Assembly: GCA_002897615.1 (NCBI GenBank)
Contig: BDTX01000003.1
Coordinates: forward strand, 214,833 to 278,832
DNA length: 64,000 bases
Reading direction: 5' to 3'
Source: a bacterium BMS3Bbin14
GTDB lineage: Bacteria > Desulfobacterota > Desulfobulbia > Desulfobulbales > Desulfobulbaceae
In this document: positions 1 through 64,000 of the stretch, piece by piece
Layout of the letters: the number at the start of each line of letters is the position of its first letter
Numbering within the stretch: position 1 is the first letter of the stretch
Made by a program: the position numbers and the translations under genes
The notes under the pieces: generated by a model
Database searches by the model: none
Told to the model about the DNA's origin: nothing
What the model saw: the letters and a program-made list of their open reading frames with translations, nothing else

Positions 1-986
1 AGCTCATGCAGACCCAGCTGCTCGATCCCGCCTTCCGGCCCGAGGCCTACCGGCTCAGCATGGCACGGTTCGGCCAGATGTATAAACAGATGAGGGGCTC
101 TGTCGACGGGATGATGGGGCTGCAGGGGGAACGGTTCCTGGCCGGCGGCAATCCGTTCTACGGCATGCCGCCGCAAAAACAATTCATGGGGCTGAAGCTT
201 GAGCAGGTCCGTCACTGGCTGGCCCCCGTATTTCGCGGCGCGCCGCTGGAGATATCGGTGGTGGGTGATATCGACCCCGGGCGGGTGATCGAGTTGACCG
301 GCAGGTATCTCGGCACCCTCCACCGGTCACTTGTGGTCCGGCAACCGGAGCAGTCCCTGACCTTTCCCGCGGGAAAAGTCCTGGAGCGCCGGGTCGCTAC
401 TAAAATCAACAAGGCCCTGGTTGTGGTGGCCTGGCCCACTGCCGATTTCTGGGATATCTCCCGAACCAGGAGGCTCAATGTCCTGGCCTCGGTTTTCACC
501 GACCGGCTGCGCCGCGAGATCAGGGAAAAGATGGGGGCCACCTATTCGCCGGTCGTCTATAATAACTCCAGCCGGATCGCCCGGGGGTACGGGGTCATGA
601 GGGCCATGCTGACCGTTGCTCCGCAACGGGCCAGGGCGATAGCGCAAAAGGTAAAGGACGTAGGGGCCGGCCTGGCCCGGAAAGGCCTGGGGCCGGCGGA
701 ACTGCAAAGAGCCGTGAAGCCGATCCTGACCTCGATCAAGGACATCATGAGAACAAATCGCTACTGGCTGGAATCGGTACTGGTCCTTTCCAGCCGGCAT
801 CCGGAGCAGCTCCGATGGCCGCTTTCCATCAGGCGTGATTTCGCCTCGATTACCGCCCCGGAAATTTCCGCCCTTGCGGCCCGCTATCTCGAGAAGTCTG
901 CGGCGGCCGAAATTATTTTTCAGCCGGCCGTGAAGAAGAAAAAGGAGCGGCCGGCCGTCTCGAACCCGGCCCGAAGAAAACGCTGA
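1..986 (+). CDS. M16-family zinc peptidase, C-terminal part (cut by window edge)
   Basis: The reading frame is open to the left edge, so the protein starts outside the window and only about 328 C-terminal residues are visible. The visible part resembles the second, non-catalytic half of pitrilysin/insulinase-like (M16) peptidases: a G(D)IDP segment, then a stretch around residue 170-185 with RLRREIREKMGATYSP, the usual M16 C-domain signature (R..lRE..G..Y). The catalytic HxxEH would lie upstream. The C terminus is Lys/Arg rich (KKKKERP... RRKR). Family assignment is from sequence pattern; the substrate is unknown. Confidence 0.75.
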   Translation, partial: LMQTQLLDPAFRPEAYRLSMARFGQMYKQMRGSVDGMMGLQGERFLAGGNPFYGMPPQKQFMGLKLEQVRHWLAPVFRGAPLEISVVGDIDPGRVIELTGRYLGTLHRSLVVRQPEQSLTFPAGKVLERRVATKINKALVVVAWPTADFWDISRTRRLNVLASVFTDRLRREIREKMGATYSPVVYNNSSRIARGYGVMRAMLTVAPQRARAIAQKVKDVGAGLARKGLGPAELQRAVKPILTSIKDIMRTNRYWLESVLVLSSRHPEQLRWPLSIRRDFASITAPEISALAARYLEKSAAAEIIFQPAVKKKKERPAVSNPARRKR

Positions 987-1016
987 ACCGTAAGGGCCGG
1001 GCAGGGGGGGTACAGG

Positions 1017-1118
1017 GTGCCGCGGATTCGTGCAGACGCGACTGTCCGCCATAGCCTTGCTATGCGGGCGGGAGTGACCGCGTGAAGATGTGGTGCCCGT
1101 GGTCGCTTAAGGGCTAGC
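1017..1118. repeat. ~100-bp duplicated repeat, copy A
   Basis: This copy and copy B (1184-1283) align over about 100 bases, with 167 bp between equivalent points. The most conserved core is 1061-1102 against 1228-1269 (41 of 42 bases identical), and each copy ends in the palindrome GGCTAGCC. The gene-free stretch 987-1279 holds only these two copies. No ORF in it looks real. Confidence 0.7.
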
Positions 1119-1183
1119 CGTAACTGGTCACAGGGTGTTAAACTCTGCGCTATTCCTTACATTCAACCTGTAAACCGTCACAG

Positions 1184-1283
1184 GTGCCACAGATTTACGT
1201 AGTCGCTTCCGTTCGCTATAGTCCCTCTATGCGGGCGGGAGTGACCGCGTGAAGATGTGGTGCCTGTGGCGGTTTACGGCTAG
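1184..1283. repeat. ~100-bp duplicated repeat, copy B, overlapping the usp stop codon
   Basis: Second copy of the repeat at 1017-1118. Its terminal GGCTAGCC palindrome provides the TAG stop (1280-1282, minus strand) of the universal stress protein gene, so the repeat lies exactly at the 3' end of that gene. Confidence 0.65.
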
Positions 1284-2224
1284 CCGACCAGCCATAGGGC
1301 GATATCCTCGGCCTGCTGTAAGGCCCGGTCAGACACCCCGCCGAATATTCCCTTGTCTTCGCTTCTTGGCCGGCGGCCGATGACGATGGTGCCGCATTGA
1401 TGTTTCCGAGCCTGCCGCAGCAGGTCGCGGCTGGCCTCCAGGTCCGTCCGTGTCGGTAATGCGTGGATCCGTTCCGCCTCTATCCCGTTGTCGAGCAGGA
1501 TTTGAGTATGGGCATGATAGAGACGGGTGTCCAGGTCGATATGCTGATCGCACCAGTCTTTGCCCCACGGATCATGAAAATCCTCCACCTTCGTTTTTGC
1601 TTTGCCCCCGAACAGAACGCTCGAGTGGTAGAGAAGGATTTTGGACCCCGGCTCGTTTTTGATGATGTAACCCAGGTAGTCGGCAGCCATGAGCGAGTGC
1701 GGCTTAGTTTGAACGGCGAGGAGAAAATGGGCCGAGGTGATCGCGCCGTCAATGATCCAGAGCGGGACAGCGTGGCATTTTTCCACCAGGTAGGAGGAGA
1801 CACTGCCGAAAAACATCTCGCCGACCTTGCCGATTCCCCGGCGGCCGATCAGCAGACCGTCATAGGTTCCCCGGTTGGCCTCCGCGTGGATGGCGGTCGC
1901 GATAGAGGCGGATGTAATTTCCGCCCGGAATGTTATATTGTTCTCGTTGAAGCCGTTGCGAACCAGCCTGGCCCGGGCGTCTTTCAGGTATTTTTCCGCA
2001 GTGCTCCTGCGTCGTTCCGTGGCCGGAGAGTGCTGCCGCAACGGGTCAACATCAAACATCCAGCTCTGGTCTCCGGCCGCCGAGGAGATAATGCTCAACA
2101 GGTGGACGGAGAGGGATTCATTGTTTTTGAACAGACGGATCAGGTAGTCGAGACTGTTGGAACTGTAAGCGGAGCCATCAATGGCAATGAGAATTTTTTT
2201 GTCCATTTTGTTCATTTTGTCCAT
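1280..2224 (-). CDS. Universal stress protein with two Usp domains
   Basis: A 314-residue cytoplasmic protein made of two tandem UspA-like domains (about residues 9-160 and 165-313). Domain 1 starts KKILIAIDGS and carries an intact nucleotide motif G-x2-G-x9-G-S (GRRGIGKVGEMFFGS), so it probably binds ATP. In domain 2 the same region reads GRRPRSEDKGIFGGVS, with the second glycine lost, so it may not bind nucleotide. Tandem Usp proteins are stress-survival or regulatory proteins without a defined reaction. The start could be residue 1, 4 or 7 because MDKMNKMDKK offers three methionines. Confidence 0.85.
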   Translation of the reverse strand: MDKMNKMDKKILIAIDGSAYSSNSLDYLIRLFKNNESLSVHLLSIISSAAGDQSWMFDVDPLRQHSPATERRRSTAEKYLKDARARLVRNGFNENNITFRAEITSASIATAIHAEANRGTYDGLLIGRRGIGKVGEMFFGSVSSYLVEKCHAVPLWIIDGAITSAHFLLAVQTKPHSLMAADYLGYIIKNEPGSKILLYHSSVLFGGKAKTKVEDFHDPWGKDWCDQHIDLDTRLYHAHTQILLDNGIEAERIHALPTRTDLEASRDLLRQARKHQCGTIVIGRRPRSEDKGIFGGVSDRALQQAEDIALWLVG

Positions 2225-2256
2225 AAGCCGACCTCAAAGGAAGGGTGATCTCTGTT

Positions 2257-2290
2257 CCTGAATCAGTGAGCGCCAGGTAACGGATCCAGG
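2257..2290. repeat. 34-bp minimal inverted-repeat element (reduced form of the 219-bp repeat)
   Basis: It begins CCTGAATCAGTGAGCG and ends ACGGATCCAGG, so it is little more than the two termini of the 219-bp dispersed element. It has the same length and, allowing for orientation, about 28 of 34 bases in common with the element at 35407-35440. The flanks share TGTT on both sides, a possible 4-bp target duplication. It lies between usp and pepN, about 40 bp before the pepN start. Confidence 0.6.
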
Positions 2291-2330
2291 TGTTAATCAA
2301 TGCAACCAAATGATATAAAAGGCGGAAATT

Positions 2331-4994
2331 ATGTCCACGAAACAGCATAAAACTACCTATCTTAAGAATTATACACCACCACCGTACCTGGTGACAACCG
2401 TTGATCTGCGTTTTGAGCTGGACGAGACAGCTACCCTGGTCCGGTCACGCCTGCAGATGCAGCGCAACAAAGAGGCAAAAGGAGAGGGCGGCCGTCTGGA
2501 GTTGAACGGCGAGGATCTGCAGCTCAAATCGGTCCGTCTCGACGGCCGTGAACTGACCGCCGGTCAGGTTGCCTGCGCCGGCGGGATATTGACGCTTCCC
2601 CACGTGCCGGACCGCTTTATCCTGGAAATAGAGACCATTATCAATCCCGGGGGGAACACCGCCCTGGAGGGTCTGTATCTCTCAGGCGGCAATTTCTGCA
2701 CCCAGTGCGAGGCCGAGGGGTTTCGCCGCATAACCTGTTTTCCCGACCGGCCCGATGTCATGGCCGAATTCACGACCACCATTATCGCCGATGCCCAAAG
2801 GTATCCGGTGCTGCTGGCCAACGGCAATATGATCGCCCGGGGAGAAATGGAAAACGGCCGCCACTTCGCCACCTGGCATGACCCGCATAAAAAACCATGT
2901 TATCTCTTTGCCCTGGTCGCCGGGGACCTGGTCCATATCGAGGATCGCTTTCGCTGCCGCTCCGGCCGGGACGTGGTGCTGCGCATCTTCGTTGAAAAAC
3001 GCAACCGGGACAAGTGCGCGCACGCCATGGAGTCGCTGAAAAAGGCCATGCGCTGGGACGAGGAGGTCTTCGGCCTGGAATATGACCTGGATATCTTCAT
3101 GATCGTGGCCGTGGATGATTTCAACATGGGGGCCATGGAAAACAAGGGCCTCAATGTCTTCAATTCCAAGTTTGTCCTCGCCCGTCCCGAAACCGCGACG
3201 GACAGTGATTACGAGGGCATTGAAGGCGTCATCGCCCATGAATATTTCCATAACTGGACCGGCGACCGGGTCACCTGCCGGGATTGGTTTCAACTGAGCC
3301 TGAAAGAGGGCCTGACCGTTTTCCGCGACCAGGAGTTCTCGGCGGACATGACTTCGCGGCCGGTCCAGCGAATTCGTGACGTGCAGATCATCCGTAATTT
3401 TCAGTTTCGTGAAGATGCCGGGCCGATGGCGCACCCCGTCCGGCCGGAATCGTATATTGAAATCAATAACTTTTATACCCTGACCGTTTATGACAAGGGG
3501 GCCGAGGTGGTCCGGATGCTGCATACCCTGCTGGGCGCGGCCGGGTTCCGCCGGGGAATGGATCTTTATTTTGCCCGCCACGACGGCCAGGCCGTCACCT
3601 GTGATGATTTTGTCGCGGCCCTGGCCGATGCCAACGGTTTCGAGGCCGGGCAGTTCAAGCTCTGGTACAGCCAGGCCGGCACGCCGGAACTCGAGGTGCA
3701 TGGAGAGTATGATGCCGGGCGGCAGGAGTACCGCCTGACCGTGAGCCAGACGACCCCGCCGACGCCCGGCCAGCAGAAAAAAGAGCCGCTGTTGATACCG
3801 GTCGCCATCGGCCTGCTGGACAGCAGGGGCCGGGACCTGCCCCTGCGCCTGGCTGGAAATCATGAGGATGCGGCAGAGACGACGAAGATCCTGCGTCTGC
3901 GGCGGCAACTCGAAACGTTTGTCCTGCAGGATGTACCGGAGCGGCCGGTCCTGTCTTTCCTGCGCAATTTTTCCGCCCCGGTCAAGGTCGGGCTTGACCG
4001 GCCGGACGAGGAACTGGCCTTTCTCATGGCCCGCGACCCGGATGCCTTTAACCGCTGGGACGCCGGCCAGCAACTGGTACTCAAGTACCTCCTGCAGCAG
4101 ATTTCGTTGTCCCGGCAGGGGAAGACGGCGACTGTCCCCGACCTGTTTATTTCATCTTTTCGCCGGGTCCTGCTTGACGAGAAGGCCGACCCCGCCTTCC
4201 TGGCCCTGGCCCTCAATCTGCCGCTGGAAAGCTGGATCGGCCAGCAGATGGAGACCGTCGATCCGCTGGCGATTTTCGCCGTCCGCCAGTTATTTCGCCG
4301 CCAGTTGAGACGGCAACTGCGTGACGAATTGCTGGCCGTTTATCATCGGCACGGCAGTCAGGGACCATACCGATATTCGGCCGCGGAGGCGGGACGGCGC
4401 AGCCTGAAGAATATCTGCCTTGCCTATCTGCTGGTGCCGGAAGCTGACGGCAGCCTGGCCGCCGAACTTCTTGAGATCGGCCGGAACCAGTATGACGGCA
4501 GCGACAACATGACCGATACCATGGCCGCCCTCGCCGCAGTGGTCAACGCGGACCGGGCCGCCGGCGATGAATTGCTGGCGCATTTTTACGGGCAATGGCG
4601 GCACGACCCCCTGGTGGTTGACAAATGGTTCAGCCTGCAGGCCACCTGCACCTTGCCCGGCACCCTTGGCCGGGTTCGGGAGCTGAGCCGTCATCCCGCC
4701 TTTGTCCTGAAAAATCCCAATAAGGTCAGGGCCTTGATCGGTGCCTTCTGCTCCGGCAACCAGGTCGGTTTCCATGCGGCGGACGGAGAAGGGTACGCCT
4801 TTCTCGCCGATTACGTAATCCGGCTTGACCCCATGAACCCGCAGATTGCCGCCCGTCTCCTCACGCCGTTGACGACCTGGCGACGATATGACCAGGCGCG
4901 CCAGGCCCTGATGTGCAAGGAACTGGAACGAATCCTGGCCGTTGACAATCTGTCGGGCGATGTCTCCGAGGTGGCCGGCAAAAGCCTGGCATAG
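2331..4994 (+). CDS. pepN: Aminopeptidase N (M1 family)
   Basis: An 887-residue zinc aminopeptidase of the E. coli PepN type, which removes N-terminal residues from peptides in the cytoplasm. The substrate motif GAMEN is at residues 267-271. The zinc site HEYFH is at 303-307, followed by the third ligand E326, exactly 18 residues after H307. Length matches the family (about 870). No signal peptide is visible. The start at 2331 has AAAGGCGG five bases upstream. It stands alone, divergent from the usp gene. Confidence 0.96.
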   Translation: MSTKQHKTTYLKNYTPPPYLVTTVDLRFELDETATLVRSRLQMQRNKEAKGEGGRLELNGEDLQLKSVRLDGRELTAGQVACAGGILTLPHVPDRFILEIETIINPGGNTALEGLYLSGGNFCTQCEAEGFRRITCFPDRPDVMAEFTTTIIADAQRYPVLLANGNMIARGEMENGRHFATWHDPHKKPCYLFALVAGDLVHIEDRFRCRSGRDVVLRIFVEKRNRDKCAHAMESLKKAMRWDEEVFGLEYDLDIFMIVAVDDFNMGAMENKGLNVFNSKFVLARPETATDSDYEGIEGVIAHEYFHNWTGDRVTCRDWFQLSLKEGLTVFRDQEFSADMTSRPVQRIRDVQIIRNFQFREDAGPMAHPVRPESYIEINNFYTLTVYDKGAEVVRMLHTLLGAAGFRRGMDLYFARHDGQAVTCDDFVAALADANGFEAGQFKLWYSQAGTPELEVHGEYDAGRQEYRLTVSQTTPPTPGQQKKEPLLIPVAIGLLDSRGRDLPLRLAGNHEDAAETTKILRLRRQLETFVLQDVPERPVLSFLRNFSAPVKVGLDRPDEELAFLMARDPDAFNRWDAGQQLVLKYLLQQISLSRQGKTATVPDLFISSFRRVLLDEKADPAFLALALNLPLESWIGQQMETVDPLAIFAVRQLFRRQLRRQLRDELLAVYHRHGSQGPYRYSAAEAGRRSLKNICLAYLLVPEADGSLAAELLEIGRNQYDGSDNMTDTMAALAAVVNADRAAGDELLAHFYGQWRHDPLVVDKWFSLQATCTLPGTLGRVRELSRHPAFVLKNPNKVRALIGAFCSGNQVGFHAADGEGYAFLADYVIRLDPMNPQIAARLLTPLTTWRRYDQARQALMCKELERILAVDNLSGDVSEVAGKSLA

Positions 4995-5168
4995 CCGGGG
5001 TCGCTTGAGATGTCCGGCCAAAAAATAATGATTTTACTCAGGGCAAAAAGTTGCCAGAAACGTTAAAGTGTTTATCTGTAATATTTTGGTGGTGCGCAGT
5101 GGAAATTCTGCGATGGTGGTCCGAGGAGTGATTTATTAGCCGCCATTCTACCCGGTATGGAGGTGTGT

Positions 5169-5612
5169 ATGGATTCGACGAGCAGGAAATTGATAAAAGA
5201 GCTGGAAGAGATGCAGCAGACCGGCCGGATGCTGCGCAATATGTCGCTTGCTCGGATGCTGTCGCTGGAGACGGGAAACTGGCAGCCGCCGGTTGATCTC
5301 TACGAGGGAAAAAGCGAATTTTTCGTTTATTTCGACCTGGCCGGGGCGAACCGGGAATCGCTGTTGGTGACCGCGAACGAGCACCAGGTGCGGGTCAGCG
5401 GCAAAAAAGAACTGACCGCCCAGAAGGCCATTGCCGGTATTCATCAGTTGGAGATCGAGGTCGGCGCCTTTGAGCGCACGATTCCCCTGCCGGCGGCCGT
5501 CCAGGTCGACGAGGTCACCTCCAGTTATAACAACGGGATACTGATTATCACTCTGCCCAAGAAACGGAAAAGAGGCAAGGTCTGTATTACAATTTCGACC
5601 GGAGAGAAATAA
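5169..5612 (+). CDS. Small heat shock protein, Hsp20/alpha-crystallin family
   Basis: A 147-residue ATP-independent holdase. The alpha-crystallin domain spans about residues 35-145, beginning with PPVDLYEGKSEFFVYFDLAG and ending with the NNGILIITLPKK strand, followed by a short tail. An in-frame ATG at 5157 exists, but GGAGGT sits just before the ATG at 5169, so the later start is preferred. The stop overlaps the lon start by one base (TAATG). It is therefore co-transcribed and translationally coupled with lon, joining a holdase to a protein-quality protease. Confidence 0.92.
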   Translation: MDSTSRKLIKELEEMQQTGRMLRNMSLARMLSLETGNWQPPVDLYEGKSEFFVYFDLAGANRESLLVTANEHQVRVSGKKELTAQKAIAGIHQLEIEVGAFERTIPLPAAVQVDEVTSSYNNGILIITLPKKRKRGKVCITISTGEK

Positions 5613-7987
5613 TGGGAACGCAAAAGCCAGAACAGACAAAACGGGTTGATCCCCTGGCCTTGCAGGTTCCGGAAATTTTACCGGTTCTGCCCCTGTACGG
5701 TTTTGTCTTCTTCCCCGGCATGGGGTTTCCCCTGCAGGTGGCCAGCGATTCATCCCGGCAGCTGGTTGACGACGCCCTGCTCGCCGACCGGATGGTCGCC
5801 CTGATCGCGAGTCGCGACGAAACCGTGTCCCATGGTGAACCGGCCACGGCCAAGGACCTCTTCCGGGTCGGCCTGGTCGGTTATATCCATAAATTGACCA
5901 AGGTCGACGATGAGCATTACCAGGTCCTGGTCAGCGCCACGAAAAAGATCGAGGTGATCGAATATGTTGAAAACGAGCCATATCTGAAGGCCAGGGTGCG
6001 GGAAATCCCCATGGAGCGCATCGAGGACAAAAAGATTGACGCCCTGCTTTTCAACATCCGCAACCAGTTCCAGAAACTGGTGAAAATAAGCCCATTGGCC
6101 CCGGAAATGGCCATGACTGTCAATTCCCTGGCCGATCCTTTTCATGTGGCCTACCTGGTCGTATCGCAGCTCAACCTTAAGGTGCAGGAGGAGCAGGAGT
6201 TACTCGAAATCCGCCCCCTTGACGAGCTTCTGCACCGGGTGGCCCTGGAGCTCAGCAAACGCATCGAGACGGCGGAGATGAGCAATCAGCTCCAGGAATC
6301 CATCAAGAAAGACATGGATCACCGCCAGCGGGAGTTTTTTCTGCGGCAGCAAATGAATGCGATCCGGAAAGAGCTGGGCGAGGGAGATGACGACAAGGTC
6401 GAGATCAACGAACTGCGTAAACGGGCGGAGGAGACAGGGCTGAGTGAGGAGGCCCGCGCCGCGCTGGACAAGGAACTGGCACGCCTGGAGCGCATCCCGC
6501 CGTCCTCTCCGGAATATACGGTGTCCCGTAATTATATCGACTGGATTCTTGACCTGCCCTGGACGGTGTCGACCACCGATACCCTGGACCTGGACCAGGC
6601 CGAAAAAGACCTGGACCGCGACCATTACGGCCTGAAAAAGATCAAGAAGAGGATCCTCGAATTCCTGGCCGTTCGTAAGCTGAAGCCGGATATCCAGGGG
6701 CCGATTCTCTGCTTTGTCGGCCCGCCCGGCGTGGGCAAGACCTCGCTCGGCCAGTCCATTGCCCGGACCATGAACCGCAAGTTTGTCCGTATCGCCCTGG
6801 GCGGTCTTCGCGACGAGGCTGAAATCAGGGGCCACCGGCGGACCTATATCGGGGCCTTGCCGGGCCGGATCATTCAGAGTTTGAAAAAGGCCGGCGCGAA
6901 TAATCCTGTTTTCATGCTGGACGAGATCGACAAGCTGGGGGCCGATTTTCGCGGCGATCCCTCGTCCGCTCTTCTCGAAGTCCTGGACCCGGAGCAGAAC
7001 TCCACCTTTACCGATCATTATATCGACATCGAGTTCGATCTCTCGAAGGTGCTGTTTATCGCCACCGCCAATATGCTGGATACCATCCCCGGCCCGCTCC
7101 GGGACCGGATGGAAGTTGTTGAACTGACGGGCTATACGGATTATGAAAAGGTGGTAATCGCCCGGAGACATCTGCTGCCCAAGCAGCTTGAGGCCCATGC
7201 CTTAAGTGAAGATGACCTGGAGGTGACGGATGAGGCGATTCGCACCCTGATCCGTTCCTACACCAGGGAAGCCGGGGTGCGGAACCTGGAGCGCGAGCTG
7301 GCCGCCGTCTGTAGGCGGGTGGCCAGTGAAATCGCCCGGGGCCGGACGGAAAAAGTCGTGGTGGATGCCGAGCGCCTCTATGATATCCTCGGGCCGGTCA
7401 GGTATTTTCCCGAGATCCAGGCCCGTTCCTGGGGGCCGGGCCTGGCGACCGGCCTGGCCTGGACGCCTGTGGGCGGGGTGATTCTCTTTATCGAAACATC
7501 GAGCATGAAGGGAAAGGGGGGGCTGACGCTGACCGGCAAGCTCGGCGATGTCATGAAAGAGTCGGCCACTGCCGCCCTGACCTATATCCGCTCCCATGCC
7601 GGGGAACTGGGGATTGACGAGGACCTCTTTTCCCGCATCGATCTTCATGTGCATGTCCCGGAAGGCGCGGTTCCCAAAGACGGGCCGTCGGCCGGCGTGG
7701 CCATGATCTGTTCCCTGGTCTCGGTGATGACCGGCCGCACCGTGCGCTCCGATGTGGCCATGACCGGTGAAATAACCCTGCGCGGCGACGTGCTGCCGGT
7801 GGGGGGAATCAGTGAAAAAGTTCTGGCGGCGCTCCGGGCCGGGATCAAGGAACTGATCCTGCCGGTGCTGAATGAAAAGGACGTCCTGGAGATTCCCGAG
7901 GACGTGCGCAAGGGGGTTGTCTTCCACTATGCGCACACCATCAGCGAGGTCCTCGATATAGCTCTGGAGAAAAAGGTGGACGCATAA
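5612..7987 (+). CDS. lon: ATP-dependent protease La
   Basis: A 791-residue Lon protease: N-terminal substrate domain (about 25-220), AAA+ module with Walker A GPPGVGKT at about 370-377, and a C-terminal protease domain with the Ser-Lys dyad S693 (DGPSAG) and K736 (GGISEK), spaced 43 residues as in E. coli Lon. It degrades misfolded and regulatory proteins in the cytoplasm. It overlaps hsp20 upstream and ftsY downstream by one base each, making a tight three-gene operon. Confidence 0.97.
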   Translation: MGTQKPEQTKRVDPLALQVPEILPVLPLYGFVFFPGMGFPLQVASDSSRQLVDDALLADRMVALIASRDETVSHGEPATAKDLFRVGLVGYIHKLTKVDDEHYQVLVSATKKIEVIEYVENEPYLKARVREIPMERIEDKKIDALLFNIRNQFQKLVKISPLAPEMAMTVNSLADPFHVAYLVVSQLNLKVQEEQELLEIRPLDELLHRVALELSKRIETAEMSNQLQESIKKDMDHRQREFFLRQQMNAIRKELGEGDDDKVEINELRKRAEETGLSEEARAALDKELARLERIPPSSPEYTVSRNYIDWILDLPWTVSTTDTLDLDQAEKDLDRDHYGLKKIKKRILEFLAVRKLKPDIQGPILCFVGPPGVGKTSLGQSIARTMNRKFVRIALGGLRDEAEIRGHRRTYIGALPGRIIQSLKKAGANNPVFMLDEIDKLGADFRGDPSSALLEVLDPEQNSTFTDHYIDIEFDLSKVLFIATANMLDTIPGPLRDRMEVVELTGYTDYEKVVIARRHLLPKQLEAHALSEDDLEVTDEAIRTLIRSYTREAGVRNLERELAAVCRRVASEIARGRTEKVVVDAERLYDILGPVRYFPEIQARSWGPGLATGLAWTPVGGVILFIETSSMKGKGGLTLTGKLGDVMKESATAALTYIRSHAGELGIDEDLFSRIDLHVHVPEGAVPKDGPSAGVAMICSLVSVMTGRTVRSDVAMTGEITLRGDVLPVGGISEKVLAALRAGIKELILPVLNEKDVLEIPEDVRKGVVFHYAHTISEVLDIALEKKVDA

Positions 7988-9270
7988 TGCTGGGCTGGTT
8001 TAAAAGAAAACGTAAGAAGAAGGAAGAAGCCGTTGCCGCGGCCGAGGTTGAAGCCGGAGAAGAGGCGGTCGGCCGCCCGGCGGCGGCAGGGACTGGGGAC
8101 GATCAGGATGGCGCTCCGGCCGTTCCCCCGGAGCCTGAGCCCGAGCCAAAACCCGAGCCTGAGCCTGAGCCCGAGCCCAAACCCGAGCCGAAGCCCAAGC
8201 CGGAGCCGGACGCCGCCCCGGAAAGCGAAGCCGGTGACCAGGAGGAACCGCCGCCGGCAGATGCCGCCCCGGCCGCGGAACCGGGCGGAGAAACAGCCAG
8301 CCCGGCCGGAGCCGGCCGGGAGAAGCCGGCCCGCAAGTCTTCGTTCCAGCGGTTGCGCGAACGGCTGGGCAAGACCAGGAGCGCCCTCGTTTATCGGCTT
8401 GACAGCCTTTTTCGCGGCCGGAAGAAAATCGACCAGGCCCTGTTTGACGACCTGGAGGAGATCCTCATCACCGCCGACCTGGGTGTCGGCACGACTCAGG
8501 ATCTGCTCGATGACATCAGGATAAAGGTCAAGCGCGACCAGCTCAGTGATCCCCAGGCCCTGAAAGCCGTTCTCAAGGACAAAATTCTTGATTATTTACA
8601 GGAATCCGACCAGGCAACTGAGCTGAATATGCCGCAGACCGGCCCCTTTGTCATCCTGGTGGTCGGCGTCAACGGGGTGGGCAAGACGACGACCATCGGC
8701 AAGATTGCCGCCAAGTTTTCCGGTTCCGGTCATTCGGTCCTGCTGGTGGCCGGCGATACCTTCAGGGCCGCGGCTATCGATCAGCTCCGGATCTGGGGAG
8801 AACGGACCGGGGTGGAGGTGGTGGCCCGGCAGCCCGGCGTCGATCCTGCCTCGGTCGTTTTTGACGGTATCGAATATGGAACCGCCCACGCCTTTGATGT
8901 CATTATCATCGACACCGCCGGTCGCCTGCACACCCAGGTGAATCTCATGGAGGAGCTGAAAAAGATCAAGCGGGTGATCGGCAAGAAAATGGCTGGCGCC
9001 CCTCATGAAGTCATGCTGGTCCTTGACGCCACCACCGGCCAGAACGCCATCTCCCAGGCCAAGCTCTTTAACGAGGCGGTCGGTATAACCGGCCTGGCCA
9101 TGACCAAGCTTGACGGTACGGCCAAGGGCGGTATCGTCGCCAATGTCTGCCGGGAACTGAAAATCCCGGTTCGGTTTATCGGGATCGGTGAACAGGTCGA
9201 CGACCTGCGCGATTTTGATCCGACGGAATTCGTCGAGGCCCTGTTTAATGAGGGTAACCTGAATCCGTGA
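7987..9270 (+). CDS. ftsY: Signal recognition particle receptor FtsY
   Basis: A 427-residue SRP-family GTPase that docks ribosome-SRP complexes at the membrane. The N-terminal acidic A region contains a Pro-Glu/Pro-Lys repeat (about residues 48-76). The NG domain follows, with the P-loop [13 protein letters not shown] near residue 227, DTAGR and [10 protein letters not shown]. It starts one base inside lon. The last residues Leu-Asn-Pro and the TGA stop are encoded by the left terminus of a mobile repeat (9258-9476), so the natural C terminus has been altered or replaced by insertion. Confidence 0.95.
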
Positions 9271-9476
9271 ACGTTCGAGAACGGTGCAGATGCAAGGCGG
9301 CAACGATGTTGATTATCCTGGTGTGATATCAACGAGTTGCCAACACAGCAGATGCGCCGTTATCGGGCGTCCCGGAGGGCGGCGCGGTGAAAAGTATAAA
9401 ATGCATTTGTTCGTAAATAATGCAATAAATTCCACATATTGCCTGGAATGTTACTTCAAGCCGTCACGGATTCAGG
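9258..9476 (+). mobile_element. MITE-like dispersed element, full copy 1
   Basis: A 219-bp element with perfect 13-bp terminal inverted repeats CCTGAATCCGTGA / TCACGGATTCAGG and no credible ORF. It matches the copies at 38103, 48333, 34967 and 21653 along its length. The flanks GGTAA and GTTAA resemble a 5-bp target duplication with one mismatch. The left end forms the ftsY stop codon. The remaining gap to 9662 shows nothing further. Confidence 0.85.
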
Positions 9477-9661
9477 GTTAAATGATGCGCCACATTGCCA
9501 GGTTATGACGGATTTCCCCTGTTACCCGGGTACCTGAATAGTTGCAGAATGGGATCGAACACTGCAAGGATGAAGAATCCGGTCGTTTCGAACCACTTTT
9601 ATGAAAACCGGGCCGCCCAGCCGCCCGCTGTTTTCTTCCTTCTGGATTTCACTTTTTAATT

Positions 9662-10501
9662 ATGGAATATCGGCAACACAATCAACCCGGTTGCGGGGGC
9701 TGTCTGCTCATTGCCGGACTTCTGGTCCTCCTTTTCGGCGGTGCCCCGGCACTTCTTGACTTCCTCGGTTTTCTTTTCTTCACCGGCATCTTCGGCGTTG
9801 TGCTGCTGGTGGCGCTCTTCTGGGGCTTCAGCTATTACATCCAGCAGCGGGTCAGTTCCTACGAGTCTTCGCAGACCGAGACCCATAACCGCTTTGTCTA
9901 CCTGCTGGTGAATATCCTGGTCAAGATTGCCCAGGCGGACGGTCATTTCTCCAAGGCCGAACTCCGGACCATGCTGAATTTTTTCCAGTACAACCTGCGT
10001 TACAGTCAGGACCAGATGTACTGGGTCAAACAATTGATCAAGGACGCCCGTGACGAGCAGGTCGGCATGGACGCGCTGCTCAGGGAATTCCGGGATACTT
10101 TCGCCTACGAGCCCCGCCTGATTCTGCTGGAATTGATTTATCAGATTCTCTACACCAAGGAGACCGTCTCGGCCCAGGAACTGCAACAGGCGAGAAATAT
10201 TGCCGCCTTCCTGGAGATTTCAGTTTATGACCAGCGGACCATCGAGGCCAAGTACATGTACCGGCAGCGCCAGGAAGCGGCAACGGCGTTCCAGGCCGAG
10301 GAACAGTATTACGCGGTGCTCGGCCTGGAGCCGGGCGCGGATTTTGCGGTTATTAAAAAGGCCTATCGCAAGCTGTGCCTGCAGTACCATCCTGACAAGG
10401 TCAGCCATCTCGGAGAAGAGTTCCAGCGGGTCGCCGAGGAAAAGATGAAGGAAATCAACGGGGCCTACGATTATTTCAAGAGAAAATATAATGAGACGTA
10501 A
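9662..10501 (+). CDS. TerB / J-domain membrane co-chaperone (DjlA-like)
   Basis: A 279-residue protein. Residues about 13-60 are a glycine-rich opening and a long hydrophobic stretch (one or two membrane segments). A TerB-like helical domain lies at about 75-190 ([17 protein letters not shown]). The C-terminal J domain (from [20 protein letters not shown]) has the HPD tripeptide in LQYHPDK, needed to stimulate DnaK ATPase. This is the domain order of DjlA, a membrane-anchored DnaK partner. No dnaK is nearby. A 200-bp repeat array follows its stop directly. Confidence 0.82.
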
Positions 10502-10509
10502 TCGGGTTT

Positions 10510-11240
10510 GCCGGCGGGTCGGATGGTCAGGTAGGTTGGCGTAGAGCGGTTAACGGCTGCCGGGTTTGTTGGGTTTCGCTCTGCCTGGTGGTGTCTCCGA
10601 CGTTCCGGCAGGAATAAAGGATAAGCGAAACCCAACGTTTTTGCTTACGATCCGCTCTACGCCAACCTACGGGAATACATCTGGTCATCCCTTTGATCCG
10701 TCTGCCGTCTGCCGGCGGGTCGGATGGTCAGGTAGGTTGTGGTAGAGCGGTTAGCGGCCGCCGGGTTTGTTGGGTTTCGCTCTGCCTGGTGGTGTCTCCG
10801 ACGTTCCGGTAGGAAAAAAGGATAAGCGAAACCCAACATTTTGCTTACGATCCGCTCTACGCCAACCTACGGGAATACATCTGGTCATCCCTTTGATCCG
10901 TCTGCCGGCGCCGGCGGGTCGGATGGTCAGGTAGGTTGTGGTAGAGCGATTAGCGGCTGCCGGGTTTGTTGGGTTTCGCTCTGCCTGGTGGTGTCTCCGA
11001 CGTTCCGGCAGGAAAAAAGGATAAGCGAAACCCAACGTTTTTGCTTACGATCCGCTCTACGCCAACCTACGGGAATGCATCTGGTCATCCCTTTGATCCG
11101 TCTGCCGGCGCCGGCGGGTCGGATGGTCAGGTAGGTTGTGGTAGAGCGGTTAGCGGCCGCCGGGTTTGTTGGGTTTCGCTCTGCCTGGTGGTGTCTCCGA
11201 CGTGCCGGCAAGAATAAAGGATAAGCGAAACCCAACGTCT
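10510..11240. repeat. Tandem array of ~200-bp units with nested palindromes (3.65 copies)
   Basis: Units begin at 10510, 10711, 10910 and 11110 (spacing 201, 199, 200 bp); the fourth is truncated about 130 bp in, just before the aminotransferase start. In unit 1 an outer 19-bp perfect inverted repeat (10531-10549 with 10652-10670, GTAGGTTGGCGTAGAGCGG) encloses an inner 13-bp one (10568-10580 with 10624-10636, GTTGGGTTTCGCT). Later units have a few substitutions, some breaking the outer pairing (GGCG to TGTG). ORFs of 80-150 codons across the array are translations of the repeat and look spurious. Confidence 0.92.
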
Positions 11241-11257
11241 TTCTGATGGAGAGAACC

Positions 11258-12445
11258 ATGACTGTTGCGGAAAAAATGAGGGATTTTGCGGAAAAGTCGT
11301 CCTGGATTCGCAAAATGTTTGAAGAGGGGGCCAAGATGAAGGCCGAGTTCGGGGTGGAAAATGTGTTTGATTTCAGCCTCGGCAATCCGGACGTCCCGCC
11401 GCCGCCGGAGTTCAGCGAAGTGCTGCGGGAGCTGGCGGTGAATGACAGGGCCGGCGTCCACGCCTATATGCCGAACGGCGGCTACCCCTATGTGCGGGAG
11501 GCGGTTGCGGCCACGCTCGCCGCCGAGCAGGAGGTGGCAATCGACCTGGGCGACGTGCTGATGACCTGCGGCGCCGCCGGGGCGCTTAACGTGGTGATGA
11601 AATCTCTGCTTGACCCGGGGGACGAGGTCATTATCCTGGCGCCGTTTTTTGTGGAATATCATTTTTACGTGGACAATCACGGCGGCGTGACCAGGGTCGT
11701 GTCCACGGATGACGAGTTTAACCTCGATCTTGACGCCATCGAAGAGGCGCTGACCGCGAAGACCAAGGTGGTGCTGATCAACAGCCCCAATAATCCCACG
11801 GGCCAGGTCTATTCCCGGGAGTCCCTGGCCCGACTGGGACAACTGCTTGACCGGGCCGGGAATAAGTTCTGCACCACCATCTACCTGGTGGCCGACGAAC
11901 CCTACCGCAAGATCGTCTTTGACGGTTGCGAGGTGCCTCCGGTGATGACGGCAACCGCAAACACCATTGTCGTATCGTCATATTCCAAGGACCTGTCCCT
12001 GCCGGGCGAGCGCATCGGCTACCTGGCCGTGCATCCCGATATCAAGGACAAGGTGGCCCTGCTTGACGCCATGACCCTGGCCAACCGCATTCTCGGTTTT
12101 GTCAATGCGCCGGCCCTGATGCAGCGGGTAGTGGCGGAACTGCAGGATGTAACCGTTGACATCTCAATCTATGAACGCCGCCGGCAGTTGTTCTGTACCG
12201 TTCTCGATGCCGCAGGTTTCGAGTATGTGAAACCCAGGGGGGCCTTCTACCTGTTTCCAAAGACGCCCATTGACGATGATGTGGAGTTCTGCGGCATCCT
12301 GCAGCAGGAGAAGATCCTCGGCGTGCCCGGCCGGGGGTTCGGGGCGCCGGGATATTTCCGGCTGGCCTTCTGCGTGCAGGACGAGGTGATTGAGCGCTCT
12401 GCCGAGGGTTTCATGGCGGCAATGGCCAGGGCTATTAACCGTTAG
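11258..12445 (+). CDS. PLP-dependent aminotransferase, class I/II
   Basis: A 395-residue fold-type I aminotransferase of the aspartate/aromatic aminotransferase superfamily. Visible landmarks are GNPDVPPP near the N terminus, the cofactor loop [25 protein letters not shown], and the Schiff-base lysine in [16 protein letters not shown]. Substrate cannot be read from sequence. ATGs exist at 11246 and 11258; GGAGAG lies four bases before the latter, so 11258 is chosen. The promoter region is the last truncated unit of the repeat array. The 3' end overlaps the convergent glmM by 11 bp. Confidence 0.88.
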
Positions 12446-13787
12446 CCGCCTGCCTGATGAAGTCGCCCAGGTCTGCGGCAATGGCGGCGATTTCGTTTTC
12501 GTCCTCGCCCTCGGTCATGACCCGGATGACCGGCTCGGTGCCGGAGGGCCGCACCAGGATCCGCCCCCGGCCGCCTAACTGCTCTTCCGCCGCGGCCAGG
12601 GCCGCGGGGAAGCCGCTGATCCGTTCAGGTGCAATTTTCCGGGACATCCGCACGTTTTCAAGCACCTGCGGGTAGCTGGACATGATGGATGCCAGTTCGG
12701 ATAGCGGTTTGTTCTTCTTGATCATAATGGCCAGCAGTTGCAGGGCCGCCAGGATGCCGTCGCCGGTGGTGTTTTGCTCGAGAAAGATGAGGTGCCCCGA
12801 CTGCTCCCCGCCGAAGGAGTAGCCCTTGCTGCGCATGGTCTCAACCACGTAGCGGTCCCCGACCCGGGTGCGGACCAGGTGGCCGCCCATTTGGCGCATC
12901 GCTTTTTCCAGGCCCATGTTGCTCATCACCGTGGCAACCAGGGTCTTTTTTTTCAATTTCCGCCGCTTCATCAGTTCGGCGGCGCAGATGGCCATGATGT
13001 GATCCCCATCCACGATTTCCCCGTGTTCATCGCAGACAATGAGCCGGTCGCCGTCACCGTCCAGGGCCAGGCCGATATCCGCCCCGGTCCGGCGGACCTC
13101 GGCCGCTATCTTGTCGGGATGCAGCGCCCCGCACTGGTGATTGATATTCTTGCCGTCCGGTGACACGCCGAGGGCGGTGACCCGGGCGCCGAGTTCGGTG
13201 AAGACATGGGGAGCAACACTGTAGGTTGCGCCATGGGCGCAGTCCAGGACGATATGAAAATCGTCCAGGGTGTATTTTTTGGGAAAGGTGTTTTTCAGAA
13301 AAACAATATAACGGCCCTTGGCGTCGTCAATGCGCGAGGCCCTGCCGACTTCGTCAGCCACCGGCATGAGAGGGGCCATCTTCTGCGAGACAATCAGGTC
13401 TTCAATCTCGGCCTCCATCTCATCGGGCAGTTTAAAGCCGTCACCGGAGAAGATTTTTATGCCGTTGTCCTGAAAGGGGTTGTGCGACGCGGAGATGACA
13501 ACGCCGGCATCGGCGCGCATGGAGGTGGTGATAAAGGCGATTCCCGGTGTCGGCAGCGGGCCCACCAGCTGGACATTGACCCCCATGGAGCAGATACCGG
13601 CGGCCAGGGCGTTTTCGATCATGTAACCGGAAAGGCGGGTGTCTTTGCCGATGACGATATGGTGGCCTTTCGCCCGTTTTTTTACCAGAAAGGCAATGGC
13701 GCGGCCGATCTGCATGGCGATTTCCGTGGTCATGGGATAGACGTTGGCTACCCCGCGTACTCCGTCTGTACCGAAAAGTTCACTCAT
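12435..13787 (-). CDS. glmM: Phosphoglucosamine mutase
   Basis: A 450-residue enzyme that converts glucosamine-6-phosphate to glucosamine-1-phosphate for UDP-GlcNAc, and so for peptidoglycan and LPS. The phosphoserine loop ISASHNP has S101 as active residue. DGDGDR (metal site) and the C-terminal [12 protein letters not shown] phosphate loop are intact. An in-frame ATG 60 bp upstream (13847) would add 20 unconserved residues; [12 protein letters not shown] is the conserved family start. It is the last gene of cdaA-cdaR-glmM, a grouping best known from Firmicutes, where GlmM modulates CdaA. Confidence 0.96.
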
Positions 13788-13850
13788 GTTTATTTCCGTT
13801 GGTAAGTCGATAAGCCGGTTGCGAGGGTGGAGGTCCAGGTCGAACACTGA

Positions 13851-14840
13851 CTACTTAGAGTTGTTTGTTTTGCCGTTTTTCTTCGATCCGGGGTTGGCTT
13901 GCAGGATGGGGGTAACTATGACCTCTGTTGGCCGGACCGACAGGATCTTAATGGGATCGTGGCCCGGAACATTGACGCCGCTGACCGTGACCGGCAACCG
14001 CAGGGAGGAATGGATATCCTTGGCCGACACCGATGCCCGCAGCAACATGGCCAACTCCGGGGTGTCACGAATCAGATTTTTGGGGATACTGGCCGTAACC
14101 GTGACCGAATCTGGATGGACGGTTACCGGGACCCCGGCTTCCCGGACATTGATCGGAATGTTTTTGACCGTGCGCTCCTCCATTTTATCGTGCACTTCCA
14201 GTTTTGCCGTTACCACTGTTTCACCGATCAGATCAAGAAATTCGGGCCGGAGATTGAGATGAATCTGCAGGGTGGTGGAACGGTCAAGGCCGTCCAGGTT
14301 GATCAGGTAGGTCTTCAGGCTGGCCTCCTGGTCCAGGATGGTTTTCGGGCCGGAGATAACCAGGTGATCGGGTGTCAGGTAGATTTTCTTCAAAACATAG
14401 CCGGGTGCCACCTCTCCTTCGGTGACCGGGACGATGGGGAAATCCTTTTGCACCAGTTTATCCAGCAGCAGGGTAATATTGGTCGGCTGCAACCGCTGGA
14501 TTTTAACGCCGCTGGGGAAGGGGATCGAGTTTTCATCGTTGTGGATGACGATCGTTCCCGGTTTGGCGTCGGAGAGGTCGACGGGCCGGGTAATATTCCG
14601 GTTGCGGAGGTCCTGGATTATGCTGCGGGAGCCGCGTACCGAGACCTCGATGTCTTTCTTGTATTGATTGGAGATGATCAGGTCCGACGGCAGGTTCAGT
14701 ATCTCGAGGGGAACCAGCACATTCATGTCAACCTGTTCTTCGCCGACGACAAAGTACCAGAGCAAAACGCTCAGGGCCAGCGATATACACTTGAGTACCC
14801 AGTTCTTGGGACGTTTTTTGAAAATGGTGGGGATCTTCAT
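13851..14840 (-). CDS. cdaR: CdaR-like protein with YbbR repeats, regulator of CdaA
   Basis: A 329-residue membrane-anchored protein. A hydrophobic segment (LKCISLALSVLLWYFVV) near residues 16-33 is followed by a long extracytoplasmic beta-rich region with YbbR-type repeats (for example VSVRGSRSIIQDL, LVISGPKTILDQ). In Firmicutes CdaR binds and regulates the diadenylate cyclase CdaA. An ATG at 14873 would overlap cdaA by 37 bp. The ATG at 14840 gives an ATGA overlap with the cdaA stop, so it is preferred, although neither has a strong ribosome site. Confidence 0.88.
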   Translation of the reverse strand: MKIPTIFKKRPKNWVLKCISLALSVLLWYFVVGEEQVDMNVLVPLEILNLPSDLIISNQYKKDIEVSVRGSRSIIQDLRNRNITRPVDLSDAKPGTIVIHNDENSIPFPSGVKIQRLQPTNITLLLDKLVQKDFPIVPVTEGEVAPGYVLKKIYLTPDHLVISGPKTILDQEASLKTYLINLDGLDRSTTLQIHLNLRPEFLDLIGETVVTAKLEVHDKMEERTVKNIPINVREAGVPVTVHPDSVTVTASIPKNLIRDTPELAMLLRASVSAKDIHSSLRLPVTVSGVNVPGHDPIKILSVRPTEVIVTPILQANPGSKKNGKTNNSK

Positions 14841-15637
14841 GAGGCCTGTGACCTGCCGAGCCAGCTTTTCCATGTTTGACCGGAGACATCCTGATGAACA
14901 AATATCTCCCGCAGTTTTTTTGTCAACGTTTCTTCATCGGGTATCGGAGTCATGGTGCCGTGCTGCACCAGGGAGATTTGCTGGGTCTCTTCGGATACAA
15001 CGATAATGACGGCGTCGGTTTCCTCGGAAAGCCCGAGGGCGGCCCGATGCCGGGTCCCGTAACGTTTATCGATGTACGGATTCCGTGACAGGGGCAGGAC
15101 ACAGCCCGCGGAATGAATCCGGCCCTTGTAGATGATGACCCCGCCATCATGAAGCGGGGAGGCGGTATGAAAGATCGAGAGCAGCATTTCACGGCTCAGC
15201 CGGGCGTCGACAAGCTGCCCTGATTCAACATAGTCCCGTAGCCCGGTTTCGCGCTCAATAACGATCAGGGCGCCGATTTTGCGGCGTGCCAGGCTGGTTA
15301 CGGCCTTGATGATCTCGTTTAACTCGTTGACCGCCATGTCATACTGCCGGTAAAATGGAGTTTTTCCTACCTGGGTCAGGGCGCGGCGGATATCGCGCTG
15401 GAAGACGATAATAACAATGAGGAATATGGAGTTGAGAAAGGTCCGCAGGAGCCAGTGCAGGGTAAGCAGGTCAAACTGTTTGGAAATAAAGTAGAAAATA
15501 GTAATGATCACGATGCCGACAAGCATCTGGACCGCCCTGGTGCCCCGGATAAGCAGGATCAGTCGATAGATGATAATCGAAACAAGCAGGATATCGACGA
15601 TATCCCGCCATCTGACGGCATGGAGGACGTTAAGCAT
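14837..15637 (-). CDS. cdaA: Diadenylate cyclase CdaA (c-di-AMP synthase)
   Basis: A 266-residue membrane enzyme making c-di-AMP from two ATP. Three N-terminal hydrophobic segments span about residues 10-80 (LLVSIIIYRLILLI, MLVGIVIITIFYFI, FLNSIFLIVIIVF). The DAC domain follows with LHDGGVII, corresponding to the DGA motif (here DGG), and GTRHRAALG, the RHR motif. It is the first gene of cdaA-cdaR-glmM. c-di-AMP normally governs potassium and osmolyte balance and wall homeostasis. No c-di-AMP phosphodiesterase or receptor is in the window. Confidence 0.94.
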   Translation of the reverse strand: MLNVLHAVRWRDIVDILLVSIIIYRLILLIRGTRAVQMLVGIVIITIFYFISKQFDLLTLHWLLRTFLNSIFLIVIIVFQRDIRRALTQVGKTPFYRQYDMAVNELNEIIKAVTSLARRKIGALIVIERETGLRDYVESGQLVDARLSREMLLSIFHTASPLHDGGVIIYKGRIHSAGCVLPLSRNPYIDKRYGTRHRAALGLSEETDAVIIVVSEETQQISLVQHGTMTPIPDEETLTKKLREIFVHQDVSGQTWKSWLGRSQAS

Positions 15638-15833
15638 CGGGATTTACGGTTTTCATTTATTTTTGTTTATGTAACTCTTCAGGTAGGAGCCGCCGGTTTT
15701 GATCTTTTTACTGAACTGTAACTGCTAATATTCTTTATATTATTTAGCATGCCCAACTTAAATTGAACAGGAAAATAAAAGGAACGCCAAAAAAATTCAT
15801 TTCTGGTATAAAATTCGACGAATGATGTTTGTT

Positions 15834-15989
15834 CTGAATCCGTGAGCGTTCGAGAATGCAGCAGATGCGCCGTTATCGGGCGGACCGCCGGGCGGCGCGG
15901 TGAAGATCAGCAAATGCGTTTGTTTGGCAATAATGCAATAAGTTCCACATATTGCATGAAGTGTCATCTCAAGCCGTCACGGATTCAGG
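15834..15989 (+). mobile_element. MITE-like element, internally deleted copy (156 bp)
   Basis: Both ends of the 219-bp element are present (CTGAATCCGTGAGCG... and ...GTCACGGATTCAGG), but about 60 bp is missing between GAGAATG and CAGCAGATGCGCC. TTGTT flanks both sides (15829-15833 and 15990-15994), a perfect 5-bp target duplication. It fills most of the gap 15638-16032 between divergent cdaA and the DUF748 gene. Confidence 0.82.
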
Positions 15990-16032
15990 TTGTTGCTCAT
16001 ATGTAGTTTTGTTTCCCGAAGCTCATGGTTTT

Positions 16033-19000
16033 ATGAAAAAGCAGGACGAGTTATCTGACAGATTTGGCGGCATTCAAATCAATCCCGGCCTGGAAAAAGA
16101 AGTGCCCGAGGCCGGTGACAATGATCGGCGGCAGGGACAAAACGGCCCGGCGGCGATTGGTCCCGCCGATTCTTCTCCTCTGTCGGCCGCGCCTGATGCC
16201 CCGGCCGCCGGCCGGAACTTGCCGCCGCGCCGGCAACGGCCGGTCGGCTGTACCTGCCGTTTCCGGCCGGGGCGGCCTTTCTTCTGGATCATGCTGCCCT
16301 TCGCCCTCGCGGCCCTGTACGGGATTGTAAGTTTTTTTCTGGTCCCGGTCCTGGTCAAGGGGCCCCTGGCGAGCAACGTCTCGGCCCGCATCGACCGGCC
16401 GGTCCGGATCAGGCGGGTCCTCTTTTCCCCTTTTACCCTGCGGTTTTTTTTCCGCGACATCTCCATCGGCGCCGTCTCGGGCGACCGTAACAGCCGGAAG
16501 CTTCTCGACTGCGGCAGCCTGGAGTGCGATTTGAGCATCGCTTCCTTGTTCAGGCGGCAGCTTATCTTCAGGCAGCTGGTTGTCGATCGTCTCGCCCTGA
16601 ATCTGGTGCGATTCCCTGATTCATCATATAACCTGGCCACGGCGTATCGGCTGCTTTTTCCGGCAACGGGAGAGCGGCAACTGCCGGTCTGGCCGCGCTG
16701 GCTTGTTTTAAGCGGAATCAGGGTGACTGACAGCCGGATACTTTTCGATGACCGGGTTTCCGGGGATCAGCATCGTATTGAAAAAATCAACCTGTCGGTT
16801 CCCTCCTTTGCCGGGCTTGCAGGCCGGCAGGATGTGACGCCGCAGCTCAGCGCGGTTATCAATGGCAGCCCGGTGCGGATTAAAGGCGTAACCAGCAGGG
16901 CCGCGGACGGTTCGCTCGAGGCCAGGGCCAGCCTTCATCTCGAACGGGTCAACCTGAAGGATTATCTCGCTTACCTGCCGCGGATGCAGGGAAAAATCAA
17001 GCTCAGTGATGGTCAGGCCGATATTGATCTGGAACTGGTCCTGCCGCAGGCCTCGGTCGGTTTGAAAGGTCTTTTCCTGCGGGGCGATGTCAGCTTCAGG
17101 GCGCTGCATCTGCAAAGCCGGGACGGCCTGGCAAGCTTGAAAATCCCCACGGCCAGGATGAAGGTCCAGATCAAACCGCTGGCGCAGCAGTACCGCTTCA
17201 AGGACATCGTTCTGACCCGGCCGGAGCTGACCTTGACATTCAGGCAAAAAAAGAAGGGGCCGCGGCAGGGCGGGGGATTGCCTGGGGATATTGCAGATCT
17301 TGCCGGTCTGTTTCAGGAATCCGCTTTCGGCCTGAGGGTCGACCGGCTCCGGGCCGATCAGGGCCGGGTCAATCTGCGCCTTGGCACCGGGCCCGGGCAC
17401 GATGCCCTCTGGAACGATGTGCATCTGGAGCTCGCCGGTCTTGTCTCGCCCGGTTATGGAGGAAAACACCGGGACCGGCGGCTGCCGGCTTCCTATGTCA
17501 TGAGCGGCCGGAGCATTTCCCGGGGAGAAACAATGAAGGCCTCCGTGCAGGGTCGTGTCGACGCCGATCTCGGTATGGCCGGCCGCCTGACCTTGAACAA
17601 TGTCGACCTGGCCGTTTATCGCTCTTTGCTGCCGGCTGCCGGTGTCAGCTTGTCCAGGGGCCGGCTGGACCTTGACAGCGCCTTTACCTTCAGGCCCCGG
17701 CCCGGCGGCCGGGGGGCGGCCGTGAGCGATCAGGGTTTTCGCCTCCATGACGGCAGTCTGCGGCTCCGGGGGTTCTCGATGGCCGAACAGGGCCGAAAAA
17801 TACTTTCCGGGCAGGAGCTATCCTGCCGCGGCTTACAGGCGGATTTCGCCGGCCGCCGTCTTTCCTGTCAACAGTTGCGTCTGGTCAAGGATGAAATTTT
17901 TCCGGCCCGGCGCCCGGCCGGCCGGGCCGGGGGGCGGGACTCCTGGCGGACAGCCGTTCAGAGTCTTGAGGTGCAACGTTCCATCCTGCATGTGGTTATT
18001 CCCCGGCCGCTCCGGCCCGGCCGCCGGGGCCTGCCGCTGACCCTTGCCGATTTTTCCCTGCAGGCCGACGGCCTGCAACTGAAGAATCATAAAAAGGACA
18101 ATGTCTCGGCTGCGGCCCGGATCGGCAAAAAAGGACGGATCAAGGTCAACGGCACCTACAGCCTGGTCAGCCGGCAAGGGAAATTGCAGGTGACAATCAG
18201 TGACCTGGCGCTGCGGACTTTCGCCCCCTTCCTGTCATCGTGGTTTGTTCCCAAGATCCGGCAGGGGGTCTTGCATGCCCGGGGCGTAGTCACCCTGCCG
18301 GCACGCGATTTCGCCGGCCTGGTGTGGCTGGATGATGTCGCGGCCGGGGCGGCAGGGAAACCGCTGGTCCGTTGGCGGCAGGCCATGGCCTCCGGGGTGG
18401 CGCTGTCTCTCCGGCCCTTTCGCCTGACCGTGGATGAGATTACGGTCGAGAAGCCGCTGGTCGCGGTCGGCTGGGACCAGGCGAAAAACGGCGCCGGCCG
18501 GTTTTTTCGCCGGCCGCGGCAACCGGACCACGATGGTGCGGGGCAAATTTTTTCGATCAGCAGGATTTATCTCAGTGATGGCCGCTTTGTTTTGCCGCAG
18601 CCGGTCGTTCTGCCCGGCTACCGGCCGGAATTAAACGCAATTGACGGCACGATCTTGTCCGTTTCGCCGGCCGGTCACATGGTTTTTAATCTCCACGGCA
18701 AAATAGGTTCCGGCGGCGACTTTACCATCAACGGCACGACTGGATTTCAGCAGGTTGATAAATATACGCTCAAGGTCAGCGGCCTGCCCCTGGCTCCCTT
18801 GCAGGCGGAATTCCGCCGCCGGATCCAGGCGGATGTCCGGTCCGCGACCGGACAGTGGCAGCAGGTTTTTACCCGGACGGCAAGCGCGGCAACGGTGACC
18901 GACCGGGTGCGGATTCGCGGCCTGCGCCCGGCCCCCGGTTCCGAATTTGCCGGAGTCCTCTCATTGCTTACTGATGAAAATGATACCATTGAACTGCAAA

Positions 19001-19686
19001 CGACCGGGGAACACGCCCCGGACTCGAAGCCGCCGTTACTCATGGAATCGGTGTTCGAACGTTTGCGGTACCAGCGGGTCAAGGCGGCCCTGGCGCCCGG
19101 GCTGGTCGTAAAGGAGGTGCTGCCGCAACTCGAGCTCCCGGAGCAGGTCCCTTTTGCCCCGGGCAAGGCCGAATTGGCCAAGCCGGAGAGCCTGGCCGGT
19201 TACGGCATCTTGCTGCGGAAACGGCCGTATCTGCGCCTGGTCTTGACCGGCAGCTATGATCCGGTCCGGGACCGGGCCGCCCTGCTGAATGTTCTGCAGA
19301 AAGAGGCGGACCGGCAGCGCCGGGCGGAAAACCGGCGGCGGGCCGAACAACGGCGTAAAATAGCGGCCAGGGAAAAGGCGCGCCTGGCCGCCATTTCCGC
19401 CGGGTCGAGCAAGGTGGTAAGCGAGAAAATCAGCCCCGGCGAGCTGGACAGAGACCTCCAGCCCCTGCCGCCGGTGCAGGTGCAGGTGAGTTCGGCAATG
19501 CTGCAAAAACTCGCCAGGCAGCGGCTTGCAGCCGTTCGAGACTACCTGCTTCGCAACCCGGCCCTGGCAAAACAAAAAATATCGGCCGCGGAAAAGGTAC
19601 AGACGGACGGGGCTCTGGTCAGCATTAGCCTGCAGCCTGATTTCAATCGGAAAAAAGTAGAAAAAGGTACCCCGGATGATACGTGA
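16033..19686 (+). CDS. DUF748 / AsmA-like envelope protein
   Basis: A 1217-residue protein. A cytoplasmic Pro/Arg-rich leader is followed by one membrane segment (FFWIMLPFALAALYGIVSFFLV, split here for clarity near residues 75-97). A very long periplasmic region with AsmA/DUF748-type beta-strand repeats follows (for example RQLIFRQLVVDRLALNLVR). The C-terminal 250 residues have an OmpA-like look (VLTGSYDPVRDRAALL, QRLAAVRDYLL) with an inserted charged coiled coil. DUF748 proteins are linked to outer-membrane lipid homeostasis. An upstream in-frame ATG (15952) lies inside a mobile repeat, so 16033 is used. Confidence 0.82.
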   Translation: MKKQDELSDRFGGIQINPGLEKEVPEAGDNDRRQGQNGPAAIGPADSSPLSAAPDAPAAGRNLPPRRQRPVGCTCRFRPGRPFFWIMLPFALAALYGIVSFFLVPVLVKGPLASNVSARIDRPVRIRRVLFSPFTLRFFFRDISIGAVSGDRNSRKLLDCGSLECDLSIASLFRRQLIFRQLVVDRLALNLVRFPDSSYNLATAYRLLFPATGERQLPVWPRWLVLSGIRVTDSRILFDDRVSGDQHRIEKINLSVPSFAGLAGRQDVTPQLSAVINGSPVRIKGVTSRAADGSLEARASLHLERVNLKDYLAYLPRMQGKIKLSDGQADIDLELVLPQASVGLKGLFLRGDVSFRALHLQSRDGLASLKIPTARMKVQIKPLAQQYRFKDIVLTRPELTLTFRQKKKGPRQGGGLPGDIADLAGLFQESAFGLRVDRLRADQGRVNLRLGTGPGHDALWNDVHLELAGLVSPGYGGKHRDRRLPASYVMSGRSISRGETMKASVQGRVDADLGMAGRLTLNNVDLAVYRSLLPAAGVSLSRGRLDLDSAFTFRPRPGGRGAAVSDQGFRLHDGSLRLRGFSMAEQGRKILSGQELSCRGLQADFAGRRLSCQQLRLVKDEIFPARRPAGRAGGRDSWRTAVQSLEVQRSILHVVIPRPLRPGRRGLPLTLADFSLQADGLQLKNHKKDNVSAAARIGKKGRIKVNGTYSLVSRQGKLQVTISDLALRTFAPFLSSWFVPKIRQGVLHARGVVTLPARDFAGLVWLDDVAAGAAGKPLVRWRQAMASGVALSLRPFRLTVDEITVEKPLVAVGWDQAKNGAGRFFRRPRQPDHDGAGQIFSISRIYLSDGRFVLPQPVVLPGYRPELNAIDGTILSVSPAGHMVFNLHGKIGSGGDFTINGTTGFQQVDKYTLKVSGLPLAPLQAEFRRRIQADVRSATGQWQQVFTRTASAATVTDRVRIRGLRPAPGSEFAGVLSLLTDENDTIELQTTGEHAPDSKPPLLMESVFERLRYQRVKAALAPGLVVKEVLPQLELPEQVPFAPGKAELAKPESLAGYGILLRKRPYLRLVLTGSYDPVRDRAALLNVLQKEADRQRRAENRRRAEQRRKIAAREKARLAAISAGSSKVVSEKISPGELDRDLQPLPPVQVQVSSAMLQKLARQRLAAVRDYLLRNPALAKQKISAAEKVQTDGALVSISLQPDFNRKKVEKGTPDDT

Positions 19687-20290
19687 ACTAATTGTCAAAA
19701 CCCGGACAATTCGTCGTTTTAAAGAAGATGAAGGTCTTGATGAAACCGTTTTACGCGAATTGATCGACCTGGCCCGGCTGGGTGGTTCCGCCCGCAACAG
19801 CCAGCCGCTCAGGTACATGATGGTGACGGACAGACAGCTGGGAGCCCGTATTTTTCCCCATCTCGGCTGGGCCGGCTACCTGGTGGACTGGCCCGGCCCG
19901 GCCGAGGGAGAGCGCCCCCCGGCCTACGTCATCTGTCTGCTGGACCGCCGCTGCTGCCAGGGCCCTGAAAGCGAGGCCCGTATCGACCTGGGGATCGCCA
20001 CCCAGAACCTGCTTCTCGGGGCGGCCGCACGGGATATTTACGGCTGCCGTATCGGTTCATTCGCACCGGATATCAGCGGGTTGCTGCAGATTGACGGCAG
20101 CAGGTACAAGCTGCTCCTGGTTATCGCCCTGGGCCGGGCCGCGGAAGAGGTCGTTCTGGAAGAAGCCGGGCCGGACGGCGACATCCGTTACTGGCGCGAC
20201 CGGCAACAGGTACACCATGTGCCCAAGCGTCCCCTGACCGATATTATCATCGCCCCTGGATCTCCTCCATCGAAAAGAGGCTCTCAATAA
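19676..20290 (+). CDS. Nitroreductase-family flavoprotein
   Basis: A 204-residue FMN-dependent oxidoreductase of the nitroreductase fold. The N-terminal FMN-binding signature TRTIRRFKED and GGSARNSQPLRYM are typical; DLGIATQNLLLGAAARDIYGC matches the conserved helix, and ALGRA comes before the C-terminal arm. The substrate is unknown. The start is 11 bp inside the DUF748 gene, so the two are probably co-transcribed. Confidence 0.87.
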   Translation: MIRELIVKTRTIRRFKEDEGLDETVLRELIDLARLGGSARNSQPLRYMMVTDRQLGARIFPHLGWAGYLVDWPGPAEGERPPAYVICLLDRRCCQGPESEARIDLGIATQNLLLGAAARDIYGCRIGSFAPDISGLLQIDGSRYKLLLVIALGRAAEEVVLEEAGPDGDIRYWRDRQQVHHVPKRPLTDIIIAPGSPPSKRGSQ

Positions 20291-20370
20291 CTGCACTGAT
20301 CTGATTCAGGCGGAGCGTGGGGACGGACGATGACCGGTTTGCCGAAAAAAAATGAGAACGGATATACCCT

Positions 20371-20814
20371 GTGATCAGCATCAGCACCGAAGCTTACACT
20401 TATTTTCTGGAGGGACTCGGTATCCTGTCGGTCCTGACCTTTACCGGCAGCCTGATCGTTGTGCCCTGGCTTATTGCCAGGCTGCCGGCGGATTATTTCA
20501 TCAGGCACCGGTACCGGGTCGAAGAACGGCACCGGCGTCATCCGCTCCTGACCCGGGTTATATTTGTGCTCAGGAATGGAATCGGGACCGTTTTTCTGCT
20601 GGCCGGGGTGGCGATGCTCGTCCTGCCGGGGCAGGGGGTCCTGACTATTCTGCTGGGCATTTCCCTGATGGACTTTCCCGGGAAACACCGGCTGCTGGAG
20701 TTCCTGATGCACCGGCCCCGGGTAATCCGGAGTTTAAACTGGATTCGCCGGCGAGTACGGAAGCCGCCCTTTGTATTTGAACCGGAGAGCGGCTTTCCGC
20801 ATCAGAGTTGCTGA
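20371..20814 (+). CDS. PGPGW-family putative transmembrane protein
   Basis: A 147-residue inner-membrane protein with two long hydrophobic segments (about 10-38 and 68-92) separated by a basic loop (RHRYRVEERHRRHP). The segment LVLPGQGVLTILLGI corresponds to the proline-glycine signature of the PGPGW family. Function is not known. It is convergent with the flavodoxin gene, 11 bp apart. Confidence 0.7.
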   Translation: MISISTEAYTYFLEGLGILSVLTFTGSLIVVPWLIARLPADYFIRHRYRVEERHRRHPLLTRVIFVLRNGIGTVFLLAGVAMLVLPGQGVLTILLGISLMDFPGKHRLLEFLMHRPRVIRSLNWIRRRVRKPPFVFEPESGFPHQSC

Positions 20815-20825
20815 TCCTGATCGGT

Positions 20826-21350
20826 TCAGACAAACATACCTTTTTCCGGCGGCTGCCGTTTTTCAACCAGGCCGGCTTCTGCCAGCGCTTCGGCCAGTTT
20901 ATAGAAATCATCGCTGTTCGGGTGTCCCTTGGCGGCCGGCGCGTCTTTGAGCCAGACCGGCTGCGGGTCCTTGTTGGCGGCATTTTCCAGGGTCTTGGCC
21001 GATACTTCTCCGGGGCAGTCGAAACAGCCGACAATTTGAGCCCCCGCAGCCAGTTCGCGCGCCCGGTTCATGCCGATTGCGGCATAATCGGAGTTGGCGG
21101 CCGAGCCGTGGGTCGCAAAGAGAAAGAGCTTGCCGCCAGCCGCGGCGCACTTTTTCAGGTACTTCTGACTGTCGGGATCAGGCTGGCCCGCCTTGAACCA
21201 GAAGCCGACTGCTACCATGTCATAGCCGGCCGGATCCGGAGCTTTATCAACCGATTTGATCTCTTTGTCTCCGTCAAGCCGGGAAAAAATAAATTCCGCC
21301 AGTTTTTTTGTATTTCCGCTCCGTGATGAGTACACAACAAGCTGTTTCAT
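20826..21350 (-). CDS. Flavodoxin-like protein
   Basis: A 174-residue flavodoxin-fold protein. The FMN phosphate loop is YSSRSGNTKKLAE (residues 7-19); the second loop AVGFWFKAGQPDP and third ATHGSAANSDY are consistent with the flavodoxin domain of multidomain or anaerobic oxidoreductases. It could resemble the BilS flavodoxins that accompany bilirubin reductase, but no partner reductase is next to it. The start has AAAGGAG upstream at good spacing. Confidence 0.8.
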   Translation of the reverse strand: MKQLVVYSSRSGNTKKLAEFIFSRLDGDKEIKSVDKAPDPAGYDMVAVGFWFKAGQPDPDSQKYLKKCAAAGGKLFLFATHGSAANSDYAAIGMNRARELAAGAQIVGCFDCPGEVSAKTLENAANKDPQPVWLKDAPAAKGHPNSDDFYKLAEALAEAGLVEKRQPPEKGMFV

Positions 21351-21652
21351 TAGTTTTCTCCTTTAGTTAAATAACAAAGTGTAATGAAATATGTTTTGAC
21401 AAATTACAATCCGAGGTAGTGTGAGATGTTGCTGCGGGCAACATGCACATCCGGCCGGCAAGGCTGTTTTAACGATGAAAAATGTTTGCGGCAGCCAAAG
21501 CCGGAGATTGACTTCACCATTTATTTTAACTTATGTGTATTATTTTATAGCGTTTCTCCTCGCACCTCAAGGCGTTTTTTGAGGATGACGATGACATTTC
21601 ATCGGTCCGCCGTACCTTTATTCGCGGCGGTAACCTGTTTTTTTGATATTCA

Positions 21653-21868
21653 CCTTGAATCCGTGATTGCTCAAGGTGATGTTTCAGGCAATATATGGAA
21701 TTTATTATATTATTATTAAATAAATGCATTTTCAGGTCTTCACCGCGCCGCCCTCAGGGGTGTTCGAGAACTGCGCCTCTGCTGCGTTGACAACTAGTTG
21801 ATATCACACCAGGATAATCAACATAGTTGCCGTTTTGCATCTGCACCGCTCTCGAACGCTCACGGACC
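21653..21868 (-). mobile_element. MITE-like element, full-length inverted copy with damaged ends
   Basis: On the minus strand this reads like the 219-bp element. The plus-strand left border is CCTTGAATCCGTGA (one inserted T), and the right border TCACGGA is broken by an insertion before GGATTCA. The middle matches the family, including the GTTGAT...ATATCAAC inverted pair. The rest of the gap 21351-21997 shows no convincing gene: a 97-codon ORF (21426-21719) has no family features and runs into this element. Confidence 0.75.
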
Positions 21869-21997
21869 CCGGATTCAATCCTGGTATTTGCATGGCAGCT
21901 GCACTATAATATGAGGCAACAGCGGGTCGTGTCCCCGGCTGCGGGTTTTCGCCGCCGTTCGGAGATTTTTCTTTATCATTTTTTATTATTATATAGA

Positions 21998-22384
21998 GTG
22001 TCCCTGGTAGAGCCGGTGCATATCATACTTTTTTCATTTGGTTTCAAATACGGTCCTCCGGAGGCGGACACGGTTTTTGATGTGCGCTTTCTGCCCAATC
22101 CGTATTGGGTCCCGGAGTTGAAACCGTTTACCGGACTGCATCAACCTGTTGCTCAATATGTTTTGAATAATTCCACAGGTCAAGAGTTTTTAATTTCGGT
22201 GGAATTTTTTCTGGAATTTTTTCTTGGTGTTCATCAGAAGGCCGGCCGGGAAGAAATTCGCCTGGCCGTGGGCTGTACCGGCGGCAGGCATCGTTCCGTA
22301 GCCGTGACAGAGTCTTTGCGGCGGTTTTTAGACGGTCAACCATTTACCGCGGATGTTTTTCACCGTGATATCGACAGGGAGTGA
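21998..22384 (+). CDS. Stand-alone RapZ C-terminal domain protein
   Basis: About 128 residues matching only the C-terminal domain of RapZ (YvcJ): SFGFKYGPPEADTVFDVRFLPNPYW, then GLHQPVAQYV, GCTGGRHRSVAV and FHRDIDRE (each a known block of that domain). The N-terminal P-loop kinase domain of RapZ is absent. In E. coli the C-terminal domain binds small RNAs and senses GlcN6P. The frame is open upstream to 21827 through a mobile repeat, so the start is uncertain: GTG at 21998, GTG at 22016 or ATG at 21911. Confidence 0.8.
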   Translation: MSLVEPVHIILFSFGFKYGPPEADTVFDVRFLPNPYWVPELKPFTGLHQPVAQYVLNNSTGQEFLISVEFFLEFFLGVHQKAGREEIRLAVGCTGGRHRSVAVTESLRRFLDGQPFTADVFHRDIDRE

Positions 22385-22476
22385 TTGCAACCATCCGGGA
22401 AGGGTGGCGGCGTGAAGTTTTAAATCGGCGGCGATGGCCGGTCATCAATATCATGTTCAAACCATGGAGGATTATT

Positions 22477-22788
22477 ATGAATGAGTTGCTCAAGAATGTT
22501 TTATACCTCAGCGCCGGGGCCGTATTTTTGACCAAGGACAAGATTGAGGCGTTAAAAGGCGAACTGATCGGCAAAGGCAAAATGACCCAGGAAGAGGGAA
22601 AGCAATTTGTCGACGAGCTGGTCAAAAAATCAGAAGCCATAAAGGAACAGCTCGAAGAACGAATCCAGCAGGTGGTTGCGGAGCAGCTCAAGAAGATGAA
22701 TGTCGCCACTCACGATGATATCGCCGCCTTGAGTGCCCGGATCGATGAATTGGCGAAGGTCGTTGACAAAGGGCAATCCGAGGAATGA
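22477..22788 (+). CDS. Phasin-like coiled-coil protein
   Basis: A 103-residue, strongly helical, charged protein (LKNVLYLSAGAVFLTKDKIE, then long Lys/Glu-rich helices and a C-terminal heptad-like ARIDELAKVV). It resembles the PhaF/PhaI-type phasin family often annotated as polyhydroxyalkanoate synthesis regulator. The in-frame ATG at 22381 is ignored, because GGAGG at 22466-22470 sits six bases before the ATG at 22477. It lies 23 bp upstream of the UbiB-like kinase, a pairing that suggests a shared transcript. Confidence 0.75.
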   Translation: MNELLKNVLYLSAGAVFLTKDKIEALKGELIGKGKMTQEEGKQFVDELVKKSEAIKEQLEERIQQVVAEQLKKMNVATHDDIAALSARIDELAKVVDKGQSEE

Positions 22789-22811
22789 ACTGACGTTCTG
22801 CCGGGGGAAGC

Positions 22812-24509
22812 ATGTTCAGTATCAGGAAACTTGGCGCCATAGGCCGCACATACCGGCATCTTAACCGGTACCGCCGGATTTTGCGGGTTCTGTTCAAGTA
22901 CGGTTTTGCCGATCTGGTCGAAGGGCTGCATGTTGATCAGTACCTTGAAACCGGTTTGCGGATGATCAACCGGAAGCCGCGCGAACATATCGAAAAAAAA
23001 TCCCGCCCCGAACGGCTGCGGATGGCCATGGAGGAGCTGGGACCGACTTTTATCAAGCTGGGCCAGTTGCTTTCAACCCGTCCTGATTTTGTCGCCCCCG
23101 CCTATCTGAGTGAGCTGGCCAAGCTGCAGGATGATGTCCCGCCTTTCCCGGCAGAGGCGGTGGATGAGATTTTTTTCGCCGAGACCGGTAAAACCCCCGG
23201 CGATCTGTTTCAGAGTTTTGAAGAGCAGCCCCTGGCCGCGGCCTCTATCGGCCAGGTACACCGGGCTATCCTGTTTGACGGGAGCGAGGTCGTGGTCAAG
23301 GTGCAGCGGCCGGACATTGAAGAGGTCATCGCTGTCGATCTGGAGATTCTCGCGCACATTGCCTCGCTGATGGAGCAGTACCTGGAAGAGGTCCAGGGAC
23401 ATCGGCCAACGGTCATTGTCGAAGAGTTTGCCCGCAGTCTGGCCCGGGAGATCGATTATACCGTCGAGTCCTTTAATGTCCAGCGTTTTGCCAGGCAGTT
23501 CGAGGGCAATCCGGCCATCTATGTTCCGGCGATTTACAGTGACCTGTGTACCGAGCGAATCCTGGTTATGGAATATGTCAATGGCGTCAAGGTCTCGCAT
23601 CTTGAGACCCTGCGGCAGCAGGGCGCTGATCTGCGCCTGCTTGCCGAACGGGGCGCCAACCTGATCATGGAGCAGATTTTCGTCCATGGTTTTTTCCATG
23701 CCGATCCCCATCCCGGCAATATCACCATTCTGCCCGACAATGTGGTCTGTTTCCTGGATTTCGGGATGATGGGCCGGCTCGGCCGCAAGGACTGCGAGGA
23801 TTTTTCCGACCTGGTATTTTATATTGTTGACCGTAACGAGCGTAAGGTGACGGAGAGCGTACTCAAACTGACCATTCAGTATGATGAAGTGGATCGTGCC
23901 GCGCTTGGCCGCGATCTCGGAGAACTGTTGGACCGTTATGTCTATCTGCCGCTGAAACAGCTGGAGGCCGGCAAAATTCTTCAGGACCTCCTGCATTTGG
24001 TCTCCCATCATAAACTCTATTTCAAGCCAGACCTGTACCTGATGATGAAGGCGCTGGCCACGGTCGAGGGTGTCGGACTGATGCTGGACCCCGACCTCGA
24101 ATTGCTCCGCCTTGCCGAACCGTTCATGCGAAAGGTCAAGTCAAACCGGATGCGGCCGAGCCGGCTGGCGGAAGAGGCCGGCATTACCGGTTCTGAATAT
24201 CTAAAGTTGATTCGGGGGCTCCCTGAAGAGCTGGGCTCGATTATGAGTCAACTGCGGGGAGGGCGCCTGAAGGTCGAGATTGAGCATAGCGGCCTTGACC
24301 TGCTCCGGTCCGCCCTGGACCAGGTCTCCAATCGTATCGCCTTTGCCATCGTCCTGGCCTCGCTCATTATCGGTTCTTCCCTTATTGTTCTGTCCGGTAT
24401 TCCGCCGAAATGGAACGGGATCCCGGTTATCGGCCTGTTCGGGTTTCTTTTCGCCGGGATCATGGGCTTCTGGCTCCTGATTTCCATTATCAGACATGGC
24501 CGCATGTAA
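22812..24509 (+). CDS. ABC1/UbiB-family atypical kinase
   Basis: A 565-residue membrane-associated protein-kinase-like protein. The KxGQ motif occurs as KLGQLLSTRPD, the Ala-rich loop as AAASIGQVHRA, with a lysine in VVKVQRP, the catalytic-loop HADPHPGN and the DFG-like DFGMMGRL. Two C-terminal membrane segments end the protein (IAFAIVLASLIIGSSLIVL and IPVIGLFGFLFAGIMGFWLL). UbiB-type proteins support quinone biosynthesis or lipid transport by ATPase activity. This host has a menaquinone pathway elsewhere in the window, so a role in quinone handling is plausible but not shown. Confidence 0.92.
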   Translation: MFSIRKLGAIGRTYRHLNRYRRILRVLFKYGFADLVEGLHVDQYLETGLRMINRKPREHIEKKSRPERLRMAMEELGPTFIKLGQLLSTRPDFVAPAYLSELAKLQDDVPPFPAEAVDEIFFAETGKTPGDLFQSFEEQPLAAASIGQVHRAILFDGSEVVVKVQRPDIEEVIAVDLEILAHIASLMEQYLEEVQGHRPTVIVEEFARSLAREIDYTVESFNVQRFARQFEGNPAIYVPAIYSDLCTERILVMEYVNGVKVSHLETLRQQGADLRLLAERGANLIMEQIFVHGFFHADPHPGNITILPDNVVCFLDFGMMGRLGRKDCEDFSDLVFYIVDRNERKVTESVLKLTIQYDEVDRAALGRDLGELLDRYVYLPLKQLEAGKILQDLLHLVSHHKLYFKPDLYLMMKALATVEGVGLMLDPDLELLRLAEPFMRKVKSNRMRPSRLAEEAGITGSEYLKLIRGLPEELGSIMSQLRGGRLKVEIEHSGLDLLRSALDQVSNRIAFAIVLASLIIGSSLIVLSGIPPKWNGIPVIGLFGFLFAGIMGFWLLISIIRHGRM

Positions 24510-24663
24510 TTCCCCGGTCTTCTCCTCTCGACACTCCCTCGCCTTGCAGTATTACCTGCCGTCTCTGCTGATCCGTTGTCTGTCTCTCCCTGAGCCGTTC
24601 CGGGTTGACAGGCAGGAATTCATACATATATTGTGGAAATAACATGATATTTGTTTGATGTTC

Positions 24664-24693
24664 ATGGCCGTTATTGATTAGGCCATTTTTTTT
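24664..24693 (+). terminator. Intrinsic terminator after the ubiB-like gene
   Basis: ATGGCC (24664-24669) and GGCCAT (24681-24686) form a 6-bp stem with an 11-base loop, followed directly by eight T residues. It lies 155 bp past the kinase stop. Confidence 0.6.
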
Positions 24694-24773
24694 GGATCGG
24701 CGGCGCCAGCCGCCCCGCCGGTGGTTTTATCGGGGTCGTCAAAGGAGAGAACGGGAATGGCCAGGGGAAGCCT

Positions 24774-25829
24774 GTGGAAATCGGACCGGCTATGAATGGA
24801 GCAACGGAAGAGATCGACTGCTGCCTGTCGGCCGTTGCCGGCAGCTGCCGCGTCGACATGGACGGCTGGCTGCAGTCGAACACCTTTCATTACAGCCAGT
24901 TCAGTGATCTGCCCGCTCTGATCAGGGAAAAAAACAGACAGGGCTTGACCATCTCGCTCTGTATTCCGACACTGAATGAAGAAAAGACGATCGGCAGGGA
25001 GGTGACACTGTTCAGGTCCGAACTCCAGGACCGCTATCCTCTGCTCGACGAAATCGCCGTGATTGATTCCGGCTCGACCGACCGGACCCTGGCAACGGCC
25101 GCCGCCGCCGGGGCCGATGTCTATCTGGCCGCGGACATTCTCCCGGAAATGGGGTTCAGGCAAGGCAAGGGTGAAAATCTGTGGAAGGCCGTCTACCAGT
25201 TGCGGGGCGATATCATTGTCTATGTCGATGCGGATATCAGGAATATCCGCCGCCGTTTTGCTTACGGCCTGGCGGCTCCCCTTATTTTCAGGCCTGAAAT
25301 CAAGTACGTCAAGGCCTTCTATGACCGGTCGGCCGACCCGGCCGACGGCACCCGCCCCCCGGGCGGGGGACGGGTAACCGAACTCCTTGTCCGGCCGCTT
25401 TTTTCACTCTTTTTTCCGGAACTGACCGCTATGATTCAGCCGTTGTCAGGGGAGTATGCGGTCCGGCGGGAAGTCCTTGAACGTCTTTCTTTCCCTGTCG
25501 GCTACGGTGTTGAAACCTCGCATCTCATTGATGTTTATTCAGAGTATGGCCTGGAGGCCTTTGCCCAGACCGACCTGGTTGAACGGCTGCACCGCCACCA
25601 GGATATCCGGGACCTGGGCAAGATGTCCTTCGGCATCCTGCGAACCTTCCTTGAACGGCTCAAGGCCAGGGGGATCGTCCGCGGTCTGCCTGATCTGACC
25701 GCCTATCTCCGCCAGTTCGAGGTCCGGGGCCAACGCTGCCGTCAGGTCAGCCATGAAATTCCCGCGGATGAACGGCCCCCCATGATTGAAATTGAGGCCT
25801 ACAGGAAGAAAATCAGCCTGACGCGCTGA
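24774..25829 (+). CDS. gpgS: Glucosyl-3-phosphoglycerate synthase (GT81)
   Basis: A 351-residue GT-A fold transferase that moves glucose from a nucleotide donor to 3-phosphoglycerate, the first step to the compatible solute glucosylglycerate or mannosylglucosylglycerate. Landmarks are SLCIPTLNEEKTIG, DSGSTDRT, the metal motif DAD in IVYVDADIRN, LVRPLF, QPLSGEYAVRR and GYGVETSHLID. The start is either GTG 24774 (AGGGGA five bases before) or ATG 24792. A 12-codon ORF (24757-24795) with its own AGGAGA overlaps the 24792 ATG and could couple translation. Confidence 0.9.
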   Translation: MEIGPAMNGATEEIDCCLSAVAGSCRVDMDGWLQSNTFHYSQFSDLPALIREKNRQGLTISLCIPTLNEEKTIGREVTLFRSELQDRYPLLDEIAVIDSGSTDRTLATAAAAGADVYLAADILPEMGFRQGKGENLWKAVYQLRGDIIVYVDADIRNIRRRFAYGLAAPLIFRPEIKYVKAFYDRSADPADGTRPPGGGRVTELLVRPLFSLFFPELTAMIQPLSGEYAVRREVLERLSFPVGYGVETSHLIDVYSEYGLEAFAQTDLVERLHRHQDIRDLGKMSFGILRTFLERLKARGIVRGLPDLTAYLRQFEVRGQRCRQVSHEIPADERPPMIEIEAYRKKISLTR

Positions 25830-25838
25830 TTTTTTTTA
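25811..25838 (+). terminator. Intrinsic terminator overlapping the gpgS stop codon
   Basis: AATCAGC (25811-25817) pairs perfectly with GCTGATT (25825-25831) across a 7-base loop, followed by a T run to about 25838. The gpgS TGA (25827-25829) is inside the stem, so translating ribosomes would melt it. It ends 8 bp before the next start codon. Confidence 0.65.
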
Positions 25839-25845
25839 TTATTCC

Positions 25846-27306
25846 ATGCGGCTGGCCTTCATCCATTATCATCTGCAACCCGGCGGGGTCACCCGGGTTA
25901 TTCAGCATGGGCTGGAGGCCCTCAAGGGACAGGATGCCGAAACGGTTGTCCTGACCGGGGAACCGCCCTGCGGGGACTGGCCGAGTGAGTACCGGGTCAT
26001 TCCCGGTCTTCGCTATGAAGAAGTTCGGCCGCGGATTTCGTCCGTTGAGCTGGCCGCGCAGCTGGAACAGTCGGCCCGGGAAGCGCTTGGCGGGTTGCCT
26101 GATATCTGGCATGTGCATAATCACAGCCTGGGCAAGAACCTGGCCCTGCCGCAAGCGCTTTGCCTGCTGGCGGAAAAAGGCCATCGCCTGCTCCTCCATA
26201 TCCATGATTTTGCCGAGGACGGCCGGCCGGGTAATTATCGCCGGATGCTCGACAGGCTGGCCAACGGCAAGCCGGAAATAATGTCCCGCCTGCTCTATCC
26301 GAGCGGCGGGCATATTCACTATGCGGTCCTCACCGGCCGGGACTTTGGCTTTCTGCACCGGGCCGGGGCCGAACCCGCCCGTCTGCACCGGTTGCCCAAC
26401 CTCGCCAAGCTGGCCGAGGTTTCGGCGCCGGCGCATGGCGACCATGGACATGGTCATGGAAATATCTGGCTCTATCCGACCCGGGCCATTCGGAGAAAGA
26501 ATATCGGCGAGTTCCTGCTCTGGTCGGCCGTGTCGTCCGGGGAGAAACTTTTTGCCACAACCTCCGGCCCTTTGAATCCCAGGGAACGGCCCCGCTACGA
26601 GGCCTGGCAGCGTCTTGCCGCGCAGTTGAAACTGCCGGTTGAATTCGAATTGGCCAACCGGCCCGGCTGCTGCTTCGAGGGTCTGCTCAGGGAAGCGCGA
26701 GTCCTGCTGACGACGAGTATGGCCGAAGGGTTCGGCATGGCTTTCCTGGAACCCTGGCTGGCCGGCCGGTCGGTCTGCGGCAGAGACCTGCCTGAGATCA
26801 CGAAGGAGTTCAGAGAAGAGGGCCTTTGCCTGCCGCATCTCTATGAACGGCTGAACATTCCGGTGCAATGGCTTGGCCGGGAGAGAATTGCCGCCAAGGC
26901 GCGGGCCGGGCTGCGGCGGAGTCTTGCCGCCTATGGCCGGCAGCCGGGCCGGGACGACCCGGACCGGGTCCTTGCCGCCTGGATCATTGCCGACCGTGTT
27001 GATTTCGGCCGGCTCGATGAAGAGCTGCAGGAAATAGTGCTGCGCCGGGTTGTCGAGAGTCCGGCCGAGGCCCGGGCGCTGGGTCCATGCTCCCTGCCCG
27101 ATCCGGCTCGCTGTGCGGAAAAAATTGAGCCGAACCGCCGGATTCTCCGGGAGAAGTACGGCCTGCAGGCCTACGGCAGAAAATTGATGCGGGTATACGG
27201 CAAACTGCTGTCATCCCGGGTCTCCGCCGTCGGCTGTCTCAACGGCGAAATCCTGCTCGATTTCTTCCTGGCCCCGGAACGGCTGACCCTGTTACGGGTG
27301 GACTAG
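25846..27306 (+). CDS. GT4-family glycosyltransferase next to gpgS
   Basis: A 486-residue GT-B fold glycosyltransferase. The N terminus MRLAFIHYHLQPGGVTRVI is the usual acceptor-domain opening. The donor domain has YPTRAIRRKNIGEFL and TTSMAEGFGMAFLEPWLAGR, the E-x7-E-like region of GT4 enzymes. Being immediately downstream of gpgS suggests it extends or remodels glucosylglycerate (for example a mannosyltransferase), which is inference from position. No ribosome site precedes the ATG, only the T run of the terminator, so its expression may depend on readthrough or coupling. Confidence 0.78.
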   Translation: MRLAFIHYHLQPGGVTRVIQHGLEALKGQDAETVVLTGEPPCGDWPSEYRVIPGLRYEEVRPRISSVELAAQLEQSAREALGGLPDIWHVHNHSLGKNLALPQALCLLAEKGHRLLLHIHDFAEDGRPGNYRRMLDRLANGKPEIMSRLLYPSGGHIHYAVLTGRDFGFLHRAGAEPARLHRLPNLAKLAEVSAPAHGDHGHGHGNIWLYPTRAIRRKNIGEFLLWSAVSSGEKLFATTSGPLNPRERPRYEAWQRLAAQLKLPVEFELANRPGCCFEGLLREARVLLTTSMAEGFGMAFLEPWLAGRSVCGRDLPEITKEFREEGLCLPHLYERLNIPVQWLGRERIAAKARAGLRRSLAAYGRQPGRDDPDRVLAAWIIADRVDFGRLDEELQEIVLRRVVESPAEARALGPCSLPDPARCAEKIEPNRRILREKYGLQAYGRKLMRVYGKLLSSRVSAVGCLNGEILLDFFLAPERLTLLRVD

Positions 27307-27382
27307 GCTTGGCCTTTGAGCAGGGACGTTCGGAAATTTTTCGAAAGAGGAAGTCAAGGAAGAGAATCATTCGGTCATGCAT

Positions 27383-27456
27383 TGGCTGGGGGACAGGGAT
27401 TCGAACCCCGATAGGCAGAGTCAGAGTCTGCTGTCTTGCCATTAGACCATCCCCCA
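27383..27456 (-). tRNA. tRNA-Gln (anticodon CUG)
   Basis: On the minus strand the gene folds into a full cloverleaf: acceptor TGGGGGA/TCCCCCA, D arm GTCTAATGGCAAGAC, anticodon stem GCAGA/TCTGC with loop CTCTGAC (anticodon CTG), T loop TTCGAAT, discriminator G and an encoded CCA. Length is 74 bases. Confidence 0.95.
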
Positions 27457-27478
27457 GTCCGGTATTTGAAAGGATAGT

Positions 27479-27507
27479 AAATTAGAAGGATTACCTGAAG
27501 ATGTCAA
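27479..27507 (-). promoter_or_regulatory. Sigma-70 promoter of tRNA-Gln
   Basis: The minus strand reads TTGACA (27502-27507), a 17-base spacer and TAATTT (27479-27484), ending about 23 bp before the tRNA 5' end. Confidence 0.6.
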
Positions 27508-27569
27508 GTGAAAAGGTAACAGTTAGCGGTCGGGAATATGGTTTTTCGTTTGTCCCTGAATCGTTACGG

Positions 27570-27602
27570 AAAAAAACTCGGCCCGGCACCCGGACGCCGG
27601 TT
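27570..27602 (-). terminator. Possible intrinsic terminator after ubiX
   Basis: On the minus strand, directly after the ubiX stop, a GC-rich segment (CCGGC...GCCGG and an overlapping CGGC...GCCG pairing) is followed two bases later by seven T residues (27570-27576). It would end the menaquinone transcript. The exact stem is ambiguous. Confidence 0.45.
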
Positions 27603-28184
27603 TTATTCCGCGCGCTCCGGCCCTTGCCAGCGCTTTAAGCCTGGAATCATGATGCCGATCTGGTCGCACAGGCGACCGGCGAAATGGCCGGCCATGTCCT
27701 TCAAGTCCTCGGGTTGCTGATAAAACGACGGCATGGGAGGGCAAACAACGGCGCCGGCGTCATGCACGGCCAGCATGTTTTTCAGGTGCGTTCGATTGAG
27801 GGGCGTCTCCCGGACCGCAAGAAGCAGGGGCCGCCGTTCCTTCAGGGAGACATCGGCCGCCCGGTGGATGAGATTGCCTGAAAAACCGCCGGCAACCGCG
27901 GCCAGGGTTCCGGCCGTGCAGGGCAGGATAATCATGGCGTCGTAACAACTTGAGCCGCTGGCCATGGGGGCCGTGAAATCATCAATGTCGAACCAGCGGT
28001 CCACTCCGTGCAGTTCGGCCGGGTCGAGATCCTGTTCCAGGCGCAGCACCTGGCGGCCGGCGTTTGAAATAATGGCATGAACCGTGACGTTCTTCTGCCG
28101 CTGCAGGAGCTCGAGCAGGGCCGTCACATACAGCATGCCGGTTGCCCCGGTAACGGCCAGGATGATGCGTTTTGTTGCGGCCAC
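27603..28184 (-). CDS. ubiX: UbiX-family flavin prenyltransferase
   Basis: A 193-residue enzyme that prenylates FMN to make the cofactor of UbiD-type decarboxylases. Typical blocks are AVTGATGMLYVTALLELL at the start, SGSSCYDAMIILPCTAGTLAAVAGG, NLIHRAADVSLKERRPLLLAVRETPL and PPMPSFYQQP (each a known UbiX motif). The start is GTG, two bases after the menG stop. Placed with mqn genes, it most likely supplies prenyl-FMN to the UbiD-like decarboxylase of the futalosine pathway, which is not in the window. Confidence 0.93.
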   Translation of the reverse strand: MAATKRIILAVTGATGMLYVTALLELLQRQKNVTVHAIISNAGRQVLRLEQDLDPAELHGVDRWFDIDDFTAPMASGSSCYDAMIILPCTAGTLAAVAGGFSGNLIHRAADVSLKERRPLLLAVRETPLNRTHLKNMLAVHDAGAVVCPPMPSFYQQPEDLKDMAGHFAGRLCDQIGIMIPGLKRWQGPERAE

Positions 28185-28186
28185 GT

Positions 28187-28903
28187 TTATTTGACTCCGA
28201 TATAGATGTTGACGATGCCGAAGGTCAGCGGTTTCCGCTCGGTATGACTGAAACCGGCCTGGCGCATCATGTCAAGCAGTTCTTCCGGTTCGTAAAAAGC
28301 GGCAATGGAACTGGCCAGGTACTCGTAGGCCTCCTTGTCACCGGACACCAGGCCGGCAACCGCGGGCAGTACCTTGTTCAGGTAGAAGGCGTACAGGGGC
28401 CGGATGATCGGATTGCGCGGCCGGGAAAACTCCAGGATCAGCAGTTTGCCGCCCGGTTTGATCACCCGGTGCATCTCCTTCAGTCCCTGCAGGGTCCGAG
28501 CCAGGTTGCGCACCCCGAAGGCCACGGTGCAGCCCCAGAAGGTGTTGTCCGGGGCCGGGATCTCTTCGCCGTCGCCGCAGACCGGGAAAATTCTCGGTTT
28601 GCGGTGATCATCGGGCAGTGCCTGCATCCCGCTGCGCAGCATGTCCTCGCAGAAGTCAACGGCCAGGACCCGGCGTCCTTTCGCCTGCCGGGTCAGCTCC
28701 AGTGACAGGGGCAGGGTGCCGGCACAGAGATCAAGCACGCTCCCGTCCGGGAATTCCTTGAGCAGGCGGGTCGTTTTCCAGCGCCAGTACTTGTCAATCT
28801 GCATGGAGAGCAGGGAATTGAGCAGATCATACCTGGAGCTGATGGCGGCGAATTTATTCCGCACAAACTTCTTTTTTTCTTCAGGCTGGTTTAACTGTGG
28901 CAT
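28187..28903 (-). CDS. menG: Demethylmenaquinone methyltransferase (UbiE/MenG)
   Basis: A 238-residue SAM-dependent methyltransferase catalysing the last step of menaquinone synthesis. The family signatures are present: FNSIA-like RYDLLNSLLSMQIDKYWR, the SAM loop VLDLCAGTLPLSLEL, and the C-terminal YEYLASSIAAFYEPEEL (UbiE motif YxYLxxSI). The neighbours mqnA, mqnC and mqnE indicate menaquinone as product rather than ubiquinone. It is separated from mqnA by a mobile-element remnant. Confidence 0.93.
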   Translation of the reverse strand: MPQLNQPEEKKKFVRNKFAAISSRYDLLNSLLSMQIDKYWRWKTTRLLKEFPDGSVLDLCAGTLPLSLELTRQAKGRRVLAVDFCEDMLRSGMQALPDDHRKPRIFPVCGDGEEIPAPDNTFWGCTVAFGVRNLARTLQGLKEMHRVIKPGGKLLILEFSRPRNPIIRPLYAFYLNKVLPAVAGLVSGDKEAYEYLASSIAAFYEPEELLDMMRQAGFSHTERKPLTFGIVNIYIGVK

Positions 28904-28945
28904 GCTGGGTCGGTTTCCGTTTAGTGCGAGTTATATTGCCGGGAA

Positions 28946-29071
28946 CCTGGATCCGTTATCGGCCGCCCCGCAGGGCGGCGCGGTGCAGACCAGGAAGTGC
29001 GTTTGTTCGGCAATAATACAATAAATCCCGCATGTTGCATAGTGTATCCCTCGAGCCGTCACGGATCCTGG
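28946..29071 (-). mobile_element. MITE-like element, internally deleted copy (126 bp), at the mqnA 3' end
   Basis: The termini CCTGGATCCGT and ACGGATCCTGG bracket a shortened body that lacks about 95 bp of the 219-bp family sequence. GGGAA occurs on both sides (28941-28945 and 29072-29076), a perfect 5-bp target duplication. On the minus strand its edge encodes the last residues Gln-Asp-Pro and the TGA of mqnA. Confidence 0.82.
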
Positions 29072-29892
29072 GGGAAAATTTTGAGCGGCAGGGCCTGTTC
29101 GTCTGCCTCGTTGCGGCTGATAAGATAGGTGAAAAATTTTTCCAGGGCCTGCTGTTTGGTCGGCCCGAGATCGTATTCGATACCCTGCAGGTACCGGCAG
29201 CAGGCTGCCGGGTCCATGGGGATACGTTTTGCCACCCGGTCGCAGATCTCGGCCAGTTGTTCGAGTCCTGCGGCCCGGCAACGCAGAAGGGCGTCCCTGA
29301 TTGCCAGCGCCGTTTCCGGTTCCGAGCGGACAAAATCTTCGCGGATTGCGCAAACCGAGAAAACAAAGGGCAGCCCGGTAGTCTGGTGCCAGAACCCGGC
29401 CAGGTCGATCTGCACCGGGTAACGGTTTTCAAGCTTTATCCGCAGGGCCTCGTCGCCGATAGCCAGCACCGCGTCGATTTTTCTGTCCGCTTCCCGGCGG
29501 CCGGAAATCTCGCCAACGACATATTCGGGCCGCACGTGAAAGAACTCTTCCAGGATGATCCGCACCAGACGGATGGAGGTGTCGGACTGGCCGGTGAGCA
29601 GGACAAGCCGGCCGGTCAACTCTGCCGGCGCCACGGTGGAGAAGAGAAAGACGCTGCCCACGGGGCCGGTCGCGCTGATGGACAGGTCGGCAAGTATCCG
29701 GTATTTTGCCGGCCGGGCCGCATACTCATAGGAGGAGACGAAGCCGAGATCGAGTTCGTCGGCTGCCAGCAGCCGGTTGAGGACGCTCGGCGGCGCCTCG
29801 GTAACCTGCCAGTCAGGCCGGTTGATCGTGGCCTTCCACACCTCGTAAATAGGGGCGGTATTGATATAATTGACCATGCCGATACGGGCCAT
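29059..29892 (-). CDS. mqnA: Chorismate dehydratase MqnA
   Basis: A 277-residue enzyme of the periplasmic-binding-protein fold that dehydrates chorismate to 3-[(1-carboxyvinyl)oxy]benzoate, the first futalosine-pathway step. Family blocks are MARIGMVNYINTAPIYEVW, LDLGFVSSYEYA and SVFLFS. An in-frame TTG 18 bp upstream is ignored, since GGAGG lies four bases before the ATG at 29892. The C terminus (QDP-stop) comes from an inserted mobile element and so departs from the ancestral end. Confidence 0.93.
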   Translation of the reverse strand: MARIGMVNYINTAPIYEVWKATINRPDWQVTEAPPSVLNRLLAADELDLGFVSSYEYAARPAKYRILADLSISATGPVGSVFLFSTVAPAELTGRLVLLTGQSDTSIRLVRIILEEFFHVRPEYVVGEISGRREADRKIDAVLAIGDEALRIKLENRYPVQIDLAGFWHQTTGLPFVFSVCAIREDFVRSEPETALAIRDALLRCRAAGLEQLAEICDRVAKRIPMDPAACCRYLQGIEYDLGPTKQQALEKFFTYLISRNEADEQALPLKIFPQDP

Positions 29893-29906
29893 AGATCCTC
29901 CGCGAT

Positions 29907-31124
29907 TCAAATCCAGACGGGTTTAATGGCCGGGCCGCCCGTGACGAGATAGTCCAGAAGCTGACCTGGCGTCCTGATCCCGCCCGGCAGGGGCACGGCC
30001 AGGAAATCTGCCGATTTTCCGGGTTCCAGGGTCCCGTAGTCTTGCCCTATTCCCAGGGCCGTGGCGCCGCTCAGCGTGGCCATGGCGAGAATGGCCGCCG
30101 GGTCGAGATCAGGGTGGTCTTCATGCAGCAGCCGCATTTCCCGCCACATGGAAAGTTCCCGGTTGCTGGCCAGGCTGTCGGTCCCCAGGGCGGGCAGGAT
30201 GCCGTGCTGCAGGAACAGGCCGACCGGTGCCCGGCCGACGCCCAGGAAACGGTTGCTGCCCGGACAAAGACAGACCCTTGCCTTGTCGGCGGCAAGCAGG
30301 CCGGCCTCTTCCCGGCCGACATGGACGCAATGAACGCAGAGCGTCCGTTCGTCCAGGATGCCAAGTTGATGTAAGTACCGCACCGAACCGGAGTTGTCAA
30401 TTCCGGTGGGTTGAAAAGAATCATCCCAGAAACCGCGCTGCCGGAGAAAATCTTTAAGCTCGCCGCTGCCGGAGCTGACCAGCTCGTTTTCCGCTGCAGA
30501 CTCGGCGACATGGAGAGGAAAGAGATGGCCCCGTTGGCGGGCCCGTTTTTTCAGCCCCGTGATCAGGTCGGCATGGGTGGAGTAGGGCGCATGGGCGGTG
30601 CAGCGGTTCATCTCCGGTTCGCCGGCCAGCAGCGCCAGGTTTTCCCGGGCGGCATTCCGGGTCAGGCCGAGAAATTCACGAAAATGAAGGACCAGCGGCC
30701 CGGCGCCGGCGAGTTTTGCGGCAGTGTTCGTGTTGCCGATGTCGGCCAGGGCGATCACCCCGGATCGATGCTGTTGGTCAAGCGTCTGCCGGGCCGCCGC
30801 AACCACGTTTTCACCGGTTGCCCCGAGCTGTTCACGCCTGGCAAGCAGTCCGGCCACCCAGGCGGTAAAGCTTCCCGGGACCGGGTTCGGACCGGGCTGG
30901 GCCAGGTGCGAGAGTTCGAGGTGAATATGGGCGTTGACCAGGGGCGGGACAAGGGCGCAGTTATGATGGTCCCGGACCTTGGCCCCGGGATACCCGGACC
31001 GCAGTTCGGTAAATTCGCCGACGGCCAGGATGCGGCCGCCGGCAACGGCAACGGCTCCTGCGGCCGGCCCGGCCCCGGCGACCGTGACCAGCCAGGGGGC
31101 ACGATGAATGATGATCGGTTTCAC
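29907..31124 (-). CDS. Amidohydrolase, probable aminodeoxyfutalosine deaminase
   Basis: About 405 residues with the metal-dependent amidohydrolase fold of the TrzN/guanine deaminase type. The metal-binding NAHIHLELSH is followed by a conserved HVAES histidine, the VHCVH motif and LGTDSLASN aspartate. Its place between mqnC and mqnA points to deamination of 6-amino-6-deoxyfutalosine to futalosine (the MqnX role), which is an inference. An ATG at 31187 would overlap mqnC by 50 bp and add 21 unconserved residues. The GTG at 31124 gives the usual MKPIIIHRAPWLVTV opening, although no ribosome site is visible. Confidence 0.85.
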   Translation of the reverse strand: MKPIIIHRAPWLVTVAGAGPAAGAVAVAGGRILAVGEFTELRSGYPGAKVRDHHNCALVPPLVNAHIHLELSHLAQPGPNPVPGSFTAWVAGLLARREQLGATGENVVAAARQTLDQQHRSGVIALADIGNTNTAAKLAGAGPLVLHFREFLGLTRNAARENLALLAGEPEMNRCTAHAPYSTHADLITGLKKRARQRGHLFPLHVAESAAENELVSSGSGELKDFLRQRGFWDDSFQPTGIDNSGSVRYLHQLGILDERTLCVHCVHVGREEAGLLAADKARVCLCPGSNRFLGVGRAPVGLFLQHGILPALGTDSLASNRELSMWREMRLLHEDHPDLDPAAILAMATLSGATALGIGQDYGTLEPGKSADFLAVPLPGGIRTPGQLLDYLVTGGPAIKPVWI

Positions 31125-31137
31125 AGGGGGATAGAGG

Positions 31138-32196
31138 TCAAACCAGGGTGTAGTCCATGAGCCTCTGTTTCGGCTCGAATCCGGCATCGGTAACCAGCCG
31201 CCGAATTTCCTGTTCGGAAAGTCTGAACTGGACTCCGGCCGCGGCCACGACGTTTTCCTCGATCATGGTGCTGCCGAAGTCGTTGGCGCCGAAAAAGAGG
31301 GCCAACTGGGCGATCTTGGGGCCTTGGGTGACCCAGGAGACCTGGATATTATCCACGTTATCGAGAAAAATCCGGCTTAAGGCCAGCATTTTCAGATAGC
31401 CGAAAGCGGTTTCCTTGTCAATTTTCCGGCTCGCGGCCAGGGCGGTGTGATCAGGCTGGAAGGGCCAGGGAATAAAGGCGGTAAATCCCGAGGTCCTGTC
31501 CTGCAGGTCACGAATCCGCTGCAGATGCTCCAGCCGTTCCTCCATGGTCTCGATATGACCGAACATCATGGTGGCCGTTGTGCGCAGGCCCTGATGATGG
31601 GCCTCTTCCATGACCTCTATCCAGCGGTCGGCCGAGCATTTGCGGGGGGCCAGCGTCTCGCGGACCCGGTCGGAGAGGATCTCCGCCCCGCCGCCCGGCA
31701 TCGAATCCAGGCCGGCGGCAATGAGCCGTTTTAACACCTCGCTGGTCGTCAGGCCCGAGAGGGCGGCAAAGTGGCAGATTTCCGGCGGGGAAAAGCCGTG
31801 AATATGAATGTCCAGGCCCTTCATGAACCGCAGCATTTCTTCGTAGAACTCAAGGGGTTTGTCGGGGTGCAGGCCTCCCTGCAGCAGAATCTGTGTCCCG
31901 CCGAGTTCCTTGGTTTCCCTGATTTTCTGCTCCAGTTCCCGGTGGGTGAGGATCGTGCCGTTTTCATCCTCGGGGGCCTTGAAAAATGCGCAGAACATGC
32001 AGGCGGAGATGCAGATATCGGTGTAATTGATGTTGCGGTCAATTATATAGGTGACGACCGGCTGCGGATGAAGGCGCTGCCGGACACTGTCGGCCAGGAA
32101 GCCGAGCCGGTACAGGTCGGCTGATTCCGCCAGGTCCAGGGCCTCCCCGGCCGTGATCCGCGCGCCGGCCAGGATTTTGTCCATAGTCTCGTTCAT
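31138..32196 (-). CDS. mqnC: Cyclic dehypoxanthinyl futalosine synthase (radical SAM)
   Basis: A 352-residue radical SAM enzyme forming the spiro-cyclic menaquinone intermediate. The 4Fe-4S cluster cysteines are C62, C66 and C69 (CISACMFC), preceded by YIIDRNINYTDI, the MqnC-type context. GGLHPDKPLEFYEEML, PGGGAEILSDRVR and ATMMFGHIET are also conserved. It lies 12 bp after mqnE, the second radical SAM enzyme of the same pathway. Confidence 0.93.
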   Translation of the reverse strand: MNETMDKILAGARITAGEALDLAESADLYRLGFLADSVRQRLHPQPVVTYIIDRNINYTDICISACMFCAFFKAPEDENGTILTHRELEQKIRETKELGGTQILLQGGLHPDKPLEFYEEMLRFMKGLDIHIHGFSPPEICHFAALSGLTTSEVLKRLIAAGLDSMPGGGAEILSDRVRETLAPRKCSADRWIEVMEEAHHQGLRTTATMMFGHIETMEERLEHLQRIRDLQDRTSGFTAFIPWPFQPDHTALAASRKIDKETAFGYLKMLALSRIFLDNVDNIQVSWVTQGPKIAQLALFFGANDFGSTMIEENVVAAAGVQFRLSEQEIRRLVTDAGFEPKQRLMDYTLV

Positions 32197-32208
32197 GGTC
32201 GGCAGGGC

Positions 32209-33303
32209 TTAACAGGTCCTGATGACGTTATAGAGGGTGTCGCGCTCCACCGGTTCCCGGCCGGCCTCCCTGATCAGCCGGATAAGCGTCTTGTGGCCCA
32301 GGGCCTGTTCGGTTTCGGCCCCGGCCATGTGGGTAACCACCTCTTCCTTGACCGTGCCGTCCATATCATCGGCGCCGAAGGAAAGGGCCACCTGGGCCAG
32401 CTTGGTGCCGATCATGACCCAGTAGGCCTTGATGTGCGGGAAGTTGTCCAGCATCAGCCGGGCAACGGCGATATTCTTGAGATCGTCTATGCCGGTCGTG
32501 CTGGAATGCTCGGACATTTCGGTATTTTTAGGATGAAAGGCCAGGGGGATGAAGGCCAGGAAGCCGCCGGTTTCGTCCTGGGCCAGGCGGAGCGCATCCA
32601 GGTGCTCCAGCCGTTCGTCGATCGACTCGATATGACCGTAGAGCATGGTGGCATTGGTTTTCAGGCCGTGACGGTGCGCGGTTTTGGCGACCTCGAACCA
32701 GCCGTCGCCGGATAATTTTTTTTCGCAGATAATCTTGCGGATTCTCGGACTGAAGACCTCGGCCCCGCCGCCGGGGATGGAGCCCAGGCCGGCCGCCTTG
32801 AGTTCTTCCAGGGTTTCGCCGACGGATTTGCCCGCCAGCTCGGCGAGATGAAAGATTTCAACACAGGTAAAGGCCTGGATGTGGACCTCGGGCCGGACGT
32901 CCTTGATCCCTTGCAGCAGGTCCAGGTAGTAGGAATACGGGAGGTCGGGATGGATGCCGCCGACCATGTGGATTTCGGTGATAGGTTCGTCGAGACGATC
33001 GCGAACCTTTTTTTTGACCTCGTCCACACTCATCTCGTAGGCAAGGTCGGATTCCCTGTCTTTGCCGAAGGCGCAGAATTTACAGAGATTGGTACAGATA
33101 TTCGAGTAATTGATATGCTGGTTGTAAATAAAATAGGCCTTGTTGCCGTTTTTCCGTTCCCTGGCGATATTGGCCAGGGAGCCGACCGCCAGGACATCGG
33201 CGGAGGCGAAAAGACGCCGGCCGTCATCTATGCTCAGGCGTTCATCGGCTTGAACTTTTAAGAGAATATCATCAAAACCGGCATTGCGGATAAATTGTTC
33301 CAT
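32209..33303 (-). CDS. mqnE: Aminodeoxyfutalosine synthase (radical SAM)
   Basis: A 364-residue radical SAM enzyme that joins the MqnA product to SAM to give aminodeoxyfutalosine. Cluster cysteines are C70, C74 and C77 (CTNLCKFC) in the context NQHINYSNIC, typical of MqnE and distinct from the MqnC neighbour. MVGGIHPDLPYSYY, PGGGAEVFSPRIRK and NATMLYGHIES are conserved. It is first in the run mqnE-mqnC-deaminase-mqnA and follows the sigma-factor gene after about 50 bp. Confidence 0.94.
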   Translation of the reverse strand: MEQFIRNAGFDDILLKVQADERLSIDDGRRLFASADVLAVGSLANIARERKNGNKAYFIYNQHINYSNICTNLCKFCAFGKDRESDLAYEMSVDEVKKKVRDRLDEPITEIHMVGGIHPDLPYSYYLDLLQGIKDVRPEVHIQAFTCVEIFHLAELAGKSVGETLEELKAAGLGSIPGGGAEVFSPRIRKIICEKKLSGDGWFEVAKTAHRHGLKTNATMLYGHIESIDERLEHLDALRLAQDETGGFLAFIPLAFHPKNTEMSEHSSTTGIDDLKNIAVARLMLDNFPHIKAYWVMIGTKLAQVALSFGADDMDGTVKEEVVTHMAGAETEQALGHKTLIRLIREAGREPVERDTLYNVIRTC

Positions 33304-33356
33304 GAAAAAATCGGCGTGAGTGGAGGTAATGGAAATGATGGATCAAAGATGATGGA

Positions 33357-34676
<1,320 letters not shown>

Positions 34677-34698
34677 CGGCCTTCCACCCCCGAACTAT

Positions 34699-34726
34699 AT
34701 GATAAAGTATGATTGATTAAATGCAA
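34699..34726 (-). promoter_or_regulatory. Promoter upstream of the rpoD-like gene
   Basis: On the minus strand TTGCAT (34721-34726), a 16-base spacer and TATCAT (34699-34704) lie about 25 bp before the GTG start, in a very AT-rich stretch. Confidence 0.5.
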
Positions 34727-34966
34727 AAAAAACGCAAAAAATGCGATTTCTACAATTTTCCACAGAATAATATAATCTAATACAAAAATGAAAAAAAATC
34801 AAATAAAGATTCTGCTTAAGGGATCGCTTAAAAAACAATTCCGCATTTTCGCCTCCCGGTTTCCAGGCTGTTTTTAGTCGAATCTCAAGCACGAAATCTG
34901 GCGCCGATTCTCCGGACTTGTTCCCTGCGCGAATTCCCTGGCCGGGAGTGAAGGTTTTTAATGCAA

Positions 34967-35180
34967 CCTGGATCCGTGAGCGTTCGGGAATGGTGCGGAT
35001 GCAAGGCGGCAACGATGTTGATTATCCTGGCAGGATATCAACTTTGTTGCCAACGCAGCAGCTGCGCCGTTATCGGGCGGACCGGAGGGCGGCGAGGTGA
35101 AGACCAAGAAATACGTTTATTGGGCAATAATGCAACAAATTCCATATGTTGCATGGAATGTCACCTCAAGCCGTCCCGGG
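34967..35180 (+). mobile_element. MITE-like element, near-full copy with decayed right end
   Basis: It starts CCTGGATCCGTGAGCGTTCGG and follows the family sequence for about 214 bp, but ends CCGTCCCGGGG instead of CCGTCACGGATTCAGG. It sits in the 777-bp gap between the divergent sigma-factor and response-regulator genes. Apart from this copy, the promoters and the 34-bp element, that gap shows only AT-rich sequence. Confidence 0.8.
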
Positions 35181-35296
35181 GCCAAGTGTAACTTTACTGC
35201 CGGTTTACGCTCGACCGGTCATTTTTTTTTTGCGGTCAGGCACAATTTTATCTCGCGTTGCCTCTGATTTTTTTCTGGTATTTTTAAGATTTTTTT

Positions 35297-35326
35297 TTGA
35301 TTTCATTGTTTTTTTTTTAATATAGT
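35297..35326 (+). promoter_or_regulatory. Candidate promoter of the HD-GYP regulator gene
   Basis: TTGATT (35297-35302), an 18-base T-rich spacer and TATAGT (35321-35326). It would give a leader of about 120 nt containing the 34-bp palindromic element. Confidence 0.45.
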
Positions 35327-35406
35327 ATCATGAATGATGAGAGGATATTCTCGTTCAATGGCGACACGGAAATTCGACTTGGAATTTCAGGGGCTGCTCA
35401 ATAAAA

Positions 35407-35440
35407 CCTGAATCCGTTCCCGAACGCTCACGGATTCAGG
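35407..35440. repeat. 34-bp minimal element with perfect 5-bp target duplication
   Basis: CCTGAATCCGT (35407-35417) and ACGGATTCAGG (35430-35440) enclose 12 bases that match the subterminal CGTTCGGGA part of the 219-bp element. TAAAA occurs immediately on both sides (35402-35406 and 35441-35445). As RNA it would form an 11-bp hairpin 13 bases before the start codon of the response-regulator gene. Confidence 0.78.
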
Positions 35441-35453
35441 TAAAAGTAAGGCT

Positions 35454-36515
35454 ATGAAAGTTATGGAAGAACAGAAACAAAAAATTCTGATAGTGGATGA
35501 TGAACCGGTTATCTGCGAGCTGGTCGGCCGGATTGTCCAGAGTGAGGGATATCCATACAGCACCGCCGCCGATGCCGACAAGGCCCTGGAAAGTTTAGAG
35601 AAAGATGACTACGGGCTGATGATCTGCGATATTAACATGCCGGGAAAGACCGGCATCGACCTGCTGCGTATCGTCCATGAAAAGTATCAGGACCTTGCCG
35701 TGGTCATGGCGACCGCCGTTGATGACCGCAACATTGCTATCCAGACTCTCAACATGGGGGCTTTCGGCTATGTGATCAAGCCCTTTGAGAGAAATGAACT
35801 GATCATTAACATTGCCAATGCCCTCCGCCGCCGGGAACTTGAAATCGAAAACCGCCGGCACCGGGAAGAACTTGAATCGCTGGTGGCCGAGAGAACGGAA
35901 GAACTGCACGCCTCCTGGGAGGAAACGATCCTGCGGCTTGCCAGTGTCGCGGAATTCAGAGATAATCAAACCGCCCAGCATACCGTAAGAATGGGTGAAT
36001 ATTGCTGCCTCCTTGCCCGTAAGGCGGGACTGCCTGAAGAAGAGTGCCAGATGATCAGGGTGGCCGCACCGCTTCATGATGTCGGGAAGGTAGGCCTGCC
36101 GGACAGCATCCTTTTTAAACCGGGGAAATTGAGTGAAGAGGAATTTGAGCAAGTAAAGGAACACTCGCTTATCGGCAACCTGATACTTGGAGAATCAAAA
36201 TCGGAAACACTCAACCTGGGGGCGCTTATCGCCTTGACCCATCACGAGAAATTTAACGGTACCGGGTATCCGGCCGGTCTTAAAGGTTATGATATTCCCC
36301 TGGTTGGCAGGATAGCCGCTATCTGCGATGTCTTTGACGCCTTGACCTTCGAACGGGTCTACAAATCAGCCATGCCCGTCGATATTGCCCTGGATATTTT
36401 AAGAGAGGAGCGGGGAGAGCATTTCGACCCGGAACTCCTCGATGTGTTCCTTGATAACGTTGACGAAATAATAGCGATAAGAGAACAATTTGCGGATACA
36501 AGTGATGAAGACTAA
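35454..36515 (+). CDS. Response regulator with HD-GYP phosphodiesterase domain
   Basis: A 353-residue two-domain signalling protein. The receiver domain (about 10-125) has the acidic pair D15/D16, the phospho-acceptor D59 (CDINMPG) and a conserved lysine in IKPFER. A coiled-coil linker (125-155) leads to an HD-GYP domain with HDVGKVGLPD, HHEKFNGTGYPAGL and RIAAICDVFDAL, which hydrolyses c-di-GMP in this family. No histidine kinase is adjacent. A hairpin-forming 34-bp element sits directly upstream and may affect translation. Confidence 0.93.
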   Translation: MKVMEEQKQKILIVDDEPVICELVGRIVQSEGYPYSTAADADKALESLEKDDYGLMICDINMPGKTGIDLLRIVHEKYQDLAVVMATAVDDRNIAIQTLNMGAFGYVIKPFERNELIINIANALRRRELEIENRRHREELESLVAERTEELHASWEETILRLASVAEFRDNQTAQHTVRMGEYCCLLARKAGLPEEECQMIRVAAPLHDVGKVGLPDSILFKPGKLSEEEFEQVKEHSLIGNLILGESKSETLNLGALIALTHHEKFNGTGYPAGLKGYDIPLVGRIAAICDVFDALTFERVYKSAMPVDIALDILREERGEHFDPELLDVFLDNVDEIIAIREQFADTSDED

Positions 36516-36560
36516 TAACGGTTGGCAATCGCAACCGGCCACCGGGCGGCAAAACCGCTG

Positions 36561-38102
36561 ATGCCGACTATCGAGCGAAGATCGAGCGGTATCCTGCTCC
36601 ATATTTCATCCCTGCCCGGTCCCTACGGAACCGGTGACCTCGGCGGCGCCCCGGCGTTCGTCGATTTTCTCGCGGCCGCCGGCCAGACCTACTGGCAGGT
36701 TCTGCCCCTGGGGCCGACCAGTCCGGTATTCGGCAATTCGCCCTACATGAGTTTTTCCGCCTTTGCCGGCAATCCTCTCCTGATCAGCCCGCATCTTCTC
36801 TTGCAGCAGGGACTCCTCACGGCCGGGGATGTGTCGCCGCGTGAGCTTTCATTTTCCGACTATTTTGTCGAGTTTGACCGTGTTACCAGGTGGAAAAAGG
36901 AGATTCTCGCCAAGGCCTGGCAGCGTTTCAAGGCAGACTCCCGCCGGACGGATTTCTCAGAGTTTTGTTCCCGGCAGGTAACATGGCTTGACGATTATGC
37001 CCTGTTTATGGCCCTGAAGCGCAAATTTAATTATGCCCCCTGGTACCGCTGGCCCCGGGACCTGCGTGACCGGGATCCGGACAGTTTGCGCCTCGCTGCC
37101 GTAGAATCGGCAGACCGGCTCGGCTATTACCGTTTTGAGCAGTTTCTTTTCTTCTCGCAGTGGCGCCGCTTACGCGACAACGCAAACCGGCGGGGCATTC
37201 GCCTTATCGGTGATCTGCCGATCAACGTGGGCCTGGACAGCGTTGATGTCTGGGCCAACCGGGATATTTTTCAATTGAATCCCAAGGACGGCAGCCCCAC
37301 ACACGTTGCCGGGGTTCCGCCGGATTATTTCAGTGCCACCGGCCAGCGCTGGGGCAATCCCCTTTACCGCTGGAACAGCAGGAAACCGGAGATCAAGGAA
37401 CGTCTTTATCACTGGTGGGCCAAACGTCTGGCCACAACTTTTTCCCTGGTCGACGTCGTCCGGATCGACCACTTTCGCGGCTTTGAAGCGTATTGGAGCA
37501 TCCCGGCCCGGGATAAAACCGCGGAGAACGGCAGGTGGAAAAAAGGCCCGGGCCTCTCTTTTTTCAGGAACATGGAGAGGCGGCTGGGCCGGTTGCCTGT
37601 TATTGCCGAGGACCTGGGATTCATTACCCCGGCGGTTGAAAAACTGCGTGACCGGCTCGGGTACCCGGGAATGAAAATTCTCCTTTTCGGCTTCGACGGC
37701 AAGCCCGATAATCCCTACCTGCCGTTTAATTATTCGAAAAACTGCGTTGTTTACACCGGTACCCATGATAATGATACGGCCGTCGGGTGGTTTCTGAGTC
37801 CGGATGTCCCGCCCGAGTCCAAGATCCAGGCCAAGAAATGTGCCAATAAAGATGACCACGATGCCGCTTCCATTCACCGGGACCTCATCTATCTGGCCTT
37901 GTCTTCAACCGCGGTTCTTGCCATGCTGCCCATGCAGGACGTGCTGGGTTTCGGCAATGACTGCCGTATGAACACCCCGGCGACCACCCGGGGCAACTGG
38001 CAGTGGCGCTGTGCCCCCGGTCTTTTTGCCCAGGAAATTTCCGGCTGGCTGCATGAACAGAACCGGTTTTTCGGGCGGCTGCCGGCAAAAGACGGCAGAT
38101 AA
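36561..38102 (+). CDS. malQ: 4-alpha-glucanotransferase (amylomaltase)
   Basis: A 513-residue GH77 enzyme that transfers alpha-1,4-glucan segments between maltodextrins or glycogen. Conserved blocks are RSSGILLHISSLPGPYGTGD, WQVLPLGPTSP, the nucleophile region VVRIDHFRGFEAYW, the acid/base glutamate in VIAEDLGFITP and GTHDNDT. An in-frame TTG at 36522 is less likely than the ATG at 36561. The stop TAA directly abuts a mobile repeat. It may share a transcript with the regulator 45 bp upstream. Confidence 0.94.
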   Translation: MPTIERRSSGILLHISSLPGPYGTGDLGGAPAFVDFLAAAGQTYWQVLPLGPTSPVFGNSPYMSFSAFAGNPLLISPHLLLQQGLLTAGDVSPRELSFSDYFVEFDRVTRWKKEILAKAWQRFKADSRRTDFSEFCSRQVTWLDDYALFMALKRKFNYAPWYRWPRDLRDRDPDSLRLAAVESADRLGYYRFEQFLFFSQWRRLRDNANRRGIRLIGDLPINVGLDSVDVWANRDIFQLNPKDGSPTHVAGVPPDYFSATGQRWGNPLYRWNSRKPEIKERLYHWWAKRLATTFSLVDVVRIDHFRGFEAYWSIPARDKTAENGRWKKGPGLSFFRNMERRLGRLPVIAEDLGFITPAVEKLRDRLGYPGMKILLFGFDGKPDNPYLPFNYSKNCVVYTGTHDNDTAVGWFLSPDVPPESKIQAKKCANKDDHDAASIHRDLIYLALSSTAVLAMLPMQDVLGFGNDCRMNTPATTRGNWQWRCAPGLFAQEISGWLHEQNRFFGRLPAKDGR

Positions 38103-38321
38103 CCTGAATCCGTGAGCGTTCGAGAACGGTGCAGATGCAAGGCGGCAACGAGGTTGATTATCCTGGTGTGATATCAACGAGTTGCCAACGCAGCAGATGC
38201 GCCGTTATCGGACGCCCCGCAGGGCGGCGCGGTGAAGACCAGAAAATACGTTTGTTCTGCAATAATGCAATAAATTTCACATATTGCCTGGAATATCACC
38301 TCAAGCCGTCACGGATTCAGG
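38103..38321 (+). mobile_element. MITE-like element, best-preserved full copy
   Basis: A 219-bp element with intact 13-bp inverted ends CCTGAATCCGTGA / TCACGGATTCAGG and perfect 5-bp flanking duplication GATAA (38098-38102 and 38322-38326). It is a good reference copy. An ORF of 65 codons inside it is a recurring by-product, seen in other copies with frame-breaking differences. Confidence 0.88.
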
Positions 38322-38350
38322 GATAAGATAAGGAATGTAGCGGCGAGCTG

Positions 38351-38926
38351 ATGAAAGTCTTATTTATTCTTGGCAGCCCCCGTAGCGGGGGCAATACCGA
38401 GCTTCTTCTCAAGCCGGTCATGCAGGGGGTCATTGATGCCGGTTCAGGCAGTGAGCTCGTCAGGCCGGCCGAGCTGGACATTCACCCCTGCCTGGCCTGC
38501 GGCGGCTGTACCGAAACCGGGGTGTGCGTTGTCCAGGACGATATGCAGCAACTCTACGACAAAATAGATAATGCTGACCGGATCGTGGTTGGTTCGCCGA
38601 TTTATTTCTATGGCGTAACCGCCCAGGCAAAGGCCTTTATTGACAGGTGCCAGGCCCTGTGGAGCAGAAAATATCTCCTCGGCAAAAGGCCGGCTGGTAA
38701 TAAAACGGTACGAAAGGGATATTTCGTCGGCGTTGCCGCGACCATGGGAGAGCGGGTTTTTGAAGGGGCGATCATGACCGTTCGCTATGGGCTTGATGCC
38801 ATGGATTTTTCATACGCCGGGGAACTGCTGGTCCGGGGTGTCGACAAGAAAGGGGAAATTGCCCGATTTGCCGAGGATCTTGAGCGGGCCTACCGGTTCG
38901 GCCATGATATGGTCCTGGATTCGTAA
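38351..38926 (+). CDS. Iron-sulfur flavoprotein-like NAD(P)H-dependent reductase
   Basis: A 191-residue flavodoxin-fold protein. FMN binding is indicated by GSPRSGGNTELLL at the N terminus and GSPIYFYGVTAQAKAF. The cysteine cluster C-x2-C-x2-C-x5-C (CLACGGCTETGVC) is the compact 4Fe-4S motif of Isf proteins, electron carriers of anaerobes. The final Leu-Asp-Ser and TAA stop are encoded by the left terminus of a truncated mobile repeat. Confidence 0.85.
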   Translation: MKVLFILGSPRSGGNTELLLKPVMQGVIDAGSGSELVRPAELDIHPCLACGGCTETGVCVVQDDMQQLYDKIDNADRIVVGSPIYFYGVTAQAKAFIDRCQALWSRKYLLGKRPAGNKTVRKGYFVGVAATMGERVFEGAIMTVRYGLDAMDFSYAGELLVRGVDKKGEIARFAEDLERAYRFGHDMVLDS

Positions 38927-38972
38927 ACGTTCGAGAACGGTGCCGATGCAAGGCGGCAACGATGTTGATTAT
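38914..38972 (+). mobile_element. Truncated left end of the MITE-like element (1)
   Basis: About 59 bp from CCTGGATTCGTAAACGTTCGAG to GTTGATTAT match the left part of the 219-bp family, then homology stops at an A-rich stretch. It overlaps the 3' end of the flavoprotein gene and supplies its stop codon. Confidence 0.75.
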
Positions 38973-38992
38973 AAAAAAAGGAGAAGCCGGGC

Positions 38993-39021
38993 TTGACAAA
39001 ACGCGCCGGATATTTTAAAAA
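38993..39021 (+). promoter_or_regulatory. Sigma-70 promoter of tRNA-Glu
   Basis: TTGACA (38993-38998), a 17-base spacer and TAAAAA (39016-39021), 14 bp before the tRNA 5' end. Confidence 0.6.
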
Positions 39022-39035
39022 AGGCACCACCATCA

Positions 39036-39110
39036 GGCCCCATCGTCTAGTGGTTAGGACGTCGGCCTCTCACGCCGGTAACACCGGTTCGAACCCGGTT
39101 GGGGTCACCA
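39036..39110 (+). tRNA. tRNA-Glu (anticodon CUC)
   Basis: A cloverleaf of 75 bases with encoded CCA: acceptor GGCCCCA/TGGGGTC, D arm GTCTAGTGGTTAGGAC, anticodon stem TCGGC/GCCGG with loop CTCTCAC (anticodon CTC), T loop TTCGAAC, discriminator A. Confidence 0.95.
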
Positions 39111-39121
39111 AGAGAGAACAA

Positions 39122-39157
39122 AAGGAGTTAAGCGCTGTTGCCTTGACTCCTTTTTTT
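39122..39157 (+). terminator. Intrinsic terminator of tRNA-Glu
   Basis: AAGGAGTTAAG (39122-39132) pairs with CTTGACTCCTT (39142-39152), with one G-T pair, and is followed by a T run to 39157. Confidence 0.85.
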
Positions 39158-39205
39158 ATTCCCGCCGGTTGCCGTCATTCAATGCGTTGCCTTGTTCACC
39201 AACCT

Positions 39206-39266
39206 CCTGAATCCGTGAGCATTCGAGAACGGTGCCGATGCAAGGGACAACGATGTTGATTATCCT
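39206..39266 (+). mobile_element. Truncated left end of the MITE-like element (2)
   Basis: About 61 bp starting CCTGAATCCGTGAGCATTCGAG and ending near TTGATTATCCT match the left part of the family. It is a second left-end fragment in the same orientation, on the other side of tRNA-Glu. It ends 12 bp before arfB. Confidence 0.75.
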
Positions 39267-39277
39267 ATGATGTTGCT

Positions 39278-39697
39278 ATGACCTTACGTCGTTCAAACCA
39301 GTTCGCCATCCCTGAAAGTGAAATCGCGATCAGCGCCGTGCGGGCGCAGGGACCGGGAGGCCAGAACGTCAACAAGGCTTCGACGGCCGTCCATCTGCGT
39401 TTCGATATCAGGGCCTCATCCCTGCCTGACCTGTACAAAGAGAGGCTTCTGCACCTGGACGATCATCGTATTTCCAAGACCGGGGTGGTGGTGATCAAGG
39501 CCCGGCAGTATCGAAGTCTTGCCCAGAACCGGGAGGCGGCCCTGATGCGCCTTCATGAACTGCTGCAACGTGTTACCGTAACTCAAAGAAAGCGTACGGC
39601 AACCCGGCCGACCAGAAGCTCTCAGAACCGGCGCATCGAACGAAAAAAAAGACGGTCCAGGGTTAAGGCCCTGCGCGGCAAGGTCACCCGGAGTTGA
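39278..39697 (+). CDS. arfB: Alternative ribosome-rescue factor / peptidyl-tRNA hydrolase ArfB
   Basis: A 139-residue release-factor-like protein. The GGQ motif is at residues 27-29 (AQGPGGQNVNKASTAV), the catalytic loop that hydrolyses peptidyl-tRNA. The C-terminal tail is highly basic (RSSQNRRIERKKRRSRVKALRGK), as needed to enter the empty mRNA channel of stalled ribosomes. The stop codon is in the stem of a hairpin shared with the convergent leuD. Confidence 0.93.
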   Translation: MTLRRSNQFAIPESEIAISAVRAQGPGGQNVNKASTAVHLRFDIRASSLPDLYKERLLHLDDHRISKTGVVVIKARQYRSLAQNREAALMRLHELLQRVTVTQRKRTATRPTRSSQNRRIERKKRRSRVKALRGKVTRS

Positions 39698-39710
39698 TGT
39701 TCAACTCCGG
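39688..39710. terminator. Symmetric hairpin between convergent arfB and leuD
   Basis: CCGGAGTTGA (39688-39697) and TCAACTCCGG (39701-39710) form a perfect 10-bp stem with a 3-base loop. There is no T run, so it may only be a weak bidirectional terminator or an mRNA-end stabiliser. It contains the arfB stop codon and ends 6 bp before the leuD stop. Confidence 0.55.
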
Positions 39711-39715
39711 CCCGG

Positions 39716-40252
39716 TTAATAATTCTGCTCGGCATAGGCCAACCAGCCGCCGGCCTTGACCAGTTTCATGTCAAAGGGGTTGAGGGTGAAACCGCAGGTG
39801 AGCGGCTCCCGGTTGCCGGCCGAACCGGTTGCGGTCAGCTCTTCTTTTTCCGGGTCGACCGCAACGACGACCTCTCCCTGCAGGCTGAAAAGCCGCTCGA
39901 TATCGGCCGGTTCGAGTTCGATGGCCATGATGCCGCAGTTAAACATGTTCTGCCGGAAGATCCGGGCAAAACTCTCGCCGATAACCACGTTGATGTCGTT
40001 GACCTCCAGAGCCCAGACCGCATGTTCCCGGGACGAACCGCAGCCGAAGTTGGAACGGGTGACCAGGACGCGTGCCTGCCGCATGGCCTCGGAGTGCGGG
40101 TCGAAGCCGCCGGTTTCCAGGTGCAGGTCCTCGAGCAGGTGGGCCTTGAGCGCCTGTTTTGAAATCTCGGTCAGATACCTGGCCGGGATGATTTCATCGG
40201 TATTGATATCACTGCGGTCGATAAAAACGGCTGGGCCGCCGAACTCTTTCAT
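39716..40252 (-). CDS. leuD: 3-isopropylmalate dehydratase-type small subunit
   Basis: A 178-residue swivel-domain subunit of a two-subunit aconitase-family hydro-lyase. Conserved blocks are DRSDINTDEIIPARYLT, SNFGCGSSREHAVWAL and FARIFRQNMFNCG. It is of the short archaeal/LeuD2 type, so leucine synthesis is likely, but a related substrate (methylmalate, homoaconitate) cannot be excluded. AAAGGAAAAC precedes the ATG at 40252; an upstream TTG in frame (40285) is ignored. leuC lies 114 bp upstream. Confidence 0.88.
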   Translation of the reverse strand: MKEFGGPAVFIDRSDINTDEIIPARYLTEISKQALKAHLLEDLHLETGGFDPHSEAMRQARVLVTRSNFGCGSSREHAVWALEVNDINVVIGESFARIFRQNMFNCGIMAIELEPADIERLFSLQGEVVVAVDPEKEELTATGSAGNREPLTCGFTLNPFDMKLVKAGGWLAYAEQNY

Positions 40253-40366
40253 TTTTGTTTTCCTTTCTAAAAAATAATTTCTCAAGAGGCCGGCCGCCCG
40301 GCCAAAGGCTGCAGATCACCCCTCATCCCGCCGCGACCGCCTCAAGCCCTGATGATCGGCTCAAGG

Positions 40367-41653
<1,287 letters not shown>

Positions 41654-41723
41654 TTTTCAAGTCCTTTTCGCTGTTGCAGGTCATCTTTGAACCGGCCTGC
41701 GCAGGTTGCATGTTCAAGGTTTC

Positions 41724-41750
41724 TTATTACACTGACCAGTGTCATGTCAA
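41724..41750 (-). promoter_or_regulatory. leuC promoter with operator-like palindrome in the spacer
   Basis: The minus strand reads TTGACA (41745-41750), a 15-base spacer and TAATAA (41724-41729). The spacer contains ACACTG-GT-CAGTGT (41729-41742), a perfect 6-bp inverted repeat with a 2-bp centre. A repressor bound there would block the polymerase. The regulator is not identifiable here. Confidence 0.5.
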
Positions 41751-41799
41751 GCACCAGGTTCAGCTGTCCATTTTTTAATGGATTAAGGTCGCCGTTTCG

Positions 41800-41828
41800 T
41801 TGTCGAACTCTCATTTATAGGCTATACA
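41800..41828 (+). promoter_or_regulatory. Candidate promoter of the YejA-like gene
   Basis: TTGTCG (41800-41805), a 17-base spacer and TATACA (41823-41828), 57 bp before the start codon and divergent from the leuC promoter. Confidence 0.45.
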
Positions 41829-41885
41829 ACCTTTCTATGGATTGAGAAAGAGGCGTCCCTTCGAAACAAGAGGGATTAATAAATC

Positions 41886-43700
41886 ATGGGCATGGAGATG
41901 ACTCGAGTCAAATTATTTTTTGTTTTTCTGCTGGTTCTGATTTCTCCCGGTCGGCTTTTCGCGGCCCACGGCGTCAGTATTGACGGCCATCTCAAGTACC
42001 CGCCCGATTTCAAGCATTTTGATTATGTCTCCGACCGGGCCGTGAAGGGCGGCTCCCTGACCCTGCACGCCCTCGGCAGTTTTGACAAGATGAACCCCTT
42101 TACCTTGAAGGGCAGCGCCCCGTTCGGACTCGAGGATTTTGTCTTCGAAACCCTGGCCGTCCCCAGCCTGGACGAGCCCTTTGCCGAGTACGGCCTCATT
42201 GCCAGGGACATCAAGGTTGCCGCGGACAAGCTCTCGGTCACCTTTACCATTGACGACCGGGCCCGTTTCTCGGACGGTACGCCGGTGACCCCGGCAGACG
42301 TCAAGTTTTCCCTGGACACCCTGAAGAGCAAGAAGGCGCATCCTTTTTACCAGATCTATCTCCGGGATATCAAGGGCGCCGTGATTCTTGATCGTCACCG
42401 CATCCGTTTTCTTTTTGCCCGGCCCAACCGGGAGCTGCATATGATCGCCTCGCGGTTGCCGGTCTTCTCCAGGGCTTTTTACGAAAAGCACGGTTTTAAC
42501 TCCCCGGGCATGACGCCGCCCATCGGCTCCGGTCCCTATGTCGTGGCCGAGGTCAACCCCGGCAAATCCATCACCTACAAGCGCAATCCCGATTACTGGG
42601 CCAGGGATCTCCCGGTTCGCAAGGGAATGTTTAATTTCAATACCATTACCGTCAAGTACTTCAGGGACCAGATCGTCAGCGTCGAGGCATTCAAGGCCGG
42701 TGAATTTAATTTCATGGTTGTCAATATCGCCAAGCAGTGGCAGCGCGACCTGACCGGCAAGCGCTTTCAGGCCGGGGAATTGGTCAAGAAACTCTTTCCC
42801 CATAAAAACGATGCCGGGATGCAGGGCTTTGTCTTTAACACCCGGCGCCCGCTTTTCAAAGACCGCCGGGTGCGCCGGGCACTGGGGCTGGCCTTTGATT
42901 TCGAATGGACCAACAAGGTCATGTTTTTCGATCAGTACACCAGGTCAAACAGTTATTTCAGCAACTCCTACCTGGCAGCCACCGGCCTGCCCCATGGTCT
43001 GGAATTGAAAATGCTGGAGCCCTTTCGGGCCCAGTTGCCGCCGGAAGTCTTCACGACCCCGCTGACGCCACCGTCAACCGCGCCGCCGTCAAGCCTGCGC
43101 GACAACCTGAAGATGGCGGTAAAACTCCTGGCCCGGGCCGGCTGGCGGGTCAAAAATGGTGTCTTGCAGAACAAGAAGGGGGAGCCTTTTTCCTTCGAGA
43201 TCCTGCTGGTCAGCCCCTCCTTTGGCCGGGTGATGGCGCCGTATGTGGAAAATCTGCGCCGCCTCGGTATCAAGGCCTCGTATCGCACCATTGATCCGGC
43301 CCTCTATGCGGACAGGATCAAGAATTTCGATTTCGACATGGTGGTCAATGTCTACGGCGAGTCCCAGTCGCCGGGCAATGAACAGCGCGACTACTGGTAT
43401 TCGACCTCCGCCGGCAGGAAAGGTTCGCGGAACCTGGCCGGGGTGAACAGCCCGGTGGTCGATCACCTGGTCGACAGCATCATCTACGCCTCCACCCAGA
43501 AGAAACTGACCGCGGCCTGCAAGGCCCTGGACCGTGTTCTCTGGTATGGCTATTACGTGGTCCCCAACTGGTACCTTGCCAGTTACCGGCTGGCCTACAG
43601 CTCGCGTTTCAGACAGCCGCGGACCCTGCCGCTCTACTACAATCCCTACCAGTTGCTGATGACCTGGTGGGACGGCTCGGTACAACGGCAGCGCCCGTGA
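41886..43700 (+). CDS. Periplasmic oligopeptide-type solute-binding protein (SBP family 5, YejA-like)
   Basis: A 604-residue secreted protein. Residues 1-27 are a signal peptide (VKLFFVFLLVLISPGRLFA before AHG). The mature part is a family 5 binding protein: LTLHALGSFDKMNPFTLKG, RARFSDGTPVTPADVKFSL, PIGSGPYVV and RRALGLAFDFEW, closest in style to YejA. It would capture peptides or murein fragments for an ABC importer, but no permease or ATPase genes are next to it. Its stop overlaps the tsaE GTG start. Confidence 0.9.
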   Translation: MGMEMTRVKLFFVFLLVLISPGRLFAAHGVSIDGHLKYPPDFKHFDYVSDRAVKGGSLTLHALGSFDKMNPFTLKGSAPFGLEDFVFETLAVPSLDEPFAEYGLIARDIKVAADKLSVTFTIDDRARFSDGTPVTPADVKFSLDTLKSKKAHPFYQIYLRDIKGAVILDRHRIRFLFARPNRELHMIASRLPVFSRAFYEKHGFNSPGMTPPIGSGPYVVAEVNPGKSITYKRNPDYWARDLPVRKGMFNFNTITVKYFRDQIVSVEAFKAGEFNFMVVNIAKQWQRDLTGKRFQAGELVKKLFPHKNDAGMQGFVFNTRRPLFKDRRVRRALGLAFDFEWTNKVMFFDQYTRSNSYFSNSYLAATGLPHGLELKMLEPFRAQLPPEVFTTPLTPPSTAPPSSLRDNLKMAVKLLARAGWRVKNGVLQNKKGEPFSFEILLVSPSFGRVMAPYVENLRRLGIKASYRTIDPALYADRIKNFDFDMVVNVYGESQSPGNEQRDYWYSTSAGRKGSRNLAGVNSPVVDHLVDSIIYASTQKKLTAACKALDRVLWYGYYVVPNWYLASYRLAYSSRFRQPRTLPLYYNPYQLLMTWWDGSVQRQRP

Positions 43701-44221
43701 GCGACCGGCAGACAAACCGCCTGGTTCTGAGATTGCGTAACCTGCAACAGACCGCTTTCCTGGGCCGGTTTCTCGGCGAACAGGCAGGCGCCGGCGACGT
43801 AATCCTGCTCCGGGGCCCCCTGGGAGCCGGCAAAACGACCCTGGCCCAGTCTATTGCCGCGGGACTGGGGGTGCCGGATGAGTGTTATGTGACCAGCCCA
43901 TCGTTTAACCTGATGAATGAATATCCGGGCCGTCTGACCTTATATCATCTTGACTGCTACCGACTTGAAAACGAATATGATGTTGAAGAATCAGGGTTGA
44001 TGGACTACATTGTGGCAGATGGGCTTACGGTTGTCGAGTGGCCGGAAAGGCTGGGTTCCCTGACCCCGAAAGAGCGCCTGGAAATTGATTTTCAACCTTC
44101 CGGGGAAGAGGAAAGGACGCTTATCCTGACCCCGTACGGCAGGACATGGTACGACCGGCTGCGTTCGATCGAGACGGCCTGCGCCGACAGTTTCGTGATT
44201 AAGCAGAGAGAGGTAGGATAA
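43697..44221 (+). CDS. tsaE: tRNA threonylcarbamoyladenosine biosynthesis ATPase TsaE
   Basis: A 174-residue P-loop ATPase that works with TsaB/TsaD to form t6A37 on ANN-decoding tRNAs. The Walker A is LRGPLGAGKTTLAQ; SPSFNLMNEY, LYHLDCYRL and VEWPERLG are the family motifs. The GTG at 43697 overlaps the previous stop as GTGA and is preferred to the in-frame GTG at 43667. It is longer than usual by about 20 C-terminal residues. It overlaps the YcaO gene by one base. Confidence 0.93.
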   Translation: MSDRQTNRLVLRLRNLQQTAFLGRFLGEQAGAGDVILLRGPLGAGKTTLAQSIAAGLGVPDECYVTSPSFNLMNEYPGRLTLYHLDCYRLENEYDVEESGLMDYIVADGLTVVEWPERLGSLTPKERLEIDFQPSGEEERTLILTPYGRTWYDRLRSIETACADSFVIKQREVG

Positions 44222-45975
44222 TGGAGAAAAAAACGATTAAACTCAATGACTGCAGGAAGCAGTATACCTATGACCAGGACAAGGCCTGTACGCCTCAGAA
44301 AACCATCGATCATTTCATGACGCGGCTGGAAGAGGCGAATCTCGATATCCTGGAGGAAGTGCGGCGGATCGATACGGGCCGCCTGGATATTCCCGTCTAT
44401 TTCAGCGTTTGCGGCAAGGATGCCCTGAAAACCATCGGCACGAAAAAACAGATGGGCAAGGGGTCCACCCCGGTCCAGTCGCGGGCCAGCGCCTGCATGG
44501 AACTGGGCGAGCGGTTCAGCTTTTTCAGCTTCATCAAGAATCCGGACAATTTCGTGGTCGGCGATTACGACGCCATGATCCAGGCCGGCTATCCGGTTCT
44601 TGATATTGAATATCTCCTGGCCTCGGTGCATGACGGCAGCCACAGCCCCGAGCTGCTGAGAGAACTGCTTACCGGCCTGCCCATGCAGTGGACCTGGGCA
44701 ACCAACCTGAGCCGCGAAGAGGATGTCCTGGTGCCGTTCAGCTGGTTTTACGCCATCAATGAATTCAACGGACCGGCCGCCGGCAACACCTACGAGGAAG
44801 CCATCCTGCAGGGGGTCTGTGAAATTATTGAACGCCATGTCTGCGCCGTGGTCAGCAGGGAGAGGCTGAAGACGCCGGGGATCGATCTGGATTCCGTGAC
44901 CGACCCGGTGGCCAGGGGCCTCCTGGACAAATTTCAGAAATGCGGCATCGAGGTGTACTTGAATGATTTTTCATTGGACACCGGCATCCCGACGGTGGGC
45001 GCCCTGGCCTGGGACCCCTCCACTTTTCCGGAAGAAAGCGAGATTACTTACACCGCCGGCACCACCCCGGACCCGACCAAGGCCGTGATCCGGGCACTGA
45101 CCGAGGTGGCCCAGCTCGCGGGTGACTTCCATACCAGCGCCAACTACGTGGCCAGCGGCCTGCCCAAGCCCTTAAGCCTGGAAGAGGCCGACTACGTGGT
45201 TAAACCCGACCGGACGATTGTCCTGGACGAGATGGTCAGTCAGAGCGATCCGGACATGCACCGGGAAATCATCAACTGCATTGCCGCCCTGAAGCGGATC
45301 AACATGGATGTCCTGATCCTCGATGTCATGCATCCTGATCTTGAAATTCCGGTCATCTATACCATTATCCCCGGCGCCCATTTCCGGGAACGCGCAGCCA
45401 GCGGCGACGCGGCCCTCTTTGCCGCCAAACTGGCAGCGGAACTGCTGGAAACCGAAAAACTGGAGACCAAACTGGCGGCGATGCGGCAGCTGTTGCCCCA
45501 TGCCTATTATCTCGAGTTTTACCGGGGGCGCAATCTCTACAACCAGGGCCGGGTGGAAGAGGCCCTGCAATGCTTTAAGCATGCCCTGGCCATGGACCCG
45601 CTCGAAGAGGACGAACCCTATATCCATTCCTACCGGGGCTGCTGCCTCCGGGATATGGAGCGCTACGAGGATGCCATTGTCGAACTGGAAACCGGCCGGA
45701 AACTGGATGACGAACGTCCTGACATCCATAATATCCTGGGTGTCTGCCATTTCAAATGCGCCCGTTACGACAAGGCCGCCTTCCATTTTCAGCGTGCCGT
45801 CGAGCTGAACCCCGTGTCGGCCATCGACTATGCCAACCTGGCCGTCAATCTCCAGAAGCTGGGCAAGACGAACGAGGCCATCAAGAACTATCATATCGCC
45901 CTGGCCCAGAACCCGGAGATTGAATTCGCCCGGAAGGGCTTGTCGGAACTGCTTGCACAGCAGGTCGGGGCATAA
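44221..45975 (+). CDS. YcaO-domain protein with C-terminal TPR repeats
   Basis: A 584-residue fusion. The YcaO cyclodehydratase/kinase-like domain (about 60-390) has the ATP-site series SRASACMELGERFSF, then EAILQGVCEIIERH and RALTEVAQLAG. The C-terminal 150 residues are three or more TPR units (YLEFYRGRNLYNQGRVEEAL, AIVELETGRKLDDERPDIHN, NLAVNLQKLGKTNEAIKNY). E. coli YcaO assists RimO in S12 methylthiolation; other YcaO proteins install thioamides or azolines. No precursor peptide, TfuA or RimO is adjacent. Coupled to tsaE by TAATG. Confidence 0.88.
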   Translation: MEKKTIKLNDCRKQYTYDQDKACTPQKTIDHFMTRLEEANLDILEEVRRIDTGRLDIPVYFSVCGKDALKTIGTKKQMGKGSTPVQSRASACMELGERFSFFSFIKNPDNFVVGDYDAMIQAGYPVLDIEYLLASVHDGSHSPELLRELLTGLPMQWTWATNLSREEDVLVPFSWFYAINEFNGPAAGNTYEEAILQGVCEIIERHVCAVVSRERLKTPGIDLDSVTDPVARGLLDKFQKCGIEVYLNDFSLDTGIPTVGALAWDPSTFPEESEITYTAGTTPDPTKAVIRALTEVAQLAGDFHTSANYVASGLPKPLSLEEADYVVKPDRTIVLDEMVSQSDPDMHREIINCIAALKRINMDVLILDVMHPDLEIPVIYTIIPGAHFRERAASGDAALFAAKLAAELLETEKLETKLAAMRQLLPHAYYLEFYRGRNLYNQGRVEEALQCFKHALAMDPLEEDEPYIHSYRGCCLRDMERYEDAIVELETGRKLDDERPDIHNILGVCHFKCARYDKAAFHFQRAVELNPVSAIDYANLAVNLQKLGKTNEAIKNYHIALAQNPEIEFARKGLSELLAQQVGA

Positions 45976-45986
45976 TCCGGCTTTTT

Positions 45987-47057
45987 ATGAGGTCATTACT
46001 GCCCGGAGACTTGAAAAAAATCCTGATCCGCTCAACCAACTGGATCGGTGATGCCATTATGACGACCCCGGCCGTGCGGACGGTGCGGCGGAATTTTCCC
46101 GCTGCCGAGATCACCCTGCTGGCCATGCCGTGGGTGGCGGATGTGTTCCGGGCCAGCCCTGACATCGACCGTATTATTCACTATGAAAAAAACGGCCGCC
46201 ATCATGGCTTGGCCGGCAAGATGCGGCTGGCCCTGGACTTGAAGCGGGAAAGTTTCGAGGCGGCGGTATTGCTGCAGAATGCCTTTGAGGCGGCCTTGAT
46301 CACCTCGCTGGCCCGTATTCCCGTCAGGGGCGGGTATACCACGGACGGCCGGGGTCTGCTTCTGACCCACGGGGTGAAGAAGCAGGCGGATATCGGCCGC
46401 CGGCACCAGGTTCATTATTACCAGGAAATGCTGCGGGGCCTGGGGCTGCGGCCCGGCCCGGATGACCTGGAGCTGGTCCTGCCGGATTCGGCGAGCCGGT
46501 GGGCCGGCGAGTTTCTGCAAGAAAAGGGTCTGGAGCCGGGGGCGCTGATCATCGGCCTGAATCCCGGTGCCGCATACGGCCCGGCCAAGCGTTGGCCGAG
46601 CAACAAATTCGCCGCCCTGGCCGCTGAGCTCTGCCGGAAGACCGAGGCCCTGGTTTTGATTTTCGGCACCGAGGCGGACTGCGCCGTTGCCGAGCGCATC
46701 GGCATTGAGGCGGCGGCGGGAGCGCGCATTGTCAACCTGGCCGGCCGGACCAGCCTGTCTCAGGCCATGGCCCTGATCGGCCGCTGCACCGTTTTCGTCA
46801 CCAACGATTCCGGCCTGATGCATGTATCCGCCGCCCTGCATACGCGGACCGTCGCCATTTTCGGGTCAACGGACCCGGTCGCCACCGGTCCCGCCAGCGA
46901 TCATGCCATTGTGGTCAGGACAGAGATTGCCTGCAGTCCCTGCCTGAAAACCCATTGTCCGAAACAACATTTTCAGTGCATGGAAAAGATCAAGGTTGAA
47001 GATGTGCTTACGGCCGTGTATGAGCACCTCGGCGGCCGGGCAGGGGCGAAGGAATGA
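45987..47057 (+). CDS. waaF: ADP-heptose:LPS heptosyltransferase II
   Basis: A 356-residue GT9 enzyme adding the second heptose to the LPS inner core at the cytoplasmic face. Landmarks are ILIRSTNWIGDAIMTTPAVR, NPGAAYGPAKRWP, FVTNDSGLMHVSAAL and FGSTDPVATGP, followed by the CSPCLKTHCPKQHFQCM cysteine cluster seen in WaaF. Its stop overlaps gmhB by an ATGA. The pair marks the host as an LPS-bearing Gram-negative. Confidence 0.94.
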   Translation: MRSLLPGDLKKILIRSTNWIGDAIMTTPAVRTVRRNFPAAEITLLAMPWVADVFRASPDIDRIIHYEKNGRHHGLAGKMRLALDLKRESFEAAVLLQNAFEAALITSLARIPVRGGYTTDGRGLLLTHGVKKQADIGRRHQVHYYQEMLRGLGLRPGPDDLELVLPDSASRWAGEFLQEKGLEPGALIIGLNPGAAYGPAKRWPSNKFAALAAELCRKTEALVLIFGTEADCAVAERIGIEAAAGARIVNLAGRTSLSQAMALIGRCTVFVTNDSGLMHVSAALHTRTVAIFGSTDPVATGPASDHAIVVRTEIACSPCLKTHCPKQHFQCMEKIKVEDVLTAVYEHLGGRAGAKE

Positions 47058-47647
47058 GCGATAAATCGAGGCCGGCCGTGTTCCTGGACCGGGACGGCAC
47101 CATCAACGAACAGATGGGCTACATCAATCATCTCAGCCGGTTTCATCTGTTGCCCGGTGTTGCCGAGGCCGTCAGGCTATTGAATGACCGGCAGGTCCCG
47201 GTGGTGGTCGTCACCAACCAGTCCGGCCTGGCCCGCGGCTATTTTCCGCCGGAACTGCTCGACGAGGTGCATGAAAAGATGGCCGGGCAGCTGGCGCAAA
47301 AGGGGGCGCATATCGACGGCCTCTATATCTGCCCCCACCATCCCGAGGCCAAAGAAGAACAGTACCGGCAGGAATGTTGCTGCCGCAAGCCGAAAACCGG
47401 CCTGCTCGAACAGGCCGCCGTTGAGATGAACCTGGACCTTAAACGTTCATTTATGGTGGGTGACCGCTGGTCCGATCTCAAGTGCGCCGTCCGGGCGGGG
47501 GCAACGCCGGTCCTGGTCCTCACCGGCTATGGCCGGGGCGATCTGCAGTATATCGGCCCGCAACAGGAAATCCGGCCCGCCTATGTGGCCGACGACCTTC
47601 TCGGCGCCGCCCGGTGGATTATCCGCAGGATGGCCGCAACCGGGTAG
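47054..47647 (+). CDS. gmhB: D-glycero-beta-D-manno-heptose-1,7-bisphosphate 7-phosphatase
   Basis: A 197-residue HAD phosphatase in the ADP-heptose pathway. HAD motif I is FLDRDGTIN, motif II VVTNQSG, and KPKTGL and GDRWSDLKCA complete the site. The zinc-binding loop is CPHHPE...CCCRKP. It directly follows waaF, which uses the pathway's end product. Confidence 0.94.
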   Translation: MSDKSRPAVFLDRDGTINEQMGYINHLSRFHLLPGVAEAVRLLNDRQVPVVVVTNQSGLARGYFPPELLDEVHEKMAGQLAQKGAHIDGLYICPHHPEAKEEQYRQECCCRKPKTGLLEQAAVEMNLDLKRSFMVGDRWSDLKCAVRAGATPVLVLTGYGRGDLQYIGPQQEIRPAYVADDLLGAARWIIRRMAATG

Positions 47648-47659
47648 AAGAGTTGCAAA

Positions 47660-48313
47660 TCAAAAGAGGCTGAAGCGGACATTCCAGCCGTTTTTCAGGA
47701 TTGTGTTCATAATCGGTCCCTTTATTTCCTCCGGGCCGAAGGCATAATCATCCGGTTCCGTGTCCTCGTAATTTTCAACTCCCCACTCGTTTCCCGTAGC
47801 CACCTTGAAAATCGGCCTGCTGCTTGCCAGCCAGCCGGTTTTTACCCTGCCGGGACCGAGAGACCAGTCCACGGAGCGAAATTTGTCCGTCAGGGTTACT
47901 GTTTTGGTGTTATTGTCAAAGCTGAGCCAGAGCTCGTAGAGTTTTTTCATGCCGCTTTTTTCCATGCGCTCGCACCAGGCCTGATCCTTATAGCGCCAGG
48001 TGATGACCAGTTTTTTCCGGTGTTTCTTCGCCTGAACCGGTGCATTCAGTCCATTGACGCCCATAATCATGGAAAGGAGGAGCTCCTGGACAACCGGTTC
48101 CCCGCGGCCGGGGAAGAACCAGGTCTTTTTGATAATCGTCGCCATGGCCGGCATGAAAAAAACACCGGCCCCGATGCCCCACAGGATAAGGGCAAAAATC
48201 AATTCCCTGTCGGCCAGGGTGCTCCTGACCGCCAGGATCGGCAGCAGGGTCAGGGCGTAGACGATGAACAGAAGAACAACGCCGAAAATTGTGTAAATAT
48301 ATCGTTTGAACAT
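47660..48313 (-). CDS. Uncharacterised membrane protein
   Basis: A 217-residue protein I do not recognise. Two hydrophobic segments lie near the N terminus (YTIFGVVLLFIVYALTLLPIL and LIFALILWGIGAGVFFMPA). A soluble region of about 150 residues follows, rich in Trp and charged residues (KLVITWRYKDQAWCERM, TDKFRSVDWSLGPGRVKTGW), ending in NVRFSLF. It is convergent with gmhB (12 bp apart) and flanked upstream by a mobile repeat. Codon use matches the surrounding genes. Confidence 0.7.
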   Translation of the reverse strand: MFKRYIYTIFGVVLLFIVYALTLLPILAVRSTLADRELIFALILWGIGAGVFFMPAMATIIKKTWFFPGRGEPVVQELLLSMIMGVNGLNAPVQAKKHRKKLVITWRYKDQAWCERMEKSGMKKLYELWLSFDNNTKTVTLTDKFRSVDWSLGPGRVKTGWLASSRPIFKVATGNEWGVENYEDTEPDDYAFGPEEIKGPIMNTILKNGWNVRFSLF

Positions 48314-48332
48314 GTTGATTTATTCCATGGTA

Positions 48333-48550
48333 CCTGAATCCGTGACGGCTTGAGGTAATATTTCATGCAACGTATGAGATCTATTGCATTATTTACAAAT
48401 TAACGTGTTTCCTGGTCTTCACCGCGCCGCCCTCCGGGGCGCCCGATAACGGCGCATCTGCTGCGTTGGCAACTCGTTGATATCACACCAGGATAATCAA
48501 CATCGTTGCCCCTTGCATCTGCACTGTTCTCGAACGCTCACGGATCCAGG
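48333..48550 (-). mobile_element. MITE-like element, full inverted copy (218 bp)
   Basis: Inverted relative to the 9258 and 38103 copies, with ends CCTGAATCCGTGA and TCACGGATCCAGG. TGGTA occurs on both sides (48328-48332 and 48551-48555), a perfect 5-bp target duplication. It fills most of the gap 48314-48647. Confidence 0.86.
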
Positions 48551-48647
48551 TGGTAATCAATATCTGGGTAACATTCCCGTGCAAAGAGGAGCCACACTGA
48601 CTGACCCGGTTGGGCGATGGTGCATTTTTTCTATGCCGGCCCCGCTG

Positions 48648-49580
48648 TCAGGTGACGTGCTTAAATCGCAGGTGGCCGGTGACGCCGTCCATTGTCGCCT
48701 CCATACCGATCGGCAGGCTGTAATTGCGTTGGCCGTGACCGACAGGAAAGCAGCCCCATACGGGATAGGCAAACTCCTCGGTCAATTCCAGCACCCGCTC
48801 CCAGACCTGGTGCTGCAGGCGGAGCTTGGCAAAGGTGTCTTCATTGCCGGGATCAAACGTCCCGAGGATGAGACCGGCAAGACGCCGCAGCTTGCCGGCC
48901 TGGTGCAGTTGCGTCAACATCCGGTCCAGCCGGTACATAGCCTCTCCCGTATCCTCGAGAACAAGCAGGGCGTTGTCCCAGGCAATTTCCCACGGCGTGC
49001 CCAGCAGATGCACCAGGGTGGTCAGGTTGCCGCCGCGGACAACGCCGGAGGCCGTGCCGCTCCGCAAAATTTCCAGTTGCACCGGCTTGAAGCATTCCGG
49101 TATCCCGCCGGTGAGCAGGGAAAAAAAATGTTGTACCGACTCTTTGTCGGACCGGGCAAGAGAGGTGACGACCGGGCCATGAATGGTGATCATGCCGGTC
49201 TGCTGGCAGATGATGTTCAACAGGACCGTAATATCGCTGAAGCCGATAACCATTTTGGGCCGTTTTGCGAGCACCTTCATGTCGATCCGGCCGACGATTC
49301 TCAGGCAGCCATAGCCGCCGCGGATGGCCATTAAGGCATGAACCTCGTCGTCGGCCCATAACCGGTGAAATTCATTGAGCCGCACCTCGTCGGATGCCGC
49401 CAGGTAGTCATTCCGGGAGGCCGGTTCCCAGGATGACTTGACCCTGAAGCCCCTGTCGCGCAGAAGGCGGATCCCGTCCGTGACCCTGCCGGGATCGCGG
49501 GCCGGGCCTGCCGGTGAAAACAGGCCGATGCAATCGCCCGGTTTCAGCGGCGGCGGTATAATTGTTCGCTTAGGAGCCAT
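48648..49580 (-). CDS. ldcA: LD-carboxypeptidase (S66 family)
   Basis: About 310 residues; trims the terminal D-Ala from tetrapeptide muropeptides during wall recycling. Family signatures are LKPGDCIGLFSPAGPA, RGGYGCLRI and the nucleophile serine in IGFSDITVL, then VLEDTGE with the catalytic Glu and PVGHG with the His. Two starts are possible: ATG 49598, which overlaps coaX by 29 bp, and ATG 49580, which overlaps by 11 bp. No signal peptide is visible, fitting a cytoplasmic enzyme. Confidence 0.92.
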   Translation of the reverse strand: MAPKRTIIPPPLKPGDCIGLFSPAGPARDPGRVTDGIRLLRDRGFRVKSSWEPASRNDYLAASDEVRLNEFHRLWADDEVHALMAIRGGYGCLRIVGRIDMKVLAKRPKMVIGFSDITVLLNIICQQTGMITIHGPVVTSLARSDKESVQHFFSLLTGGIPECFKPVQLEILRSGTASGVVRGGNLTTLVHLLGTPWEIAWDNALLVLEDTGEAMYRLDRMLTQLHQAGKLRRLAGLILGTFDPGNEDTFAKLRLQHQVWERVLELTEEFAYPVWGCFPVGHGQRNYSLPIGMEATMDGVTGHLRFKHVT

Positions 49581-50373
49581 TGGTGCTGTTCTTTTCATAG
49601 ATGATCCGCAAGCCGTTCAGCGTTAAACGGGGTTCGATGATCTGAATACAGGTGCTGTGCGGGGCGATTATATGGGCCATGCCGCCGGTGGCGATAACCT
49701 TGACCGGCTCGCCGGCCGGGCAAAGTTCGGCGGCCAGCCGGTCGACCAGCCGGTCAACCATGCCGCCGAAACCAATCAGCACTCCGGATCGTATGGCATC
49801 CCCGGTATTGCGGCCCACGGCCTTTTCGGGAACTTGATCGATTTCCACCCGGGGGAGTTTTGCCGTCCGGCTGGCCAGGGCATCAAGGGAGATGGGGATG
49901 CCGGGCAGGATGGCGCCGCCGAGATATTGCCGGTCGCCATTGATGCAGTCAAAGGTAATGGCGGTGCCGAAGTCAACGACAATCAGGGGGCCGGTAGTAA
50001 ACAGCGAACAGGCCGCGACGGCGTTGACGATGCGGTCGGCGCCCACTTCGGCCGGGTTGTCGGTGGCGATTGTAATGCCGGTCTCAATGGCATTGCTTAC
50101 CGTCAGGGGAGGGGCGGCCAGTTGCCCGGCAAAATATCGGTCCACGTAGGACGACCAGGCTGCGGTCAGGGTCGGGACGACACTGGAGATGATAAAGCCG
50201 GTAACCTCGGCAGACCTGATATCCGCCATCTGGAAAAGGGAGTGATAACGGATGGCCAGTTCGTCGCCGGTTCGGTCCCGGTCTGATTTAAGACGCCATT
50301 CGGCAATCAGCAGGCCCCCTGAAAAAATACCGCTAACGGTGTGCGAGTTGCCGACATCAACAGCCAGAAGCAT
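49570..50373 (-). CDS. coaX: Type III pantothenate kinase
   Basis: A 267-residue ASKHA-fold kinase for the first step of coenzyme A synthesis. The phosphate loop is AVDVGNSHTVSGIF; DNPAEVGADRIVNAVAA and VVDFGTAITFDCI are the catalytic and phosphate-2 motifs, and GGAILPGI completes the site. It overlaps ldcA, so the two are probably co-expressed. Confidence 0.95.
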   Translation of the reverse strand: MLLAVDVGNSHTVSGIFSGGLLIAEWRLKSDRDRTGDELAIRYHSLFQMADIRSAEVTGFIISSVVPTLTAAWSSYVDRYFAGQLAAPPLTVSNAIETGITIATDNPAEVGADRIVNAVAACSLFTTGPLIVVDFGTAITFDCINGDRQYLGGAILPGIPISLDALASRTAKLPRVEIDQVPEKAVGRNTGDAIRSGVLIGFGGMVDRLVDRLAAELCPAGEPVKVIATGGMAHIIAPHSTCIQIIEPRLTLNGLRIIYEKNSTNGS

Positions 50374-50499
50374 AGCCTCACCTTTGAGAGAGGGGTTGAT
50401 TTGTATTATCCTGATGATATACTATTCCATATTTAAGAAAAATTCCACTATGATGCTTGATTCGTTCATTCGCCATTTTCATTCCGGGGGCATTGGCCC

Positions 50500-50841
50500 A
50501 TGACACCATACATCCAGGTTACCACCACGGTCAGTGACCGGCCGGCGGCCGTAAAGATCGCCGACATGGTCCTGGCGGAGAGGCTCGCGGCCTGCGTGCA
50601 GATCGGGACCTGCCACAGTATGTACCGCTGGCAGGGGGCGATTGAGGCCACGGATGAGTATCTTGTGGTTATGAAAAGCAGAAACGATCTCCTGCCGGAG
50701 CTGGAGCGCTCCATCCGGGCGGTGCATCCCTACGATGTCCCCGAGATCCTGGCCACGGGTATCGCGTACGGCGGCGAAGATTACCTGGCATGGCTGGGGC
50801 AGGAATTGCTGCCGCCGCGACAGGACGAATCAGAATCATGA
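50500..50841 (+). CDS. cutA: CutA divalent-cation tolerance family protein
   Basis: A 113-residue trimeric ferredoxin-like protein. YIQVTTTVSDRPAAVKIADM, AACVQIG, YRWQGAIE and HPYDVPEIL are the family signature blocks. Precise function is unsettled; it was linked to copper tolerance in E. coli. Its stop overlaps the next small gene as ATGA. Confidence 0.93.
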   Translation: MTPYIQVTTTVSDRPAAVKIADMVLAERLAACVQIGTCHSMYRWQGAIEATDEYLVVMKSRNDLLPELERSIRAVHPYDVPEILATGIAYGGEDYLAWLGQELLPPRQDESES

Positions 50842-51044
50842 CCGAAGCACCAAAAAAACACGGTCGGAGCCGGAGAAAAAAAAAGTTTGTCTGTCACTGC
50901 TGCAAGCAGGAAAAGCCCTTCTGCTGGAACTGTTCCTGCGGCTTCCAGATCTGCCCCGAATGCTTTGCCGAAAATCGGTGGGGGATCTCCAACGGGCCGA
51001 CCTGGATCTGCCCCGACTGCGAACGGATCCACATGATGGAGTGA
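50838..51044 (+). CDS. Small Cys-rich, zinc-ribbon-like protein
   Basis: A 68-residue protein with ten cysteines arranged in knuckles: CHCC, CWNCSC, CPEC and CPDC, after a basic N terminus (KKHGRSRRKKK). The spacing suggests two treble-clef or zinc-ribbon sites. The ATG at 50838 overlaps the cutA stop (ATGA), so it is translationally coupled to cutA and precedes aroK by 25 bp. I do not recognise a named family; metal or nucleic-acid binding is inference. Confidence 0.75.
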   Translation: MTEAPKKHGRSRRKKKFVCHCCKQEKPFCWNCSCGFQICPECFAENRWGISNGPTWICPDCERIHMME

Positions 51045-51069
51045 ACCGCTGATATCCCCAAGGCCCTTG

Positions 51070-51618
51070 ATGTTCAACTCCTGTTCCAACATTATCCTGA
51101 TCGGCATGGCCGGGTCGGGGAAAAGCACCATCGGCTCTTTGCTGGCCCGGAAGCTATCGTGCCGGTTTATTGATACGGACACCCTGATCGAGCAGGCGCA
51201 GAACCGGACCTTGCAGGAGATTATCGAAATACTGGGTCCCATGGGTTTTCGCCGGATTGAGGAGCAGGTCCTTTTGCGCGTCAATCTCAAAGACCATGTC
51301 ATTGCCACCGGCGGCAGTTCAATCTACAGCCATGCCGGCATGATGCATCTAAAGAAAAACGGCCTGGTTATCCTGCTCGACGTCGCTCTCCCGGTGCTGG
51401 AGGCGCGGCTTCATAATCTGAATACCAGGGGGCTGGTGAAATTTCCGGACCAGAGCTTTGCAGACCTCTTTGCGGAACGGCTGCCGCTCTACAAAAAATA
51501 CGCCGACAGAGCGGTTGCCTGTCTCGATATGGGGAAGGAAGAAATCTGTGAGCGAATTATTGAGATGCTGAATAATCCAGAATCCCGTGCGGAAAGTGGA
51601 ATGCATCGTCAGGGTTGA
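51070..51618 (+). CDS. aroK: Shikimate kinase
   Basis: A 182-residue NMP-kinase-like enzyme phosphorylating shikimate on the way to chorismate, which MqnA also uses. Walker A is GMAGSGKST; the shikimate-binding FIDTDTLIE, FRRIEEQVL and ATGGSSIY (usual GGG replaced by GGSS) are in order. An in-frame TTG lies one codon earlier. Confidence 0.88.
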   Translation: MFNSCSNIILIGMAGSGKSTIGSLLARKLSCRFIDTDTLIEQAQNRTLQEIIEILGPMGFRRIEEQVLLRVNLKDHVIATGGSSIYSHAGMMHLKKNGLVILLDVALPVLEARLHNLNTRGLVKFPDQSFADLFAERLPLYKKYADRAVACLDMGKEEICERIIEMLNNPESRAESGMHRQG

Positions 51619-51675
51619 GCCGCGACGAATCAGTGCCTCTCGGCCGCATTGAGTTTCCCCTTCCGTTTAGCCGTT

Positions 51676-52590
51676 TTACTCTCCAAATGTACCAGAAATT
51701 TCAAGCGGATCTTCGGCATAGTCAAAGGCTGGGGCCGCACTATCGTATTGTTTGCAGCGGAGTTCGTACTGTTCGCGGTCGAGACGAGTGATATCGTCGG
51801 TTTCGCCATCCGCGCCGGTGTCAAGGCCGTGGTGGAAGGAAACTCCGCCGAGATCGGTCAGGATATAACGGTTGTGCAGCCGTTGACCGGCAGGTTTTTC
51901 TCTCCATTGGTAAATGGTTACTTGTATGCCGTCGGGAATGATTTTTTCATAAAAATTTTTCAGATAATCGATTGTGGCACCGTCCCCGTTGGTATGTATT
52001 TCGATCTTTCCCGGCGGCCCGACAGGTTTTTCCGCTTTAAGTATGTCCATGAAAGCCGTTAATGATCGTTTATGGCCAGATTTACACTGCGATAAATAAG
52101 GGTCTATGAACTTCACCCAGCGACAGCGGCCGAGCATCATCTTGATGGCGGCGGCCATATCCGGGGCTTTTCTGTTTACGGTAATGCCGTGGTGTACATC
52201 CCATTTTGCTATGTCCTCCCCGGCAAGATCGGTCTCGGTAAGGATATCTTGCTGCTCTTCCGGATTTGTCCGAGCCATGATCGTGTAAAAAGGGTGCCGT
52301 GCATGCTCCTGAAGGGCGTTTTCCAGCCAGCTCTCCAGCGCGTCGTCCCAGACGTAGTCCCTGCGCTTCACCATAGTTTCCTTCAGCCGCACCAGAAGTT
52401 CCTCCAGCCGTTTTCTGTCCACCTGGCTGGTACCGTCAAAGGAATCCCAGACCTTTTTAGCCCAGGTCTTGGGGTAACGGGAAACCACTCGTCCCTGGCC
52501 CAGGTCGAACTCACGGATGAAAAAGCGGTGGTTATGGCGGTCGCACCAGGCGGCCACCATTTCCGGTTCCAGGGCGTATTCGTAGATCAT
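51676..52590 (-). CDS. PLD-like (MIT_C-type) putative effector paired with a DUF3696 ATPase
   Basis: A 304-residue protein. The first 140 residues are unrecognised and rich in Trp/Arg. The C-terminal half resembles the phospholipase D-like fold seen at the C terminus of MIT proteins: RCRWVKFIDPYL (155-166), KIEIHTNG, then LHNRYILTDLGGVSFHHGLD with H239-N-R241 in place of HxK. The single H-x-R motif could serve nuclease or binding function by dimerisation. It starts one base inside the ATPase stop (TGATG), so the two are translationally coupled. A defence effector role is inferred from this pairing. Confidence 0.7.
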   Translation of the reverse strand: MIYEYALEPEMVAAWCDRHNHRFFIREFDLGQGRVVSRYPKTWAKKVWDSFDGTSQVDRKRLEELLVRLKETMVKRRDYVWDDALESWLENALQEHARHPFYTIMARTNPEEQQDILTETDLAGEDIAKWDVHHGITVNRKAPDMAAAIKMMLGRCRWVKFIDPYLSQCKSGHKRSLTAFMDILKAEKPVGPPGKIEIHTNGDGATIDYLKNFYEKIIPDGIQVTIYQWREKPAGQRLHNRYILTDLGGVSFHHGLDTGADGETDDITRLDREQYELRCKQYDSAAPAFDYAEDPLEISGTFGE

Positions 52591-54275
52591 CAGAATAACT
52601 CCCCGGCTCGTTCAGCAAAAAAACCTTTTGGCCAGCGGTCAATGAAATCACCGTCCTCGTCCACCCGAATAGAGAAGCAGGAGATGCCGGCCTCACCCTG
52701 CTCAATGAAATAGATTGACAGCTCGTCCGGGGTCAAGGTCCGGTCTTTCGGAGCCTCGTTTTCGCCGGTTTCCCTGATCCGGCGCAGGAAACGCAGCATT
52801 AAATGTTCTGAATGGGTTTCAAGGATGAAGGTAAGATCAGGACATTTTCGCACCTGTTCGATGAAAAGATCTCCCAGGGCCACCTGAAAGGCGGGATGGA
52901 TATGCAGCTCCGGCTGCTCTATGGCCACCAGGCCGGTTTTCCGGTGCAGGGCGGCCACCACCACCGGCAGGACCTGGGAGATGCCGACGCCGATGTCCTG
53001 GGGCGCAAGTTCGATATCCCTGGCCTCGTCCCGGATCAAGAGGCGGCGCTTGACCGGCAGCGCAAGCAGGCTCTCGCTCAGGTCTATATCTTCATCAAGG
53101 ATGCGGCCCTGAAGCACGGCCAGCATGAGCGGGTTGTCGGTTTCCAGTTCCCGGTATTTCTTCACGTCCACGCTGTAGCCGGAATTGAGCCTCTCCTCCC
53201 GGGTCAGCCATTCGTTCACCCGGTCAATAAAGGCATCGTCGCTGAAAAACAGGGTGTCGTAGGCGGCCAGGCCATTGGCCCAGCGAGAATCTTCCGGTGA
53301 GGTGGCAGGCCTGTTGCTGCGCCTGGGGACCTCACGCAATGGTCCGAGGTAGCAGAAATTTCTGAGTCCTTCCCTGACACAGGCGCAAGGGCCGGCAATG
53401 AGGCTGCCAAGCAATAAGCTCAGGTTATAAGTGAAGTCAGCAAAGGCTTCTCTCTCCTCGACCACCCTTAATTTTTCCTTTTCGTCCTTTGAATTTCCGA
53501 CCGGAAACTCCTTTTCCGGAAAATTAAAAGAAATAGCGGCGTGTTCTGCAGGTAAGGCGGAGTCCAGACCGCCTGAAATGTCAACGGAATACAGCCCGGA
53601 GCCGTCAAATCCTTCCGTCAGCTCAAACCAGGCCCAGCAGAGTACCCCGACCTTGAACTGCGGTTCGTCATCGTCAGATTCATATACCTGAAACAAGGCC
53701 TCTTCAGCTTCTTCAGGCGTCACATCTTCCGGGAGAAAAACAGGGTTATAGGGATTGATGTCAAAACTCAACCCTTTCCCGTCTGGCGAGGACTTGATGA
53801 AGAGAAAGAAATGGCTGTTTACGTTAACCCTGTACATCTCGATATATGGTGTCTCCAGCCGCTCACTCCAGCGGACTGCAACCTCCACCTGCATAGTATT
53901 GATACGGGAAGGCACCTCGCTCATTTTCAGGCCCACGTTTCCAGGTGTATCTCGATCTCCAATGAACTGTGATTCGTCATGGTTGGGCAGATCTTCACGG
54001 GAGAGGTCAATATCCAGCATAATCCGGATGGGCAGTTTCAGGTCATGCCGGTGGACCAGGTTCTCGAAACCGCCCAGGTCGATGGTGTCGCCGCCGAGCA
54101 GGGTCCGGTCCGGGTTGAGGTTCTGCCGTTGAAAGATTTCGCGGGCGTAGTGCAGGGCCTGAAAGATGGTGGATTTGCCTGCCGAGTTGGGGCCGAAAAG
54201 CAGGGTAATGGGTTTGAGTTCCACCCGCACCGGCTCCTGGATGCCCTTGAAATTTTCGTAACCGTTCACCTGCAC
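52590..54275 (-). CDS. AAA/ABC-type ATPase with C-terminal DUF3696
   Basis: An OLD/SMC-like ATPase. Walker A FGPNSAGKST comes early, a long insertion follows, then an ABC-type signature region (DIGVGISQVLPVV), Walker B AIEQPELHIHP and the switch histidine in ETHSEH. DUF3696 ends it (IRVDEDGDFIDRWPKGFFAE). The ORF is open to 54419, but its first 48 codons cover a block of inverted repeats. Family proteins start near NFKGIQEPVRVELKPITLLFG, so GTG at 54275 or 54269 is more likely. It may sense a cue and control the PLD-like partner. Confidence 0.85.
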   Translation of the reverse strand: MQVNGYENFKGIQEPVRVELKPITLLFGPNSAGKSTIFQALHYAREIFQRQNLNPDRTLLGGDTIDLGGFENLVHRHDLKLPIRIMLDIDLSREDLPNHDESQFIGDRDTPGNVGLKMSEVPSRINTMQVEVAVRWSERLETPYIEMYRVNVNSHFFLFIKSSPDGKGLSFDINPYNPVFLPEDVTPEEAEEALFQVYESDDDEPQFKVGVLCWAWFELTEGFDGSGLYSVDISGGLDSALPAEHAAISFNFPEKEFPVGNSKDEKEKLRVVEEREAFADFTYNLSLLLGSLIAGPCACVREGLRNFCYLGPLREVPRRSNRPATSPEDSRWANGLAAYDTLFFSDDAFIDRVNEWLTREERLNSGYSVDVKKYRELETDNPLMLAVLQGRILDEDIDLSESLLALPVKRRLLIRDEARDIELAPQDIGVGISQVLPVVVAALHRKTGLVAIEQPELHIHPAFQVALGDLFIEQVRKCPDLTFILETHSEHLMLRFLRRIRETGENEAPKDRTLTPDELSIYFIEQGEAGISCFSIRVDEDGDFIDRWPKGFFAERAGELF

Positions 54276-54409
54276 CCCATCTTTGTCCGTTTCGCCCTCC
54301 TCAGGTACAGGGAGTACACCTCGGAGGGCGAAACGAACGAATCTGGGGCACATCTGAACGGTTACAGTTACGAGTTGAGGGTAGTTTATTGCCTCTGGTG
54401 AACGGTTAC
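54258..54409. repeat. Nested inverted repeats at the 5' end of the ATPase gene
   Basis: Outer arms GTAACCGTTCACC (54258-54270) and GGTGAACGGTTAC (54397-54409) are 13-bp exact complements. Inside, 54288-54300 (CGTTTCGCCCTCC) and 54323-54335 (GGAGGGCGAAACG) form a second perfect 13-bp stem with a 22-base loop. A third TGAACGGTTAC lies at 54355-54365. The block overlaps the proposed start region and could be a leader structure or an inserted palindromic element. Confidence 0.75.
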
Positions 54410-54520
54410 AAATTTTCAATAGTGATGGCTGTGATTGACATGGTGTTTTTCTTCAGATATGCCGTTTTTCTATTCCTTCATTTGAGGACTGTACAGGAAC
54501 AGCGCAGTGTCCGCGTTTGA

Positions 54521-54549
54521 TTGCAATAATTGCATGTGTCTTGTATAAT
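54521..54549 (+). promoter_or_regulatory. Strong sigma-70 promoter of the small Fic-partner gene, with palindrome
   Basis: TTGCAA (54521-54526), a 17-base spacer and the consensus TATAAT (54544-54549). TGCAAT-A-ATTGCA (54522-54534) is an inverted repeat that covers the -35 box, placed as an operator for autoregulation would be. Confidence 0.65.
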
Positions 54550-54586
54550 GTTTTTATTAATGTCAATCATGTACAGGCGGCAAACC

Positions 54587-54787
54587 ATGCGAAAAAAATC
54601 ACTTTTTGAAACCAATCCCCATCTCAGAGATTCTGTGAAATACAGAAATTCTCTGCTTGCCAATGTTTCCAGCTCAACCGCTATCGAAACCGGAGAAGCA
54701 GCTCAGGCCATTGCCGGGAAAATGGTTGCCTCCAAGGGCAGCATCTTTCATATTAGCCGCCAGGAGCGGAAGCAGAGTTCTCGATAA
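54587..54787 (+). CDS. Small putative antitoxin partner of the Fic protein
   Basis: A 66-residue protein starting MRKKSLFETNPHLRDSVKYR, with AGGCGG six bases before the ATG. Residues 28-36 read SSSTAIETG, which fits S-x3-E of the Fic inhibitory motif (S/T)xxxE(G/N), but has Thr in place of the final Gly/Asn. It is convergent with fic and overlaps its end by 35 bp. The antitoxin role is inferred from position and motif; it could also be a short fragment of a larger Fic-type N terminus. Confidence 0.6.
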   Translation: MRKKSLFETNPHLRDSVKYRNSLLANVSSSTAIETGEAAQAIAGKMVASKGSIFHISRQERKQSSR

Positions 54788-55400
54788 CTTCAGAAAACAG
54801 CGTTTCCATGGGCTTGTAGTTCCGATCTAGACCCGCATGTACGGCCGCAAAATACTGCTCCTTTTGTTCGTTCATTGTGCTGAAATCCAGCAGCGGCAAT
54901 CCTGCCTGCAATGCCATCAACGTTGCCAGTACTCTGGAAACCCGTCCATTTCCTTCCCGAAATGGATGAATAAGAACCAATTCCGTATGAACCTCGGCTA
55001 TTGCCTCCACGACCTTTTTGTTATCTTCAAAAGTACAGGGGGTGGATTTTCTCAATTGCTCCTGTTCAAGCTGACCCATTAATTTTGAGACTTGGGCAGC
55101 CATGGCAAAGGTAAAGCCCCCTTTGCTGATATTCACCTGCCGATATTGCCCGGCCCATTGGTAGATTTTTCCCAGCCATATTTTATGGATAAGGCAAATA
55201 TCATCAGCCGTGAACCGATGCTCCCGGTCAAATTTACGCAGTATAGCATCCATGGCCACGGCCAAGGCATTTGCCTCCATGATATCCATGTCTTCCGGGT
55301 CAGTGACGCCCTGAAGATTACGCAATACCCTATCGCCGGAGCCCGGTTCAAATTGGGCCTCTTTCAGCCCGGAGACATTGTATCTTCCTTTGTTTTTCAC
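54753..55400 (-). CDS. Fic/DOC-family AMP-transferase-like protein
   Basis: A 215-residue Fic protein. The active-site motif HPFREGNGRVSR (145-156) fits HxFx(D/E)GNGRxxR, so adenylylation of a target is expected. The flap region near YRQVNISKGGFTFA is typical. I see no clear inhibitory (S/T)xxxE(G/N) helix in the protein itself, as expected for class I enzymes whose inhibitor is a separate antitoxin; the convergent small gene carries a near match. It stands between the ATPase/PLD pair and the E2-E1-JAB operon. Confidence 0.9.
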   Translation of the reverse strand: MKNKGRYNVSGLKEAQFEPGSGDRVLRNLQGVTDPEDMDIMEANALAVAMDAILRKFDREHRFTADDICLIHKIWLGKIYQWAGQYRQVNISKGGFTFAMAAQVSKLMGQLEQEQLRKSTPCTFEDNKKVVEAIAEVHTELVLIHPFREGNGRVSRVLATLMALQAGLPLLDFSTMNEQKEQYFAAVHAGLDRNYKPMETLFSEVIENSASAPGG

Positions 55401-55476
55401 TGTCCGCCTGTTTGGTCATCCATGCCAATTTAAAAGTCAGAGTCCGATCTGAGCCGTTTTCCCTTTTTCTTTTTAA

Positions 55477-57834
55477 TCAAGCTTCACTAACAATATTCAA
55501 AGGTAATTGTGTACATCGGCCAATTTTGTCATGGATTGTAATCGCATATTCCAGTGTCGGTGATAAGATTATCATTATGGGTTTGTCTATTCGATATTCG
55601 TTTTGGGCTGCTATCTCCGTTAAGCTTTTAATGTCAAGTCCGCTAGGTTCGTTGCCACCCGAAGGATGATAATGCCATTCACCTAGATAAAGGCCTTGTT
55701 CTCCAAATTCTTTGAAAGCAGTCAAAAGCTCTTTCTGGCAATATTCCTCATCCTTGTCGAATCGGGTTTTGGTTCTTACAGCATTCGGACCAGGCTTACT
55801 TGCTCTTAAAATTGTATACTCTCCGTTGACTTTCCTGTGTCCAATCAAAACCCCTCCTGTTTCGATATCACCAGATTCAGAGGCCTCCTTTTTTACAAAA
55901 TCCAAAACATTTTTTCGAATATCAACTTTTGTGTCTTCCATCCTCTGACATATACGGCAATTGGGGTGTGGAGGTATATTTCCTGTGCTTATCATTCCAT
56001 ATGTTGATGCTTCAAGAGTTATCCCTTCCAGTGACTCAGAACTCCATATCCAATGATTGTTGGCAGTATCCTTACCCTGAAGAAAATCAATGATAATCCT
56101 AGCAAAGATTCCAGAAATAATTTTCATGTCTGCAGCACTTGCAGGCCTTACCGGGTTATTGCACTCGTTTGTTATCACCGGCAAACTCTCATCCTCTTGG
56201 ATATTCAGGAAGACGGGATCTCCATCATTGAGATACTGCCCCAGGCAAGCTTTGCAAGCATCTGTTTGCGGAATAACCCTGAAAATGCGTGCCACTTTCC
56301 CACCTCGAAGAACCCTGCAGTAAAAAACAGTTCTTCCATGATCAACGGCCTGTTGGTTGAGGTAGGCCTCTATGCTATCGTCTGCTATTGAGGAAACCCC
56401 AATTGAATTTCCTGGAAAATAATCCTTAATTTCGGCAAAAAGAATGTTTAAGATTTTGTGGTCAATTTTTACAAATGGATTGTGAAGCACGAGATGTTCT
56501 TCCATTCCTATTGCTTTTGGGAAATTTGTTCTATTTATACCCAGGCTGTGCCTGACCACATTGTGTGCCCTTAAATTTTCTTTATCTACAAGCAGTATGC
56601 TTCCCACACCTGCCTTGTTCAGTGCGTCGGCTGTTTCAGAACCAAGAGCTCCGCAACCTATAACAGATATTGCCTTATCCTTTAAAAGTCCCCTCTCTGC
56701 CCTGCCCATATTTCGCATGTGGAAATAATCATCAGTGAAATACTCCTGATACACCGCTTGAATAGAGTAATCAAACAACCTCTGTTTCAGCTCTTCTTCG
56801 CCACTTGCAATTATTGGAGAACGGCCACCTTTGGTTAGCCTGAACATCTGCCAGTCCAAATCTCTAAATCTACCCGGGAATCTGAGACCAACGTAAATGA
56901 AATCATCCAGCCGTTTCAACTCTGGTTCCAACTTATTTACCAGTTCAGAGGTTCCTGTTTCCTCATCTCCGTCACCAATATATCGCGCAAGTTCAGTCAC
57001 ATTTGAAAAAGGTTCAGGCTCAGTAGAAATCTCCCACCAATATCCTTCAATCAAATCACCATCGCTTATCCTTTTGACCTTTTCCTGACTATTCTCTTCT
57101 AATATCAGCTGGTTGACATCGGGAATAGAGGTGAACAATACCAGCTGTTTATTCACATATATCTTTGGCGGAAGCGTGACACCTGCTTGGTTCTCACCAT
57201 ATAGCATCACACCCATATATGTTTTTTTGCAAATTTCATCGGGAAAGAAGTTTGCTGGGATAAGGCTAGATAGTCCCGCGTAGAACTTTCCTTGCACTAT
57301 CTCACTATCAAAGAACAGGTCGGGCAGAAGATATTCAATTTCGTAGGTTCTGTTTGCAAAATGATGAAACAATTCAACTTCGGCGCTGTCCTTGGGAATT
57401 CTTCCAGATAGCCAGATTCTTAATCTCTTTATTATGTCCTCGATAGGATATATCTCTGGAGTCTCGCCATGTAAGTCACCTGTTTCAACGAAACAAACAC
57501 TCCCGTCTTCGTTTTGGTGACGTCTATTGAAAAAACGGATATTGCTCCTCACGCGTTGCCTGATATCTTCAGGCGACAGCACCGAGTATTCAATTGCCGT
57601 TTCTTTGCTTATTTCATTTTCGAGAATATATATCGTTGGAGGAATGTATGGAGTGGCTTCAGGATAGACGATCAAAATCGGGAAATATTCTGTTTTGCTT
57701 TTATGAATTATAATGTTGCCACTGGATATAAGTGTTTCCTCTATCTCCTGATACTGTTCCCTGTAACTTGAATTACTTGAAAGCTGTTTGGTCTCTCTAT
57801 ATAACCAGCTAGTGTGACGAGCGAACCATTCCAT
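55477..57834 (-). CDS. E2-E1-JAB triple fusion (ubiquitin-like conjugation and deconjugation)
   Basis: A 785-residue protein with three modules. An E2-like N terminus (about 1-165: FPILIVYPEATPYIPPTIYI, then DGSVCF with candidate catalytic C114). A ThiF/E1 domain (about 385-620) with nucleotide loop GCGALGSETADAL (393-405), two zinc knuckles (C527/C530 and C626/C629) and candidate catalytic C558 in NECNNPVRPAS. A JAB/MPN protease (about 640-785) with E658 and H721-x-H723-x7-S731-x2-D734. It starts in the stop of the MBL gene (TGATG). The DNA is clearly more AT-rich than the core, suggesting transfer. Confidence 0.92.
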   Translation of the reverse strand: MEWFARHTSWLYRETKQLSSNSSYREQYQEIEETLISSGNIIIHKSKTEYFPILIVYPEATPYIPPTIYILENEISKETAIEYSVLSPEDIRQRVRSNIRFFNRRHQNEDGSVCFVETGDLHGETPEIYPIEDIIKRLRIWLSGRIPKDSAEVELFHHFANRTYEIEYLLPDLFFDSEIVQGKFYAGLSSLIPANFFPDEICKKTYMGVMLYGENQAGVTLPPKIYVNKQLVLFTSIPDVNQLILEENSQEKVKRISDGDLIEGYWWEISTEPEPFSNVTELARYIGDGDEETGTSELVNKLEPELKRLDDFIYVGLRFPGRFRDLDWQMFRLTKGGRSPIIASGEEELKQRLFDYSIQAVYQEYFTDDYFHMRNMGRAERGLLKDKAISVIGCGALGSETADALNKAGVGSILLVDKENLRAHNVVRHSLGINRTNFPKAIGMEEHLVLHNPFVKIDHKILNILFAEIKDYFPGNSIGVSSIADDSIEAYLNQQAVDHGRTVFYCRVLRGGKVARIFRVIPQTDACKACLGQYLNDGDPVFLNIQEDESLPVITNECNNPVRPASAADMKIISGIFARIIIDFLQGKDTANNHWIWSSESLEGITLEASTYGMISTGNIPPHPNCRICQRMEDTKVDIRKNVLDFVKKEASESGDIETGGVLIGHRKVNGEYTILRASKPGPNAVRTKTRFDKDEEYCQKELLTAFKEFGEQGLYLGEWHYHPSGGNEPSGLDIKSLTEIAAQNEYRIDKPIMIILSPTLEYAITIHDKIGRCTQLPLNIVSEA

Positions 57835-58898
57835 CAGGCACCCATTGGTTTTTTATCAATTTTCGTGACAGGCGGCGGGATTATTACCTTATTTCCCCCA
57901 TCATCTTTGCCGTCGTCCTGTTTGCCGTATGCCTTGACCAACTCATCGTCAGGATAAAGCTCTATCTCCCCAGCAGAGTCAATATCTACAATAATGCACT
58001 CTCTTTTCTCTCCTAGATGAAATACTTTGTCATCACCAACCTCTTCCTTATATAAATCCATGGCTTCCTTATGAGGATGATCGTGTTTGCTTTCCTTCTC
58101 TTTTGGAGCGCTGACTGTGATATAGGTCGGCTTAATTTTTTTAAGATGGTCCTTGTAAGGTTCTTCGTCCGTATCACCATCTTTCCAGAAAAAAGACTTT
58201 GACCCATGATGAGCAGCACTCAAAACCTTAGAAGGAAGCCTGTCCTTGTGGTAATCAGTGATATGGTCTTTCCATGCCGTATAGTCTGCATCACCTGTAA
58301 TTAATATCTGTTGCTCATCTTCACCGTACTTGAATCGAATTACACCGCATTGCTCATGAATCCTGGAATATCTGGTTTCAGGCTTCTCGTCTTCAATATC
58401 ATCGGATACATAGTCAGCTGGGGCCAATACGTTGTATTTTATGTCACCAAGAATTATTTCTTTTTCATCCAGTTTGTTCTCTTCTGTGCTACCTCGAAGA
58501 CGAAATACATTTTCTTCTCCAATTTTTTTGATTACATATTCCAAGTCGTCATAGCTTCCCCGATGCTCCTTCCCTGGTTTATGCCCTGAATGCCATAACT
58601 GACTGATACCGATCTGGTCATAAATGTCCCGAATCTTCCCAAGGTGGTCATTGTGAGGATGGGTGTTAATATAAATATCTAACTCAGAGTCTCCATCATC
58701 AAAGAGGTCTTTGAAAAGTTCAACAATATCTATCCCACCAGCAGCTTCATCATAATTTGAATCTATGAGCACATACTTGTATTCATCACCATCAGGGACC
58801 ACCAACAGTGTGGAATCTCCTTGCCCCGCATAAAGGAATATCGTTCGGAAAATGTTAGGCTCTGTTGGAATGATTACATCTTTTGCAGTGTTTGACAT
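57834..58898 (-). CDS. MBL-fold hydrolase with low-complexity tail ending Met-Gly-Ala
   Basis: A 354-residue metallo-beta-lactamase-fold protein of the ComEC-tail type. Metal ligands are in THPHNDHLG (HxHxDH), ITGDAD and SAAHHGS. After the domain comes a flexible tail of about 30 residues, rich in Asp/Gly/Lys/Pro (KQDDGKDDGGNK, PPPVTKIDKKPMGA). Upstream in-frame start codons are ignored, since GAGAGGGA precedes the ATG at 58898, which overlaps the patatin end by 25 bp. The stop is shared with the E2-E1-JAB start. Substrate unknown; nucleic acid or nucleotide is typical for this MBL group. Confidence 0.88.
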   Translation of the reverse strand: MSNTAKDVIIPTEPNIFRTIFLYAGQGDSTLLVVPDGDEYKYVLIDSNYDEAAGGIDIVELFKDLFDDGDSELDIYINTHPHNDHLGKIRDIYDQIGISQLWHSGHKPGKEHRGSYDDLEYVIKKIGEENVFRLRGSTEENKLDEKEIILGDIKYNVLAPADYVSDDIEDEKPETRYSRIHEQCGVIRFKYGEDEQQILITGDADYTAWKDHITDYHKDRLPSKVLSAAHHGSKSFFWKDGDTDEEPYKDHLKKIKPTYITVSAPKEKESKHDHPHKEAMDLYKEEVGDDKVFHLGEKRECIIVDIDSAGEIELYPDDELVKAYGKQDDGKDDGGNKVIIPPPVTKIDKKPMGA

Positions 58899-60064
58899 TT
58901 TATCCCTCTCTTTTTTTCGTTCGATAACAACCATGAAAATTTTTCGGCATCATAGTGAATAAATGAGGTCATTCTCTTGCAGTGCAATACCGCGCTACAA
59001 GTCTCGTATCCATGGCGAAATAACAATCTAAATTCCTCAACTGAAAGCTTCCGTAAGGTAGTATCAAATGAAGCTGCAGCAAAAACATCTTTGTTATTTA
59101 GGCACCTATCAGGATCAATTGTCTCTAATGGGATCTTTAGGTTTTGAAAAATTTTTTTTACTGATTCACCTATTCGAAGATATCCACCTGATTTGTTTTT
59201 CAGAAAAAAAGAAAAAAGATCCCTGGCCCTTAAACTCCTGACTTGATCTGTCGAAATATCAACAAGACGAAAATGTTTCGGAGATTTTGGGAGAGGAAAA
59301 TTATGTATCCATTTCTTCTCAACAACTTCCAGAGGTTTAGACGCGTCACTAACCAATAGAAAATCTATATCGGATCGTAGGCCAATTCCCGTTTTGTATA
59401 AGGCCTCAACGCCAAGATTGTCATAAACACCACCATCCCATAATGTAATACTTTTCCCTATGGCATTAATATCAACTAAGTCTTGACCTTTAAACTCCTT
59501 CCATCTGTATTTCTCGGTTCGTATTTTCAGGGGGCCTATCAATCCAGGGACCGCTGCGGAGGAAGCCACAGCATCTGAAAGAGGATAGTCAGGAGAAGGA
59601 ACATAGTGTGCCAAGTGGCCACCCATTCTTTTTGCCGAAAATCTCCAGTTTTTACCCGTCTCATAGCAGGTTGAATTTATGGTCCAGCGCGGTTGCATGG
59701 GCATCTCTGAAACCGAAGAAGTTACACCCCAATGTTTTTTTATGAGCATGCCAATCAAATGCGCTCTCCCTTGAAAAAGGCGCCATGGCTTGATGAAAAT
59801 ATCTAACAAGTATGCCCTTTGCAGATTAAAAGTCGTTAATGTTTTAAATATAGGCGGGAGACACTCCGTAAAAAATGCTTCCTTTGTTGGCCATTTTTTG
59901 CTTCCTTTCTCAAAGATTAAAGCAGCACAAAGACTTCCTCCAGAAACAGTGGAAATATGCACGAGATCATCCCAAAGTCCAGCCTCGGCTAATCGCGTCA
60001 AAAAGCCTAGATGAAATACTGTTGCGCGGACACCACCGCCAGATAATGTGATTCCTAATTTCAT
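58874..60064 (-). CDS. Patatin-like phospholipase
   Basis: A 396-residue lipid acyl hydrolase. The oxyanion loop GGGVR is at 9-13 and the nucleophile elbow STVSGGS has Ser41 (the first Gly of GxSxG is Thr). The dyad aspartate sits in LWDGGVYDN. Residues 1-7 (MKLGITL) are the usual first strand; the in-frame codons upstream to 60100 lie inside the MBL gene and are excluded. It begins 5 bp after the upstream MBL gene and runs into the next. In CBASS, patatins (CapV) are membrane-attacking effectors; the same is proposed here by analogy. Confidence 0.9.
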   Translation of the reverse strand: MKLGITLSGGGVRATVFHLGFLTRLAEAGLWDDLVHISTVSGGSLCAALIFEKGSKKWPTKEAFFTECLPPIFKTLTTFNLQRAYLLDIFIKPWRLFQGRAHLIGMLIKKHWGVTSSVSEMPMQPRWTINSTCYETGKNWRFSAKRMGGHLAHYVPSPDYPLSDAVASSAAVPGLIGPLKIRTEKYRWKEFKGQDLVDINAIGKSITLWDGGVYDNLGVEALYKTGIGLRSDIDFLLVSDASKPLEVVEKKWIHNFPLPKSPKHFRLVDISTDQVRSLRARDLFSFFLKNKSGGYLRIGESVKKIFQNLKIPLETIDPDRCLNNKDVFAAASFDTTLRKLSVEEFRLLFRHGYETCSAVLHCKRMTSFIHYDAEKFSWLLSNEKKRGIKCQTLQKM

Positions 60065-60068
60065 ATTC

Positions 60069-60902
60069 TTATATTGTGCTATAGGATGCCTTGCCATCAC
60101 TATGAACTGAGAATTGAATTCGCCCCGATGTTTTGGTAGATAAAAATTTAGTCATCTTGCCATCTAACAGCAGGCTTTGGGGGTTATCTCTGAATTTTGA
60201 GTCTGTGGGTTCTTTCCCATATTTGTCGCTTATCAGCACTAAATGAGGGTTAACGGTATCCATCATTTCCTTACAGTAACCAGATGATCTTCCATGATGC
60301 GGAGCAACCAGTATTATGTATTCAGCAGCATCAAGTAATGGTTGGAAATCCTTTTTCGCTTGCGGCCATAATTCGTTCCAGCCAGCTTCTTCAACGTCTC
60401 CAGGGCAGACAAATAACCAACCAGCATAGGAATAAAACATTACGATAGAAGTATTATTTATTCCGATTCCATCTCTCCAGCTCAGGTTGTCCGCTTTAAC
60501 AGTTACGCCGCCGTTATAATCAGGGTTGCGAGGATTCTTTTCCCATGCGGGGGTGTGGGTATAGTCTTTGTCAAGCTGCTTAAATATTTTTTGATATTCA
60601 AGTGTCCCTTCTCCATATTTCTCTCTATCTGGAAGGGATGAATTCCTGCGTAAAGTTTTTGGTCTGCCAAGGTGCTTGATTATGTTGGGCAAGTTATGCA
60701 GGTGATCTGAATCGGGGTGACTGATAATTAGGTAATCCAACTCATCGACACCATAGTTATTCTTCACGTGTGCCGCAGGGCAAAAATCAGTATCATTATT
60801 TTTGCCTGCATCTATCCAATGGTTCTGCCCGTTAGGTGTGCTGATCCATATCGACAACCCATGCCCCACATCCCAAAGGGTGAACATCATCTTATTTTCC
60901 AT
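60069..60902 (-). CDS. Second MBL-fold hydrolase (ComEC-tail-like)
   Basis: About 277 residues. The opening MMFTLWDVGHGLSIWI is typical of ComEC-like MBL domains; ligands are in SHPDSDHL (HxDxDH), VCPGDVEEAGW and APHHGRSS. It differs from the other MBL protein in the metal motif (Asp for the second His) and in lacking the long tail. The start may be ATG 60902 or 60890; a TTG at 60932 is also in frame. It follows hsdS by about 40 bp and precedes the patatin by 4 bp. Role unknown. Confidence 0.83.
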   Translation of the reverse strand: MENKMMFTLWDVGHGLSIWISTPNGQNHWIDAGKNNDTDFCPAAHVKNNYGVDELDYLIISHPDSDHLHNLPNIIKHLGRPKTLRRNSSLPDREKYGEGTLEYQKIFKQLDKDYTHTPAWEKNPRNPDYNGGVTVKADNLSWRDGIGINNTSIVMFYSYAGWLFVCPGDVEEAGWNELWPQAKKDFQPLLDAAEYIILVAPHHGRSSGYCKEMMDTVNPHLVLISDKYGKEPTDSKFRDNPQSLLLDGKMTKFLSTKTSGRIQFSVHSDGKASYSTI

Positions 60903-60940
60903 ATCGCACCATTTATCTGATATTTTACTCAAGAACTACT

Positions 60941-62119
60941 TTAGCCTCCTCGAAAGGCGCGTTGGGTAAGGGATTTGAAGAGTAGCTCTGTCCCCTCACC
61001 TTTAGAAATAAGTTTATTTTTCAAATCAATAATTTTGGATAAAAACAAGGAGAACTTTATTTGCAAATCATTATCGGGAATTTCTATTTCTTGCTCCATC
61101 AATCTCCCTTTTGAAATATTAGGCATTGAGCCCGCAGCTCCTCCTGCAAGGCCTTGAATTTGTTTTCTCTTTCCTGCATGAGTTAATAATGCCCATAAGT
61201 AAGCAGGAGTCACTGTTTTTGGGTCCTTGATTCTCAACCTAAAAATCAAGTCGGAAAGTAACAATTTAGAACGAGTGGAGTGAACTAATGCACAAGCTGC
61301 AACCAAATCGTAAGTGTTTTTTCTTGTAAAAAGAAGATCGCCTTTTTGAACTTCTAATTCAGGTCTTGGAGATAAGTCAGAAGGAAGTGCTTTACTTTCT
61401 CTTTCTATGTAGCTGCAGGTAGTAACGGCACCAAGTTTTAGAACCCCCCACTCACCTTCAGATGGTTCACGATCATAGCACCTTGGACTCCACCCGCTGT
61501 CGATTCGCTCAAGAACATCTTTCAAGGGTAGAGTTTTCCACCCCTTGGGGTTGGTGACGGGGTCGCCGAACATGTCGAGGAAGGTGGCGCGGAGGAAGTC
61601 GTCGGCGAGTTTGATGGTGGCTTGCCGTTTGCGGCGGATGGCGTCGGCCTTGTCCAGAATGGCCGCAATCCGCCTTTGGGCGGATAAAGTGGGAAGTGGA
61701 ATTTCGAAAGTTAAAAGTGCACTCTTCGTTATTGCCTTGAATGTGCTGCCAGTACCAAGCTGTGCAAGACTTCTCTCCATGAACCGAAAGTAATGAAGGA
61801 GAAATTTATGGGAAACTTTTTCCGATGCACGGATGGCGTACAACCCCCTACCAATACAGCATTTTTCATTGGCCAAATTAGTCGGACCAACAGGCGCCCT
61901 GACCGACAGTAAAATATCATTAGTCTCGGCTGTTTTTATCGGGCGAAAACACCAGACTCTTGGCTCAGGGTACAGCTCTCCAAAATCAGCCTTCCCCTGG
62001 TAAAAAGGCAACCCCTCACCGTTATTATTATAGTCGCGGGAAGGAGGAGATTGACCGGCAATCAACTGGCAGATCTCACCCAACGGTACACTGTCAAATT
62101 TTGATTTCCAACTTCCCAC
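60941..62119 (-). CDS. hsdS: Type I restriction-modification specificity subunit
   Basis: A 392-residue DNA-recognition subunit with two target-recognition domains. TRD1 opens with KFDSVPLGEICQLIAGQSPP and closes with IPLPTLSAQRRIAAILDKADAIRRKR (a conserved helix). TRD2 spans GWKTLPLKDVLERIDSG to the C-terminal helix LFKSLTQRAFRGG. The start is GTG with GAGG upstream, two bases after the four-helix gene. The TRDs are more AT-rich than hsdM, common for these swapped domains. Confidence 0.92.
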   Translation of the reverse strand: MGSWKSKFDSVPLGEICQLIAGQSPPSRDYNNNGEGLPFYQGKADFGELYPEPRVWCFRPIKTAETNDILLSVRAPVGPTNLANEKCCIGRGLYAIRASEKVSHKFLLHYFRFMERSLAQLGTGSTFKAITKSALLTFEIPLPTLSAQRRIAAILDKADAIRRKRQATIKLADDFLRATFLDMFGDPVTNPKGWKTLPLKDVLERIDSGWSPRCYDREPSEGEWGVLKLGAVTTCSYIERESKALPSDLSPRPELEVQKGDLLFTRKNTYDLVAACALVHSTRSKLLLSDLIFRLRIKDPKTVTPAYLWALLTHAGKRKQIQGLAGGAAGSMPNISKGRLMEQEIEIPDNDLQIKFSLFLSKIIDLKNKLISKGEGTELLFKSLTQRAFRGG

Positions 62120-62121
62120 TT

Positions 62122-62520
62122 TTATTTCCTCTTTTTTGCTGTTCGTCCTGCAGCCGTCAGTATGGCGGTCAATTCTTTAGCTTCCTGCAATAGGGGCTCA
62201 AGTTTTGCTTTACCCATTACCCCGCTTTGAATCAACAGTTCCAACCAGTAGCATGTTTCATCAGCCTCTTCTTCGGCAATGCCCAACTTGGCAATAAACT
62301 CCGCTTTGGAACGACCTCGACAGGCGGATCTGTAGTTGGCCCCCACCGAAGTGGCAGAGCGTAATACCTGTTTCCCGATCACATCGGCTTCACGGTTGCG
62401 TGGCAGGGCTTGAGTCATCCGAATAACCCGAAGAGCAAAGGCCTGTGTTCTGTCCTTCAACTCCTGGGGATGTCCCTTTTCGCCATTTTCGACTTTCGCC
62501 TTTTCACTTCCCACTTTCAA
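62122..62520 (-). CDS. Four-helix-bundle protein (23S rRNA-IVP type) inside the hsd operon
   Basis: A 132-residue helical protein. The blocks [45 protein letters not shown] and [14 protein letters not shown] are the signature of the S23/four-helix family. Such genes are often found between hsdM and hsdS, where their function is unknown. The start is probably TTG 62520 (GGGGGA close upstream), overlapping the hsdM end by 17 bp, or GTG 62514. Confidence 0.85.
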
Positions 62521-64000
62521 TCATCCCCCGCAGCTCTTCCATGTCCGCCAGGATCTCCTTCTCCAACGCCATCATCCGGTCCAGAATCTCCTGGGGCGGG
62601 TCATACTCCTCCTCTTCATAAACGATCTCCTTGTAGCGGTTGATGGAGAGATCATATTTGTTCTTTCTGATCTCCTCTGCCAGGACAAAGAAATGTTTCT
62701 GGGTTTTATCGGTGTCCTTTTCCGGATCACGGTTCCGCCAACGTTTCAACATATCGGGCAGGTCGTCAGCGGCGATCTTGTCGCGCTTGTCGTCCAGGGA
62801 AAAGCCGTCCGCCTGGACATCGTAATAGAAAACCTGATCTGTACGGCCGCCCTTGGTAAAGACAATAATGGCGGTGGATACCCCTGCATAGGGCTTGAAC
62901 ACGCCGGAAGGCAGCGAAATCACCGCTTCGAGCTGGTTGTCATCCACCAGCATCTCTCGTAAGGCCCGGTGGGCCTTGGAGGAACCGAACAGGACGCCGT
63001 CCGGGACAATGGTGGCGGAACGGCCGCCCAGTTTAAGCATTTTCAGGATCAGGGTGACAAAAAGAAGTTCTGTCTTTTTGGTTTTGACCTTGGCTAAAAG
63101 GCTGGGGTGGACATCGTCGTAATCGAGACTACCCTTGAACGGCGGATTAGCCAGGATGCAGTCAAAAAAATCCTCGGAGGCCCGGGGAAAATTATCCGGG
63201 AAGGTATTGGACAGGGTATCCTGGTAATGGATATCCGGGGCGTCAATACCGTGCAGGAGCAGGTTCATGGCTGAGATCCGCAGCATGGTGATATCAAAAT
63301 CAAAACCGTGGAACATATCATTTCGGATGTGGTCCCAGTGGCCTTCCAACTGGTCACCGGGGTAGATTTTCTGCTCTTCACCATCAATGGTGAGGGTCTC
63401 CACCAGTTCCGGGCTGGTGTTTTCCCTGAGTAAATAGTGCATGGTCTCGATCAAAAAACCGGCTGTACCACAGGCCGGGTCTGCCACTAGTTCGGTGGGT
63501 TTGGGGGCCACGATCTCCACCATCTTGCGGATAATATGGCGGGGGGTGCGGAACTGGCCGTTAATGCCGGCGGTGGTCAGTTTGCCCAACAGGTATTCAT
63601 AGAGATCACCCTTGGTATCGCCCTTGGTCAGGGGCAGGTCGTTGATCATGGAGACGGCGGAATCAAGTAGAGATGGTTTCTGGATCAGGAGCTGGGCATC
63701 CTTCATATATTCGCCGAATGTGGCGCCTTCCAGGGCTGCGTTTTTGAAATGGGGGAATATCCGGTCCCGGACCAGGACCAGCATATCAGCCGGAGGCGTG
63801 TGCTGGAACCTTGACCAGCGCAGATCCTGATCCTTATCGCTGAAAATACGTTTAAAGGGTTTCTTGGTCCGTTTGGCCCGTTTTTCGTTTCGGGTCTCCT
63901 TGATATCCAGGAGCCTGGCAAACATAAGAAAGGAGATCTGTTCAATGACCGACAGGGGATTGGTGATGCCGCCGGTCCAGAATTCTTCCCAGAGTTTGTC
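62504..64000 (-). CDS. hsdM: Type I restriction-modification methyltransferase subunit (5' end outside window)
   Basis: The frame is open to the right edge; the first visible residues read [20 protein letters not shown], the usual HsdM N-terminal helix, so only a short N terminus is missing. The SAM-binding [10 protein letters not shown] and the N6-adenine catalytic NPPF are present, plus the C-terminal helical region ([21 protein letters not shown]). It methylates adenine at the HsdS-defined site. No hsdR is in the window. Confidence 0.94.

Follow-up and report, generated by a model that had tools for sequence, protein, structure and literature searches.

A glycine-tailed metallo-hydrolase as candidate modifier in a divergent type 6a E2-E1-JAB operon

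The window analysed here (64,000 nucleotides of contig BDTX01000003.1 from the Desulfobulbaceae bacterium BMS3Bbin14) encodes a fused E2-E1-JAB protein immediately preceded by a metallo-beta-lactamase (MBL) fold protein, MBL2, which ends in a conserved glycine tail. The interpretation that we favour, and hold slightly more probable than its opposite, is that of a divergent type 6a operon in which MBL2 would serve as a ubiquitin-like modifier, trimmed by JAB, attached by E1 and E2, and triggering an interchangeable predicted membrane effector. Type 6a operons, where E2, E1 and JAB lie in one polypeptide adjoining a metallo-beta-lactamase gene, were described in 2006 and usually consist of two genes (PMC1779556, Iyer et al.). 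In the section of that description considered here they come without a ubiquitin-like protein, the conjugated substrate of E1-E2 is left open, and modifier, membrane partner and MBL tail are unnamed. The tail of MBL2 offers a concrete candidate for this modifier.

Organization of the operon

Four minus-strand ORFs follow in line, all present, in the order MBL1, patatin, MBL2 and E2-E1-JAB fusion (Table 1). With the homologue-supported starts of patatin and MBL2, a gap of 4 bp separates MBL1 from patatin, patatin and MBL2 overlap by 25 bp, and MBL2 and the fusion by 1 bp, exactly the spacing given in the original prediction. Type I RM genes adjoin the operon, MBL1 being placed between hsdS and the patatin gene. 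Pfam models matched Lactamase_B in MBL2 and, at the limit, in MBL1 (22.8 bits for a cut-off of 22.7), Patatin in the lipase gene, and ThiF and Prok-JAB in the fusion. A Pfam scan of 10 window genes detected no beta-grasp modifier, and by hydropathy none of the 10 proteins has a TM segment. As originally claimed, there is no CD-NTase among the 10 window genes scanned, nor was any found by a SMODS search of the own genome (a MAG, 94% complete), and CBASS was rejected on this ground. A sigma-70 scan gave 8 promoter-like sites versus 15.9 in shuffles, i.e. fewer than shuffled sequences.

Table 1. Features of the operon (window coordinates)
Feature	Position	Strand	Remarks
MBL1	60069..60902	-	second ComEC-type MBL, HPDSDH, PDC-M48B-like, no glycine tail; start as chosen in the original prediction
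Patatin-like phospholipase	58874..60064	-	partner slot; GGGVR oxyanion loop, TVSGG nucleophile, DGG dyad; start backed by homologue lengths
Swap junction	58898	-	DNA similarity to L003 begins exactly at the MBL2 start codon
MBL2, fold and metal motif	57834..58898	-	354 aa; ComEC-type metallo-hydrolase, HPHNDH; proposed modifier; start backed by homologue lengths
MBL2 variable linker	57867..57926	-	residues 325-344; predicted disordered from 329 on
Conserved MBL2 tail TKIDKKPMG	57840..57866	-	residues 345-353
MBL2 G353	codon 57840-57842	-	then one Ala (A354)
E2-E1-JAB fusion	55477..57834	-	785 aa
E2-like module (predicted)	57355..57834	-	~residues 1-160, boundaries approximate; C114 codon 57493-57495
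E1/ThiF module	55939..56742	-	~residues 365-632; CxxC pairs 527/530, 626/629
Putative thioester C558	codon 56161-56163	-	in E1/ThiF module
JAB module	55531..55932	-	~residues 635-768; E658, H721, H723, S731, D734

The E2-E1-JAB fusion

No Pfam E2 model matched the fusion. The N-terminal module is nevertheless predicted to be E2-like, from the invariance of H106 and C114 in a 54-row alignment and from the whole-chain fold match to Cap2. In the same alignment C558, both CxxC pairs, E658, H721, H723 and S731 are invariant and D734 is conserved in at least 90% of rows, which bears out the earlier view that the catalytic residues of E2, E1 and JAB are intact. The AF2 model has a mean pLDDT of 88.2; its best PDB match with Foldseek is Cap2-CdnD02 (7to3, E 7.0e-19), that is Cap2 bound to its CD-NTase, and the JAB region (residues 631-735) gives a PDB profile match with 9ild (E 8.2e-17). 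For the fusion, E1 domain matches take up the VIA rows, which therefore say nothing separate on E2 or JAB; Cap2 is absent among those listed, yet tops the Foldseek list.

A conserved two-gene core of the type 6a class

MBL2 lies directly upstream of the fusion in 21 of 24 genome loci. This adjacency is more than chance, since it recurs in several phyla. The three other loci contain only part of the fusion, and no full-length fusion devoid of MBL2 was found among the loci examined. The conserved core is thus MBL2 plus the fusion, not four genes. Apart from the window, 33 loci were compared, and none shows the order MBL1-patatin-MBL2-fusion; the single conserved four-gene system initially proposed had to be abandoned. 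That proposal had named recurrence of the fusion apart from the MBL and patatin genes as evidence against itself: the fusion does recur without patatin or MBL1, but in the loci examined never at full length without MBL2.

The window displays both the triple module order and the adjoining metallo-beta-lactamase gene of type 6a operons, and shares their sporadic spread, while patatin and a second MBL are additional. The original prediction had noted fused forms in surveys but missed this 2006 description (PMC1779556). For both core proteins the 'anti-phage 6A-MBL' families (NF058523, NF058524) rank first among NCBIfam models, although both proteins miss the cut-offs, the fusion with 131.2 bits for 320 (cap2_3) and MBL2 with 58.6 for 220. 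Because they miss them so widely, the window pair is, judged from its sequence, a divergent clade of type 6a / 6A-MBL; the pairs of loci L003, L005 and L010 are also below the cut-offs, the L107 pair above both. The clades differ in the metal motif: the window MBL2 has HPH, while three canonical 6A MBLs examined have HPD or HGD. The designation '6A-MBL' was not found in the literature searched, preprints being outside its scope; the work behind that name may already contain the modifier idea.

Among the matches listed by E-value, a full-length fusion was found only in the own genome, in searches of 57 near genomes and 395 genomes of the phylum; the remaining ones are partial, ThiF-type or JAB matches, canonical 6A fusions appearing as partial matches only. 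Two further genome sets contain the fusion in 1 of 15 and 4 of 390 genomes, starting genomes included. A phage-borne system was rejected: viral_contigs contain no relative, and the phage records give a single weak match, over residues 374-585 at 27% identity. PHROGs searched with the core proteins returned unnamed or tail-protein matches only. Ten large neighbour ORFs were chosen for their size in 7 loci, with no random control; seven of them match PADLOC models, including RM genes in two loci (L008, L016). Together with the type I RM genes beside the window operon, these sequence matches make the setting look defence-like.

The glycine tail of MBL2

The closest fold of MBL2 is the ComEC MBL domain. 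Its residues 329-354 are disordered in the AF2 model (pLDDT below 50), and the tail at their end is as conserved (mean relative entropy of 3.24 bits) as the folded core (2.90), following a variable linker (residues 325-343, 1.28). Among the 120 best-listed homologues, 107 end with D-x-[KQ]-[PE]-[MFLS]-G followed by 0-4 residues, and 102 with strict DxKPMG followed by 0-3. The 13 exceptions comprise five short proteins (295-328 aa) without the tail region, KSMGD, KAMGM, one extended KTFG and five otherwise different ends. Exactly one residue follows the glycine in 62 of the 107 tails (Ala in 12 of them), so that either trimming would be required or the glycine rule is looser than thought.

Beside the fusion, 25 of 26 MBL2 genes encode D-x-K-P-M-G, or a sequence very similar to it (K replaced by Q in four, P by E in one, M by S in one), plus 0-6 residues, the exception being a broken gene (L021), and a locus found afterwards (L158) also has the tail. 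None of the eight other MBLs detected in the loci carries it. Canonical 6A MBLs share the glycine, C-terminal in four of five and followed by one residue in the fifth, without the KPM context: their tail is R-x-G in four of five, compared with KPMG in the window clade. As Cap2 conjugates the CD-NTase via a C-terminal Gly or Ala whose conservation is limited to Cap2/Cap3 operons (PMC10097602), this conserved near-terminal glycine beside an E2-E1-JAB fusion makes MBL2 a likely modifier, by analogy with CD-NTases in type II CBASS. The glycine tail of MBL2 beside the fusion is apparently a new observation.

Conserved disordered C-terminal motifs often serve docking, and the tail could be a peptide that docks MBL2 onto the fusion or a partner, the fusion conjugating something else or nothing. 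That most of T345-G353 is conserved, beyond the glycine alone, speaks for docking and counts against the modifier view. We still consider docking unlikely: 107 of the 120 listed homologues have the glycine within 0-3 residues of their end, followed by varying letters, canonical 6A MBLs retain it outside the KPM context, and the enzyme carries a fused JAB hydrolase.

An exchangeable partner slot

In 26 loci the slot beside the MBL2-fusion pair is occupied by a small 4-TM membrane protein (19 loci), by a patatin (5), by neither (L013, L015) and never by both; the partner is on the opposite strand in L006, L017 and L114. On the tree, the patatin label needs five changes, at least four of them forced, and the swap thus recurs. 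Upstream of the swap junction the window carries MBL1-patatin, whereas its nearest relative examined (L003) carries a 4-TM gene. All five fusion-adjacent patatins keep their catalytic motifs. Csx27 models match four of seven membrane partners scanned, with a weak PDC-M48A match in addition; those of L112 and L115 weakly match the 4-TM profile (E 9e-4 and 4e-5), and in L007 the partner is spread over two ORFs. No Pfam model matched the 4-TM proteins scanned, their profile found nothing significant among PDB sequences (two matches, E 1.5 and 1.8), and the patatin had no match in a PDB sequence search. A 4-TM neighbour also accompanies three of five canonical members. The exchangeable slot is apparently new, and the sequences make it likely that the partner attacks membranes, as originally predicted for the patatin.

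The patatin could however belong to MBL1, which adjoins it, rather than act as effector of the MBL2 pair. MBL1 matches PDC-M48B (E 2.6e-42), and of two short MBL1-like genes examined in other genomes one (L146) has a 4-TM gene as partner, with no E2-E1-JAB within 14 kb, while the other (L147) is unpaired. MBL1 and patatin would then form a separate PDC-M48-like module that landed upstream of a pair having lost its own membrane partner. We doubt this: the patatin of L004 and L005 comes immediately after the fusion, and neither locus, covered to about 470 bp upstream of MBL2, gives an MBL1 match; 4-TM protein and patatin are mutually exclusive next to the core; and the patatin and MBL2 genes overlap.

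Rather improbable is that MBL2 itself is a toxic ComEC-type nuclease which, once freed or conjugated, cuts DNA of phage or host, with the membrane protein or patatin as sensor or anchor. Its fold and the example of HamM, a ComEC-like MBL whose DNase activity is reported to be switched in other defence systems (PMC12799240), are consistent with it, but the adjacent patatins, with their motifs kept, look like enzymes and not anchors. Direct control of lipid hydrolysis by conjugation or deconjugation of the patatin, the form taken by the original prediction, for which operon membership is the sole argument, is very improbable, since the window patatin lacks a terminal glycine and its place can be taken by a 4-TM protein unrelated to it, only MBL2 being fixed beside the fusion.

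Proposed mechanism and relation to other systems

According to the modifier model, the fused JAB would remove the 0-6 residues after the tail glycine of MBL2, and the E1 module would adenylate the freed glycine, which would be handed via C558 then C114 to target lysines in host or phage proteins. Conjugation would license or localise MBL2, which may cut a phosphodiester, as the ComEC-type fold suggests; its product or the conjugate would gate the patatin, which would break the membrane and stop phage growth. JAB could also reverse conjugation, and MBL1 would be an accessory or a second trigger. Of the original prediction, the enzyme with its intact residues, the lack of a CD-NTase, a defence-like setting and a partner likely to attack membranes are supported, the four-gene unit is not; the modifier, to which the MBL2 tail now points, was left unnamed.

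Bil and Bub systems share the E1/E2/JAB conjugation machinery and encode their own ubiquitin-like protein; the Pfam scan of 10 window genes found no such separate protein. Type II CBASS (Cap2, Cap3, CD-NTase and an effector, e.g. CapV) has in common with the window operon the Cap2 fold, JAB, an exchangeable effector including phospholipases and, as predicted here, a Gly/Ala-tailed enzyme as modifier. It differs in that an MBL replaces the CD-NTase and E2, E1 and JAB are in one protein; MBL2 has the conserved Gly, then Ala in the window, but is no CD-NTase. With the PADLOC candidate PDC-M48 the operon shares an MBL of PDC-M48B type (MBL1), the PDC-M48A 4-TM partner being absent from the 10 window proteins. 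The 4-TM partner of its relatives resembles Csx27 of type VI-B systems, the slot in the window being filled by patatin; Csx28 reportedly forms a membrane pore (PMC12669027). HamM-type MBL nucleases with their protease also represent a ComEC-like MBL under post-translational control (PMC12799240), proteolytic for HamM versus predicted conjugation for MBL2.

We have moderate confidence in the general proposition that a folded metallo-hydrolase, neither beta-grasp nor nucleotide cyclase, is the modifier of type 6a operons, matured by the built-in JAB and commanding swappable membrane effectors, either Csx27-like proteins or patatins. If true, two unrelated enzyme folds, CD-NTase and MBL, act as Cap2-type modifiers, 'enzyme as ubiquitin' would be a general rule of Cap2-family conjugation with a cyclase-free parallel of type II CBASS, and the effector slot would connect E2-E1-JAB systems with phospholipases and with membrane proteins resembling Csx27.

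Additional observations

PDC-M48B matches occur in 61 of the 395 phylum genomes, mostly in ComEC-sized frames with little bearing on MBL1. Two pairs of listed proteins may come from close kin of the window operon: P0242 (patatin, 83%) with P0122 (MBL2, 86%), both on contigs of 3543, and P0253 (patatin, 59%) with P0045 (fusion, 63%), both on contigs of 4925, equal listed contig sizes being a proxy for linkage and no proof.

Conserved unit and operon in the window

Two metallo-hydrolase-fold proteins of the ComEC type (MBL1 and MBL2), a patatin and the E2-E1-JAB fusion are encoded on the minus strand as the original prediction described, with a 4-bp gap between MBL1 and patatin and overlaps of 25 bp (patatin/MBL2) and 1 bp (MBL2/fusion). 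The four genes had also been proposed to act together as an anti-phage system; what recurs is MBL2 plus the fusion, and MBL1 and patatin lie outside this conserved unit. MBL2 is directly upstream of the fusion in 21 of the 24 fusion loci from our genome scan, and the three loci without it keep only part of the fusion (residues 272-785 in L018, 511-781 in L022 and 503-785 in L025). The pair is also found on four plasmid loci, two of them from one species. Core copies are broken in L021, L024 and L114, where fusion genes are frameshifted or split and neighbours are kept; these are perhaps costly genes under turnover. A 45-residue piece with 93% identity to the JAB of the fusion, containing a stop, lies at a contig end of the same genome (G000:C10:22090-22224; loci L002, L111); it is either what remains of another copy or the product of an assembly edge.

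Features of the operon and its flanks, in window positions
Feature	Position	Strand	Remark
MBL1	60902-60069	minus	start as in the original prediction
Patatin	60064-58874	minus	start set by homologue length
MBL2	58898-57834	minus	start set by homologue length
E2-E1-JAB fusion	57834-55477	minus	
hsdM, S23/IVP helical protein, hsdS	60941-63925		upstream, same direction as the operon and running into it
HsdS	60941-62119		ends ...FRGG
Fic protein, AAA_21/DUF3696 ATPase, 304-aa ORF	51676-55400		downstream
Fic protein	54753-55400		ends ...SAPGG

In the accessible text of Iyer et al. 2006 (PMC1779556), this architecture corresponds to operon type 6a. The window proteins fall under the cut-offs of the NCBIfam 'anti-phage 6A-MBL' pair (131 of 320 and 58.6 of 220 bits), as do the pairs of L003, L005 and L010, whereas the L107 pair exceeds both; the window and these three loci therefore represent a divergent clade. 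Neither the MBL2 tail nor the exchange of partners described below was found in the literature searched, preprints and most subscription papers lying outside it.

A glycine tail on MBL2

Among the C-termini of the best 120 of 640 MBL2 homologues, 107 display D-x-[KQ]-[PE]-[MFLS]-G followed by 0-4 residues, and 102 the strict DxKPMG followed by 0-3. Beyond the glycine, these 107 carry no residue (36 cases), one (62), two (8) or three (1); where a single residue follows, its identity varies, Ala and Val being seen 12 times each, Ile 10 times and every other residue less often. Of the 13 sequences lacking the pattern, five are short (295-328 aa) and do not include the tail region, two come close to the motif (KSMGD and KAMGM), another has an extended KTFG, and the remaining five end differently (P0205, P0212, P0219, P0235, P0240). 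Conservation (relative entropy) in an 80-row alignment is about as high in the tail (residues 345-353, 3.24 bits) as in the core (2.90), against only 1.28 in the linker (325-343), and residues 329-354 are predicted to be disordered in the AF2 model.

The tail or a close variant is present in 25 of the 26 MBL2 genes adjoining a fusion, the exception being the broken L021 gene. Variants have Q for K (L014, L015, L019, L114), E for P (L017) or S for M (L020), and up to six residues follow the glycine in these genes. L158, found once the pattern was already set, carries it too. None of the eight other MBLs detected by profiles in the loci has it; a ninth row is not counted because it is a fragment of that L021 gene. 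Five of the 395 genomes of the phylum have canonical 6A-MBL enzymes scoring above the NCBIfam threshold, and these end in RAG (twice), RHG, RWG and GFGL. Further MBL-like genes without glycine tails (291, 496 and 457 aa) lie upstream of the core at L013:2362-6849 and L106:5877-7250. The canonical 6A fusion at L108:4876-8373, at 1165 aa, exceeds the others by about 400 residues; no 4-TM match lies close to it, and it perhaps carries a fused effector.

In type II CBASS, Cap2 attaches CD-NTases via a terminal Gly or Ala that is conserved only in Cap2/Cap3 operons, according to the accessible text of PMC10097602; that of PMC11153139 describes a B. cereus cyclase that is attached to PspA through its C-terminal Ala and that a Cap3 can set free. 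Because of this Cap2 precedent, the conserved end on a disordered tail, the fused JAB and the lack of any beta-grasp match in the window operon, MBL2 is, judging from sequence, likely the modifier. We consider its conjugation probable and, with somewhat less assurance, favour conjugation as what controls it; that its output triggers the patatin is a tentative proposal, slightly short of even.

A swappable partner beside the core

Loci were searched with profiles for MBL1, MBL2, fusion, patatin and a small membrane protein (4-TM, profile built from 11 of these loci). In the 26 core-bearing loci (21, four plasmids and the window), the slot beside the core holds a 4-TM gene in 19, a patatin in five, neither in two (L013, L015) and both in none. 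A patatin-type ORF about 5 kb off in L013 was left out of the count, and L015 has a small 3-TM protein. In L006, L017 and L114 the partner is encoded on the other strand, the L007 4-TM gene is split into two ORFs, and those of L112 and L115 are weak profile matches (E 9e-4, 4e-5); '4-TM' is a hydropathy reading, individual proteins giving two to four segments. The chance of no overlap between both partners is 0.0004 with one of two P. polymyxa plasmids dropped, a post hoc value that ignores kinship.

On the MBL2 tree (28 rows) the patatin label takes five changes to explain, at least four being forced by well-supported branches. The row nearest to the window, L003 (support 94/80, under the starred level), has a 4-TM partner, and the sole DNA similarity between the two in the compared stretch starts at the first base of MBL2 (1872 aligned columns, 76.7%). 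Seven 4-TM proteins were scanned with PADLOC: four (L003, L009, L008, L014) hit Csx27, with E 2.3e-15 at best, and also give weak PDC-M48A matches; those of L007, L010 and L020 gave no match. According to the accessible text of PMC12669027, Csx28 forms a pore in the inner membrane. All five slot patatins retain the GGGxR, [TS][VI]SGG and DGG motifs. Membrane attack is probably the theme common to these partners.

MBL1 is PDC-M48B-like, has ComEC-type sequence matches and lacks the tail. Two short MBL1-like genes were inspected in other genomes: L146 forms a pair with a 4-TM gene in the absence of E2-E1-JAB, and L147 shows no such pairing. The single case of L146 suggests that conjugation may have been added later to an older pairing of membrane effector and MBL, as Cap2/Cap3 were to CBASS.

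Likely defence setting

The end of the window coincides with that of the contig. An HsdR N-terminal match is found in the same genome only on a different contig (G000:C22). Downstream of the operon, the Fic protein matches PDC-S04 in PADLOC (E 1.7e-77) and the 304-aa ORF has a weak BrxL match and nothing else; this region is likely a defence island. From context alone, protection against phage by the whole operon seems a good prospect. Ten large neighbouring ORFs, chosen by size from seven loci and compared with PADLOC without a random control, gave seven with matches: L008 has type III RM, L016 has type IIG RM along with a weak match to CARF, L020 has PDC-S66, L012 has PDC-M43B and L015 has Upx; the three without match are in L006, L013 and L020 (one ORF). 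The terminal di-glycines of the Fic protein and HsdS are possibly due to chance.
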